From IMG/VR virus record IMGVR_UViG_3300038701_000386, positions 1 to 46,187 of that record: a stretch of DNA of 46,187 nt; one strand, given 5' to 3'. Source of the stretch: a virus. The notes below the pieces were generated by a model. That model was not told the DNA's origin. It did not search any database and saw only the letters and a program-made list of their open reading frames with translations. The translations under genes and the position numbers were made by a program. Position 1 is the stretch's first letter. Each line of letters begins with the position of its first letter. Shown here piece by piece: positions 1-46,187 of the stretch.

Positions 1-1
1 T

Positions 2-193
2 AAATATACGCATCCTTTTAAAATGTTAACTTACAATAAAGAACGCAAAGCATATAGAATTTACTCACAATGGGTAACGCTAAAAAGATTAAACAAGCTA
101 TCTTATAGAGTTAATGAAACTATTGAAAGTAAAAAACTCAGACGAACAGTTAATAACAAGATCTATAACAAACTAAATACGATACATTATTGA
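2..193 (+). CDS. C-terminal part of a cut gene, unknown function
   Basis: An open frame runs from the window edge to a TGA at 191-193, giving about 63 codons with no start needed inside the window. An internal ATG at 23 would give a 56-aa protein, so it could also be a complete small gene. The product is basic and helical-looking, ending NKLNTIHY, and I recognise no domain. It sits on the same strand as the replication block and lies 25 bases before the next gene, so it probably belongs to the same early transcript. Confidence 0.5.
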   Translation, partial: KYTHPFKMLTYNKERKAYRIYSQWVTLKRLNKLSYRVNETIESKKLRRTVNNKIYNKLNTIHY

Positions 194-218
194 TAATTAT
201 TATATAAATAATATAAAT

Positions 219-503
219 ATGACAGATAAAGAATTAAATGATTTAGCTGAGTTAATTGCTAATAAAGTTATAAAAAGATTAAAAGAAGAGCAAAAAAAAT
301 TAGATGATGAATATTTTAAACAATTTGAAAGTGAATATAACAATATAAGTTATACATATATATATAAAGAAAAAGAGTCTTTAGAAGACGAATTACATAT
401 ACTAGAAAACATATTAAAAGTACATATTGATAACGAAGATTACAAATCTGCTGCATTAATAGATAAAAGAATAAAAGAAATAAAAAACAAATTAAATAAA
501 TAA
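219..503 (+). CDS. small coiled-coil protein with a UVR-like C-terminus
   Basis: This 94-aa protein is almost entirely charged helix (rich in E, K, D and L). The last 30 residues (about 63-92) read like the UvrB/UvrC 'UVR' helical hairpin, with the pattern E-D-Y-K-S-A-A followed by D-K-R-I-K-E-I. In known families that hairpin mediates protein-protein contacts; I infer nothing more specific. The gene starts after an AT-only leader with no Shine-Dalgarno sequence. Its TAA overlaps the next ATG by one base (TAATG), so the two are probably translationally coupled. The partner is unknown. Confidence 0.7.
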   Translation: MTDKELNDLAELIANKVIKRLKEEQKKLDDEYFKQFESEYNNISYTYIYKEKESLEDELHILENILKVHIDNEDYKSAALIDKRIKEIKNKLNK

Positions 504-970
504 TGAATATATTTTACTTACATTCGAGTCCAGCAAAAGCTGCAAGTTATTTTTATGATAAGCATAAAGTTAAAATGATTTTAGAATCTGCGCAAATGTT
601 GTGTACTGCGCACCATGTATTTAATAATGGTCATAATGTACCTTATAAAAAAGCTCATTTAAATCATCCTAGTACTATATGGGTAAGAAGCAGTGTACAT
701 CACTATAATTGGCTATATGATCATATGATTGCCTTAGGCAAAGAATATACAGCTAGATACAATAAACATCATTTAACAATTGATAAATGCAGGGAAGCAT
801 TGTTAAATCCACCTCAATGTATGCCAGATAACGGGTTCATAGAACCTCCTCAATGTATGCCTGATGAATATAAAGTTGAAAACGATGCTGTATCAGCATA
901 TTGGAATTATTATGAAAATGAAAAACATACAGTAAGAAATAAAAACGAAAAAATAATAATGCGACACTAG
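503..970 (+). CDS. conserved phage protein, pyrimidine-dimer-glycosylase-like (Pyr_excise-like)
   Basis: This 155-aa protein resembles a family common in marine phages that is often labelled pyrimidine dimer DNA glycosylase/endonuclease V-like. The recognisable parts are DKHKVKMILESAQML (about 19-33), HPSTIWVRSS (about 55-64), and a proline-rich tail where PPQCMPD occurs twice (about residues 103-121), encoded by a 14-base direct repeat CCTCAATGTATGCC. If the assignment holds, it would act on UV-damaged DNA, but the match is from memory and the catalytic residue is not established. It overlaps the preceding gene by one base and ends with TAG, one of several plain TAG stops here. Confidence 0.6.
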   Translation: MNIFYLHSSPAKAASYFYDKHKVKMILESAQMLCTAHHVFNNGHNVPYKKAHLNHPSTIWVRSSVHHYNWLYDHMIALGKEYTARYNKHHLTIDKCREALLNPPQCMPDNGFIEPPQCMPDEYKVENDAVSAYWNYYENEKHTVRNKNEKIIMRH

Positions 971-988
971 GTCGTTATATATAATAGT

Positions 989-994
989 AGGAGG
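989..994 (+). promoter_or_regulatory. perfect Shine-Dalgarno AGGAGG
   Basis: AGGAGG lies only 3 bases upstream of the ATG at 998. It is the only strong Shine-Dalgarno match I noticed directly before a start; most starts have A/T-only leaders, as is usual for Bacteroidetes. The spacing is short, so its use is uncertain. Confidence 0.5.
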
Positions 995-997
995 CTA

Positions 998-1618
998 ATG
1001 TCACACTTTGAACGTAAAATAGAGTATCTTAATAAGCATCGTATAATATATAAAAGAAATCCTATTAATGATAAACCTACAGCTGAATATGAATGGGGAT
1101 ATTATTATGAAAACGGAACACACGAATGCTATACACTATTTAATTCAAAAGCTAAAATAACTACATATAAAAGTTTAAAATGGCATTTATATGTAATATG
1201 GTATTTAAATCCACAGTTAGATCAAGAAAAATTTAATTATTTTTGTGAATTTATATGCGAAAAGTCAAATGGATTTGTTACATTTACAATCTCAGAGCAA
1301 TTATTTGAGAGTATGGTATACGATGTATCCCTTATGGACTTAGAAAAACCACCTCCTAATAAAGCCCGTAAAATAATTTTTAAAGATTATTCAGGTCTGA
1401 GCATGAAAGAAAAGCTGTCTATCGTAGGTAAGATGGTTGGTAGGTTAAAAATATCTGAATCTGAGATTTATGACGCTATGCTTTTAATTAATAATAACGA
1501 TATAAAAATAACCGTTAAAAAGCTAGCAGAATCATTACAATGTTCTACAAGAACAATATATAGAAATATGAGTAATGAATTAAAAAAAGAGAAGGAATTA
1601 CTTAACAGCCAATTATGA
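998..1618 (+). CDS. putative helix-turn-helix DNA-binding regulator
   Basis: This 206-aa protein has an N-terminal part (1-130) that I do not recognise, rich in aromatic residues. Its C-terminus (about 160-203) looks like a helix-turn-helix: ITVKKLAESL, a turn at QCS, then TRTIYRNMSNELKKEKE, in the style of AraC/HTH-type 'S-x-R-T-I-Y-R' recognition helices. It overlaps the following sigma-like gene by four bases (ATGA), which points to joint expression and possibly a shared role in switching phage transcription. The start follows an AGGAGG. It could instead be a replication or packaging DNA-binding protein. Confidence 0.6.
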   Translation: MSHFERKIEYLNKHRIIYKRNPINDKPTAEYEWGYYYENGTHECYTLFNSKAKITTYKSLKWHLYVIWYLNPQLDQEKFNYFCEFICEKSNGFVTFTISEQLFESMVYDVSLMDLEKPPPNKARKIIFKDYSGLSMKEKLSIVGKMVGRLKISESEIYDAMLLINNNDIKITVKKLAESLQCSTRTIYRNMSNELKKEKELLNSQL

Positions 1619-2364
1619 AAAAATATAATATACAAAATTACGTTAGATATAAAGAAGATCTAGCAGCCTCTATGCCTAATGAAAAAATGTGGGATGAATA
1701 TAGTAGAGATGAATTAATAATAAAATTTATGCCATTAGTTGAAAACTTAGCTAGAAAATTTTCTACTTCACAACAAGCATCCGGCGTATTAACAATAAAT
1801 GATTTAATACAAGAAGGCAACTATGGATTAGTAAGAGCTATAGATAAATTAAACTGGGATACATTAAACGATTCTGAGGATATAGAAAGAACTATTAAGT
1901 CATTTCTAAGTAAAAGAATAAAAGGGTCAATTAGAAGAGCTATTGATATTAATAGAGGGGACGTAAAAATACCTGAACATAAATTAAATCAAATAAGAAA
2001 AAACCCTGATGATGATAAAATGGTTTCTTTGTTTTTTAATTCAATATTTAGTAGTTATGACGATCATACAGAAGAAGATGAATCTTCTATATTTAATATA
2101 GCTGATGACTCTAAAAAATATAATATTGATTTATTAAATACTTATTTATTAGGATTAATGAAAGAGTATTTAAATTTCCAGCAATATGAAGTATTAAGAT
2201 TATTTTATGGTTTAGATTGTAAAAAAAATACAGCAAAAGAAATAGCTTTTAAATTAAAAATAGAAGTTCCAACAGCTAATGTTAGAATATCACAAATAAA
2301 AAAAGAAGCAATAGACAAATTGATTGCTAATGTAGACCCTGATCAAGTAATTGATTATTTATAA
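1615..2364 (+). CDS. phage sigma-70-family transcription factor
   Basis: This 249-aa protein has the two regions that define small sigma factors. Region 2 spans about 33-112 (FMPLVENLARKFS, then DLIQEGNYGLVRAID, the usual core-binding stretch, then a basic KRIKGSIRRAID segment). Region 4 spans about 186-237 (QQYEVLRLFYGLD, then AKEIAFKLKIEVPTANVRISQ, a helix-turn-helix for -35 recognition). An acidic linker (about 130-170) separates them, and region 1 is missing. Such proteins redirect host RNA polymerase to phage promoters. No phage RNA polymerase is seen, so this is the best candidate for driving the late arm. The start is coupled to the upstream gene. Confidence 0.85.
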   Translation: MKKYNIQNYVRYKEDLAASMPNEKMWDEYSRDELIIKFMPLVENLARKFSTSQQASGVLTINDLIQEGNYGLVRAIDKLNWDTLNDSEDIERTIKSFLSKRIKGSIRRAIDINRGDVKIPEHKLNQIRKNPDDDKMVSLFFNSIFSSYDDHTEEDESSIFNIADDSKKYNIDLLNTYLLGLMKEYLNFQQYEVLRLFYGLDCKKNTAKEIAFKLKIEVPTANVRISQIKKEAIDKLIANVDPDQVIDYL

Positions 2365-2391
2365 ATAGAAACAAATTAAATTAAATATAAT

Positions 2392-2916
2392 ATGAATATT
2401 CATGAAAAATTAAGTAAAATTCAATTTGAATTTAAATCAAAAAAATCTAGATTTAATTCTTTTGGTAGGTACAATTTTAGATCTGCAGAAGATATTTTAG
2501 AAGCTCTAAAACCATTTAATGAAAAATACAACGTATATTTTACAGTTGATGAAAAATGGTTAGGTGATGGCGTTATAGAAACTACAGCGTCTATTATTGA
2601 TAGTGAAAAAGCAGCGTGTATAGCAACTAAAGCTATTGTAGGAGTGGACTTTAATCAAAAAGGTATGCAAGTACCACAACAATTTGGTAGCGCTTCTAGT
2701 TATGGTAAAAAATATGCTTTAGGTAATTTACTTTTAATAGACGATACAGCTGATAGTGATGCTACTAATACACACGGTAAAGATAAACCTAATTTAGAAG
2801 GTACAGCTTTAACTAAAGCTAAAGAGTTTGTTAAAAACGGTGGTGACATAAACACTATTAAAAAGAAATATAATCTAACAAAAGAGTTAGAACAAAGTTT
2901 AACTAAATTAAAATAA
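2392..2916 (+). CDS. ERF-family single-strand annealing protein
   Basis: This 174-aa protein carries the ERF signature at about 99-117: GSASSYGKKYALGNLLLID followed by DDTADSDA. ERF proteins anneal complementary single strands during phage recombination and genome circularisation or repair. The C-terminal 40 residues form a small helical domain ending KELEQSLTKLK. The next genes are a PD-(D/E)XK nuclease and an SSB-like protein, which is the classic annealase-exonuclease-SSB recombination set. The start follows an AAATTAAATTAAAT leader, and its TAA overlaps the next ATG (TAATG). Confidence 0.88.
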   Translation: MNIHEKLSKIQFEFKSKKSRFNSFGRYNFRSAEDILEALKPFNEKYNVYFTVDEKWLGDGVIETTASIIDSEKAACIATKAIVGVDFNQKGMQVPQQFGSASSYGKKYALGNLLLIDDTADSDATNTHGKDKPNLEGTALTKAKEFVKNGGDINTIKKKYNLTKELEQSLTKLK

Positions 2917-3647
2917 TGAATAAAGATGAAATATTAAAAAACCTAGAAGACGACGAAAAGTACTATGGAGACTACGGTAAACAATTTCTTTCTAATTCCG
3001 ATATTAGAGCGTTATTGAATGATCCGTTAAATTTTAAGGAACCAATAGTTGGTAATCCTAATTTAATTAAAGGTGGATATTTTCATACATTAGTTCTAGA
3101 GCCTGACAAATTAGAAAGATATAAAATTATAGATGCTAGCAGTAGAAATACTAAAGTATACAAAGATTTATCAGGTGGAGAATTATGTTTGTTGCAAAAA
3201 GAAGCCGATGAATTGCAGTTATTAAGAGATAAATTAATGGCTAACAATGTTTGTAAAGGTTTAATACAAGACATTGATGTAGAATATGAAGTACCTGGTA
3301 TAATAAAACTAGAAGATGAATGGTGGAAATTAAAAGCAGATATTGTTAATAACACAGAACAATACGTTATTGATCTTAAAACAACATCTAATTTAGACAA
3401 GTTTCCATATTCAGCTCGAGATTATAACTATGATAGTCAAGCATATATATATTCATCCTACTTTAAAAAAGATATGATATTTATAGCTGTAGACAAACAA
3501 ACTCATAAAATAGGTATATTCGATTGCTCTCCTGAATTTTTAGAGAGAGGTAAACAAAAAGTAGAAAAAGCTGTTGAACAATACAGACTATTCTATAAAA
3601 ATAAGGATTTCGATCCAGCACAATATTTAATAACTAAAACTTTATAA
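2916..3647 (+). CDS. PD-(D/E)XK recombination exonuclease (RecE/lambda-exo type)
   Basis: This 243-aa nuclease shows the full motif set: FHTLVLEP with H56/57 in the first helix, KLKAD with D142, IDLKTT with D153 and K155, and QAYIY with Q175 and Y179 (the QxxxY motif). These match the single-strand-generating exonucleases that partner annealing proteins. It probably degrades one strand at double-strand ends, giving substrate to the ERF protein encoded just upstream. It is coupled by TAATG to the annealase and followed 4 bases later by the SSB-like gene. It could also be classed as Cas4/RecB-like, but the context favours recombination. Confidence 0.85.
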   Translation: MNKDEILKNLEDDEKYYGDYGKQFLSNSDIRALLNDPLNFKEPIVGNPNLIKGGYFHTLVLEPDKLERYKIIDASSRNTKVYKDLSGGELCLLQKEADELQLLRDKLMANNVCKGLIQDIDVEYEVPGIIKLEDEWWKLKADIVNNTEQYVIDLKTTSNLDKFPYSARDYNYDSQAYIYSSYFKKDMIFIAVDKQTHKIGIFDCSPEFLERGKQKVEKAVEQYRLFYKNKDFDPAQYLITKTL

Positions 3648-3651
3648 AATT

Positions 3652-3969
3652 ATGGCAAGTATTATTAATGCAAGTATCAATTTAAATAATATTGATAAAA
3701 CAAAAATTATTAATGGTAAAAAAGGTAAGTATTTACCTATAAGTATTAGCATAAATGATGAAGTAGATCAATTTGGAAATCAAGGTCCAATTACTATTTC
3801 TCAAACTAAAGAAGAGCGAGAAGCTAAAACAGCTAAAACCTACTTAGGGAATGTTAAAGTTGTATGGACTAATGGAAATAATGTTGCAGCTGCTCCAAGA
3901 GATGGTCAACCTGCTCAACAAGCTCCTGCTCAATCGTTGTCTCCTCAAGATGATGATTTACCATTTTAA
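3652..3969 (+). CDS. single-stranded DNA-binding protein
   Basis: This 105-aa protein has a beta-rich N-terminal half (to about 73), then a flexible A/P/Q-rich linker and an acidic tip ending DDDLPF. That tip is the hallmark of bacterial-type SSB proteins, where it recruits replication and repair enzymes. It is shorter than typical SSB (about 170 aa), so the OB core is compact or divergent. Its position between the recombination exonuclease and the primase-helicase fits a role coating single strands at the phage fork. Confidence 0.8.
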   Translation: MASIINASINLNNIDKTKIINGKKGKYLPISISINDEVDQFGNQGPITISQTKEEREAKTAKTYLGNVKVVWTNGNNVAAAPRDGQPAQQAPAQSLSPQDDDLPF

Positions 3970-3990
3970 TTAATATAATATATAAAATAA

Positions 3991-4014
3991 AAATTAAATT
4001 AAATTAAATTAAAT
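3991..4014 (+). repeat. tandem AAATT repeat in the primase-helicase leader
   Basis: Four exact copies of AAATT followed by AAAT lie 12 bases before the ATG at 4026. The same AAATTAAATTAAAT-like string appears before other genes in this window (see findings). It may be a translation-enhancing A/T leader or part of a promoter. Confidence 0.6.
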
Positions 4015-4025
4015 ACCGCAATTAA

Positions 4026-5735
4026 ATGCAGACAGTAGAGATCAATGGATTCGAGATTGATATATTCAATCAACATAAGCTTGAAGAGGGAAAGAAACAA
4101 GGTATATGTCCTTTATGTTCTCACGATAGAAAACCCAAAAATCAAAAAGCAAAATGTGCTTCTTATGATTGGGAACGTGGTCTCGGTACTTGTCATAATT
4201 GTAATAACAGCTTTCAACTACATACTTATAAACGTAAAGGTAATGCGGATAAAGTATATGTTAAACCAGAACCTGTGCAAATTGTGCAACCTGGAACAAA
4301 AGTTGAAGAGTGGTTTAAAACAAGAGGTATTTCCAAACAGACTCTTAGTGATTTAAAGATCACTGAGGGTCCTGAATGGATGCCCCAGACCGGTAAAACC
4401 GAGAACGTAATAAAGTTTAATTATTTTGTAGGAGGAGAGTTGACTAATGTAAAGTATAGAGATGGCAGAAAAAACTTTAAACTTTATAAAGGTGCTGAAA
4501 AAGTATTTTATAATATTGATAGCATTGTAGGTTATGAATATTGTGTTATAGTTGAAGGCGAAATGGATGTGTTGGCGCTACACGAAGCAGGTATAACTAA
4601 TTCAATATCAGTACCTAACGGAGCTACATTAAACTCTAACAACTTAGATTATTTAGATAACTGTATAGATTATTTTGAAGACAAAGAAAAAATAATACTA
4701 GCGGTTGATTCAGATGAAGCAGGTCAAGCTTTACAAGCTGAATTAATTAGAAGATTAGGGTCTGAAATTTGTTATGTTGCAACATTTGATGATTGTAAAG
4801 ACGCTAATGAATACTTATTAAAACACGGTAAAGAAAAATTAATAAACAGGATAACTAGTGCAAAACCTGTTCCTTTGGAGAACGTAACGACATTTAAAGA
4901 TATCGAAGATGAAATTACTGACTTTGTAAGAAATGGCTTTAAACCTGGTTTTCAAGTTGGTTTACCAAACTTTGATGAAATATTTTCAACATATACAGGA
5001 CAATTTATAACTGTAACAGGTATACCAAGTTCTGGTAAATCTGATTTTGTAGATCAAATGATTGTAGGTTACAACCAAAACTATGGTTGGAAAACAGCTT
5101 TTGCATCTCCTGAAAACGTGCCTACTTATTTACATGCTCATAAACTAATGCGTAAAGTATGGCAAGGTATGCCAAGTAAAGAAGATATTGGTAACGATAG
5201 ATGGAACCAAGTAGCTGAGCATTGCAACACTAACTTCTTTCATATTGATATGGAACGTTATACTTTAGATTCTGTATTGCGTAAAGCTGCAGAGCTAGTC
5301 AAACGTAAAGGTATTAAATGTTTAGTTATAGATCCTTTTAATAAAGTTAGAGACGTAGACTCAAAGACTGAGGATGTTAACAGATATACTATGGAATATC
5401 TGCAGAAAATTGAGATATTCGCAAAAAAGTATGATGTATTAGTATTCATAGTAGCTCACCCAACTAAAATGTATAAAGACAAAGATGGTAAAATTGAAGA
5501 ACCAACTATGTATAACATTAAAGGCGGTGGTGAATGGTACGATGCATCTTATCACGGTTTATTAGTTCATAGAGATTATGAAGCTAAAACAGTTAAAGCT
5601 AAAGTTTTAAAAGTTAAGTTTCAAAACTTAGGAGAGAATGGTGCTGAAGCTCATTTTAAATGGGAACCTAAATCAGGTTGTTTTATTCCGCACGAACCTA
5701 TAAATATAAGCAATGAAAAAATGCCTTGGGAATAA
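4026..5735 (+). CDS. DNA primase-helicase, T7 gp4-like
   Basis: This 569-aa bifunctional replication protein has, in order: a zinc-binding primase module (C28, C31, C56 and C59); a TOPRIM core with E177 (in VEGEMD) and D228/D230 (in AVDSD); and a RecA-like hexameric helicase with Walker A GIPSSGKS (K338, S339), Walker B around D436 (CLVIDPFNK) and the sensor-like IVAHPTK at 475-481. T7 gp4 (566 aa) has the same architecture and length. It would unwind DNA and make RNA primers for a polymerase that is not visible in this window. No frameshift or intein is seen. Confidence 0.95.
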   Translation: MQTVEINGFEIDIFNQHKLEEGKKQGICPLCSHDRKPKNQKAKCASYDWERGLGTCHNCNNSFQLHTYKRKGNADKVYVKPEPVQIVQPGTKVEEWFKTRGISKQTLSDLKITEGPEWMPQTGKTENVIKFNYFVGGELTNVKYRDGRKNFKLYKGAEKVFYNIDSIVGYEYCVIVEGEMDVLALHEAGITNSISVPNGATLNSNNLDYLDNCIDYFEDKEKIILAVDSDEAGQALQAELIRRLGSEICYVATFDDCKDANEYLLKHGKEKLINRITSAKPVPLENVTTFKDIEDEITDFVRNGFKPGFQVGLPNFDEIFSTYTGQFITVTGIPSSGKSDFVDQMIVGYNQNYGWKTAFASPENVPTYLHAHKLMRKVWQGMPSKEDIGNDRWNQVAEHCNTNFFHIDMERYTLDSVLRKAAELVKRKGIKCLVIDPFNKVRDVDSKTEDVNRYTMEYLQKIEIFAKKYDVLVFIVAHPTKMYKDKDGKIEEPTMYNIKGGGEWYDASYHGLLVHRDYEAKTVKAKVLKVKFQNLGENGAEAHFKWEPKSGCFIPHEPINISNEKMPWE

Positions 5736-5989
5736 TGGGTAGTGGAATTAAAAAAAATAAGTTTGATATGGGTGAAAGCCCTAGTGATGATAAAAGCAGA
5801 GAAGCTTATTTATGGTGTATACGTAACAATATATATATATCACCTATAGCTGTATCTGAATCAAAATGGAAAATAGATATAGTTAACAACGGAAAAACTA
5901 ATACAAGTCCAGATTCATATGGTAAAACAGAAATATGGACTAAAATATTTGAATTTTATAAATACTATTATGATAAATATAGAAAATGA
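5735..5989 (+). CDS. small hypothetical protein
   Basis: This 84-aa protein starts at the ATG that overlaps the primase-helicase TAA by one base (TAATG); an upstream TTG in the same frame is less likely. The middle reads REAYLWCIRNNIYISPIAVSESKWKIDIVNNGK and the C-terminus is rich in aromatic residues (KIFEFYKYYYDKYRK). I do not recognise a family with confidence. Similar short 'Y-x-W-C-x-x-x-x-I-Y-I-S' proteins occur beside replication genes in marine phages, but the role is unknown. Its last 20 bases overlap the start of thymidylate synthase. Confidence 0.7.
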   Translation: MGSGIKKNKFDMGESPSDDKSREAYLWCIRNNIYISPIAVSESKWKIDIVNNGKTNTSPDSYGKTEIWTKIFEFYKYYYDKYRK

Positions 5990-6791
5990 ATACAAAGGAT
6001 TATTATCAGGAATACTCCATGGAGGAATGGAGAAAGAGGACAGAACAGGAACTGGGACGAGATCTGTCTTTGGAAGAACTATCAAGCACGATATGCAACT
6101 TGGTTTTCCATTATTAACCTCAAAGAAAATATCTTTCAACGCAGCAAGAACTGAATTACTTTGGATATTACAAGGTAGAACAGATCTTAAGTACTTAGAA
6201 GACAACGGTGTAAAATATTGGAGACCAGATTATGAACGCTCTGGAAGAACTGATGAAACATTAGGCCCAGTATACGGAAAACAATGGCGCGATTTTAGCG
6301 GCGTAGATCAGCTTAAAGAACTTGTGTATAGCATTAACACTAATCCAAGTTCAAGACGCCTTATGGTCAGCGCATGGGCTCCACACGAAATGAATGAAAT
6401 GGTATTGCCTCCGTGTCATTATGCTTTTCAAGTTTACATTAATAATGGAGTAATGGATTTAATGTGGATGCAGAGATCTGCTGATGTATTTTTAGGATTA
6501 CCATACGATATTGCAATGTACGGATTATTATTAGAAATGTTAGCTAAAGGAGCTGGTTTAAAAGCTGGTAAATTAATAGGGCAACTTGGAGATTGTCATT
6601 TATATAACAATCATTTAGATCAAGCAAAAATATACTTAGATAGACCTAGAAGAGCTTTACCTCAGTTAGAATTAGAAGAAGGAATAAAAATAGATGCTGG
6701 ACAAGCGCTAATAATTCCAGAAAAAAGTAAAATCAAATTAATTAATTACAATCCTTATGAAGCAATAAAAGCTCCATTAAGTGTTGGATAA
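5970..6791 (+). CDS. thyA: thymidylate synthase ThyA
   Basis: This 273-aa enzyme converts dUMP to dTMP using methylene-tetrahydrofolate. Visible features are the N-terminal DRTGTGTRSVFG loop, the catalytic cysteine in LPPCHYAFQVY (C149 from this start), the RSADVFLGLPYDIA block, GDCHLYNNH, and the C-terminal INYNPYEAIKAPLSV. The length is normal for ThyA. I chose the ATG at 5970 (MINIENEYKG) because the upstream in-frame ATG at 5919 adds 17 residues overlapping the previous gene and is not part of the fold. It belongs with the MazG and ribonucleotide reductase genes that supply dNTPs for an AT-rich genome. Confidence 0.95.
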   Translation: MINIENEYKGLLSGILHGGMEKEDRTGTGTRSVFGRTIKHDMQLGFPLLTSKKISFNAARTELLWILQGRTDLKYLEDNGVKYWRPDYERSGRTDETLGPVYGKQWRDFSGVDQLKELVYSINTNPSSRRLMVSAWAPHEMNEMVLPPCHYAFQVYINNGVMDLMWMQRSADVFLGLPYDIAMYGLLLEMLAKGAGLKAGKLIGQLGDCHLYNNHLDQAKIYLDRPRRALPQLELEEGIKIDAGQALIIPEKSKIKLINYNPYEAIKAPLSVG

Positions 6792-6800
6792 ATCAAAAAA

Positions 6801-7586
6801 ATGTATTATCTTTATCACATACCAGGAAAAAAGATTGGCTTAACAAGCAATCTAAACAAAAGAGTAACTAAACAACAAGGATATCAGTTTGGTGAATATG
6901 AGGTTTTAGAAGCTTCAAATGATCTATCTTATATATCAAATAAAGAAATAGAATTACAAAAACGCTATGGATATAAAGTAGATAGACAAACATATGAAAG
7001 TTTAATTAAAAATAATAAAATAATGAAAATTAACGTAACAGAACAAACAACAACTTTTCCATGCCCAATAAATAAATTGAAAGGCAATTTGATGGATAAT
7101 ATAGGGCTTAAATGGGCTACTGAGCATGGGGTATTTGGTTTAGATGATCAAACAATAGATTGGATAATTCAAAACGCTAAAGTATCAATGTTTAATATAA
7201 ACAGATGTTATATTTATAATAAAGCTTATGCTGCTGAATTTTTAGAAATTCCAGGATTAATAAAAGAGGTCACTGAATTAGCTAATCAACCATCTGTATT
7301 TGATAACATTAGGTCTTGGGCTAAAGAAAGAGGTATATATGACAGTGGAGACTCTAAAACTCAATATGTCAAGCTCATGGAGGAAGCTGGTGAATTAGCA
7401 AAAGCATTGCTTGATGAAGATGAACCAGAAATCATAGATGCAATTGGCGATATGGTTGTAGTGTTAACAAACTTAGCAAAGTTAAAAGGTCTTAAGATAG
7501 AGGAATGTATTGATTCAGCATATCGCGAAATAGCTAATAGAAAAGGTAAAATGATTAATGGAACATTTGTAAAGCAAACTTTATAA
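6801..7586 (+). CDS. GIY-YIG-like / MazG fusion protein
   Basis: This 261-aa protein seems to join two modules. Residues 1-60 resemble a GIY-YIG nuclease: YYLYHI and KKIG stand in for the GIY and YIG strands, with R21 in SNLNKR and E49 or E51 in the NKEIELQ helix as candidate catalytic residues. Residues about 165-250 are an all-alpha MazG pyrophosphohydrolase, with E194, E195 and E198 in KLMEEAGELAKA and D213/D217 in EIIDAIGDMVV. The middle (80-160) is unassigned. MazG proteins hydrolyse (d)NTPs and are common in marine phages, but the N-terminal extension is unusual. The TAA overlaps the next ATG (TAATG). Confidence 0.75.
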   Translation: MYYLYHIPGKKIGLTSNLNKRVTKQQGYQFGEYEVLEASNDLSYISNKEIELQKRYGYKVDRQTYESLIKNNKIMKINVTEQTTTFPCPINKLKGNLMDNIGLKWATEHGVFGLDDQTIDWIIQNAKVSMFNINRCYIYNKAYAAEFLEIPGLIKEVTELANQPSVFDNIRSWAKERGIYDSGDSKTQYVKLMEEAGELAKALLDEDEPEIIDAIGDMVVVLTNLAKLKGLKIEECIDSAYREIANRKGKMINGTFVKQTL

Positions 7587-7837
7587 TGAATACAAAAGAA
7601 GTTAAATTTAGAGACCCTGTAGTTGAACGTGTTGTAGATAAATTTATATCAAGATCTGATGTAGGATATGAAAAGTACGGTGTTACTCTTGAAAAAGATA
7701 ACTCTAATTTATTTGAATGGCTTAATCATATACAGGAAGAATTAATGGATGCTACTTTGTATATACAAAAGCTAAAAGAAAAAACAACAGAAGAAATGCA
7801 AGAGGTACTATTGCAAAATATTAATAAAAATGAATAA
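7586..7837 (+). CDS. small MazG-like/dNTP-pyrophosphatase-like helical protein
   Basis: This 83-aa all-helical protein has the pattern R-S-D-V-G-Y-E-K-Y-G, then WLNHIQEELMDATLYIQKL. The E-E-L-x-D-A step resembles the metal-binding helix of MazG-like proteins and is a common small phage gene. It directly follows the MazG fusion and is coupled to it by TAATG, so it may act with it on nucleotides or be a degenerate relative. The catalytic set is incomplete, so activity is doubtful. Confidence 0.65.
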   Translation: MNTKEVKFRDPVVERVVDKFISRSDVGYEKYGVTLEKDNSNLFEWLNHIQEELMDATLYIQKLKEKTTEEMQEVLLQNINKNE

Positions 7838-8303
7838 AGGTTATAAAAAAACACCTAGAAGAAAAAAGCGTGGTCCCGTCGTATCTAAAAAAGTATCTTA
7901 CGACGGAATCAACTTTGCATCAGGATTAGAACGTTATATGTATATGGCTTTAAAAAAAAATAAAATTAAAGCTAAATATGAAGGAGAAACTTTTACATTA
8001 GTATCTGGATTTTATTTTGATAATGAAGTTTATGAAAGACAATCAAACGGTAAAGGCGAATATAAAAATAGAGGTTGTAAAAGAATATTACCTATTAAAT
8101 ATACTCCAGATTTTATTGGTGATAATTTTATAATTGAAACTAAAGGTAGAGCAAACGAATCTTTTCCTATGAGATGGAAATTATTTAAACAACTAGTTGT
8201 TAATCAATTCCCTAACGTAACACTATATAAACCTCAAAACCAAAAAGAATGCGACGAAACAATAAGATTGATTCTAGAAAAGCAAAAAATATCGCAAAAA
8301 TAA
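7830..8303 (+). CDS. endonuclease I-like Holliday-junction resolvase (DUF1064-type)
   Basis: This 157-aa nuclease has a very basic N-terminus (KKTPRRKKR), then the core of a PD-(D/E)XK endonuclease: E34 in FASGLERYMY, D94 in YTPDFI, and E103 and K105 in IIETKGR, followed by RWKLFKQL. This is the arrangement of T7 endonuclease I-like and DUF1064 phage proteins, which cut branched DNA before packaging or degrade host DNA. The start overlaps the previous gene by 8 bases. Specificity for four-way junctions is inferred from the family. Confidence 0.82.
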   Translation: MNKGYKKTPRRKKRGPVVSKKVSYDGINFASGLERYMYMALKKNKIKAKYEGETFTLVSGFYFDNEVYERQSNGKGEYKNRGCKRILPIKYTPDFIGDNFIIETKGRANESFPMRWKLFKQLVVNQFPNVTLYKPQNQKECDETIRLILEKQKISQK

Positions 8304-8431
8304 AATATGCAGAACGTCAAATAGATAAATGGATCAAATGGTGCGTGAATATAAAAGGAGGTATTAAATATAAACAATTAAAACAAAAACAAGATGAGTT
8401 TAAAATCGAATGCTCCTCGTGGAGAAGATAA
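8249..8431 (+). CDS. possible small basic protein
   Basis: This 60-aa frame overlaps the resolvase end by 55 bases and the next small gene by 38, and it fills what would otherwise be an 90-base gap. The product is basic and helical (KIKYAERQIDKWIKWCVNIKGG). I recognise no family. The overlap on both sides lowers confidence, though tight overlaps are the rule in this arm. The true start may be a non-ATG codon nearer 8304. Confidence 0.4.
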   Translation: MRRNNKIDSRKAKNIAKIKYAERQIDKWIKWCVNIKGGIKYKQLKQKQDEFKIECSSWRR

Positions 8432-8564
8432 TGAAAAAAGTTGGTTTATTGAAATAGGTCTTTATCCAGGTGTATTATTTGGAATTAGATCTTACGATAT
8501 GGAAAATGGAAAGATGCATGTATTTTATTTGCCTTTTGTAGATATAATATATTATCATGAGTAA
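8394..8564 (+). CDS. small conserved phage protein
   Basis: This 56-aa protein begins MSLKSNAPRG and continues SWFIEIGLYPGVLFGIRSY, then HVFYLPFVDIIYYHE. The pattern of a GxLFG(I/F)R-x-Y strand followed by a 'YLPFVDI' strand is one I recall from many short phage genes near nucleotide-metabolism genes. It looks like a compact beta protein. Its end overlaps the next ATG at 8557 by 8 bases, which supports it being translated. The function is unknown. Confidence 0.65.
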   Translation: MSLKSNAPRGEDNEKSWFIEIGLYPGVLFGIRSYDMENGKMHVFYLPFVDIIYYHE

Positions 8565-8727
8565 TAATAATGAATTACAAGACAAACTTGAAACAGTAAA
8601 GTTTTTCATCGAAGATGTTATACAAGAAATGAAACAAATAAAAACTTCAAGCACTAAAAAAGATATGGTAGCTTCTATAGCTGCTTGGGAAAACACATTA
8701 CAAACTATAAAATTTATGATAAACTAA
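8557..8727 (+). CDS. small helical hypothetical protein
   Basis: This 56-aa protein (MSNNNELQDK ... TLQTIKFMIN) is predicted helical throughout. It overlaps the preceding small gene by 8 bases, and its TAA overlaps the start of the ribonucleotide reductase beta gene (TAATG), so it is probably a real coupled gene. No domain is recognised. A regulator or partner of the reductase is possible from position only. Confidence 0.6.
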   Translation: MSNNNELQDKLETVKFFIEDVIQEMKQIKTSSTKKDMVASIAAWENTLQTIKFMIN

Positions 8728-9695
8728 TGGGATTATTTGACGAACGAATAGCGTATAAACCTTTTGAGTACCCTGAGTATTATACTGAGGGTTGGTTAAA
8801 ACAAGCTCAAGCATTTTGGTTACATACGGAAATATCAATGCAAAGTGATATTAAAGACTGGAATGAAAGATTAAATGAAAAAGAAAAAAACTTAGTAGGT
8901 AACATATTACTAGGTTTTGCTCAAACAGAATGTGCAGTGTCAGATTACTGGACACAAAAAGTTGTTGGCTGGTTTCCTAAACATGAGATACAGCAAATGG
9001 CAATGATGTTTGGTTCACAAGAAACTGTTCACGCTGTTGCATATAGTTACTTAAATGAAACACTTGGATTAGATGATTTTGAAGCATTTTTACACGAGCC
9101 TACTACTGCCGCTAGGTTTGATAACCTTGTTGCTTATTCTGGCAACGATCAAGTTGGGATTGGAAAGTCCCTTGCGATCTTTAGTGCCTTTGCCGAAGGC
9201 GTATCTCTATATAGCGCTTTTGCTGTTCTTTATAGTTTTCAGTTGCGTAATCTTTTAAAGGGTATTGGGCAACAAATGAAATGGAGTGTTAGAGATGAAA
9301 GCTTACATAGCAAGATGGGTTGTCAATTATTTAAACATATGTGTCAAGAGAATAACCAATTATTACATTTATGCAGAGAAGATATTATCAAAGCTGCAGA
9401 AACAATGGTTGACCTCGAAACTAAATATATTGACAAAATGTTTGAAAAAGGAGATATAGAAGGTATATCAGCTAACGATCTTAAACATTTTATAAAGAAA
9501 AGAACAAATGAAAAACTTGTTGAACTTGGTTACGTTGACTTGGGATCGTATTTTGCGTATGACAATAAAGCAGCGTCTAATCTTGATTGGTTCTATCATC
9601 TTACCGGCGGGGTCACTCATACTGATTTTTTCGCGATTAGGCCCACTGATTATTCAAAAGCTAACGAAGGGGAAGACTTCGAGGATATATGGTAA
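8727..9695 (+). CDS. class I ribonucleotide reductase, beta (R2) subunit
   Basis: This 322-aa ferritin-like radical subunit has six likely metal ligands: E68 (QTECA), E99 and H102 (SQETVH), E157 (AFAEGVSL), and E191 and H194 (RDESLH). Y106 lies four residues after H102, in the place of the radical tyrosine. The first ligand is Glu instead of the usual Asp. The acidic C-terminus (GEDFEDIW) is the type that docks into the alpha subunit. The ATG at 8727 overlaps the previous TAA; an upstream TTG start (8685) would overlap that gene. It works with the alpha subunit encoded at 10133. Confidence 0.93.
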   Translation: MGLFDERIAYKPFEYPEYYTEGWLKQAQAFWLHTEISMQSDIKDWNERLNEKEKNLVGNILLGFAQTECAVSDYWTQKVVGWFPKHEIQQMAMMFGSQETVHAVAYSYLNETLGLDDFEAFLHEPTTAARFDNLVAYSGNDQVGIGKSLAIFSAFAEGVSLYSAFAVLYSFQLRNLLKGIGQQMKWSVRDESLHSKMGCQLFKHMCQENNQLLHLCREDIIKAAETMVDLETKYIDKMFEKGDIEGISANDLKHFIKKRTNEKLVELGYVDLGSYFAYDNKAASNLDWFYHLTGGVTHTDFFAIRPTDYSKANEGEDFEDIW

Positions 9696-9714
9696 TAAAA
9701 TTAAATATAAATAA

Positions 9715-9936
9715 ATGACCAAACAAAAACAAAGTAGAATAGATCTTTTAGAAAAAAAGATTGAAGCATTAATAAAAGTAGCGCAACAAATATTAAATGA
9801 AAACGCTTATCTTAAAGACTTATCAATAGGTACGCTGGAAACAATAAAACAATTTAAAGAATATGAATCAGCGATTGAAAAGCTTAAAGAGAAAGTGGCT
9901 AAAGAAGCTAGTAAAGTCAAAGAAGATAAAGCCTGA
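9715..9936 (+). CDS. small coiled-coil protein
   Basis: This 73-aa protein is a single long charged helix with heptad-like spacing (RIDLLEKKIEALIKVAQQIL, then YESAIEKLKEKVAKEA). It lies between the two ribonucleotide reductase genes and overlaps the next membrane-protein frame by about 70 bases. I recognise no family. A scaffold or membrane-linked partner role is only suggested by its neighbours. Confidence 0.6.
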   Translation: MTKQKQSRIDLLEKKIEALIKVAQQILNENAYLKDLSIGTLETIKQFKEYESAIEKLKEKVAKEASKVKEDKA

Positions 9937-10129
9937 AGAAAGATTAGCGGTTAGAATAGGTTATATGGGTAGTGGTTTTTTAATCGCTGCTCAATGGACC
10001 GTACAGCCTGAATTATATATATTAGGCTTTATACTTGTAATAGTACAAACATCTTATAGAAAGCAATGGAATTTAGTTGCTTTAAACATTAATGGGCTAA
10101 TAGCCTGGATAACACACTTAATAATATAA
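9863..10129 (+). CDS. small membrane protein
   Basis: This protein is 88 aa if started at 9863. It has a basic N-terminus (KSLKRKWLKKLVKSKKIK) and two likely membrane segments around residues 37-62 and 68-88. The long overlap with the preceding gene suggests the true start may be a later non-ATG codon near 9930. Membrane proteins of this size between metabolic genes are common in phages and of unknown role. It could be an early host-modifying or anti-superinfection protein; nothing in the sequence decides this. Confidence 0.55.
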   Translation: MNQRLKSLKRKWLKKLVKSKKIKPEERLAVRIGYMGSGFLIAAQWTVQPELYILGFILVIVQTSYRKQWNLVALNINGLIAWITHLII

Positions 10130-10132
10130 AAT

Positions 10133-11899
10133 ATGTGGAATGAAAACTGGAAAAAAGGAGAAGATTACCCTGCGTGGGGTGATAACAACGTATACAAGAA
10201 GACAATATCCGGGGGATATTTATATCACGACGAAAGTCCGAAAGAAGCATACAAAAGAGTCGCTAAAACAGTTGCTCAAAGGTTATATAAGCCAGAGATG
10301 GCTGAAAACTTTTTTAATTATATTTGGAATGGTTGGCTTTGTTTGGCTTCTCCAGTTCTTTCCAATACTGGTACAGATCGTGGCCTTCCTATTAGTTGCT
10401 TTGGTATCGACGTTGCAGACTCTATACAGGACATAGGGGGTAAAAATTTAGAAATGATGCTGCTCGCTAAGCATGGCGGTGGAGTTGGTATCGGTATTAA
10501 CCAAATCAGACCCGCCGGCGCTAAAATTACAGGAAATGGAACATCAGACGGAGTTGTACCCTTTTGCAAAATATACGACTCAACAATCCTCGCAACTAAT
10601 CAAGGATCTGTTAGAAGAGGAGCTGCATCGGTTAACATTAACATTGAGCACGACGATTTTGAAGAGTGGCTTGAAATTAGAGAACCTAAAGGAGACGTTA
10701 ACAGACAATCGCTTAACTTACATCAGTGCGCAGTTGTTGGTGATAAGTTTATGCGAAAACTTGAACAAGGAGATGCAGAAGCTAGAAATAGATGGAGTAA
10801 ACTTCTTAGAAAACGAAAAGCAACTGGAGAACCGTATATTTTGTTTAAAGGAAACACTAATAAAGCAAATCCAAAAGCATATAAAGAAAACGGATTAAAA
10901 GTGCATATGACAAACATATGTTCTGAAATTACATTACACACCGATGAATCACACAGCTTTGTTTGTTGTTTATCATCATTAAATTTAGCTAAATATGAAG
11001 AATGGAAAGACACTAACCTTATATATGATGCCATCTACTTTCTTGATGGTGTTATGGAAGAATTTATTCAACGCGCGAAAGGGCTTAGAGGTTTCGAGAA
11101 TAGTGTTAGATCGGCAACAAAAGGGCGTGCTCTGGGCTTGGGAGTTCTTGGATGGCATACATATCTCCAAGAAAGAGGTATACCTTTTGAAGGCTTACTT
11201 GCACAGTTTGAAACTAGGAAGATTTTTTCTCAAATTAAAATTGAAAGCGAAAGAGCCTCAATGGATCTTGCTGAAATTTACGGTGAACCTTTGTGGTGTG
11301 CTGGTACTGGTATGCGTAATACCCATTTACGTGCTATTGCACCCACTGTCAGCAATAGTAAGCTTTCCGGGAATGTTAGTCCTGGTATTGAGCCTTGGGC
11401 TGCTAATGTTTTCACTGAACAATCTGCTAAAGGTACTTTCATAAGAAAAAATAAAGAATTAACTAAAGTATTAAAAAAAATAGGTATTAATACTAAACAA
11501 GTTTGGGATAAGATATTAGCTGACGGCGGTAGTGTTCAAGATATAAAGGAATTAGATGATTGGGGTTATGTTAATAGAAAACTAGTTAAGCTATCTGAAT
11601 ACCCAGAGTTAAAAGAATCTGACTACGATAAAGTTAAAGACGTTTTTAAAACATTTAAGGAAATTAATCAGTTAGAATTAGTTAATCAAGCAGGTATTCG
11701 TCAACAATATATTGATCAATCTGTAAGCTTAAACTTAGCTTTTCCATCAGAAGCAACTCCTAAATGGATTAATAAAGTTCATTTTGAAGCTTGGAAAAAA
11801 GGAGTTAAAACTTTGTACTATACCAGAACAGAAAGTGTTTTACGTGGAGACATAGCTCAACAAGCTATGGATGAAAGTTGTTTAAGTTGTGACGGCTAA
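10133..11899 (+). CDS. class I ribonucleotide reductase, alpha (R1) subunit
   Basis: This 588-aa catalytic subunit makes deoxyribonucleotides with the R2 protein. Key residues are the redox pair C89 (ISCFG) and C279 (CCLSSLN), the catalytic N261-x-C263-x-E265 (NICSE), tyrosines Y562/Y563 in the electron-transfer path (LYYTRTES), and the C-terminal CLSC (C583, C586) that is re-reduced by thioredoxin or glutaredoxin. It is shorter than E. coli NrdA (761 aa) and has no N-terminal ATP-cone, so allosteric shut-off by dATP is probably absent, which is common in phages. No phage glutaredoxin is seen nearby. It is the last gene of the left arm. Confidence 0.95.
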   Translation: MWNENWKKGEDYPAWGDNNVYKKTISGGYLYHDESPKEAYKRVAKTVAQRLYKPEMAENFFNYIWNGWLCLASPVLSNTGTDRGLPISCFGIDVADSIQDIGGKNLEMMLLAKHGGGVGIGINQIRPAGAKITGNGTSDGVVPFCKIYDSTILATNQGSVRRGAASVNINIEHDDFEEWLEIREPKGDVNRQSLNLHQCAVVGDKFMRKLEQGDAEARNRWSKLLRKRKATGEPYILFKGNTNKANPKAYKENGLKVHMTNICSEITLHTDESHSFVCCLSSLNLAKYEEWKDTNLIYDAIYFLDGVMEEFIQRAKGLRGFENSVRSATKGRALGLGVLGWHTYLQERGIPFEGLLAQFETRKIFSQIKIESERASMDLAEIYGEPLWCAGTGMRNTHLRAIAPTVSNSKLSGNVSPGIEPWAANVFTEQSAKGTFIRKNKELTKVLKKIGINTKQVWDKILADGGSVQDIKELDDWGYVNRKLVKLSEYPELKESDYDKVKDVFKTFKEINQLELVNQAGIRQQYIDQSVSLNLAFPSEATPKWINKVHFEAWKKGVKTLYYTRTESVLRGDIAQQAMDESCLSCDG

Positions 11900-11920
11900 A
11901 GGCTAAAAGTTATGACTTTT

Positions 11921-11973
11921 TTATACGTATAATAACTAATATGTATAAAAAATTAAATAATTCATACGTATAA
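11921..11973. promoter_or_regulatory. two copies of ATACGTATAA, one inside a 12-bp palindrome
   Basis: TTATACGTATAA at 11921-11932 is a perfect palindrome, and ATACGTATAA recurs at 11964-11973. Both lie in the short non-coding stretch between the two arms, just before the terminator. They could be protein-binding sites or simply AT-rich chance; the role is unknown. Confidence 0.4.
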
Positions 11974-12003
11974 ACTTATGCTATACATATTATGCTTTAA
12001 TAA

Positions 12004-12031
12004 AAAAAGGGTCCTTATTTGGGCCCTTTTT
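12004..12031. terminator. bidirectional intrinsic terminator between converging arms
   Basis: AAAAAGGGTCC, loop TTATTT, GGGCCCTTTTT forms an 11-pair stem with one G-T wobble. It has a T-run on the + strand and a matching T-run on the - strand. It separates the end of the ribonucleotide reductase alpha gene from the end of the endolysin gene, so it can stop transcription from both arms. Confidence 0.88.
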
Positions 12032-12033
12032 AT

Positions 12034-12417
12034 TTATTTAGTTTTATTCCATCTAGCTTTGCTTCCACGAATATCTATATGGGTAAATGTATTATATCTG
12101 CCAACTCCTCCAATTTCAAATTTACCGCTTTCCATCAAATGTTCTACAGCATCGGCTATTTCATTAGAAGAAACACCTTTTACTTTTATGTCCGCAGCTT
12201 TACCTAATATATGTTGAGAATTTTTAACCCCTCCAATATTTTTATTGTGCGTAGCACATCTAAACGCATTTGTTAGTTTTATAGGTTTATTTATGTAATC
12301 TCTTAATACCTGTAAATTATCAGCAAGTTTAATTATATTTTTTTCAACATTATATGGCATTTCACAACCACACTTACATTGAAACTCATTAAGATTAAAA
12401 TTTTCTGTTAATTGCAT
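12034..12417 (-). CDS. M15-family peptidase endolysin
   Basis: This 127-aa protein has a peptidase M15 (D-Ala-D-Ala carboxypeptidase / L-Ala-D-Glu endopeptidase) fold. The zinc ligands are H69 and D76 in SQHILGKAAD and H113 in THIDIRG, with a conserved AFRC strand (51-54). The N-terminal FNLNEFQCKCGCEMP motif is typical of phage M15 endolysins. It would cleave peptidoglycan cross-links at lysis. It has no signal peptide, so it needs a holin. It is the last gene of the late arm and is coupled by TAATG to the coiled-coil membrane protein upstream, forming a lysis group. Confidence 0.9.
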   Translation of the reverse strand: MQLTENFNLNEFQCKCGCEMPYNVEKNIIKLADNLQVLRDYINKPIKLTNAFRCATHNKNIGGVKNSQHILGKAADIKVKGVSSNEIADAVEHLMESGKFEIGGVGRYNTFTHIDIRGSKARWNKTK

Positions 12418-12728
12418 TATTTATTTTTTAAACGTTCGTTTTCTTTTTTAAGATAATCAACTTCTACTCTTAAAGCATGCACTTCAGCTACTAACTGCAA
12501 TACTTGCTCTCGTAATTTATCTTTTTCGTCGCTAGAGTTGGCCAGCATAGCTTCTAAGTTTCTTACTCTGTTTTTCAAATCATCTCGGTATTGCACTCCG
12601 TCGTTATTTTCTAATTCAACTTTTTTAGATTCGCTTTTAGCTTTTAACCTTGCTTCAAGGTATTTCCATATAGATGCTGAACCTAAAACACCTACAATTG
12701 TAACTATGATTTGAGTATATTGTTCCAT
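12417..12728 (-). CDS. membrane-anchored coiled-coil protein, possible i-spanin
   Basis: This 103-aa protein has one N-terminal membrane segment (about 5-22, IIVTIVGVLGSASIW) followed by a long charged coiled coil (about 28-103). That layout matches inner-membrane spanins (Rz-like), and the position between a membrane protein and the endolysin supports a lysis role. No outer-membrane lipoprotein partner is evident nearby, so it may instead be a holin-associated protein. The start and stop both overlap neighbours by TAATG. Confidence 0.6.
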   Translation of the reverse strand: MEQYTQIIVTIVGVLGSASIWKYLEARLKAKSESKKVELENNDGVQYRDDLKNRVRNLEAMLANSSDEKDKLREQVLQLVAEVHALRVEVDYLKKENERLKNK

Positions 12729-13099
12729 TACAATTTTTCTATTTTTTCTTTAAACACTCTAACTGTATTCCAGAAAGCAAAAACAAGTATAATAATCCAA
12801 CCTGTGCGAGAGCCCTCCATTAAGCCTTCTAAACAAAGATTAATAACCGTCATAACTGCTACTATAGATGCAAGTTGAACTGCTATTAAACGATATTTTA
12901 ATGATCCATTAATTATGACCGCCCATAATTGAAACAATCCAGTAAATATTCCTCCAGCAATAAACAAAGGATTAGGGGTATGAAATTCCATAATCATAGA
13001 AGAAGGCAAAACAATGACATGACAAAATGCAATAAGAACCTCGTTAGGTTCACTGTCCGAGTACCAAAATAAATCATTAATTTTTTTTAGCCATTTCAT
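12728..13099 (-). CDS. multi-pass membrane protein, possible holin
   Basis: This 123-aa protein has about four hydrophobic segments (roughly 21-37, 44-63, 70-90 and 98-114) and a basic C-terminus (RVFKEKIEKL). Its place directly upstream of the spanin-like and endolysin genes suggests a holin or related lysis protein, although a second holin candidate lies at 40054. No specific family is recognised. It is coupled by TAATG on both sides. Confidence 0.6.
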   Translation of the reverse strand: MKWLKKINDLFWYSDSEPNEVLIAFCHVIVLPSSMIMEFHTPNPLFIAGGIFTGLFQLWAVIINGSLKYRLIAVQLASIVAVMTVINLCLEGLMEGSRTGWIIILVFAFWNTVRVFKEKIEKL

Positions 13100-13341
13100 T
13101 ATTTCTTATTTTTTTTATATCTACTTACCCTACCTTTAGTGTTTTTTTCTTTTTGACCTCTTGCTTTCTCAGCGGGTGTAAGCTCATCCCATGTAGCCGG
13201 AGTATCTTTAGAAACTTTTTTAGTTGGCCTAAAAGTATTTTCTCCTTTACTATAATCTTTATTCCCTCGCGGTGTTTCCCATTCTTCCTCAAACCAACGT
13301 TTAAGATTTTTAAATGGTGAAGGTTTCATTTTAAATGCCAT
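13099..13341 (-). CDS. small basic virion-associated-type protein
   Basis: This 80-aa protein is very lysine-rich and probably disordered (MAFKMKPSPFKNLKRWFEEEW, then STP-type linkers, ending GRVSRYKKNKK). The N-terminal 'MKPSPFK' motif resembles that of other basic proteins in this arm (41257, 41574, 40443). Such proteins are frequent beside structural genes and may bind DNA inside the capsid, but the function is unknown. Confidence 0.6.
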   Translation of the reverse strand: MAFKMKPSPFKNLKRWFEEEWETPRGNKDYSKGENTFRPTKKVSKDTPATWDELTPAEKARGQKEKNTKGRVSRYKKNKK

Positions 13342-13342
13342 A

Positions 13343-13558
13343 CTACTTAGATTTATTTCCCCAGTTGGAAGCTCCTACTTTTCTGCATTTTACTAAAGCT
13401 CCACTAGCATAAGCGGACGGCCATTTTTTATATCTGCTTTTTACTTTACTGTAGCAAGCATCTTTTTTCTTCATCGGTGATTTTGATTTATCACAACCGC
13501 AATCAGATTCCTTATTGCTATGAGTTAAGTTTTGTATTTTAGATGTAAAGGGTTCCAT
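13343..13558 (-). CDS. conserved cysteine-containing basic protein
   Basis: This 71-aa protein has a C-terminal half reading ACYSKVKSRYKKWPSAYASG, then LVKCRKVGASNWG. This is a widespread small phage motif in which two cysteines bracket a basic helix. The N-terminal part has CGCDKSKSPMKKK. It is probably a small structural or packaged protein, as its relatives lie in virion gene clusters. It ends with TAG, which shows that TAG is a normal stop here. Confidence 0.7.
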   Translation of the reverse strand: MEPFTSKIQNLTHSNKESDCGCDKSKSPMKKKDACYSKVKSRYKKWPSAYASGALVKCRKVGASNWGNKSK

Positions 13559-13560
13559 AA

Positions 13561-16500
13561 TTATTTATTTTTCCATTTATTTTTTTTCCAAACAGTATTT
13601 TTCCATTTTGTGGTTTTACCAAAGCCTTTTTTACCTTTGTTTTTATCTTTATCAACTATACCTACATCCCAAGAACTATAACCTAAAGCTAATGCAATTT
13701 TTTGCCAAAGCTTAGTATCATTATCCATAGCTAATCTAATATTGTCAGCTTTTTTAATAGCTCTATCTAAAGGTATATTAGTTGTAGCAGAAATAATTTG
13801 GCCACCAGCATAAAATGCAGGATTTTCTAAAGAGTAACCTTTCATTTTAGATCTAACATTTTTGTAGCTAAAAGCTCTACCTGCACTCATTAATTTTCTT
13901 AATTTTGAAGAAATTGGAGGCGATAAATCAATACTTCGTATAGCTGCTTGAGTGTAATCAGGTCTTGGTTTTTTAGATTGTTTGTCAATTTCTAAACCAA
14001 TATTTTTAATTGTTGACACAGCGGCTCCTCCTACACCCATACCTCTTAATAAAGTGTCAAGCATAGAATTAGCTATTCTAGATTTTTTATCATCGATTAA
14101 TTCTTCGTCGTCATCATCAAATAATGCTGCAAATAAAGCTGATTGTAAACTAGAAAATATTATATTTTGTACCGCTGTATAATATATTATTTTAGAAACA
14201 TTAGTTTTAACGTCTCCACGTCTGTTTTTAAGATCCAGGATAGCTTTTTTAGTTAATCTCATGTATTGCATAGGAGTGTTTGCAAAAGCTAATATAATAC
14301 GTCCTAATGGACTTGCTTGTTGTTGAGATATTCTATCTGGTCTTGACGACTGCTGCGTTTCTTCCGCAACTTCTTGAAAATCTAAAAACGCTTTACTTTC
14401 TGCTTCTTTTTGAGATAATCCTTCTTTAATATAACTATCTATTCTGTTTCTATAAAAAGATGCTCCACCCATTGCAATAGCAAAACTATCCGCTATTTGT
14501 GTAGGTAAGAATCCCATTTTTAATATAGAAGACAATACTGCTTTAGCTTTATTTGTTGATGTTTCTGCTGCGTTAGCAATGTCATCTGCGTTTACATCTG
14601 TTTTTAACCCAGATCTTCTTTGTTTTAAGAAATCTGAATTAAATATCATTGCAAAATCACTCCAAAATTGTTTTTGGTTACTAAAAGCTTTAGCTGCTTT
14701 TATAGGATTATTATCTCCCCAGTTTATAAAGTTTGCAATAGACAATGTTTGTAATAAAGCTGATCTTGTATTGAAGAACATAATAGTACCTACAGAATCA
14801 TTAACCCAATTCATAAATTGATTAGTTAACTTATTAGATCCGTTAGGTCTATTTCTACCACTTTTCATTCTGTAAAGCATATCTTTCAATGCTTCTACAT
14901 AATCTTCTCCGAAAGCTGCTCTAAGTTTATTAATATTATCCTTAGTAAACACAGCATCTGCATTTTCTTGCCATTGTTGTAAAAATTCTTCTCTTTTTGA
15001 AGAGTTAATCATACCAATAACATCTGTTGTAATAGTTCCAGCTAACCAATTTTTATCAGGCTCAGCATATCCTACCATTAATGCGTTAATTTGCTCTGCA
15101 AAGTTTTTAAGGTCTTCATTATTATTTACTAAATCAACTAACTCCTTAGTGTCATTTTTATCTAAACCTGGTATTTCATAACCTTTTTTATTCCAAAGAT
15201 AAACTCTTACAGCTACATCATTTGTAAAACCAGTTTCATTTGTTTTATTAAGACCTTTAGGTACGTTTTTTATGCTCTTTTTTAGTTTTCTAAAAGATTG
15301 AATTGTTTGTTGCTTATAGCTTTCAAAATTCCTAATTCCTTCCGCATATGGATCAAATAAATTTTCTTTAAACCATTTAGAGTTTTTATTTCCAACTTTG
15401 CCTTTACCTAATAGCTTATACATTAACCCACTAAAATCTTCAGCGGACGGAGGTACAAAAAATTTCCAGCTACCTTTCTTTTTAGCAAGCATTTTACTTT
15501 TAGCTTCAGATATAGTTTTTTTACTGCTTATCTTAGTTGAGTTTTCTATAATTTTATTAAAATCTTTATTTAGTTTTGTATCAATAGAACTGTCAACACT
15601 TTTAGAAAATTGAGGCATTATTTTAATAAATGTGTCACTACTATCAACACTTTTGTTAACAATTTTAATAAAGCCTTCGCCAGAATCTGTTTTACCTTCA
15701 GTAGAGCTATCTCTTTCTTTAGAAAATTCAGAAGGAACTATACTAGCGGTTGAAATAAATTCTATTGGAGTACCTTTGGGTTGCATAATTTGATAAGCTA
15801 TATTTTCTATAACATTAATCATTGCATTATGATGCTCAAACCTGTATTTAGTCTCTATATCATTTTTACTAACTACAACAAAATCAATAGAAGATAACGA
15901 TCTAAAAGAATTAATAATATTAGCGTTACTAATTAAAATATTAGCAACAGCATTTACTCTTTGCTTTTTATTTTTTCCTTGTTTATTAACAAAGTCTCTT
16001 AAAATACTTATATAAAGTTCAGCAATAGCTTTATTTAAAGCGTTTGCTTTATTAAGTTGGTTTAAACGGTTTTGAATTTTAGTTTCATCACCTTTGCTTA
16101 TAAGTTCTTTAAAGCCAGCAATTACACTAATATTAAGACTAGGGTCTTTTGCCCATCTAGCGCTTTTTTTAGTATTTTCATACAGTCCATTTTTTCCAAA
16201 TATTCGATCATAAATTTCTTTAGACTCAGGGCTAAGCTTTGTTTTTTGATTTAATTTTTTATTATATTCAGTATAAACTAATAATTTTTTAAGTTTTTGT
16301 ATTTTTTCATCACTTACTCGATCTCCATTTTTATCTACTATATTTTTATATCCGCTTTTTAAAAAGTCAAAACCGTAAGAATCTACTCTATAGTGAGAAG
16401 CTGTTAATCCCCTTATTAATCCTCTTATAGCTCCTAACTCGGGAGGGATCATAGATAACAATTCATTTCTAGTTTTAATAAAATCTAAAAGATTTTCATA

Positions 16501-19500
16501 TTGAAAAACTTGTTCACCTTGAGGTTTATCAGTAAGCTTTGGTATTTCTTTTAAGTTAAACGATTTTAATACTTTATCTGTATAAGTTCTGTTATTTTTA
16601 TCTAAATTTTCAAAATTAACCCTCTGTTCTTGTATACCTGCCTCTTTTTTAGTTTCACTAAATTGTATTAATGCAGCGCCTGCTTTTATATCTACTTTTT
16701 GTTGTTCTGTCAGAGGAGCTAATTGTCTTATAGCTGTATTAGAAGTAATTTTACCATACAATCTTATCAATGCTAATATTGTTTGTGCTCTAGGATCTTT
16801 ACCTCCAAACTTTTCAAATGTACCGTCTTCATTAATACCAAACGCTTCTGCAAAATCTTTTTTAGTTATATTCTTTTTTAATTCAAAAGGTATAAGCCCT
16901 GCTCCTTTAGTGGTTCTTTCTTTTTTATCATAAAAAGCTTGCTGTAATTTTCTAGGCACACCTAATCCAGTGCCTATTAATGATTCACTTGCAGCTGCAC
17001 CTTCTAATATAGCTCCTTCTGGTAAAAGCTTAATAAAAGTATCTATATTTTCAAAAATTATACTTTGCATTTTAGGTATTTCAGCTGTTGCTAAATTAGC
17101 TGCTGAATTAATCACTTTTTTTAGTGTTGTGCCCCAAAACTTTGCAGTAACTTCTGGAGCTAAGTCTGTTATACCTGCAAAAGAAAGTTCGACTAGCCTT
17201 TCTGAAGGCATAGTGTTTAAATTTTCTTCTACTGCAGCATTATATTCTTGAGCTAATTCTTTATTAAATATTCTTAATGGATTTATTAATTTAGTTTGTC
17301 TAGCATTTTCAGAACGTATTTCGGTAAGTGTTGAACCGTAATCATAAGTATCAGCTAATTGTATTGTTTCTTTACCTTCAGGGCTTAACGTGTCTAAGCT
17401 TACATTTATTTTTTCTTCAATTCCTAATCTTTTAGCTAAGTCATTTGCTCTTAAATAAGCTCTGTTAACTAAAAATTTTTCAATATCTTGAGCACCGTTG
17501 TATTCATTAAGAACCATTGTTTCTATGTCTGATCTCATGGAATCTTGAAAATCTTGTCTAGAAACAGACTTTTTAGCATCCATTGGTATTGGATCGTATA
17601 AAGCTTTAGTTCTATTAGTTATTACTTTATCAATAACCGGCTTTAAACTTGTTAAAACTTTTTGTTCTAACCTTGCTTGTTTACCGCTTTTGATAGGTTC
17701 TTTACCAAATCTAGCCGCAATAGCAGCATTCTCTTCAGCTAATTGTTTTATTGTAGCTATATCATTAGTAACTTCAGTCGTCTGATCAGGTGATAATGTT
17801 TTAGATAATTGCATTTGACCAACATTGCCAACGGTAGCAGCTTGGCGACCGGTTTTAGCCTCCGCCGCTTTTATTGCTTCAACAGCAACATCGCTTACTC
17901 GCCCTGTTTTTTGTACACTCGTATTATACTCTTTTAAGAAATTATAAACATCTCTACCACTATCAAAAGAAATATTGTCAAATCCTTTACCTTTAAGTAT
18001 TCTTGTTATAATATCTTTAAGTTTTTCAAATGTAGTTTTATTGTAATTTATTTCGCCACGTAAAATACCATCAGAAAAATAATTTAAATATTCTGTATCC
18101 CAATTAGATGGGTCAACATTTTTCTTTAATTGTTTTTCAACCCAACTTCTTTGGTTAGAAGTCATTGCTTTTTTAAACTCACTTACTATAGCGGCTTGAT
18201 TTTTTGCATTACCGATAGTAGCATTTAGTATAGGGTGCAATATTTCATGCATCACTACTGATACCGCCCCCACTTCTTTAGCTCTTTGCTTATCAATAAA
18301 TATTTTTCCTTTACCAATAAAAGCGCCTTCGGTTTCTTTTGCTAACTTTTTAGCCTCTTGTATATTTATTCCTTGGTCTTTCGCTATAGCCTCAAGGTAA
18401 CTGTCTGTTGTATCAAATACAGTTGGTTCACTTTCAAAGCCAAGTTTTTTACCTAATTCAACAGCTCCACCTTTATATTTTTCAAATAAAGACTCTACCT
18501 TAGCATCTCTTGCTGCTAATATAGCTTTTTTGCGGTTTTCTACAGTTACATCAACTTCGGCTCCTTCGTACTTGTTTAATATGCCATCAATTTCTTGATT
18601 TATTTTAGAACGCTTTGCTTGACCGGAACGAGTTTTATTGTTTTTTAATTTATTGAGGTCTTTTTCTAAATTTATTAATCTTGATCTATCATTAACGTCA
18701 GAAACCTTAGAGTCAATTTCTGTGTCTAATAATAAGTCTTGTCGTCTAGTTTTTACAATAGTAGAGGCTACATCGTCGTTGTTAACTTGTATATCAGCAT
18801 TCATTAACGCTTCATCATCAAGTTTGCTTATAGCTTTTCTAAATTGAAAACCGTTCATTTTTTCACCATTAATGGAATAATTAGCTTTTTTTCCAAATAA
18901 AGTACCAGGTGCTTGAACTACGGCTGTTGACTTATCAGCAAAACCTTCAGTTAATATTTCATCAATATTAATATCTTGATCCGCAGCTATTTGGCCTAGT
19001 GTTTCACTAAGCATCCCTCCGCTGGTTTCTATTGTACCAAGAGCTAAAGCCCCTGCTTTTTTACCTACAGATGTTGTTACTGCTTTACCAACACCTCCAG
19101 AAACTGCACCGGTTATACCATCAATAACACCAATAACAGCTCCTCTTTTAACGGCTTTATTAGTTATATCATTCCAGCGATTTTCATCATTCATTAATGC
19201 TCTTATATTTTTAGCATTAACTTCTTTGCCGTCTTTTTCAAGTTCTTCTCTTAATAGTTCAGCGGTTGTTAAGCCTGTTTCCATTACGCCACTTATTCCG
19301 CCCATAAAACCGCCAATCGCAGCTGACGGCACAGTAACAATTTCTTCTGGCAAAGCTACTTGTGGCCCAGCCTGACCAGCTAATGCAGCTGCTCCCGCTA
19401 ATGTTCCAGCCCCGGCTAACCCAACTCCTAAAGCTTCTTCGGAAGATATTGCAGACTTAACAATATTACCCATTGATTGTAGAAATACCTGACTAAGCCA

Positions 19501-20091
19501 AGTAGGGTTTTTTGCCCAGGAAGTAAACCACGCAGCTACACCTCCATATTTTTCTTTATCCTCTTCATAGTCTTTTTGACGCTGAATCATTTCATCTGTT
19601 TGCGGAGCGTTATTCATCTTTTCAGCCGCATCTATAAACTCATTTAGTTTTTCATCCGATATTTCAGATCCCTCTTGCCATAATTCTATAGAAGGGTCTA
19701 CAGCGCCACCTTGAGCCCAACCACTTTGCCATGCTCTCCCAATGTCGCCTAAAAAATCCGTTACTATATTCTTGCCCACGCCTGGAATTTTTTCAACCCA
19801 GGTTAATTTTTCTTGTGTATCAGCAAACAGCCCCAAGGAACCATCTTCCAATTTGGATCCCGTATCTTCTACTGACTCCACAGTTGGATCCGCACTTGCA
19901 GAGTCTTGTATCTTTGCTGGTATACTAAACTGAGTTTTAAATTCATCAAAAGACTTAGTATAGTCTCCCGCTTCATTTAAAGCTGTATATAATTTTTCAG
20001 ATTTTTCAGGATTGCCAAATTGAACCTTAAAATCTTCAAATGTTTTAGTGTATTTACCGTCGTTATATAGTTGATTATATAATTCTTCCAT
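13561..20091 (-). CDS. giant internal virion (ejection) protein with zincin motif
   Basis: This 2176-aa protein is probably packaged and injected with the DNA. The N-terminus has two tandem copies of a short module (LYNQLYNDGKYTKTFEDFK and LYTALNEAGDYTKSFDEFK). Gly/Ala-rich hydrophobic stretches lie around 215-275. A zinc-peptidase motif MHEILHPI has H615, E616 and H619. Near 1915-1945 is an LPD38/39-like stretch (ASPLGRIILAF, then NTPMQYMR), followed by a hydrophobic segment around 1967-1990 and a DDDDEE run. The family pattern is a 'polyvalent' phage protein delivered into the host, where the protease could act on the cell wall, itself or a host target. It is the largest gene of the window. 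Confidence 0.8.
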   Translation of the reverse strand: MEELYNQLYNDGKYTKTFEDFKVQFGNPEKSEKLYTALNEAGDYTKSFDEFKTQFSIPAKIQDSASADPTVESVEDTGSKLEDGSLGLFADTQEKLTWVEKIPGVGKNIVTDFLGDIGRAWQSGWAQGGAVDPSIELWQEGSEISDEKLNEFIDAAEKMNNAPQTDEMIQRQKDYEEDKEKYGGVAAWFTSWAKNPTWLSQVFLQSMGNIVKSAISSEEALGVGLAGAGTLAGAAALAGQAGPQVALPEEIVTVPSAAIGGFMGGISGVMETGLTTAELLREELEKDGKEVNAKNIRALMNDENRWNDITNKAVKRGAVIGVIDGITGAVSGGVGKAVTTSVGKKAGALALGTIETSGGMLSETLGQIAADQDINIDEILTEGFADKSTAVVQAPGTLFGKKANYSINGEKMNGFQFRKAISKLDDEALMNADIQVNNDDVASTIVKTRRQDLLLDTEIDSKVSDVNDRSRLINLEKDLNKLKNNKTRSGQAKRSKINQEIDGILNKYEGAEVDVTVENRKKAILAARDAKVESLFEKYKGGAVELGKKLGFESEPTVFDTTDSYLEAIAKDQGINIQEAKKLAKETEGAFIGKGKIFIDKQRAKEVGAVSVVMHEILHPILNATIGNAKNQAAIVSEFKKAMTSNQRSWVEKQLKKNVDPSNWDTEYLNYFSDGILRGEINYNKTTFEKLKDIITRILKGKGFDNISFDSGRDVYNFLKEYNTSVQKTGRVSDVAVEAIKAAEAKTGRQAATVGNVGQMQLSKTLSPDQTTEVTNDIATIKQLAEENAAIAARFGKEPIKSGKQARLEQKVLTSLKPVIDKVITNRTKALYDPIPMDAKKSVSRQDFQDSMRSDIETMVLNEYNGAQDIEKFLVNRAYLRANDLAKRLGIEEKINVSLDTLSPEGKETIQLADTYDYGSTLTEIRSENARQTKLINPLRIFNKELAQEYNAAVEENLNTMPSERLVELSFAGITDLAPEVTAKFWGTTLKKVINSAANLATAEIPKMQSIIFENIDTFIKLLPEGAILEGAAASESLIGTGLGVPRKLQQAFYDKKERTTKGAGLIPFELKKNITKKDFAEAFGINEDGTFEKFGGKDPRAQTILALIRLYGKITSNTAIRQLAPLTEQQKVDIKAGAALIQFSETKKEAGIQEQRVNFENLDKNNRTYTDKVLKSFNLKEIPKLTDKPQGEQVFQYENLLDFIKTRNELLSMIPPELGAIRGLIRGLTASHYRVDSYGFDFLKSGYKNIVDKNGDRVSDEKIQKLKKLLVYTEYNKKLNQKTKLSPESKEIYDRIFGKNGLYENTKKSARWAKDPSLNISVIAGFKELISKGDETKIQNRLNQLNKANALNKAIAELYISILRDFVNKQGKNKKQRVNAVANILISNANIINSFRSLSSIDFVVVSKNDIETKYRFEHHNAMINVIENIAYQIMQPKGTPIEFISTASIVPSEFSKERDSSTEGKTDSGEGFIKIVNKSVDSSDTFIKIMPQFSKSVDSSIDTKLNKDFNKIIENSTKISSKKTISEAKSKMLAKKKGSWKFFVPPSAEDFSGLMYKLLGKGKVGNKNSKWFKENLFDPYAEGIRNFESYKQQTIQSFRKLKKSIKNVPKGLNKTNETGFTNDVAVRVYLWNKKGYEIPGLDKNDTKELVDLVNNNEDLKNFAEQINALMVGYAEPDKNWLAGTITTDVIGMINSSKREEFLQQWQENADAVFTKDNINKLRAAFGEDYVEALKDMLYRMKSGRNRPNGSNKLTNQFMNWVNDSVGTIMFFNTRSALLQTLSIANFINWGDNNPIKAAKAFSNQKQFWSDFAMIFNSDFLKQRRSGLKTDVNADDIANAAETSTNKAKAVLSSILKMGFLPTQIADSFAIAMGGASFYRNRIDSYIKEGLSQKEAESKAFLDFQEVAEETQQSSRPDRISQQQASPLGRIILAFANTPMQYMRLTKKAILDLKNRRGDVKTNVSKIIYYTAVQNIIFSSLQSALFAALFDDDDEELIDDKKSRIANSMLDTLLRGMGVGGAAVSTIKNIGLEIDKQSKKPRPDYTQAAIRSIDLSPPISSKLRKLMSAGRAFSYKNVRSKMKGYSLENPAFYAGGQIISATTNIPLDRAIKKADNIRLAMDNDTKLWQKIALALGYSSWDVGIVDKDKNKGKKGFGKTTKWKNTVWKKNKWKNK

Positions 20092-20095
20092 TTAA

Positions 20096-21502
20096 TTATA
20101 GATTATCGTAAGCGCCGCTTCCGGTATTATTAGTTTTTGTTTCTTTGGTTTTATTAACGCTATCGTTATATTTATTCCAATTACCTATAAAGTAGTTAGT
20201 AGCTTTTGAACTTAAATTTGAATTTTTTAAGTAAAAATCATATAAAGCTTTTGGGTCGTTTATGTTTAATGAAATTGGTCTTGAATCCCCAGGCGAGCTA
20301 GGGTTGTATTTATATAAACTAGCTTGTGGTACTTCTTTTGTAAAATCTTTAGCAGCTTCTTCTATTTCATCATCATCATATTCATTTGCTTCAAAAAACA
20401 TTTCAAATAGCTGTCCGTTTGTAATATAAGGTCTTGCTTTTGCCGTAGGATCAATGCTATTTATTTGAGCTGTAATTTCTTCTGGCGAAGGTTTTGCTGT
20501 TGCTAAATTTGCAAAATTTAAAGCATTAGGTAGTATAGCTGCTTCTGCTAAATTAACCTCATCTTTTAAAGCACCGCTAAATCCACCTGAATTTGACCTA
20601 GCCGGAGGTCTTTTATCAATAGCTCCCTGAGCAGCAGTTTCAGATAAAAAGTCCATATACTTTGTTAAAACTTCTTGTTCTAGCATGTCTTCGTTGCCAG
20701 GCTCAAACAACTCTTTATTCTGTATGTTTAATCCGCCATCTACTAAAAAATCATCTGTAGCTAATGAAACTAATGTATCTCTACCTCCTGAGTTTATTAA
20801 ATTTTTCAGTTTGTTTTGAACCATTGTTTTTCTTGCTCCTACTAAAGATTGACCACTGTTATAAATATTTTCGTTTAATTTTAATATAGAATCTGCTGTT
20901 CTAAAATCCTTTAAAAAAGGCTTATTGATTTCCATATAATTTTTATATTCACCAGCATTGTCATCAAAAAATACTAACTGACCTCCAGGACCTACGCCCA
21001 TAGAACCTTCATTAGTATATATTTTAGCAGCTTCATTTAATGAACCTATAGAATTACCATTTGAAATTCTTTTGTCATCAAAATCTTTTAAATAAGATAA
21101 TTTGTCTTGCTTGTATGTGTTTAACTGTGTTGCTAGGTTTGAAAATGAATTTTTAATACCATTCATTTTATCTCTAACAGCAGCATATTCCGATGGATTT
21201 TCTGCAGCGTCAATTTTTGTAATTTCTTTTGCTAAACTTGCATAAGAATTTCTTTGGTCTACTAAAAAATTAGTGACTGCACTATTTTGCTCCGGAGTTA
21301 GATTAGTTAAATCAGGCTCGCTTAGTGAATTTATATATGAAGCAACCTTGTTACTAATAGCATTTTTTTCTGCTTTTTCTTGAGCTGCTACAATAGCGTT
21401 GACCCTAAGTCCTTCATTAAAACTTTTTTGAAAAGAGTCTGCCCAATTGTTAACCTTGCTTTGATTTACAAGCGCTTGCCCTTTTACTAAATTTGCATTC
21501 AT
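20096..21502 (-). CDS. internal virion / ejection protein
   Basis: This 468-aa, largely helical protein is rich in N, K and A and has no recognised enzyme motif. Its first 60 residues are helical (NQSKVNNWADSFQKSFNEGL), and the C-terminus is a flexible NKTKETKTNNTGSG tail. It lies between an Ala/Gln-rich protein that looks like an ejection protein and the giant virion protein, only 4-9 bases from each. In podoviruses this position is taken by the T7 gp15-like internal core proteins, so I infer a DNA-ejection role. Sequence alone does not prove it. Confidence 0.6.
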   Translation of the reverse strand: MNANLVKGQALVNQSKVNNWADSFQKSFNEGLRVNAIVAAQEKAEKNAISNKVASYINSLSEPDLTNLTPEQNSAVTNFLVDQRNSYASLAKEITKIDAAENPSEYAAVRDKMNGIKNSFSNLATQLNTYKQDKLSYLKDFDDKRISNGNSIGSLNEAAKIYTNEGSMGVGPGGQLVFFDDNAGEYKNYMEINKPFLKDFRTADSILKLNENIYNSGQSLVGARKTMVQNKLKNLINSGGRDTLVSLATDDFLVDGGLNIQNKELFEPGNEDMLEQEVLTKYMDFLSETAAQGAIDKRPPARSNSGGFSGALKDEVNLAEAAILPNALNFANLATAKPSPEEITAQINSIDPTAKARPYITNGQLFEMFFEANEYDDDEIEEAAKDFTKEVPQASLYKYNPSSPGDSRPISLNINDPKALYDFYLKNSNLSSKATNYFIGNWNKYNDSVNKTKETKTNNTGSGAYDNL

Positions 21503-21511
21503 ATTATATTA

Positions 21512-22138
21512 TTATTTAAAAAGTTTGCCAATTGGATTATCTTTCATACCAGGAAGACCTCCTACAAAACTAGCTCCAGCACTTACTAAATTTCCGACTC
21601 CACCCATTATGCTATTCGTAGCTTGTTGTCTAGCTTGATTAGCCGCAGCTAAATCTTGCTGTGACATTCCCATTAATGTTTCTACTCTGTCTTGTTCAGC
21701 GTCTCTTGAAATTAATTCACCTTTTGCTTCGTATAACTGCAATCTACCTGCTTCTTGAGCAGCTGCCATTTGATTTCTTGATTCTTGTCTACCTATGTCT
21801 GCTGAAGCGGCTTGTAAGTTTTGAGCTTGTTGGTTAGCTAAAGATTGAGCTAATGCCGCAATACCAGAGCCTCCTGCTGCAGCACTCATAGAATTCATAG
21901 TGTTAGCTAAGCCTTGTTGCTGCTGCTGAGCTTGAAAATTAGCTGCTTGTTGATTAACGGTAAGATCTTCCATAGTGTTCTGCATATTTTGATATACATT
22001 AGAAGTATCAATGTTTTCATATTGATCTCTTCTTTTATTGAACTCCGCTTGAGCTCTTCTTTGCTCTCTTTTTCTCGCTCCGCTCCCTATAATACCGCCA
22101 GCAATTCCGGTTAGTCCGCCAACTATTTGTCCAATCAT
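21512..22138 (-). CDS. T7 gp14-like internal virion protein
   Basis: This 208-aa protein has a glycine-rich hydrophobic N-terminus (MIGQIVGGLTGIAGGIIGSG), then a basic KREQRRAQ helix, a long Ala/Gln-rich helical region (about 60-170, with a QQQQQ run) and a Gly-rich hydrophobic end (SIMGGVGNLVSAGASFVGG). This is the usual look of small ejection proteins that enter the host membrane to form a DNA conduit. It is the first of three consecutive internal virion genes in transcription order. Confidence 0.75.
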   Translation of the reverse strand: MIGQIVGGLTGIAGGIIGSGARKREQRRAQAEFNKRRDQYENIDTSNVYQNMQNTMEDLTVNQQAANFQAQQQQQGLANTMNSMSAAAGGSGIAALAQSLANQQAQNLQAASADIGRQESRNQMAAAQEAGRLQLYEAKGELISRDAEQDRVETLMGMSQQDLAAANQARQQATNSIMGGVGNLVSAGASFVGGLPGMKDNPIGKLFK

Positions 22139-22170
22139 TTTATTAAGTTTTTATAATTTATTATTACGTA

Positions 22171-22512
22171 TTATTTGCTACTATCAAACACTTCAGAACC
22201 AATTGAAAAAATTTCAGCATACTCTGTTGAGTCATTTCTAAATTGTAATCCAGCAAAATAGCCTAATAGTGATCCTGTGTTTTGAGTATTGTCTTTTGAA
22301 AATAATATAAAACTAGAATCAGTAGGTCTTTCTTGTGAAGTTGCAATTTCGCATATTATAGTATTAGTATTTTGATCAATGCTAAGTACTTTACCTATCT
22401 TTTGTATTTCGTCTGATTTGTAAGAATTATTAGAATTTGTAAAGTAAGTTATATCTCCAACCTGAACAGACGTATTAATAGGTTGTAAAAATTTTAATGT
22501 TATTTGATCCAT
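22171..22512 (-). CDS. conserved structural protein of the tail/ejection cluster
   Basis: This 113-aa beta-rich protein starts TLKFLQPINTSVQVGDITYF and has a central FILFSKDNTQNTGSLLGYFA and an end FSIGSEVFDSSK. I recall this pattern from small structural proteins of marine phages, encoded next to the tail protein genes. It may be a small tail or packaging accessory subunit. It follows the 1989-aa tail protein by 11 bases. The specific role is unknown. Confidence 0.65.
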   Translation of the reverse strand: MDQITLKFLQPINTSVQVGDITYFTNSNNSYKSDEIQKIGKVLSIDQNTNTIICEIATSQERPTDSSFILFSKDNTQNTGSLLGYFAGLQFRNDSTEYAEIFSIGSEVFDSSK

Positions 22513-22523
22513 ATAGTTTATAT

Positions 22524-25500
22524 TTAATTACAATTAGTAATATTAGTTATCTCGCTAGTAGAATCAACTGTAACAGTATAAGATGTAACCAGCAATGAAG
22601 AAATGTCATAAGTGTTACCATTGGTTAGTCCGTTTGACAATCTATAAGTACCTTGAGCAAGCCCCGGTATTGAGTTGCCTACAACTACGTTAGATGCTAA
22701 AACTGAACTAAAAGTACTTGCAATACCTTCAGTATCATTACAGTCATCAACAGCTACTGCACTATCATATGTAACAGCAGATGGAGTACTTATAAAGGAG
22801 TCTAAATCTAATGTATGTGTTATATAATTATCGCCTGATACATTAACAATTATAGACCCTGTTAAAGTAAATTCATCATTAGGGGGGTCGTTTAAAGTTT
22901 GAGAAATGCTCTGTAAAGAATAAGTCCAATCGGAATCTTCTATATCAGGTGAAGGTATATTAGGTGTAAAAGAAGTAGCATCTATGGTAGCGTCTTCAGA
23001 TATAGGTCCTCCAGAGCTTGTTGCTGTAAAAGAAAAATTAATTACAGGTTCTTGTCCTGGTACATATTCTGTATTAGCAGTAAAAGAAGATTTTTTACCA
23101 GTAGATGATAATGCAAGAGCAGGGTTATTAGTTTCAATTGCAACTTTTAATCCAACAATTTCTTGTTGCTCTATATCTATTGTAATTCCAGCTCCGTCAT
23201 TAGCAACAGCAGTACTTATATCCCCGGTTATTTTTAATTCATAAGGGCTTTTTTCGTCTTCAATAGAAGGTATAATAATATTTGTTATTTCTGCAATTCC
23301 AGTTGAATTCATAGCTACATTAGAAGCGTATATAGTTGAATTTAAATCAACATCTAATAATTCAACAGAATATAAAGCTCCCGGATCTCCAATTAAGTTT
23401 AACGTTAAAGCTTCCCCTATTGGATTAGCTGTAAAAGTATATCCACTATTTCCATTTAAAGTAAATCCATTTATTAGCTGAGTCTCAACAACAATAGGTA
23501 TTGCATTTGCTTGTATAACAATTGAATCGCTAGTTATGTTTACATTAGGAAATGTATATGAAACTACAAACTCAACAGCTACTAAGTTTTGATCTATATC
23601 ATAAGTTTTATTTGTAACTACATCATAGCTATTTTGATTACCTATTGCTATTGATAATTGAGGTTCTTCAAAGAAATAATACCCATTATCTGCAGTTACA
23701 GTTTTTGTTAATATAACAGAAGTACTATTAAATGCTCCTGCTCCAGTATATACGCTTATTTCTTGATTAGGGGTACTATTTGTTCCATTAATTTCATATC
23801 CGCCTTGAATTAAATATAATTGATCATTAGCAGTACCTTGTATTTCTAAAGCAAAATCTACATTGTTGCTAGGCATTAATGTATTATCTGCAAACTCAAA
23901 GCTAAATACAATATTATCACCAGATTGAGTAAATGAGGTATTTATTATTTCAGCAGGCGTATTTATTATACTAAAATTAGGATACAGTATAGTATACCCT
24001 TCATCTGGTGTTATTAATAAGCTTTGCACTCCAGTATCGTTTAAATCATCACCAGCAGTTGCTGTAAAGTTTATTTCAGAAATAGTATAATTCACAGAAG
24101 TATTATTGTTAAATACACGAACATTATAAGCACTCACAGGCGGCGCTGTTACAACAGAAGCTCTTCCAATACCTTGAACTGAAAATTCTTTTGAATCGAT
24201 GTTGTTATCAGTATTACTATTAAAATAAGTAGCATCACCTTTTATATAATTAAACCACTTATTTTCTTTATCTAAAAACTGTTTTATATAACCTTCTTGT
24301 AAATCTGTTTTTATGTAATTAGTATACCACCCGTTTTTATCTAAAGTTTCTGTTGTTAAGTCTTGTAGCTGCAATTCTGATACCTCTGCAATATTTAAGC
24401 CGTCATAATCATTATTGCTATACACATATTTTCTAGATTGACTACCTGTATAATTTAAAGTTTTATATTTTTTTACAACAGTAGGCATATCATTAATTAA
24501 TAACGTGATAGCACTATCATATTGTGTTCCATAAAAATTATTTTGCTTAACGCCTTCTATTCTATGCTCCCAAGCTATACCGTTTTTAAAAGTATAATAT
24601 CTATCATTTAAACTTATACCACCTTCTGCGCTAAAGTTTTTTCTACTTTCCCAGCCGTTAATACCTTCTTTAAAGCTAATTGTAGTAGATGTTGGGTTTG
24701 TTATTGTAGTAACATTGGAGTCAATAACGCCGTCTTCAAGCTTACTACTCCACTCATTAGATAATTTACTTAAAGAAATGTTGTAAGCTCCTTTATCGTC
24801 GTCAAAACTACCCCAAACAGTGTCTGATTCTTTTAAATTTTCAGCAAAAAAGTTACTCATTCCATATCTTGAAATTTCTTCAAGACCGTCGTTTGATAAT
24901 CTAAGAACAACTCCTCTATTTTTATCTGAAAAATAAACTCTATAGCCATAAGAAGCGAAACTTTCAGGGTTTTTACTGATACCAAACTCACCTACATATG
25001 GCACTGCTTGACCTAAAACATTATTGTTTGAAGTAACATTAGCATTACCATCGGCGTTAAATAAAGCGTCTTTATTAGCTAGTATACGCAAACACTTGTC
25101 TTCGCATAATACCACAAGATTAGTATCTCTAGAATGAAGTTTTTGTATAGAACTATATATTGGGTTTAAATCTTTAGTAATGCTTTCAGCTTGTATAAAT
25201 TGATTTAAATTGTTAACTCCAGATATTGAATTAAATATTTGTGAAAATATTAGACCAGTAAGCCTACGTTCTTCATTATAAGGTTCTTTTAAAACAGCAG
25301 AAACAATTGGTCCATTATCAATAGTAGTTGCATTAAAGTCGTCTCTTATTCTGTCTGATTCAACTCCATTACCAAATGAATAACAATTAAACCAATCTAG
25401 TGTATGAGCATTACCGTATTCAGAAATTGGATATATTTTTGAAGCAGAATGGTATATTTCTAATTCAGCAGACTCTTTTGGTTCTGTTTCAAATATAGCT

Positions 25501-28493
25501 GGATTTGTCGATGTAAATGTAGTATCTCCTGCTAATACATTTAAAAATTCTATTTGAGGAGCTTCCGGGTCTCTAGGTCCAATATATGTTCCAGAAGGTG
25601 TTTCAGGTTTCCAGCCACTAGGCCCTTGAAATAACCCAGTCCCATTAGATTCATCTACAGGACGAACCTTTAGATACCATCTTTTTCTTTTGTTAGAACC
25701 ATTACCGAAGTCGCCTTTTCTAGAATTATCCTGATAATTTCTAAATCTTTCTACAGGTTCTACTTGTGTTATTTTGTATACTATTTGATCTGGATCTTCT
25801 TTAAACCTAAACAATCCACCTACGCTTTCTAATATGTCAATAGCTTTTCTATATTCAGTATAAACTGTTTTTCCAATACCAAAGTCCTTACCTTTTGGCC
25901 ATATACCTGCAAAGCCTATTGTTAAATCTTGACCTCCTACTGTAAAACCACCTCCTACACTTGGTTTGCCATAAGGCGCAAAAGCAACAGCTCCGTTATC
26001 TATAAAAAATCCATCACGCCAATTATCATCTAAAATGTTATTTTCTGTCATATAAACATCAGTCCAACCTATCTTCAAAGCTTGACTAACAGCATAGTTA
26101 GTTGAGTTTCCTTCGTTTAATAAATACTGCTGTAATGTAGCGTCTTTATATAATTTTACAAAAAATCTACCTTCAAATTCCGGTTTATTTTCAAATTCTT
26201 TGAGTGCAAATTCTGTAGAAATACCTTCAACAAGATTACCTGAATCGTCAAACATCCATTCAACATCATCTCCAAACCTTTCTTCAATATTAATAGAATA
26301 CCAATCAATTGAAGAAACATTTTGCTCCTCCATGCTTGATATTTTATAATAATCTGATCTATTCTGCGCATTAAAAAATCTTACTAATCTAGTTTTAGAT
26401 ATAGAAGCAGGATCTATTACTGATTTAGCTGAACTTGCGTCTAAACTTTCTTTTTTAATTCTAAATGATTGAAACTGAACCTCTGGCTTTGCTAATGGAT
26501 CTATATTATCTGAACCAGCAACTTGCCCTAAAATACCTACTGTTTCTTTTAAAAACAAAGGAGCTTCGTTTGATATAGCTACTATTTTGTATTTAGCTGA
26601 CTCCAATACAGGTTCACTAGAATCGTGTCGTTTTTTTAATTCTAAAAATGTTTCTTCATCCACCTTGTTTCTATCTGAAGAAGAAAAGCTAATCCAAATA
26701 TTACCATCTGCAGCGTCGTACCAACGATCCATAGCTAAGTTATAGTATTCATTGGATGTTTCTTTTATATAATATCTAAAACTAGCAAAATCTTTAGGTT
26801 TATTACCTTTAGCTTGAACGGTTATATTATTATAATTTAAAGATTCTTTTTTTAATAGTTTAATTGCAGCAGACTCAGAAGTAAACACAGGTGTTTGACG
26901 ACCATAGCCATCTTGAAAAACAACACCTAATTGATAAGTTCTTTGTGTTTTTATTGATTTATTAGGAACACCAGGTAAAACCTCTAGGTCTGAATTGTGA
27001 GAAATTGAAACATTTAAAGAAGGTACTACCTGATTGTTTAATTCATCTATTAAATTGAAATTCTGTAAATAATTACCATAGATCAATCTATTACCTGTTA
27101 TTTCTTGAGATTTAGCTTTTCTTGGTACATTATCGTATACTCTTAATATTTGATTTGATGGAAGAACAGAAGAAATAATTTCAGATTTAATTCTAAATTC
27201 ATTTGCATTCCATATGTCGCTATTTCTTTTAAAAGTATCAACAACATAAACTGTTTGATTTCCAGCCTCTTTGTAAAGCAAGTCAACTTCTGCAACATCA
27301 ATAGGAGTATCTAAGTCAGCAAAGTTTTTAATAATACATTGCTTCATTTGATTTACCATTCCTAAATTATAACCTTTTTTAGGTTCGTAATCAAAATCTC
27401 CAGGTAAAAATGCTACTTCAGAAAATGTTGAAAATGAAGAGTAATAACCGTCTTTGTATTTATATCTGTAAGCAAATCTAGGAAATTTAAATTCAAAAAA
27501 TGGATCTTCTTCTAAAGTTACATTCCATGTTATATCTCCATCTTGCACGGTTTCTGGTACAGATAATATAGAAATAACTATAGAAGTTTGTGTTTCGCCT
27601 TGAGGCACACTTAACACTTCTGCTCTTACAGTATATTCTTCAGGAATAGCAGAACCTGGTAATTCTACAGACCCATTAAAGGTTAAAACATCACCAACAG
27701 AATAAAAGGGATAAGGGCTTGATAACCAATTTATAGTAAATTGAGTACCTATTGGCGCTGCTATTCTTTCAGGTGGATTATTTATATCATTTATAACAAA
27801 GTTTTGCTGTGTTGTACCGTTTATAACAGCAGGATTGCCATTAGCATCTACAGCTCTAGTCTTTGATAATTCTAGAACTAATGGGTTTACAGGCGCTTTT
27901 TTAATTACAGTTATATCTGATTCTATAAAATCGCGAGCTAAATTACTATCTGCTCCATAAAAAACGCTATGAGTTATAAAATCACTATTTTTATTAGCTT
28001 CTTTAAAATCTTTTACATTAATTACTTTTGGTTCAGTTTGGTTGTCTGTCCAAAATAATAAATCTTCAATAATATTTATACCTGTTATTAAATAGTCTTT
28101 GCTAAATTTTAATATATTATTAGTGTCTACTAATATAGGCGATACCACCTCTGTTTTTTGGTCATACTCAGCAATAGCGCTTACACCGTCACTAGCTATA
28201 AACCAATATATCTTTTCATTAACATCATCTTTTATTTGACCAATTTTATACGGGTTTGTTAATGAGTTAATATAACCGCTTGTCCAAGAAGTGTATACAT
28301 TTGTACTAGGGTTTAAACTTCTATAAAATTTAGAAGCATTACCTGCTATATTTTGTAAAGCACCAACATTACTACCGTCAGAAGTAGAGATTTCTAAATT
28401 TATAGCATCTCTATATTCGCCGTTTGGTACTAAACGTTCATCAAGGTCTTTATTCATTTTCCCTGATGTAAACGCATGGATCAATTCTGGCAT
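22524..28493 (-). CDS. large tail protein with stabilisation-type N-terminus and Ig-like C-terminus
   Basis: This 1989-aa protein begins with the sequence style of phage tail-tube/stabilisation proteins (HAFTSGKMNKDLDERLVPNG, then EYRDAINLEIS, residues 5-36), followed by long beta-rich structural domains. From about residue 1440 the composition changes to repeated beta sandwiches with loops such as DEGYTILYP, DNGYYFFEEP and NSGYTFTANP. This suggests Ig- or fibre-like modules that could bind the host surface. It ends with two nearby cysteines (CNDTEG ... NITNCN). It is probably the tail nozzle or knob with fused receptor-binding or fibre-docking modules, encoded right after the ring proteins. 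Confidence 0.75.
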   Translation of the reverse strand: MPELIHAFTSGKMNKDLDERLVPNGEYRDAINLEISTSDGSNVGALQNIAGNASKFYRSLNPSTNVYTSWTSGYINSLTNPYKIGQIKDDVNEKIYWFIASDGVSAIAEYDQKTEVVSPILVDTNNILKFSKDYLITGINIIEDLLFWTDNQTEPKVINVKDFKEANKNSDFITHSVFYGADSNLARDFIESDITVIKKAPVNPLVLELSKTRAVDANGNPAVINGTTQQNFVINDINNPPERIAAPIGTQFTINWLSSPYPFYSVGDVLTFNGSVELPGSAIPEEYTVRAEVLSVPQGETQTSIVISILSVPETVQDGDITWNVTLEEDPFFEFKFPRFAYRYKYKDGYYSSFSTFSEVAFLPGDFDYEPKKGYNLGMVNQMKQCIIKNFADLDTPIDVAEVDLLYKEAGNQTVYVVDTFKRNSDIWNANEFRIKSEIISSVLPSNQILRVYDNVPRKAKSQEITGNRLIYGNYLQNFNLIDELNNQVVPSLNVSISHNSDLEVLPGVPNKSIKTQRTYQLGVVFQDGYGRQTPVFTSESAAIKLLKKESLNYNNITVQAKGNKPKDFASFRYYIKETSNEYYNLAMDRWYDAADGNIWISFSSSDRNKVDEETFLELKKRHDSSEPVLESAKYKIVAISNEAPLFLKETVGILGQVAGSDNIDPLAKPEVQFQSFRIKKESLDASSAKSVIDPASISKTRLVRFFNAQNRSDYYKISSMEEQNVSSIDWYSINIEERFGDDVEWMFDDSGNLVEGISTEFALKEFENKPEFEGRFFVKLYKDATLQQYLLNEGNSTNYAVSQALKIGWTDVYMTENNILDDNWRDGFFIDNGAVAFAPYGKPSVGGGFTVGGQDLTIGFAGIWPKGKDFGIGKTVYTEYRKAIDILESVGGLFRFKEDPDQIVYKITQVEPVERFRNYQDNSRKGDFGNGSNKRKRWYLKVRPVDESNGTGLFQGPSGWKPETPSGTYIGPRDPEAPQIEFLNVLAGDTTFTSTNPAIFETEPKESAELEIYHSASKIYPISEYGNAHTLDWFNCYSFGNGVESDRIRDDFNATTIDNGPIVSAVLKEPYNEERRLTGLIFSQIFNSISGVNNLNQFIQAESITKDLNPIYSSIQKLHSRDTNLVVLCEDKCLRILANKDALFNADGNANVTSNNNVLGQAVPYVGEFGISKNPESFASYGYRVYFSDKNRGVVLRLSNDGLEEISRYGMSNFFAENLKESDTVWGSFDDDKGAYNISLSKLSNEWSSKLEDGVIDSNVTTITNPTSTTISFKEGINGWESRKNFSAEGGISLNDRYYTFKNGIAWEHRIEGVKQNNFYGTQYDSAITLLINDMPTVVKKYKTLNYTGSQSRKYVYSNNDYDGLNIAEVSELQLQDLTTETLDKNGWYTNYIKTDLQEGYIKQFLDKENKWFNYIKGDATYFNSNTDNNIDSKEFSVQGIGRASVVTAPPVSAYNVRVFNNNTSVNYTISEINFTATAGDDLNDTGVQSLLITPDEGYTILYPNFSIINTPAEIINTSFTQSGDNIVFSFEFADNTLMPSNNVDFALEIQGTANDQLYLIQGGYEINGTNSTPNQEISVYTGAGAFNSTSVILTKTVTADNGYYFFEEPQLSIAIGNQNSYDVVTNKTYDIDQNLVAVEFVVSYTFPNVNITSDSIVIQANAIPIVVETQLINGFTLNGNSGYTFTANPIGEALTLNLIGDPGALYSVELLDVDLNSTIYASNVAMNSTGIAEITNIIIPSIEDEKSPYELKITGDISTAVANDGAGITIDIEQQEIVGLKVAIETNNPALALSSTGKKSSFTANTEYVPGQEPVINFSFTATSSGGPISEDATIDATSFTPNIPSPDIEDSDWTYSLQSISQTLNDPPNDEFTLTGSIIVNVSGDNYITHTLDLDSFISTPSAVTYDSAVAVDDCNDTEGIASTFSSVLASNVVVGNSIPGLAQGTYRLSNGLTNGNTYDISSLLVTSYTVTVDSTSEITNITNCN

Positions 28494-28496
28494 ATT

Positions 28497-29408
28497 TTAG
28501 TGTTTTATAATTTTGGATTTATTACGCATTACTTGTGTAATCTCCTCTATTTTTATTTTAGATAAACGTATTTTAGCATTTCGTCTGGCTGCAGCAGCTT
28601 CTCTTTTATATCTAGATACTATATATTCCTGCGTATTAGCCCTTGTAGATAAAATAGAATAAGCAATATATTTATATAAAGCCTCTTCTGCAAATTTATG
28701 TACTACCATTTCTTCATCGGTAGCTAACCCATCTGAAATGTATTTTAAAGTTACGATGCGATTCACCATGGAAGAATCAAAGAAAATAATTCCTTGCAAT
28801 GGGTCAATATAAAACACCCCGTTAATTTGAGAATGTTCAGGGTTTAATCCATATCTTCTTCCAAAAGAAGCTCCGTTTAATAAATCTTCATTGTTAATAT
28901 TATCAGCATATTCTTTGTTGGGACTATCAGATGATTGAAATTTTTTTCTAGTTTCAGATTCATCTGCGGTAATTATTTCTTCACTTTGCTCATCAAACAA
29001 ATATTCCATATTATTATCTTGTAGTATAGGTAATGGATTACTTGTTTTACTAGTAGGATATATAATTCTTTCTATACCGCTTTGATCTACCCAAGTTAGC
29101 TTCACATAGTTAACATAGTCTTTAGGGAGTATAAAGCTTAAATTTGGCCCAATTTCTATTTCTTGTGATTTAATAGAAGGTAGCAAGTCAAAACTAAATT
29201 CTTGGATACCACGCTTTGCATGGAACATTACATCAGTTCTTTTTACTTTGCTTATAATTTTTTCTTCACCAACATAAGCTATCATAAAGTTATTTATAAT
29301 ATCTTTTATACTAGTAAACTGATAGCTACCGTAGTTTTCATCAAAACTATTCCAAACACCATCAGGCCCTAAATAGTATTGTTCATCTGTTTGATTTATT
29401 AAACCCAT
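28497..29408 (-). CDS. connector/tail ring structural protein
   Basis: This 303-aa protein has an N-terminal YYLGPDGVWNSFDENYGSYQ, a helical region (KDIINNFMIAYVGEEKIISKVKR), a beta core with 'FILPKDYVNYVKLTW', and a basic C-terminal helix (RYKREAAAARRNAKIRLSK). This pattern matches the tail-ring or head-tail connector proteins of crAss-like and similar podoviruses. It lies between the other ring protein and the large tail protein. The neighbours are 3 bases away on each side. The exact ring it forms is inferred from order only. Confidence 0.7.
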   Translation of the reverse strand: MGLINQTDEQYYLGPDGVWNSFDENYGSYQFTSIKDIINNFMIAYVGEEKIISKVKRTDVMFHAKRGIQEFSFDLLPSIKSQEIEIGPNLSFILPKDYVNYVKLTWVDQSGIERIIYPTSKTSNPLPILQDNNMEYLFDEQSEEIITADESETRKKFQSSDSPNKEYADNINNEDLLNGASFGRRYGLNPEHSQINGVFYIDPLQGIIFFDSSMVNRIVTLKYISDGLATDEEMVVHKFAEEALYKYIAYSILSTRANTQEYIVSRYKREAAAARRNAKIRLSKIKIEEITQVMRNKSKIIKH

Positions 29409-29411
29409 ATA

Positions 29412-30143
29412 TTATGCTTTTTCTTGTTGAATAGTTTCTTGTTCTTCGCTATTGGCTACTTGGTAAACAGATAGATCTTTTATCAATATTCCAGCTAATT
29501 CTAATATTTTAAAAACCAATTCAGTTTCTTCAGAAGAATGTAGTTCGAAGTCTACTGAATACGTAGCATCATATAAAGCCTCTCCAAATACATTTTGGTA
29601 TTTCCATTGTACTTTTGCAGGTTTCTTTATATACTGTATTTCTATATCAGCACTTTCGGTTATTTCTGAATTACCATATACTCTTATGCCGTTTGAGTTA
29701 GCAACAAATATAGGGCGTATGTTTTGTGGTTTTGTTAAAGGTGAGGAATTTATATATAAAAACTCATTAGCGTTTATGCGTTCTGCTTCAATAGCTTCTG
29801 TAGAACTAACGCCAAAAGAATTTGTTGTTTCATTTTTATATACAACTGAGCCTAGTCTGTATAAATTATCTGGTAAAATAAAATAATTTCCAATTCTATT
29901 AGGAGAAGAGGAAGTTTCAAATATATTTATTTTTTCATTAAGTATATTTAGCATATCAGAATATTCCGTATCGTTTCCAGGTATTCTGCCAAATTGGTTT
30001 ATATCGTAAAAGTATTGCTCAAATAAATCCATTTGCGCTTGATTAGCAAATAAATTAAATTCTTGCGGTGTTATATAACCCCTTTGTTCTTTATTAAGTA
30101 TACCTAATACTCTTTGGTAAACTGTATCTACACTTACGCTCAT
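29412..30143 (-). CDS. head-tail connector / ring protein
   Basis: This 243-aa protein has a highly characteristic N-terminus (VYQRVLGILNKEQRGYITPQ, then EFNLFANQAQMDLFEQYFYD, residues 8-47), seen in adaptor-type structural proteins of several phage groups. The middle is beta-rich, with FILPDNLYRLGSVVY. The acidic C-terminus has an EEQETIQQEK tail. It is encoded in the block between the capsid and tail genes, where adaptor or ring proteins linking portal and tail are expected. The distinction from an ordinary tail-tube protein is not certain. Confidence 0.72.
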   Translation of the reverse strand: MSVSVDTVYQRVLGILNKEQRGYITPQEFNLFANQAQMDLFEQYFYDINQFGRIPGNDTEYSDMLNILNEKINIFETSSSPNRIGNYFILPDNLYRLGSVVYKNETTNSFGVSSTEAIEAERINANEFLYINSSPLTKPQNIRPIFVANSNGIRVYGNSEITESADIEIQYIKKPAKVQWKYQNVFGEALYDATYSVDFELHSSEETELVFKILELAGILIKDLSVYQVANSEEQETIQQEKA

Positions 30144-30158
30144 ATGTTTGTTTTTATT

Positions 30159-30198
30159 TATAGTAATTAGGCCACACTAATGCAGCCTAATCGCTATA
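30159..30198 (-). other. hairpin between the 275-aa gene and the ring protein gene
   Basis: TATAGTAATTAGGC and GCCTAATCGCTATA can pair over 14 positions with two mismatches, around a 12-base loop (30173-30184). It lies in the 67-base gap before the ring protein start. There is no U-run at the proper side, so it is more likely a processing, stability or attenuation element than a terminator. Confidence 0.5.
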
Positions 30199-30210
30199 AA
30201 AATGTGTAAC

Positions 30211-31038
30211 CTAGTTAAGTTTCTTTAAAATTGCTTTGTAAACTTCCATTCCATCATCAGTCTTAAAATAAGAAGCTAATGCAGAATAAGGATGCTCATC
30301 AAAAGGAACAGTCATTAATTTTCTATTTGACTCTCCGTATGTAAATGTGCGCTGATCTGCTGATAATCTTAAAATACCTGCTTCAACTGCTTTCGCTCCA
30401 GTATTCCTTAATTGAATAGAATCATCATTAGCTAACTCAATAAATAATGACGGATTTCTTTTAGCAAATATCATCAAGTCTCTTTTTAATTCACTAGTAG
30501 ATAAAGTTGTAACTTTTTCTCCATATTCAGATCTTAATATCGCTTCAGCGTGATCTATGTCTATGTTTTTAGCTATTGTAAGAGCTTCTAATTCAAATTC
30601 AATCCATTCAAGCTCGTTAACAGAATTAGCTTCTTTATCAAGCTCTTTGTATATTTTATTTCTTAATGGATGATATAATGATAATAATTTTTGCAGGGCA
30701 ACATCTTCTTTTTTTACGGTTAATACACCGTCTCTAAACACAATACGACCTAATGTAACTTGTCCTTTTTGTTCGTCTACAAAAGGGCTAGCTTGATTAG
30801 TAGCGTATCTTAATTCTCTTTGATAACCAGATTCTTCATCAAACCATAATAAAGGTTTTCTACCGTTATGCTTTGCTGGTAGTGTAAATATTAAAGGAGA
30901 CTTACCCGTGCTTAAATAATAAGTTCTGTCTTTATATTCCCACTTTGGTTTAACTGATTTTTTTTGAACTGGTGCAGTTTTTGCAACAGTTGGCTGAGGC
31001 GTAACCTCGCTTTTTGTAGCTGTAGCTTTTTTAGCCAT
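30211..31038 (-). CDS. structural protein following the capsid gene
   Basis: This 275-aa protein has an N-terminal low-complexity A/K/T/P-rich tail (about 1-30), then a beta-rich part (YKDRTYYLSTGKSPLIFTLP, WFDEESGYQRELRYA) and a helical middle (ELEWIEFELEALTIAK, LKRDLMIFAKRN). It sits directly downstream of the capsid gene with hairpins on both sides. A minor capsid, head-completion or decoration role is plausible. I do not recognise a named family. It ends with TAG. Confidence 0.6.
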   Translation of the reverse strand: MAKKATATKSEVTPQPTVAKTAPVQKKSVKPKWEYKDRTYYLSTGKSPLIFTLPAKHNGRKPLLWFDEESGYQRELRYATNQASPFVDEQKGQVTLGRIVFRDGVLTVKKEDVALQKLLSLYHPLRNKIYKELDKEANSVNELEWIEFELEALTIAKNIDIDHAEAILRSEYGEKVTTLSTSELKRDLMIFAKRNPSLFIELANDDSIQLRNTGAKAVEAGILRLSADQRTFTYGESNRKLMTVPFDEHPYSALASYFKTDDGMEVYKAILKKLN

Positions 31039-31067
31039 AATATAATATAATTAAATAATTTAATAAA

Positions 31068-31101
31068 GGTAATACCTACCCTCGTATATACAACAAGGGT
31101 A
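31068..31101 (-). other. hairpin downstream of the major capsid gene
   Basis: TACCCT (31077-31082) and AGGGTA (31096-31101) can pair around a 13-base loop, next to GGTAATACC (31068-31076), a second small stem. They lie in the 82-base gap between the capsid stop and the next gene. They may partly terminate transcription or stabilise capsid mRNA, but no clear U-run follows. Confidence 0.45.
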
Positions 31102-31120
31102 AATATTACACTAGTTTTTA

Positions 31121-32542
31121 TTATGCTGAAATCTTTTTCAACAATACAAAGTTATTAGCTCCTTGTACACATAAACATCTTTCTGATAAGAAGTGAACGT
31201 TCATTGCGTCTTCGTCGCTTGTGTAGTTTCCACCAACAGATCCAGTAATCCAAGATTTCATTTTTCTGTCGTCAGCTTCAGAAGCTCTATAACGTACGTG
31301 TAAAAATGGTCTTGAAATGTTCTTACCTAATTGTTGATCATAAACCGTAGAAGTTCCTGCTGGTACAATAACACCTTCAACATCTCCTACTAATCCACGA
31401 GTAGTAGCGTCGTTTAAGTATTTCCAGTCAGTTTTATAGAAGTCATAAGAACCTCTTCTGAATCCAGAGAAACCTAAATTTAAAGCCATATCCTCAGAGT
31501 TGTCAAATACTCCATAAGAAGTACCTCCAGCACCATAAGAATTTTGAGCTGCTAACATATTATCAATACCTAAAGCAGAAGCTCTATCTAAGAACATCAT
31601 GTTTTCTTCAATAGCTCCTTGCTTATCTAATTCTTGTAAGATTAAATCAAAGTCAGCTAAACCGTCAGTTCCACCAAAATCAGCATCAGAATATACTAAA
31701 CCTCTGTTTTCTAAAGCTGAGAATAACCCATCAGATCCAGTAATTTCAGATCCACCGCCTAATCCAGCTGCTGGAGTAATTGGAGAAGCTGCTTTTTCTG
31801 CTTCGATCATAGTCATTTCTAATTGATCTTCAAAACGAATTCTTGCTTCGTGCTCAGATTTTAAATACCATAAGTATCCAGAAGTTCCAGCTTCAGTAGT
31901 TACTTCAACCCAACCAATTTGAGCAGTATCAGAACCGTTTACATTGTATTTATCTCTTAAGATAATTGGTTTGTTACTAAATTGCTCAAAAGCAGCGTCT
32001 ACTGATGTACCTGCGTTAGAAGTTCCTTTAGCATACTCAGAACCGTATACAAATACTTTTACATTACCAGTTCCTGTAACAGTAATATCTCCAGCGTAAC
32101 CAGCGATTGTTAATGTTGCAACACCTGCGTCAACAGATACAGCGCTAACATATGCTTTTTCAACAGTTAAACCAGTAGAATCAGCAATAACAATTGTAGC
32201 TCCAGGACCAATAAGGTTTTTAGAAGCTCCAGATACAGCTGGAATAGTGATAGAAGTTGCAGATACAACAGTTACATCGTCATAAGCAATGTGTAATCTT
32301 CCTTGTTCAGACCATACAACTTGATCAGAAGCCATTGGCATTTCTGCTCCCACCATACGTAAAAATCCTGAGATTGTTCTGTTTCCATAACGCTCTACTT
32401 CTTTTTCGTATACTTCTGGTAAGAATTGTTGTGTAAAATCTAATTGAGATAATGATAAATAGTTATCATTAAATAGTGTTTGTGTAGGACGTGGAGTTAA
32501 ATGATCTAATGCTCCTGCACTTCCTGTAAATGAACCTGCCAT
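31121..32542 (-). CDS. major capsid protein
   Basis: This 473-aa protein is the best match for a major capsid protein of HK97 fold. Its N-terminus (LTPRPTQTLFNDNYLSL) and the block FGNR-like YGNRTISGFLRMVGAE, then SDQVVWSEQGRLH (50-83), look like crAss-type capsid proteins. Residues about 88-168 form an Ala/Thr/Val-rich beta insert. The coding sequence has an unusually even, more G/C-containing codon use than its neighbours, as expected for an abundant protein. It follows a scaffold-like gene and the portal. The assignment rests on composition, context and remembered sequence style. Confidence 0.85.
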   Translation of the reverse strand: MAGSFTGSAGALDHLTPRPTQTLFNDNYLSLSQLDFTQQFLPEVYEKEVERYGNRTISGFLRMVGAEMPMASDQVVWSEQGRLHIAYDDVTVVSATSITIPAVSGASKNLIGPGATIVIADSTGLTVEKAYVSAVSVDAGVATLTIAGYAGDITVTGTGNVKVFVYGSEYAKGTSNAGTSVDAAFEQFSNKPIILRDKYNVNGSDTAQIGWVEVTTEAGTSGYLWYLKSEHEARIRFEDQLEMTMIEAEKAASPITPAAGLGGGSEITGSDGLFSALENRGLVYSDADFGGTDGLADFDLILQELDKQGAIEENMMFLDRASALGIDNMLAAQNSYGAGGTSYGVFDNSEDMALNLGFSGFRRGSYDFYKTDWKYLNDATTRGLVGDVEGVIVPAGTSTVYDQQLGKNISRPFLHVRYRASEADDRKMKSWITGSVGGNYTSDEDAMNVHFLSERCLCVQGANNFVLLKKISA

Positions 32543-32563
32543 AATTTTTTAATTTTTAATTTT

Positions 32564-33790
32564 TTATTTTCTAGTTTTAATTCCAAACTTAGAAGGAGCT
32601 CCGGGATTTATTGCTTTAACCTTAAAACCTCCTAATTGCTCTACACTTTCGTGAGTTCCCCTAGGAGACATGTCAATGTTTTTTGCTTTAGCTACACTTT
32701 CTTTAATAGCATCTGCTTTACCTTGCTCATAAAAATGTTGTGCAATCTTATCCGCGTTCATAGCTGTAAACAAAGACTTATGATAACCCGCTGCGTCACT
32801 AATTTCATTTTTTTCGTTCAAGAACTTCTTGACAAAATTATTAATATCGCTTTGAGCGTCTTTTACTTGATCTACATTATTTACTTTAAAACGAAATTGC
32901 TTTTCTCCAACGTTGAAATCAAAACCTTTGAAATCATTAGAAAAAAGTTTTTCTGTTTTATTTTTAAATATAGAAACTTGTTGTTCAGCTAATTTTGCTG
33001 CTTCCGCGTTTTCTTTTTTATAACGATTAAAAAATTCAATCGCTTTTTGTTGTTCTGGATTTAGTTTAGATCCAGCTTTTATTTCTTCGTAATATTTAGT
33101 TTTTAAACTATCAAGATGCTGCTTAGCTTTTGATAACTCTTCTTTTTTAGCTAATTTTTTTCTTTTAATATCTACTTCATCATCTATGTCACCATCATAA
33201 GAAAAATTGTCTTCCATCAAGAAATCAATTTCTTCTTTATCTAAATGAGGTTTAGTTGTTTCGTAATATTCTCTTAATAACTGATCATCATTTAAAGAAG
33301 AGTAATCAGTGTTTAACTTAACATAATCTTCAAGGCTTCCACCTGTTTCATTAATAAAATCTACAACTTTTTGAATATTTTCAGGAAGTTCTACTCCTGA
33401 TTCTTTTTGCTCAGCTATAGCTTCTTGTATATCTTCTTGTAAATCAACTACTTGCTCTTGAACTTTTTCTTCTTGTATTTCTTCAATTACAGATTCAAGT
33501 TCTTCTTGAACTGGTTGTTCTTCATTTTGAACGGGTTGTTCTTCATTTTGAACGGGGCTTTGTACTTCTTCAACCACTTCTTTGCTGTCGCTACTGTTTT
33601 CGGGTTGTCCGATAGTATCATCGCTTGCATCTGTTTTTTGCTCTGGAACGGCATTTTCAGTTGTATTATTTAATTCGTTTAAATTTACTTTAATAATGCC
33701 ATCGTCATAAGACATAGCTTTATTTTCTTCTGTTTTTTGCTCTTGAACTTTTTCTTCATTCGTTAGAGCTTCTTCATTCGTTTCTAACAT
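32564..33790 (-). CDS. scaffold-like acidic protein upstream of capsid
   Basis: This 408-aa protein has a very acidic, disordered N-terminal third (rich in E, Q and V), with a repeated heptad VQNEEQP at about residues 78-98. A helical middle follows (about 190-300: coiled-coil style KKLAKKEELSKAKQHLDSLK), and the C-terminus is basic (KFGIKTRK). It is encoded between portal and capsid, the usual place of capsid scaffolding proteins. No protease motif is seen. I infer a scaffolding role; another assembly factor is possible. Confidence 0.7.
   Translation of the reverse strand: MLETNEEALTNEEKVQEQKTEENKAMSYDDGIIKVNLNELNNTTENAVPEQKTDASDDTIGQPENSSDSKEVVEEVQSPVQNEEQPVQNEEQPVQEELESVIEEIQEEKVQEQVVDLQEDIQEAIAEQKESGVELPENIQKVVDFINETGGSLEDYVKLNTDYSSLNDDQLLREYYETTKPHLDKEEIDFLMEDNFSYDGDIDDEVDIKRKKLAKKEELSKAKQHLDSLKTKYYEEIKAGSKLNPEQQKAIEFFNRYKKENAEAAKLAEQQVSIFKNKTEKLFSNDFKGFDFNVGEKQFRFKVNNVDQVKDAQSDINNFVKKFLNEKNEISDAAGYHKSLFTAMNADKIAQHFYEQGKADAIKESVAKAKNIDMSPRGTHESVEQLGGFKVKAINPGAPSKFGIKTRK
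33513..33553 (-). repeat. 21-bp tandem repeat in the scaffold-like gene
   Basis: Two almost exact copies of a 21-base unit (starting GGTTGTTCTTCATTTTGAAC on the + strand at 33513 and 33534) encode the heptad VQNEEQP twice in the disordered acidic N-terminal part. The in-frame period suggests copy-number change without harm to the reading frame. Confidence 0.75.
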
Positions 33791-33822
33791 GATAAAATAT
33801 TATATAATTATTACTATTATTA

Positions 33823-36249
33823 TTACCTAGGCTCAAAGGAACCTAAGTTGAAATTACCGCTAAGTATATCATTACCTGATGATTCAAAATTTTTAGGCGG
33901 CAAATTGTTTTGTCTTTGTTCTATTAATTCGCTTTGTTGAGTTGCTTGTAATTCAGTTCTTTTATCTTTACGATCTTCTTTTTCTTTTATCTCAGATTTT
34001 TTACTTTGAACTTCTATGCCTTTTAAACTCATATTCATTTCAAACTCCATTTGCATTAACTCTTTTTTCAGAGAAGCCTCTTGCATTAATTTTTGTTGAT
34101 CTATTTGAGCTTTTGTTTGTTCTAATATAATCTTTTGTTGCGTGATAGCTTCTTGCTTTTGCACTTCAGCCTGAGCGGCTACTTGCTGAGATTGAGCGTT
34201 TGCTTCTGCTTGAGCTTGTATATTTTGTTGTTGTATTTGCTGATCTCTTATTTGTTTTTCTTTTCTTCTAAGTTTTAATAATTGATTAGCTAATTTTATA
34301 TTTTTAATTTCTCTTAAATCTATAGCGTCAGATAAATCTATTAAGCCACTTTGTACGGCTGCTTGAATATTGTTTTCTAAAACTGCTCTTTGTTCTTCAT
34401 CAGGCTGTAACTCAATAAATATACCAAAATCATATAAGTATAAATCACTCATCTCCTCTAAGACAGCCACGTTTTGATTACCTATTTTATGTATAAAAGC
34501 TTCCCTTGTTGGTGAATATTCTAATATATCTGATATTCTAAGCGACAAGCCTTCACATAGATCGGAAGTTAAAAATAAACTACCGTCTAATATGTGCCTA
34601 GTTGCTGTATTTGAATTTGCAGCAGCTAATTTTTGAACACCAACTAAAGCTCTAGAATCAGGAGTACTACCATCTCTTGCTTCGTTTAAGCCTGTTACAT
34701 CTCTTATCATTTGTAGATAATAGTTGTAGTTAGCAATTAAACTTTGTATTTTTCCACCTCCTGCTCCTGTAGATATTTCTTGAATAGGCACTTTTCCTGG
34801 ATTCATATCTCCTTCTTGAGTAAAAGACCTACCTATAACAGAACCTGTTTGGAAAAACATATTTAGCGCCTCTTGCGGATTGTAATTTGTTCCATTACCT
34901 AAATCAACCTCGGCTAAACCATCAGCATCTAACCAAACTCCATCTGGAACCATTCTTGACATAACTTGCTGCAGTTTCAAATGAGTTAGCTGTATCATAT
35001 CTGCAAAACCCGTTATTCTACTAACAAGAGATTCAATCCTTCCTTTGTACATTCTAGGAGCTACAATACTGTAGTTCATTTTTACTTTTGTATAATCGCT
35101 TTTAGGGCGTATCATATTTTTAGCAAGCTCCCATTTAAGCATTCTGCCTCCTAGTATCTTAACACCTTCATATAAAACTTCTAATGATTGAGACGCTTTT
35201 TCAATACCATACTCTTCATATAATTCTGGTGGTGGATTAAAATCATCATCTTTTGGTATTATCTTCGATGCCCCTGTAGATGTTTCTTTAACTTTATAAA
35301 CTTCATTTGTAAAAGTTTTATAGTTAAAATATAAAACCTGTACAGTATTTGAGTCAGTTTCATCATAATTAGTAATTGATCTATCATAAAAACCGTTACT
35401 TTGATAGGATTGAGAAGATATTTCTTGTAATTCATCATTTGTTAGCCAAGGAAATTCTTTTTTAAGCTCGTTTAAATGAACTCTTTTTATTTCTCCTACA
35501 TAATAAATATCTTCAAAGTAAGGTGAGTCGGTATAAGACCAAACTAAATCAACTGGGTCTACATATTCAATTTTAGCTCCTTCTGATTTATTAAAAGTAT
35601 TTTTTACAGCAGCAATACCTATTGTAGTTAAATCGTAATTACACCTTCTTCTAATAAGATTATAATTATTACCTTCTAATAAAACATTTAAAGCTTGCTC
35701 TTCAGCTAACTCAACCTCTTGCTTATAGCTAAGTTGCATATGCAAATCTAACTCTTCTTTATTTTTAGGTAATGTTTCTGGATCATTTTCAAATAAGTTG
35801 ACACCAAACTCTTGAGCAGCAAATTCATTTAGCTCTCTTGTTTGCATATCTCTTATTAATGACTCCATGTACTTTGTTCTCTTTTCAACCCCATAAGGAT
35901 CTTGAGAATAAGCTTTTATGTCAAAAAGTCTTTCAGATATACCATTTACAACAATATCTACAAACTTAGGTATTATAGGTACAGGTTTCCAATCTAAATT
36001 AAGATATGACAAATCACCGTTTATAGATAATTCATCTTTATATTTTTGTATGCTCTGTTCTCCTCTAGCATATAATCTTAAGTTGTGAAATGTGTTTTGG
36101 TTACTTTTAAATCTACCATAACCGTTATCACTACTAAACCACTCGTTTTCAATAGCTCTACCTACAGATGTCCCGTAGTCCATTGACATTTTTTCCTTGT
36201 CACTTGCTATTTGACTTGGAAAATAATTTGTTATAACAGATTTAGCCAT
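33823..36249 (-). CDS. portal protein
   Basis: This 808-aa protein has portal-like features: an N-terminal region with 'NLRLYARGEQSIQKYK' and 'NLDWKPVPIIPKFVDIVVNG' (about 57-105), a central core with DPVDLVWSYTDSPYFED, and a helical stem-like part (GFADMIQLTHLKLQQVMSRM, then LNEARDGSTPDSRALVG). A long Gln/Glu/Lys-rich coiled coil covers roughly 655-790. This length and Q-rich barrel-type end resemble portals of crAss-like phages. It lies between the terminase and the scaffold-like gene, as expected. It forms the DNA entry ring of the head. Confidence 0.88.
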   Translation of the reverse strand: MAKSVITNYFPSQIASDKEKMSMDYGTSVGRAIENEWFSSDNGYGRFKSNQNTFHNLRLYARGEQSIQKYKDELSINGDLSYLNLDWKPVPIIPKFVDIVVNGISERLFDIKAYSQDPYGVEKRTKYMESLIRDMQTRELNEFAAQEFGVNLFENDPETLPKNKEELDLHMQLSYKQEVELAEEQALNVLLEGNNYNLIRRRCNYDLTTIGIAAVKNTFNKSEGAKIEYVDPVDLVWSYTDSPYFEDIYYVGEIKRVHLNELKKEFPWLTNDELQEISSQSYQSNGFYDRSITNYDETDSNTVQVLYFNYKTFTNEVYKVKETSTGASKIIPKDDDFNPPPELYEEYGIEKASQSLEVLYEGVKILGGRMLKWELAKNMIRPKSDYTKVKMNYSIVAPRMYKGRIESLVSRITGFADMIQLTHLKLQQVMSRMVPDGVWLDADGLAEVDLGNGTNYNPQEALNMFFQTGSVIGRSFTQEGDMNPGKVPIQEISTGAGGGKIQSLIANYNYYLQMIRDVTGLNEARDGSTPDSRALVGVQKLAAANSNTATRHILDGSLFLTSDLCEGLSLRISDILEYSPTREAFIHKIGNQNVAVLEEMSDLYLYDFGIFIELQPDEEQRAVLENNIQAAVQSGLIDLSDAIDLREIKNIKLANQLLKLRRKEKQIRDQQIQQQNIQAQAEANAQSQQVAAQAEVQKQEAITQQKIILEQTKAQIDQQKLMQEASLKKELMQMEFEMNMSLKGIEVQSKKSEIKEKEDRKDKRTELQATQQSELIEQRQNNLPPKNFESSGNDILSGNFNLGSFEPR

Positions 36250-36253
36250 ACTT

Positions 36254-38467
36254 TTAATTTTCTATTATTTTTGAAAACACACCAGAATTAGTATATTTTG
36301 ATATTTTTAAATTTATTTTATTTTTTTGCACATTTGCTTTTGGATAATACTTGTGTCTATTGCAAGCCATTATAGCTAACCCAGAACTTATAGCGGCATC
36401 AAACTTGGTTCTATTGTTAATGTCAAAACCAGCCCAGTCATTTAAAGTTCTATTAAAATACATAGTACCATAAGTATTATCTTCCAGTAACCCCACGTGT
36501 TTGTCTATATAGCTTTCAATAGCTGCAGCGTGAGCTTGCTTTATATCTTCACTTGAGTTAGGCATACCACCTATTTCTTTTTCGGTAACCGATAATTTAT
36601 TCCAAATACGGTCAGGTCTATTCATTGAATATCCCCTATAGCCTCTTCTTTTAAAATAATATAATAATCTAGGTTTATTATTTTCAGCTAATAAAGGCAT
36701 TCCGTAAAAAACACAAGCCATTAAAACATCTTCAAAAAACATATCCGCTGTTTGCGGTCTAGCTATGTATTCTAAAAAGAATGTATTAGCAGGAGCATCT
36801 TCCATACTAAATTTAGTTAGTCCGTGTAAAGCCCCTTTAGATCCTCTACCACCTACAGTACCTGATATATCGTAACTATCGCATCCAAAAGCACCCATAT
36901 GTTCGTTACCTGGGTATTTTATACCATTTTTTATTATTTGCCTATTTTGTAAAGCAGCATTAGGTACCCAAGATATTTTAAATCTACCATTAGGATTTGG
37001 AGTAAAGACTACCTTAGAATCTTTAATGCCATTAACCCATTGAAAGTTACCAGTTGTAATTACATTTGAATTACTAAGATCTTCATTGTAGTCTATTTGC
37101 TCATATATCTTAGCTAAATTAAATATACTATTTTTAGCTTCGTCTCTAAAAGCGTGTTCTTCTGTTCTTGGAAATTGTCGATAATATTCGTTTAAAGCGT
37201 CCTGGTCACCTTTTAATCCATCAGCTTCATTTTCCCAATGCTCTATAACTCCAACCTCTATAGGATCTCCTAATGGATCTAAAACTTCACTTTTAGGTGT
37301 ATTAAACACAGGATGTCCATATTCATCTATAAATCCTTCATAATTCCATTCCATTGGAATAAACAAAGAATATAAACCAGAAGCTGTTTGACCATTTCTG
37401 TTTCTTTTTGTAACATCAGAGTTTACATATAATTTTTTAAAATTTCCTCCTCCTTTATCTAAAGCGTTTGACGTAGAACCCATCATACACTTTCCAATAA
37501 TTCTAGAACCTAATCTTAAACAAGTTTTTGTAACCCTCCAGTTATTTAATATATTATCAGGTCTTTCCCATTTACCGCTTTCATCATGAACTAATAATTT
37601 TAGTTTTTCACCATCATATGAGTTATCCCCTGTATTCTTCCAGTCAATAGTTGTATCTAAACCTTCTAGAACCTCTAGTTTTTCTTTATTTTGTATAGAT
37701 TTTCTAGTTAGTCTAGAAGCTGGTACTCTATAAGCTAATTCTGTTTTTGGTCTATCCATACCATCTTGTATGGGTTTAAAGAAAAAAGGATAGTTAACTG
37801 ATATTGGCACTACCTTGTCAGTAAACATCTTTTTAGCATCACTACCAGACTTAGACAGTATACCAAATCTAGCATCTGAACTAATAGTCGCTTGATTAAC
37901 AGTTTCTCCTGAAGCCATAAAACTAAATCCAGAACGTCTATTTTTTAAATAGCACATTCCATAACATCTGTTATCTGCTTTACAAGCTTCCCAAAATATA
38001 AAAAACAATCTATTTGCTTCACGAAAATCAGGTCTACCTACATCTATCTTAGACCATTGAAGATACATGTAATGAGTACCTGTTAAATATGTTGGCTTAT
38101 TTTTGTTATAAAACCAATAACCTTCTTCCCTTCTTTTAAATTCTTCATCAATATACGGCTCCCATTTTTCTTGAAATTTCTCAGGGAGTTCTCTCCAATC
38201 AAAAATACTAGAAATAGCTTTAAGTTCTTTTGGATACTCTGCTGGTTTCCATTTATTTATGCTTTTATCAATTTTAGTAGGCTCTTTCGGTAAAGCTATT
38301 TTTAAATTTTGTATATTATAAATTTCACCAATTTGACCCGTCTTGCTAATTACAACTACGTCATGCTCCTTATTATAGCCGTACTTCCATTTTTTACCTC
38401 TATTTAGTCTAGAGATGGTTGTATGCTTTATTGGTGTTATAACACTATATAATGATTGCTCGTACAT
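36254..38467 (-). CDS. terL: terminase large subunit
   Basis: This 737-aa packaging motor has an atypical Walker A-like segment at about 175-183 (KNRRSGFSF, without the usual GKS/T ending), a clear Walker B with D295 and E296 (KLLVHDESGKW), and a C-terminal RNase H-like nuclease starting at D530 (MGAFGCDSYDISG), with other acidic ligands further on. The unusual length and these motifs are like crAss-type terminases. It cuts concatemers and drives DNA into the head. It overlaps the upstream small gene by TAATG, which supports that gene being the small subunit. Confidence 0.9.
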   Translation of the reverse strand: MYEQSLYSVITPIKHTTISRLNRGKKWKYGYNKEHDVVVISKTGQIGEIYNIQNLKIALPKEPTKIDKSINKWKPAEYPKELKAISSIFDWRELPEKFQEKWEPYIDEEFKRREEGYWFYNKNKPTYLTGTHYMYLQWSKIDVGRPDFREANRLFFIFWEACKADNRCYGMCYLKNRRSGFSFMASGETVNQATISSDARFGILSKSGSDAKKMFTDKVVPISVNYPFFFKPIQDGMDRPKTELAYRVPASRLTRKSIQNKEKLEVLEGLDTTIDWKNTGDNSYDGEKLKLLVHDESGKWERPDNILNNWRVTKTCLRLGSRIIGKCMMGSTSNALDKGGGNFKKLYVNSDVTKRNRNGQTASGLYSLFIPMEWNYEGFIDEYGHPVFNTPKSEVLDPLGDPIEVGVIEHWENEADGLKGDQDALNEYYRQFPRTEEHAFRDEAKNSIFNLAKIYEQIDYNEDLSNSNVITTGNFQWVNGIKDSKVVFTPNPNGRFKISWVPNAALQNRQIIKNGIKYPGNEHMGAFGCDSYDISGTVGGRGSKGALHGLTKFSMEDAPANTFFLEYIARPQTADMFFEDVLMACVFYGMPLLAENNKPRLLYYFKRRGYRGYSMNRPDRIWNKLSVTEKEIGGMPNSSEDIKQAHAAAIESYIDKHVGLLEDNTYGTMYFNRTLNDWAGFDINNRTKFDAAISSGLAIMACNRHKYYPKANVQKNKINLKISKYTNSGVFSKIIEN

Positions 38468-38742
38468 TATCTAGATCTTTTTTCAGCAAAACCTTTAACT
38501 GTTTTTGTCACAACAGTATCTTTAGGTTTATCATCTAAAGCATTTTGCTCATCATTTATTCTATTTAATATTTCAAAAGCGTCAAATATTGCTAATTTTT
38601 TAGTTGCTGCTGCATTTTTTAATCTATCAGCAGATATATCGTCATCTGAATCAACAATAGCTTCTTTAGCTACTTTTATTAATTCTTCTACAGCTTTATG
38701 TCCAGCTTGGATTATATTCTTTTTCGTTTCCTTGATATTCAT
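38467..38742 (-). CDS. possible terminase small subunit
   Basis: This 91-aa helical protein begins MNIKETKKNIIQAGHKAVEE and has an acidic DSDDDISAD segment, then RLKNAAATKKLAIFDAFEIL. It is the gene immediately before the large terminase and is coupled to it by TAATG. A small terminase that recognises phage DNA would be expected here, but the protein is short and has no visible helix-turn-helix, so the call rests mainly on position. It overlaps the double-GroES-like gene by 47 bases. Confidence 0.5.
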   Translation of the reverse strand: MNIKETKKNIIQAGHKAVEELIKVAKEAIVDSDDDISADRLKNAAATKKLAIFDAFEILNRINDEQNALDDKPKDTVVTKTVKGFAEKRSR

Positions 38743-39289
38743 ATTTAATTGTAATTGATTTGGTAGGAACTCTATACAACCTGTCTTTGTTTATAATAAA
38801 TTCATATTCTGCTCCAGGTTTAAAGCCAACTAAAGATCCGGTTTCTAAGAAATCTAATTCAGGATCTTTATATACTAAAACACCGATACCTTCTTTTTCA
38901 AAATTATTAGAAAACATATTATTTTCAGCTAATGGTTTTATAAAGTTAAAACCTTTACAAGCTTTAAATGTATCATTATTTTTTCGGTATCCAAATACTT
39001 GATCTAAGCTAACGAAATAAGTATCTTCGTTGTAATAGCTTCTACTATTCTTTTCATTGCCTCTAATGTCTTTAAAACGTCTAAAAACATTATGATGAAC
39101 TATAATCTCATCTCCAACTTTTATTTCTGTATCTATTTCTAAAGGTACAGCTAAAACTTTTGCAATTCTATTAGAATAATTATGATTATGAAGTTCTGTG
39201 TTTAATATTAATTCAGAACCATTTATGTTTTTTTTATTTGTATATCTATTACCTAATGGTTTTACTATAAAATTATATAAAGCTTTCAT
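38696..39289 (-). CDS. tandem double-GroES-like (Cpn10) protein
   Basis: This 197-aa protein seems to hold two Cpn10 domains. In domain A (1-101), FIVKPLG matches the first GroES strand, a loop with SELIL (25-29) matches the mobile loop that ends with a hydrophobic triplet, RIAKVLAVP matches the 'GEVLAVG' strand, IKVGDEIIVHH (56-66) matches 'VKVGDIVIF', and YFVSLDQVFGY matches the last strand. Domain B (112-184) repeats the order: NFIKPL, GIGVLVY, FKPGAEYEFI and YRVPTKSITIKY, with a shorter loop lacking the GGI-type motif. It lies in the packaging operon, not beside GroEL. It may be a co-chaperonin or a structural adaptor of similar fold. Confidence 0.65.
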   Translation of the reverse strand: MKALYNFIVKPLGNRYTNKKNINGSELILNTELHNHNYSNRIAKVLAVPLEIDTEIKVGDEIIVHHNVFRRFKDIRGNEKNSRSYYNEDTYFVSLDQVFGYRKNNDTFKACKGFNFIKPLAENNMFSNNFEKEGIGVLVYKDPELDFLETGSLVGFKPGAEYEFIINKDRLYRVPTKSITIKYEYQGNEKEYNPSWT

Positions 39290-39507
39290 TAATATTGCAA
39301 ATCATATTCAACCGCGATTGCCATGTTTTTATTAAAATCTTTCCAGGGCAATACTTCATTGTTTTTTTCAATATATATTGAGTACTTAGTTTCTTCTTCA
39401 ATTATATTAATTATAGTGTGACCACCATACACTTCCTGACCAACAGAATAGTGCATGGCATCACTCTTATAATCTTTACCAATACTAATCTTCCTTATTA
39501 GGCTCAT
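39289..39507 (-). CDS. small conserved phage protein
   Basis: This protein is 72 aa from the ATG at 39507 (MSLIRKISIGKDYKSDAMHY); an upstream in-frame ATG at 39525 would add six residues and is deeper in the previous gene. The pattern of a conserved 'ISIG-DYK-AMHY-VGQEV-GGH-I' beta unit followed by a 'NNEVLPWKDF-KNM' end is one I recall as a small gene of Bacteroidetes phages, of unknown role. It is coupled to the double-GroES-like gene by TAATG and overlaps the coiled-coil gene by 23 bases. Confidence 0.7.
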   Translation of the reverse strand: MSLIRKISIGKDYKSDAMHYSVGQEVYGGHTIINIIEEETKYSIYIEKNNEVLPWKDFNKNMAIAVEYDLQY

Positions 39508-39724
39508 CTTCGGTAATTTCTCCATTTTGAAGATTCACAGATACTTTACCGTAAGTTTCTTCTAAATCTTTTTGGATTTTTTGCAATTCGTTATTTTCAT
39601 TAGCGATCGCGTGTAGTAACTCGTGTTTTTGAGCTTCAATTCCTCCAATTTGCATTTGCAAATTATTGATATTACCTACTACTTTTTGTAATGCTTCTAA
39701 CTCTTCTGTTTTAATTTTACTCAT
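39485..39724 (-). CDS. small prefoldin-like coiled-coil protein
   Basis: This 79-aa protein is a helical hairpin-like coiled coil (EALQKVVGNINNLQMQIGGI, then EAQKHELLHAIANENNELQK), followed by GKVSVNLQNGEI and an acidic tail. The 'two helices plus NLQ(N/D)G' pattern is shared by a common family of phage small proteins that resemble prefoldin subunits in outline only. Its location among the genes just before the double-GroES protein makes a chaperone or assembly role possible. I give no firm function. Confidence 0.65.
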   Translation of the reverse strand: MSKIKTEELEALQKVVGNINNLQMQIGGIEAQKHELLHAIANENNELQKIQKDLEETYGKVSVNLQNGEITEDEPNKED

Positions 39725-39753
39725 TTGATTTAATTTAATTGTTAATTTGTTAT

Positions 39754-40047
39754 TTATTCAATGTTTAATTGACTATCTATATGTTTAGTAATTACGTGTA
39801 TATCTACGTTTTTTAACTTTCTGTTACCTAATCCTAGTTTGTTATCTTCATAAAACTTTTCAGGGTCAACAAGTATTGACGCTAACTGAGCGACCATTAA
39901 TTCCCAACTGTCAAATTTCCAAGCATACTGCGTGCAGCCAACCATAAACATCCATTTATTATCGGTTGTTTTTTTAATTTTAATAGGGTTTTTTCTAAAG
40001 TCTATATTTATATGAGAATTATCTTGTAATTTAGATTCGTCAATCAT
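39754..40047 (-). CDS. hypothetical protein
   Basis: This 97-aa protein has a beta-rich N-terminal half (HINIDFRKNPIKIKKTTDNK, WMFMVGCTQYAWKFDSWELM) and a helical end (LVDPEKFYEDNKLGLGNRKL). I recognise no family. It lies between the holin-like gene and the coiled-coil gene, 6 bases from the former, in the late operon. The start follows an ATG with an A-rich leader. Its role is unknown. Confidence 0.65.
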   Translation of the reverse strand: MIDESKLQDNSHINIDFRKNPIKIKKTTDNKWMFMVGCTQYAWKFDSWELMVAQLASILVDPEKFYEDNKLGLGNRKLKNVDIHVITKHIDSQLNIE

Positions 40048-40053
40048 AATAAT

Positions 40054-40443
40054 TTATTTTGGTTTTTTTGATTTTTCCCAAGTTCTACCTACAAAATAAG
40101 CTCCATATACGGTTATTAATAAAGATTGAAATATAGGCACATATTGCTCAGCTACTTGGAATCCTCCGATATTCCCATCAAAGAAAGCTAATACCGTAAA
40201 AACAAACGTTAGAAATATTAAAACTAAAGGTCTAATGTTTTTAGATAAAAAACTATCGCTAGCCATATCAGCTTTCCAACGTTCAGTAACTTGTTCTTGA
40301 GCCTCGCTGTCAGCTTTTTCTAGTATTTCTTGTATTTGTTTTTTAATTAAAAGCTTTTCTTCTTCTGTAGTAGTAAGCTTATCAATGACGTTACCAATAT
40401 CTTTGATAACGCCACCGGTAAGCCATTGAAAAATCTTTTTCAT
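40054..40443 (-). CDS. holin, 3TM GTA-type
   Basis: This 129-aa protein has an N-terminal amphipathic part, a central helical region (KKQIQEILEKADSEAQEQVTERWKADMASDS), then hydrophobic segments at about 72-88 (LVLIFLTFVFTVLAFF) and 102-119 (VPIFQSLLITVYGAYFVG), and a basic C-terminus (KSKKPK). The ERW-x-x-D-M-x-S-D-S motif followed by RPL matches holins of the '3TM, gene-transfer-release' type. Such holins release the endolysin. It is far from the M15 gene, which is encoded at the other end of the arm. It is coupled by TAATG to the basic protein upstream. Confidence 0.78.
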   Translation of the reverse strand: MKKIFQWLTGGVIKDIGNVIDKLTTTEEEKLLIKKQIQEILEKADSEAQEQVTERWKADMASDSFLSKNIRPLVLIFLTFVFTVLAFFDGNIGGFQVAEQYVPIFQSLLITVYGAYFVGRTWEKSKKPK

Positions 40444-41231
40444 TATTTGTCTGGATTTATAGCTTTTGATGCTTGCCCTCTTTTCTTAGCTGCTCTTTTA
40501 TTTATTCTTTCCTCTCTTCTTTTTAGTCTTAAAGCTTTTTGTTTATTACCTGATTTTAAAGCTTCAATACCTTTTTGTCTAACTCTTGCAGCTCTACTTT
40601 CTTTTCTTTCAGCAGATTTAGTTTTTCTATCTACTTTTTTTATTGTTTTTTTATCTAATGTTTTTGCATTATTATCTTTAGTAACAATTTTATCTGTTAT
40701 AGCAACATCAGGCGCTTTAGCTTTTTTAGCTATTACCTTTTTAGGGGTTACTGTTTTAGATTTTGGTTTTACGTTAATAGTATCATCGTAAGCCCAACCT
40801 AATTTATCATATTGTTTTCTTCTAAGCTCAGAGCCAATTTTACCAGTTACTTTTGCTCTTTTCTTTTCTGCATACTGCCCTGTTTTATTTTTACGCGCAA
40901 GATCATCTGCTGCCATACCAGCTTCTCCTGCTTTTCTAGCAGCTAAGTCTTTTTGTTTTTTCTTCTTAGCTTCTTCTAGCTTTGAAATTTCAATACGTTT
41001 TGTACCACTACCTTTATAATACTTTTCTTCTCCAGCTGGTATTAACCCTGATTCTCTATATTCTTTATATGTAATGTTTTTCTTTTTAATGCCATCTGCT
41101 TTAGCCGGTGATTGCATTTTCATTTTTACAGGAGCACCCATATTAAGTAATGGCTGTTGAACCATTCCTCCTTTGGTTGTTTTTTTGAGTTTTGCTGTAA
41201 TTGGAGTACAGCCTTTTTGTTTGTATGCCAT
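40443..41231 (-). CDS. very basic low-complexity structural-type protein
   Basis: This 262-aa protein is extremely rich in Lys, Arg and Ala, with probable disorder. Its N-terminus (MAYKQKGCTPITAKLKKTTK, then SPAKADGIKKK) resembles several short basic proteins in this arm. The second half is almost all Lys/Arg helices ending KRGQASKAINPDK. It could condense DNA in the head. The opposite strand also has a long frame, but composition and coupling favour this one. Confidence 0.65.
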   Translation of the reverse strand: MAYKQKGCTPITAKLKKTTKGGMVQQPLLNMGAPVKMKMQSPAKADGIKKKNITYKEYRESGLIPAGEEKYYKGSGTKRIEISKLEEAKKKKQKDLAARKAGEAGMAADDLARKNKTGQYAEKKRAKVTGKIGSELRRKQYDKLGWAYDDTINVKPKSKTVTPKKVIAKKAKAPDVAITDKIVTKDNNAKTLDKKTIKKVDRKTKSAERKESRAARVRQKGIEALKSGNKQKALRLKRREERINKRAAKKRGQASKAINPDK

Positions 41232-41256
41232 AATTGGTTTTATTTATTTATTATTT

Positions 41257-41571
41257 TTAACAGTTCCATCTTCTTCTAGCAGCTTTACCTCTTTCTGAAG
41301 TCCAACTTCTAGATCTTGCACAAAAAGCTTTTCTTCTTTTAGCTGCTTTACCATTTGGATCTAATTTAGAAGGATCTTTTGTTACAGCCGTTTTTAATTT
41401 ACTACCAGGATTATCAGCCCTATATTTTTTTACGCCTTTTTCAGACATACCTCCACCAGCAGCAGCGCCTGTTCCAGTTGGGTTTGCTTCGTTATAATAT
41501 CCTTTAGATTTCTTACGAGATGGAGCATCTCCTTTCTTTTTAAATGGTGAGTTATATTGTATATAAGCCAT
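41257..41571 (-). CDS. conserved cysteine-tail basic protein
   Basis: This 104-aa protein starts MAYIQYNSPFKKKGDAPSRK and has a Gly/Ala-rich linker (GTGAAAGGGMSEKGVKKYRA). Its C-terminus reads NGKAAKRRKAFCARSRSW and ends ARRRWNC. The 'GKAAKRRKAFCAR ... WNC' ending occurs in small basic proteins of many tailed phages, where they are found in virion gene clusters. It may be packaged with DNA. The first residues (MAYI ... SPF) echo the other basic proteins here. Confidence 0.68.
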   Translation of the reverse strand: MAYIQYNSPFKKKGDAPSRKKSKGYYNEANPTGTGAAAGGGMSEKGVKKYRADNPGSKLKTAVTKDPSKLDPNGKAAKRRKAFCARSRSWTSERGKAARRRWNC

Positions 41572-41573
41572 AA

Positions 41574-42422
41574 TTAATATTTTTTAAAGTAACCCTTTTT
41601 TAAAGGACCTCTCATTTTACCTGGTGCAGCTTTGATTGCGTCTTGCAAATGTTGAGGTAGTGTATTTTGAGCTCCTTTTAATTTTTTAGTAGCTGGGCTT
41701 TTACCGTACATTTTAAAAGCGCTCGGATTCATTGCGGCACCTGATTTTGGCTTTTCATCAGGGGTAGTAATATCTTTTTTAACAGCATCTCTTTTAGCTT
41801 TCTCTTCTAAAAATTTTTTCTGTTGTTCTACTGTAAGAGTTGATTGCAACATATCTTTTTGACCTGTTGTAACATCAGAAGTTCCAGTTCTTTTACCAGA
41901 AGCTCTTGCTTTTTTATTTCTTTCAGCCATTTTTTTAAACTCATCAAGCTCAGCTTGAGCTTCATCAGCTCTTGCTGTATTGCCTCTTTTTTTAGCCCTA
42001 GCTAATTTTTGCTTAGCTCTACGAATATCTCTTTGTTCTTTTTTGATAGAACGTGACATTCTACGAACTTCCCAAGGTTGCATTACATCTCCAGTTGTTT
42101 TTTCTTTCAAAGTACCTTCCCAAGTAGTTTTTTCACCAGGTTTAGTCTTTGTTTCTGTGGTGGTTGCGTTCTTAGCGTTCCAATCTTCAGCTGCTTTTTT
42201 GAAAGATTCAAATGTAGGGTATTTAGATTTATCCGCATTTTTATACGCTTCTTTATAACTTACGCCTGTTGGTTTTCTTTTAACTTCTACTGTTTCTGTT
42301 GTGTCAGGACCTTGTGTAACACCTCCAACCGTAACAACGTTAGGATCATCTGGGTCTATTGCGCCTGCTGCTTGAGAGAGTAATGGAGATCTTTTTATTC
42401 TACTAGTAATTGGTTTATTCAT
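41574..42422 (-). CDS. disordered basic protein of the late arm
   Basis: This 282-aa protein begins MNKPITSRIKRSPLLSQAAG and is rich in K, T, E and A. It has a long charged helix around 115-175 (RSIKKEQRDIRRAKQKLARA, then KKRGNTARADEAQAELDEF) and ends with a lysine tail (KMRGPLKKGYFKKY). No enzyme motif is visible. The short motif 'KPIT ... SPLL' is shared with the neighbouring small basic proteins, so these genes may be divergent copies of one type. A structural or packaging accessory role is inferred from place. Confidence 0.6.
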   Translation of the reverse strand: MNKPITSRIKRSPLLSQAAGAIDPDDPNVVTVGGVTQGPDTTETVEVKRKPTGVSYKEAYKNADKSKYPTFESFKKAAEDWNAKNATTTETKTKPGEKTTWEGTLKEKTTGDVMQPWEVRRMSRSIKKEQRDIRRAKQKLARAKKRGNTARADEAQAELDEFKKMAERNKKARASGKRTGTSDVTTGQKDMLQSTLTVEQQKKFLEEKAKRDAVKKDITTPDEKPKSGAAMNPSAFKMYGKSPATKKLKGAQNTLPQHLQDAIKAAPGKMRGPLKKGYFKKY

Positions 42423-42446
42423 AATATTTACAATTTTTTATTTTTG

Positions 42447-42662
42447 CTATTTTTTTGTTTCTGGGTCAACACCTTTACCTTTTCCTTCAACAATAACTTC
42501 TTTAGACGAAGTATCGCCGCCTCCAGCTTTCATTTTATCTTCCATTAATTTACTATAATCTACAAACCCTTTAGAGTTTGCTATATCAGCTTGACCCATT
42601 ACAAGGCCCATGTTAATCTTACAAGCACTAGATGCTTTGTTTGTTATTGGTTTAGATCCCAT
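42447..42662 (-). CDS. small hypothetical protein of the basic-protein cluster
   Basis: This 71-aa protein starts at the ATG at 42662 (MGSKPITNKASSACKINMGL); an in-frame ATG 27 bases upstream overlaps the zincin gene. The 'KPIT' start resembles the neighbouring 282-aa protein. The rest is polar with no recognised domain, including a GGGDTSSK linker. It ends with a TAG followed two codons later by TAA. Its role is unknown. Confidence 0.6.
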   Translation of the reverse strand: MGSKPITNKASSACKINMGLVMGQADIANSKGFVDYSKLMEDKMKAGGGDTSSKEVIVEGKGKGVDPETKK

Positions 42663-42666
42663 ATTT

Positions 42667-43047
42667 TTATTGTTTATTATAAGCTTCACGCTCCCATTCG
42701 AAGTTACCTCCTTCTTGAGCGACTCTACCCGTTTGTTTATCTATTAATTGCCCGTTTATTCTTTGATATACTCTAGCTGGCGATTTTGTATCTTTTTTCC
42801 AAGTTACTGTATTGTCATCATAATGAAGTCTACCTTGAGCCATTTGCTCTAAGTGCACTTTTTCATGGTTAACCGCTGTTTCTTTATCTTTCCCTTTTAA
42901 AGATTTATCTATAAATATAGTGCCATCATTATTGGCCTCTCCTAATATACCACCTTCTAAGTTTTTCTTAAAAACAGGTGTGTTATAAGTAGAAGTTTCT
43001 TTATCAATGCCTACTAGTTCTGTAAAATCTTTTAATTTAAAACCCAT
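42667..43047 (-). CDS. small zincin-type metallopeptidase-like protein
   Basis: This 126-aa protein carries an HEKVH motif (H61, E62 and H65), with NHEKVHLEQM giving the helix and a WEREAY helix (E119 or E121) as a possible third ligand. Such small zincins are frequent in Bacteroidetes prophages and phages, and their substrate is unknown. The central part is polar (DTKSPARVYQR). It lies between the winged-helix-like gene and the basic proteins and is coupled by TAATG to the former. It may process a virion protein or be a lysis accessory. Confidence 0.68.
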   Translation of the reverse strand: MGFKLKDFTELVGIDKETSTYNTPVFKKNLEGGILGEANNDGTIFIDKSLKGKDKETAVNHEKVHLEQMAQGRLHYDDNTVTWKKDTKSPARVYQRINGQLIDKQTGRVAQEGGNFEWEREAYNKQ

Positions 43048-43487
43048 TATCTTTCTTTGTCTTTAATCATATCGTCAATAGCTTTATTAAAAACTTTATC
43101 CGTATATGTTTTATTATTGTAAAATACACTTCTTTCTGAAGTTGGTAAATCCTCTTCTGCTAGCAGTATTCTATAAATTCTATTTATTAATAACTTGCAT
43201 TTTTGAGAAACCTTATAAACAGCATATTTAGAAGATGTTCTATTTCTTTCTTTAAATACGTCAATCCAGCCTTCTTTTCTTAATCTAGTCCATCTATCTT
43301 TGTCCCAGCTATAAGTGTATGTCCCATTTTTAAACTCATTTCTTGTAAAAAACTCTTTACAATCAAGATAAATTAACAACTCAAGATCAGCGTCTCTTAA
43401 ATTATAAGTCTTACAAGCCCATCTTCTGACGAGCCTGTAATACTTAAATAAATTTATATCTTTAAGATCTTTTGGCGTTAGTCTCAT
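43047..43487 (-). CDS. putative winged-helix DNA-binding protein
   Basis: This 146-aa protein has a helical N-terminus (YYRLVRRWACKTYNLRDADL), then a segment that looks like a winged-helix fold (about 33-100: LELLIYLDCKEFFTRNEF, WTRLRKEGWIDVFKERNR, and TSSKYAVYKVSQKCKLLINR). This resembles MarR-like proteins but is not a confident match. It overlaps the GroES gene by four bases and is coupled to the zincin gene. It may regulate late transcription or the chaperonin genes; position is the only support. Confidence 0.55.
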   Translation of the reverse strand: MRLTPKDLKDINLFKYYRLVRRWACKTYNLRDADLELLIYLDCKEFFTRNEFKNGTYTYSWDKDRWTRLRKEGWIDVFKERNRTSSKYAVYKVSQKCKLLINRIYRILLAEEDLPTSERSVFYNNKTYTDKVFNKAIDDMIKDKER

Positions 43488-43741
43488 TCAACTATAACTA
43501 TATCTCCTGCGTTTATAACGTGATAAAAATTATCATTCCATTCAATGCCGTGGCCTGCATGCTTATCATATCTTATAAAATCTCCTTCTTTAACACCAAC
43601 CACTTTATCCCCTGCGCTTATAACTTTAGCTCTTAAGTACCTAATGTCGCTATCTTGCTTTTCTGTCATCTCAATACCGCCAACAACTTTAGGAGCTTCT
43701 TTAATCTTTTCTATTACTAAATAATAATTAATTGCTTTCAT
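43484..43741 (-). CDS. groES: co-chaperonin GroES (phage Cpn10)
   Basis: This 85-aa Cpn10 protein forms the GroES beta barrel: NYYLVIEKI is the first strand and YLRAKVISAG the next, GVKEGDFIRYDKHAGHGIEW gives the roof and turn, and NAGDIVIVE is the last strand. The mobile loop (about 15-34) holds G21-G22-I23-E24-M25, where GroES has a GGIVL contact triplet for GroEL, so the loop looks usable but has a Glu in its centre. It directly follows GroEL with a TAATG coupling, giving the order groEL-groES, the reverse of bacterial operons. Confidence 0.9.
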   Translation of the reverse strand: MKAINYYLVIEKIKEAPKVVGGIEMTEKQDSDIRYLRAKVISAGDKVVGVKEGDFIRYDKHAGHGIEWNDNFYHVINAGDIVIVE

Positions 43742-45294
43742 TATGCTAATCTTTTATTACTTATTACACAATCTGCAGATATAATAGTTGTAACAACACT
43801 CACTGCATTTTTAAGAGCTGACTTAGTAACTAAAACAGGATCTATAATACCAGCTTTTATCATATTTACTTCTTTGCCTGACTTAACATCTATACCTCTG
43901 TTTCTAGAGCTAGGCTTTTTGATTTCAACAATACCAGCATTATCTAATATCTTATAATAAGGTGCTTTGATAGATTCAAAAAGTATTTCTTCTCCTTTAT
44001 TCTTTGGTTTTAAGCTAGTAGCTGCATTTAATAAAGCGATACCACCACCTGCAACAATACCTTCTTGGTAAGCTGCTTTAGTAGCATAAATAGCGTCTTC
44101 TACCCTATCCTTCTTTTCTTTTAGTTCAACCTTAGAATCTGCTCCTACATAAATAATACCAACTTTTCCTGTTAGCATAGATAATCTTTGTTCTAACTTT
44201 TTCTTAAAAAACGGGTTGTTTTCGTTTTCTAATTTTTTAGTAACATCAGCAACTCTTTCTGATACATCTATATCCTCTATAGTTTGTAAAACTGTTGTCT
44301 TTTCGTCTGTTACTGCTTTTTTAGCAAAACCTAAAACTTCAGGGCTAATCAAGTCTAAATCATCACCTAATTCTTCGTTTATTATTGTAGCTCCTGTAAG
44401 TAAAGCTAAATCTTCTAAAGTTTCTTGTCTTGTAGGGCCAAAACCAGGTGTATCTACTATATTTACTTTTATATTACCTTTAACTTTATTTGATAATAAG
44501 GTTGCAAATGGCTGTTGTTCTACAGAAGCAACTATTAAAAGACTTTTTTTGCTCTTTATAACGTGTTCTAAGACACTTTGTATTTTTCTTATATTAGGAA
44601 TAGGTGAAGATACAATAAGTACGTAAGGATAGTCTAAAACAGCCGTGTGCTTGTCTTTGTCTGTTACTAAATGCGGAGATTTTAATCCGCTGTCAAATTG
44701 TACTCCTTCTACAAAATCAACATAAGTTTCATTTGTATCAGATTCTTCCATTAATACGACTCCATTCTTACCTACTTTTTCGTAAGCTTCGCCAATCTTT
44801 TCACCTAATTCTTTATCGTTATTGCAACTAATAGTAGCTACATTTTTTAACATTTCTCCTTTTACATCTACCTTTGATAGATTTAAATATTTTTTTACTT
44901 TTTCAGAACCGCTAATAATACCGGCTTTTAAGGATCTTAATTTTTCATCTCCAGCTTTTTCATTTACAGTTTTTAACAAAGAATGCGCTAATACTGTAGA
45001 AGTTGTTGTTCCGTCACCTGCTTCTTTCACTGTATTTCTTGCTGCTTCTTTAATTAGCGTTGCTCCAATGTTTTCTACCGGATGTAATAAGACTACGCTT
45101 TCTGCAACGGTTACTCCGTCTTTTGTTATCACCGGCTTTCCTGTAGCGTCTTCATAAATAACGCATTTTCCAGAGGCTCCTAATGTAGAGCTAACTGCGT
45201 TTGCTAATTTTTCAACGCCTTTTATTATTTGATCATTAGCTTCGTTTCCGAAAGTAAGTGTTTTTACTATTTCACTCGGGTTGTTAAATTCCAT
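43741..45294 (-). CDS. groEL: chaperonin GroEL (phage-encoded)
   Basis: This complete 517-aa chaperonin keeps the ATP site: TKDGVTVA with D59, GDGTTT with D94, and the VEDAIYATKA block with D400, followed by QEGIVAGGG. These match E. coli D52, D87 and D398. The apical domain is recognisable (EGVQFDSG, then APGF-like DTPGFGPTR), but the GroES/substrate groove differs: the region of E. coli Y199-Y203-F204 reads L-K-S-P-H-L. The C-terminus ends without the Gly-Gly-Met tail. It is expressed first in this gene group, before its own GroES, and is likely to fold capsid or tail proteins. Confidence 0.95.
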   Translation of the reverse strand: MEFNNPSEIVKTLTFGNEANDQIIKGVEKLANAVSSTLGASGKCVIYEDATGKPVITKDGVTVAESVVLLHPVENIGATLIKEAARNTVKEAGDGTTTSTVLAHSLLKTVNEKAGDEKLRSLKAGIISGSEKVKKYLNLSKVDVKGEMLKNVATISCNNDKELGEKIGEAYEKVGKNGVVLMEESDTNETYVDFVEGVQFDSGLKSPHLVTDKDKHTAVLDYPYVLIVSSPIPNIRKIQSVLEHVIKSKKSLLIVASVEQQPFATLLSNKVKGNIKVNIVDTPGFGPTRQETLEDLALLTGATIINEELGDDLDLISPEVLGFAKKAVTDEKTTVLQTIEDIDVSERVADVTKKLENENNPFFKKKLEQRLSMLTGKVGIIYVGADSKVELKEKKDRVEDAIYATKAAYQEGIVAGGGIALLNAATSLKPKNKGEEILFESIKAPYYKILDNAGIVEIKKPSSRNRGIDVKSGKEVNMIKAGIIDPVLVTKSALKNAVSVVTTIISADCVISNKRLA

Positions 45295-45333
45295 TTTATT
45301 TTATTAAATTAAATTATTGTCTGTAATTATATT

Positions 45334-45343
45334 ATTACGTAAT
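45334..45343. promoter_or_regulatory. palindrome ATTACGTAAT upstream of groEL
   Basis: A perfect 10-base palindrome with an ACGT core lies about 40 bases upstream of the groEL start, in the 84-base gap before it. Similar ACGT-centred strings occur in the gap between the arms (11921 and 11964). It may be a protein-binding site; this is only suggestive. Confidence 0.35.
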
Positions 45344-45378
45344 TGATGTAATTTTAATTTTTACAATTAAAACTATTT

Positions 45379-45735
45379 TTAACTATCTGCGGAATCATCT
45401 TTTATAGTTAACGTAACCGATGAAGGTGTTATTAAGTTATCAATCTGTGACTGAAGACTGCTCTCTAAGCTATTTACCTTTTCTTCACCCATAGTTGATT
45501 TAACCCACTGCACTACTTGATCGTTAGTTAACTGATCAAACGGTATAAACTCTGTTATATCCTCAGTGTTTAAAACTTGAGTTCCGATAGCGGATGCTTG
45601 ATAAGCATTTCCTTTTTCATCAAGTTGGTCTGACACTGCGGTTACCCTCCAGTGTACGTTGTATACTACATTTGTGTTCTCGCCTACTGATGGGTAAGCT
45701 TCCACTGTTTTACAATTCCAGTTATACGTTGTCAT
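45379..45735 (-). CDS. small conserved phage protein, paralog B
   Basis: This 118-aa protein starts MTTYNWNCKTVEAYPSVGEN and has a beta-rich middle (NVVYNVHWRVTAVSD) and a helical second half (PFDQLTNDQVVQWVKSTMG). The same outline occurs in the neighbour at 45722: YNW, then P, then NV-N, then L-T-x-D-x-V-x-W. It is a paralog of that gene and belongs to a family I recall from many marine phages (I believe called DUF7936). The two overlap by 14 bases. It may be a virion accessory, but its function is unknown. Confidence 0.65.
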   Translation of the reverse strand: MTTYNWNCKTVEAYPSVGENTNVVYNVHWRVTAVSDQLDEKGNAYQASAIGTQVLNTEDITEFIPFDQLTNDQVVQWVKSTMGEEKVNSLESSLQSQIDNLITPSSVTLTIKDDSADS

Positions 45736-46090
45736 TTTCTTCTATATTTACTTGGGGTTCTGTTTCTAACCAATCTAGTTCTGTTACATCTTCATTAGTA
45801 GGCGTAATTTTAGACTTAATACCTTTTTCGATAACCTCATTCATATGTCCTACAGGGTGATTTGCTTTCGCCCACTCTATAACGATATCTTCAGTTAACG
45901 TTTCAATATCAGCAAAATTATCAGCTGATGGTGCAGGTACGGGGCAAGCTCCACTAAAGGTATGAGACTCTCCAGATTCTTCATCAGTACCAGTGTAATC
46001 AAACCTGATGTTTGTGATAACATTAGACAGTCCGTCTAGTGTTGGTGCTTTTTTTAAAGCTGTAATTTTCCAATTATAAGTAATGTTCAT
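45722..46090 (-). CDS. small conserved phage protein, paralog A
   Basis: This 122-aa protein begins at the ATG at 46090 (MNITYNWKITALKKAPTLDG); an in-frame TTG at 46105 would add five residues but is less likely. It shares YNW, the NV-N-I strand, the ETLTEDIVIEWAKANHPVG helix and the general length with paralog B. The C-terminal tail is acidic (EENDNV). Probably both came from one duplication. Its role is unknown. Confidence 0.65.
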   Translation of the reverse strand: MNITYNWKITALKKAPTLDGLSNVITNIRFDYTGTDEESGESHTFSGACPVPAPSADNFADIETLTEDIVIEWAKANHPVGHMNEVIEKGIKSKITPTNEDVTELDWLETEPQVNIEENDNV

Positions 46091-46120
46091 TTTTTTTATT
46101 TGCAAAGTTAATATTTTTAT

Positions 46121-46187
46121 TTAACATAGTGTTGCTGACCCCGACCAAGCTGTTCCGTTCCAGTATCTACTAGCTGGGAATGGATCT
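46121..46187 (-). CDS. C-terminal end of a cut gene, structural-type
   Basis: On the - strand the window edge continues an open frame that ends in TAA at 46121-46123. It encodes DPFPASRYWNGTAWSGSATL plus a final C. The 'YWNGTAWSGS' end is typical of receptor-binding or fibre-like virion proteins, so the missing gene may be a tail fibre. Only about 21 residues are visible, so this is weak. Confidence 0.5.
   Translation of the reverse strand, partial: DPFPASRYWNGTAWSGSATLC

Follow-up and report, generated by a model that had tools for sequence, protein, structure and literature searches.

The best-known natural single-ring chaperonin that works with a lid is the mitochondrial one. In phages, GroEL has been noted in 36 marine genomes of the group related to phi38:1 (PMC5332604), and both GroEL and GroES have already been mentioned for Maribacter phage Panino (PMC11590407). 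Our literature search found no characterisation of the GroEL-GroES of Elemovirus and no description of the biochemistry of any linked phage pair; this search did not reach the virioplankton survey Marine 2017. For the canonical double ring, R452 and E461 together with K105 and A109 form the inter-ring loci of GroEL (PMC7174398), and mutating the set 452/461/463/464 yields the single-ring GroEL-SR (PMC5575113).

Here we analyse a groEL-groES pair on a 46-kb IMG/VR virus contig, the entire stretch of which we refer to as the window. From the sequences we propose, with a probability of roughly 0.62, that the pair is an active chaperonin and co-chaperonin that would serve the phage as a folding machine of its own, distinct from the host GroEL-GroES and probably single-ring.

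Results

A reversed groEL-groES pair is the rule in this phage lineage

The phage behind the window is uncultured and is related to phages of marine and freshwater flavobacteria. Because related contigs reach 59-68 kb, the window contig is probably a fragment of a larger genome. On the minus strand, the gene for a 517-aa group I chaperonin (groEL, 43741-45294; Pfam PF00118, phrog_5725 and AlphaFold2 model) is followed by that for an 85-aa co-chaperonin (groES, 43484-43741; Pfam PF00166, PHROGs and AlphaFold2 model). As an earlier note on this DNA had reported, the order is groEL then groES and the genes meet in a TAATG junction, where the groEL stop codon TAA and the groES ATG overlap by one base. 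Bacteria arrange the genes the other way round, with groES first in 74 of the 75 loci that have groES among the best 80 bacterial genome loci.

The same note considered it unusual for a phage to carry both genes in one operon in this order. A search of IMG/VR with the window GroEL returned at least 597 relatives, and in all of the best 80, which are 68-98% identical and were examined individually, groES lies directly 3' of groEL. In the MW202828 clade, 78 of 80 loci have groES immediately after groEL or at most a few kb further on, and all 13 elemovirus loci whose sequence extends far enough have it immediately after. The same order occurs in MW202828 itself, in Panino and in hundreds of IMG/VR contigs; Elemovirus genomes annotate the pair with identical order and overlap, and 68 Flavobacterium records match. 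Given this recurrence across loci and isolates, the description as unusual needs correction; within this lineage, whose phages are related to those of flavobacteria, having the pair is the rule. Exceptions in order are Cellulophaga phi40:1 and Flavobacterium immuto, where groES comes first. The groES start codon is TTG at loci L064, L067, L068, L069 and L071.

Some records of these relatives carry annotation or sequence irregularities. In Panino (L265), the protein encoded at 4721-4987 is annotated as hypothetical and is actually the GroES partner of Panino GroEL (profile E 9.1e-17); the GroES annotated in that record is the Cpn10-like protein on the terminase side. In contig G044 (L304), the GroEL match falls into two overlapping pieces on the same strand (36821-37651 and 37580-38275), possibly because of a frameshift or insertion.

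Genomic context

The pair had also been placed in a late arm. This appears to be a fair label, because its strand carries structural and packaging genes, with genes for lysis, tail, head, portal and terminase functions, and replication and nucleotide genes (primase-helicase, ribonucleotide reductase and thymidylate synthase) lie on the opposite strand. Specifically, the minus strand also encodes a peptidase/endolysin, a crAss muzzle-like protein, head proteins including one of 473 aa and about 51 kDa (31121-32542; phrog_13704 virion structural protein, E 7.5e-99), a portal protein and the terminase large subunit (36254-38467; phrog_6681, E 2.7e-174). The last marks the packaging module, and its closest relative is that of MW202828 (63%).

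Directly 3' of groES on the same strand is the gene for a conserved 146-aa protein of unknown function (phrog_17028; 43047-43487), which follows groES in 79 of 80 related loci. Next to it, a 126-aa protein (42667-43047, minus strand) has an HEKVH motif and resembles a zinc metallopeptidase, with no match in Pfam or PHROGs; it follows groES in 72 of 80 related loci. A sigma-70 region 2 protein is encoded on the plus strand (1615-2364), so the phage may own a sigma factor, perhaps serving the late strand. Among 44 relatives, the region preceding groEL contained no Flavobacterium-type promoter (TTTG...TAnnTTTG).

GroEL retains the ATP site and is under purifying selection

The window GroEL matches Pfam Cpn60_TCP1 (PF00118) above cut-off with 167.5 bits over residues 30-514 (model positions 1-489 of 490), and the PHROG GroEL family (phrog_5725) with E 1.7e-135. 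Its AlphaFold2 model (pLDDT 85.8) includes the equatorial, intermediate and apical domains of group I chaperonins and has a best TM of 0.88 to group I PDB chains (GroEL and mtHsp60); being of one chain, its domain arrangement says nothing on ring number. The protein had been described as a full-length GroEL with all three ATP-site aspartates. The aspartates are as described, with D59, D94 and D400 corresponding to E. coli D52, D87 and D398 and invariant in 80 relatives; as to length, the GGM tail is absent and two equatorial loops are shorter. Also retained are K51, GDGTTT (T89-T91) and D495 (E. coli numbering), and the ATP-site entropy in the clade of the window GroEL (hereafter, window clade) is 0.06 bits.

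The dN/dS of groEL is about 0.04-0.1 (pairs with dS 0.2-1.5), and that of groES is similar. Because all 80 nearest IMG/VR loci carry the pair at such values, its presence is not due to chance. The intact ATP site and purifying selection bear out the expectation that both genes look functional, and rule out a degenerate or decoy chaperonin.

Host-type contacts between rings are lost

Conservation at the inter-ring positions differs sharply between hosts and phages. With contact positions taken from E. coli GroEL and an alignment that is uncertain by a few residues near 460-464 and 105-109, K105, A109, R452, E461, S463 and V464 are the same or similar in 80, 80, 78, 80, 80 and 80 of 80 hosts, respectively, and in 25, 3, 15, 21, 3 and 11 of 73 distinct window-clade sequences. 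The window GroEL itself is without the host-type contacts K105/A109 and R452/E461/S463/V464. Across the window clade, mean entropy at the six positions is 2.77 bits, compared with 0.64 ± 0.31 at sites matched for conservation in hosts (0 of 10,000 draws), and the entropy result is the same in the MW202828 clade. Conservation is tight, by contrast, at the ATP site, in the core of the lid groove and along the strand connecting neighbouring subunits of one ring. Two equatorial loops of the window GroEL fall short of their E. coli counterparts by 7 and 5 residues; the E434 loop is 7 aa shorter in 80/80 relatives, and the 456-480 segment is shorter in most. In place of the GGM tail, 6 residues extend past E. 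coli position 521, compared with 22-26 in most hosts.

Together, the lost inter-ring contacts and the lost GGM tail predict a single ring. We consider it rather probable that the window GroEL works in this form, and infer from its sequence that it would be independent of a second ring. Could the pair instead be active as a conventional double ring, with other contacts replacing the host salt bridges and the observed changes reflecting fast evolution of a specialised chaperonin? There is precedent, as the chaperonin of phage EL keeps in-register double rings with different contacts and splits only with ATP (PMC5934643, PMC7185714). Elemovirus, of the same lineage, also retains R/K452 in 10 of 11 and K105 in 9 of 11 sequences. 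However, the window-clade interface sites are highly variable (2.2-3.3 bits per site) and have not been re-fixed, a pattern that does not suggest a new conserved interface, and the sequences have also lost the tail and part of two interface loops. We view a conventional double ring as unlikely, while giving it real weight as the main alternative.

The lid and its docking groove are remodelled

GroES matches Pfam Cpn10 (PF00166) with 29.2 bits (cut-off 21.1) and the PHROGs GroES family with E 4e-11. In its AlphaFold2 model (pLDDT 89.7), the protein folds into a Cpn10 barrel whose mobile loop is flexible and which lacks roof strands, and Foldseek searches with this model return Cpn10 structures, with T4 gp31 lower in the list. 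The mobile loop (residues 14-33; 43643-43702, minus strand), identified by alignment, is a low-confidence flexible stretch in the model. The GGI-type loop noted previously reads G21-G22-I23-E24-M25, such that the triplet I-E-M replaces I-V-L, with hydrophobic outer residues and E in the middle. A triplet of the form [LIM]-E-[LIM] is found in 80/80 window-clade GroES proteins (L-E-L type instead of I-I-I). The roof beta-hairpin is absent: in the alignment, residues 44-54 (43580-43612, minus strand) make up an 11-residue segment (11-12 residues in 80/80), whereas E. coli has 20 and most bacteria have 15 or 20, and the model shows strandless coil here. As gp31 also has no roof hairpin, this element is not strictly defining for GroES.

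Changes on the GroEL side face the same contact. In the crystal structure, L234, L237 and V264 of GroEL touch the GroES I-V-L triplet, and N265A blocks GroES binding (PMC3514286). The window GroEL has Q239 at the position of E. coli L234 and S268 at that of V264, and all 80 window-clade sequences have Q at 234, L at 237, A/S/T at 264 and the retained N265. The substrate-binding residues Y199, Y203, F204 and L259 are changed in most window-clade GroELs, and D359/D361/E363 of the host cavity wall are replaced by P, F and K in the window GroEL. In E. coli GroES, V26D is tolerated and I25D and L27D abolish binding (PMC5575113), so an acidic residue in the middle of the loop is compatible with docking. 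A functional single-ring GroEL required a weakened lid interaction (PMC5575113), and the changed groove and loop fit this requirement.

By sequence, then, the lid groove and mobile loop are re-specified, and the two proteins may be private to each other. The groove has not changed in a single fixed way, given that position 234 is E in Panino and in the MW202828 clade. A general rule by which an acidic loop pairs with Q234 does not hold: E234 is accompanied by the loop L-E-I in Panino and by hydrophobic loops in the MW202828 clade. The roofless lid and altered wall likely make for a roomier, less negative chamber suited to particular clients.

A second Cpn10-like protein near the terminase

A further Cpn10-like protein, of 197 aa (38696-39289, minus strand; phrog_13932 "co-chaperonin GroES", E 9.7e-15), is encoded a short distance upstream of the terminase gene, with one small gene between. 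The window protein has no Pfam match, and its Calle_1 homologue passes the PF00166 cut-off. In hhalign comparisons with GroES, its C-terminal half scores 96% (E 3.7e-9), with shuffled controls at 2.3% at most, and its N-terminal half scores 38%. By these profile comparisons, the C-terminal domain is a Cpn10 homologue and the N-terminal half possibly another, so that the protein apparently consists of two Cpn10-like domains. We also considered the two halves as mutual repeats, and rejected this because direct hhalign gives only 3.7%.

The family occurs in 40 of 41 groEL-bearing contigs of at least 40 kb. Conversely, groEL is present in 18 of 25 contigs chosen for the 197-aa protein, several of the remainder being short. 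In elemovirus, Panino and Calle_1, too, a Cpn10-like gene neighbours that for the terminase. As the loop ELILN in the N-terminal part is hydrophobic and host-like, one possibility is a lid for host GroEL; the protein is probably this or an alternative or mixed lid.

The host-like loop would also fit a host-modulating device, in which the phage GroEL, GroES and second Cpn10-like protein would mainly mix or compete with host subunits or lids and turn host GroEL towards phage proteins in the manner of T4 gp31. Both gp31 and CocO of RB49 replace GroES on host GroEL (PMC9598537, PMC6318259). Replacing a lid, however, needs no ATP-competent GroEL that is under purifying selection and always linked to a lid, and the groove (Q234) and lid loop (LEL) diverge from the host partners. 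We find host modulation improbable.

GroEL belongs to an old phage lineage

The earlier note had proposed a phylogeny with host and phage chaperonins. In a tree of 57 sequences, bacterial GroELs form one clade (100/98), which also contains the phage copies of DAC16, LR756501 and Vibrio phages. The window clade (100/100) is phage-only and falls outside the bacterial clade, as do the MW202828 clade, elemovirus and Panino, which join it at only 87/76. The nearest bacterial GroELs are mostly from Flavobacteriaceae and are 42-44% identical, with no host found above 44%; among the 80 best bacterial genome loci, no host GroEL nests with the window clade. The GroEL of an assembly named "Candidatus Rokubacteria" (L197) nests in Flavobacteriales, and this genome is probably contaminated or misnamed.

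The tree supports long-standing phage descent, separate from every bacterial GroEL, and no recent capture; the ATP residues are not disrupted either. Recent acquisition of a host groESL operon with no phage-specific function does have parallels in the GroELs of DAC16 (a Bacteroides phage), LR756501 and Vibrio phages, which do nest in host clades, but host identity of at most 44%, the position in the tree, the reversed gene order and the retention of the pair in 80/80 loci leave it hardly credible here. An active and phage-specific pair is, by contrast, very likely on the features set out above.

Discussion

So, how might such a pair work? In the proposed single-ring machine, the ring would be a single heptamer, or have only weak ring-ring contact. 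ATP would open the apical domains, the phage lid would dock via its L-E-L type loop, and the client would fold inside a roomier, chemically altered cavity. Hydrolysis would then free the lid, with no second ring signalling its release; the altered groove (L234 to Q, V264 to A/S) and loop would supply the moderate lid affinity that this requires. Capsid or tail proteins, which the earlier note had named as clients, are plausible ones; most likely, the clients would be large or abundant phage proteins encoded on the same strand, with the 51-kDa head protein (31121-32542) as one candidate.

A broader version of this proposal is more tentative, and we hold it at slightly less than even odds. A natural single-ring GroEL and the roofless GroES dedicated to it, working orthogonally to the chaperonins of the host, would be joined by a Cpn20-like third part, forming a three-part system in hundreds of phages related to those of flavobacteria.

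If the single-ring reading is correct, a phage pair that kept its lid, lost its ring contacts and rebuilt its lid interface would be a natural counterpart of the laboratory single-ring GroEL. Proteins that are hard to fold could be expressed with the help of such a small and possibly orthogonal chamber, and lid release from a single ring would become testable across a whole family of natural variants.

The closest known parallel is the Elemovirus pair (NC_055853 gp43-gp44), which shares the two genes, their order, the one-base overlap, the 11-residue roof segment and a second Cpn10-like gene beside the terminase. Unlike the window pair, it is on the strand opposite to its neighbours, and its GroEL, 37% identical, keeps L234 and mostly R452 and is paired with the loop L-Y-L. 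Cellulophaga phi38:1 and phi40:1 (Pervagoviridae) likewise have a phage GroEL, a Cpn10 and a Cpn10-like gene before the terminase, but differ in having groES upstream with one gene between, 39% identity, A234 and the loop M-T-F.

The chaperonins of the jumbo phages EL, OBP and AR9 are also phage-encoded; those of OBP and AR9 are single rings and that of EL splits into them (PMC9598537, PMC7185714). They act without a co-chaperonin, whereas the window GroEL always occurs with GroES, and EL is about 26% identical to it. T4 gp31 is similarly a phage lid without roof loops, and its cage is larger, for the 56-kDa capsid protein (PMC6318259), but gp31 uses host GroEL and the shorter window lid (85 aa) is encoded with a phage GroEL.

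Outside phages, mitochondrial Hsp60-Hsp10 functions in single-ring form together with its own lid, and contact between its rings is weak (PMC7174398), as predicted for the window pair from its sequence. It differs in its residual contacts (E105/K109, E462/S464) and coexisting double rings, and is not of phage origin. Chloroplast Cpn20 has two Cpn10-like units per chain (PMC4828840), as the protein at 38696-39289, a candidate co-chaperonin, probably does; in the latter only the C-terminal unit is firmly Cpn10. Set among these systems, the window pair is of a known kind in a poorly studied phage lineage, and its anatomy points to an uncharacterised variant.
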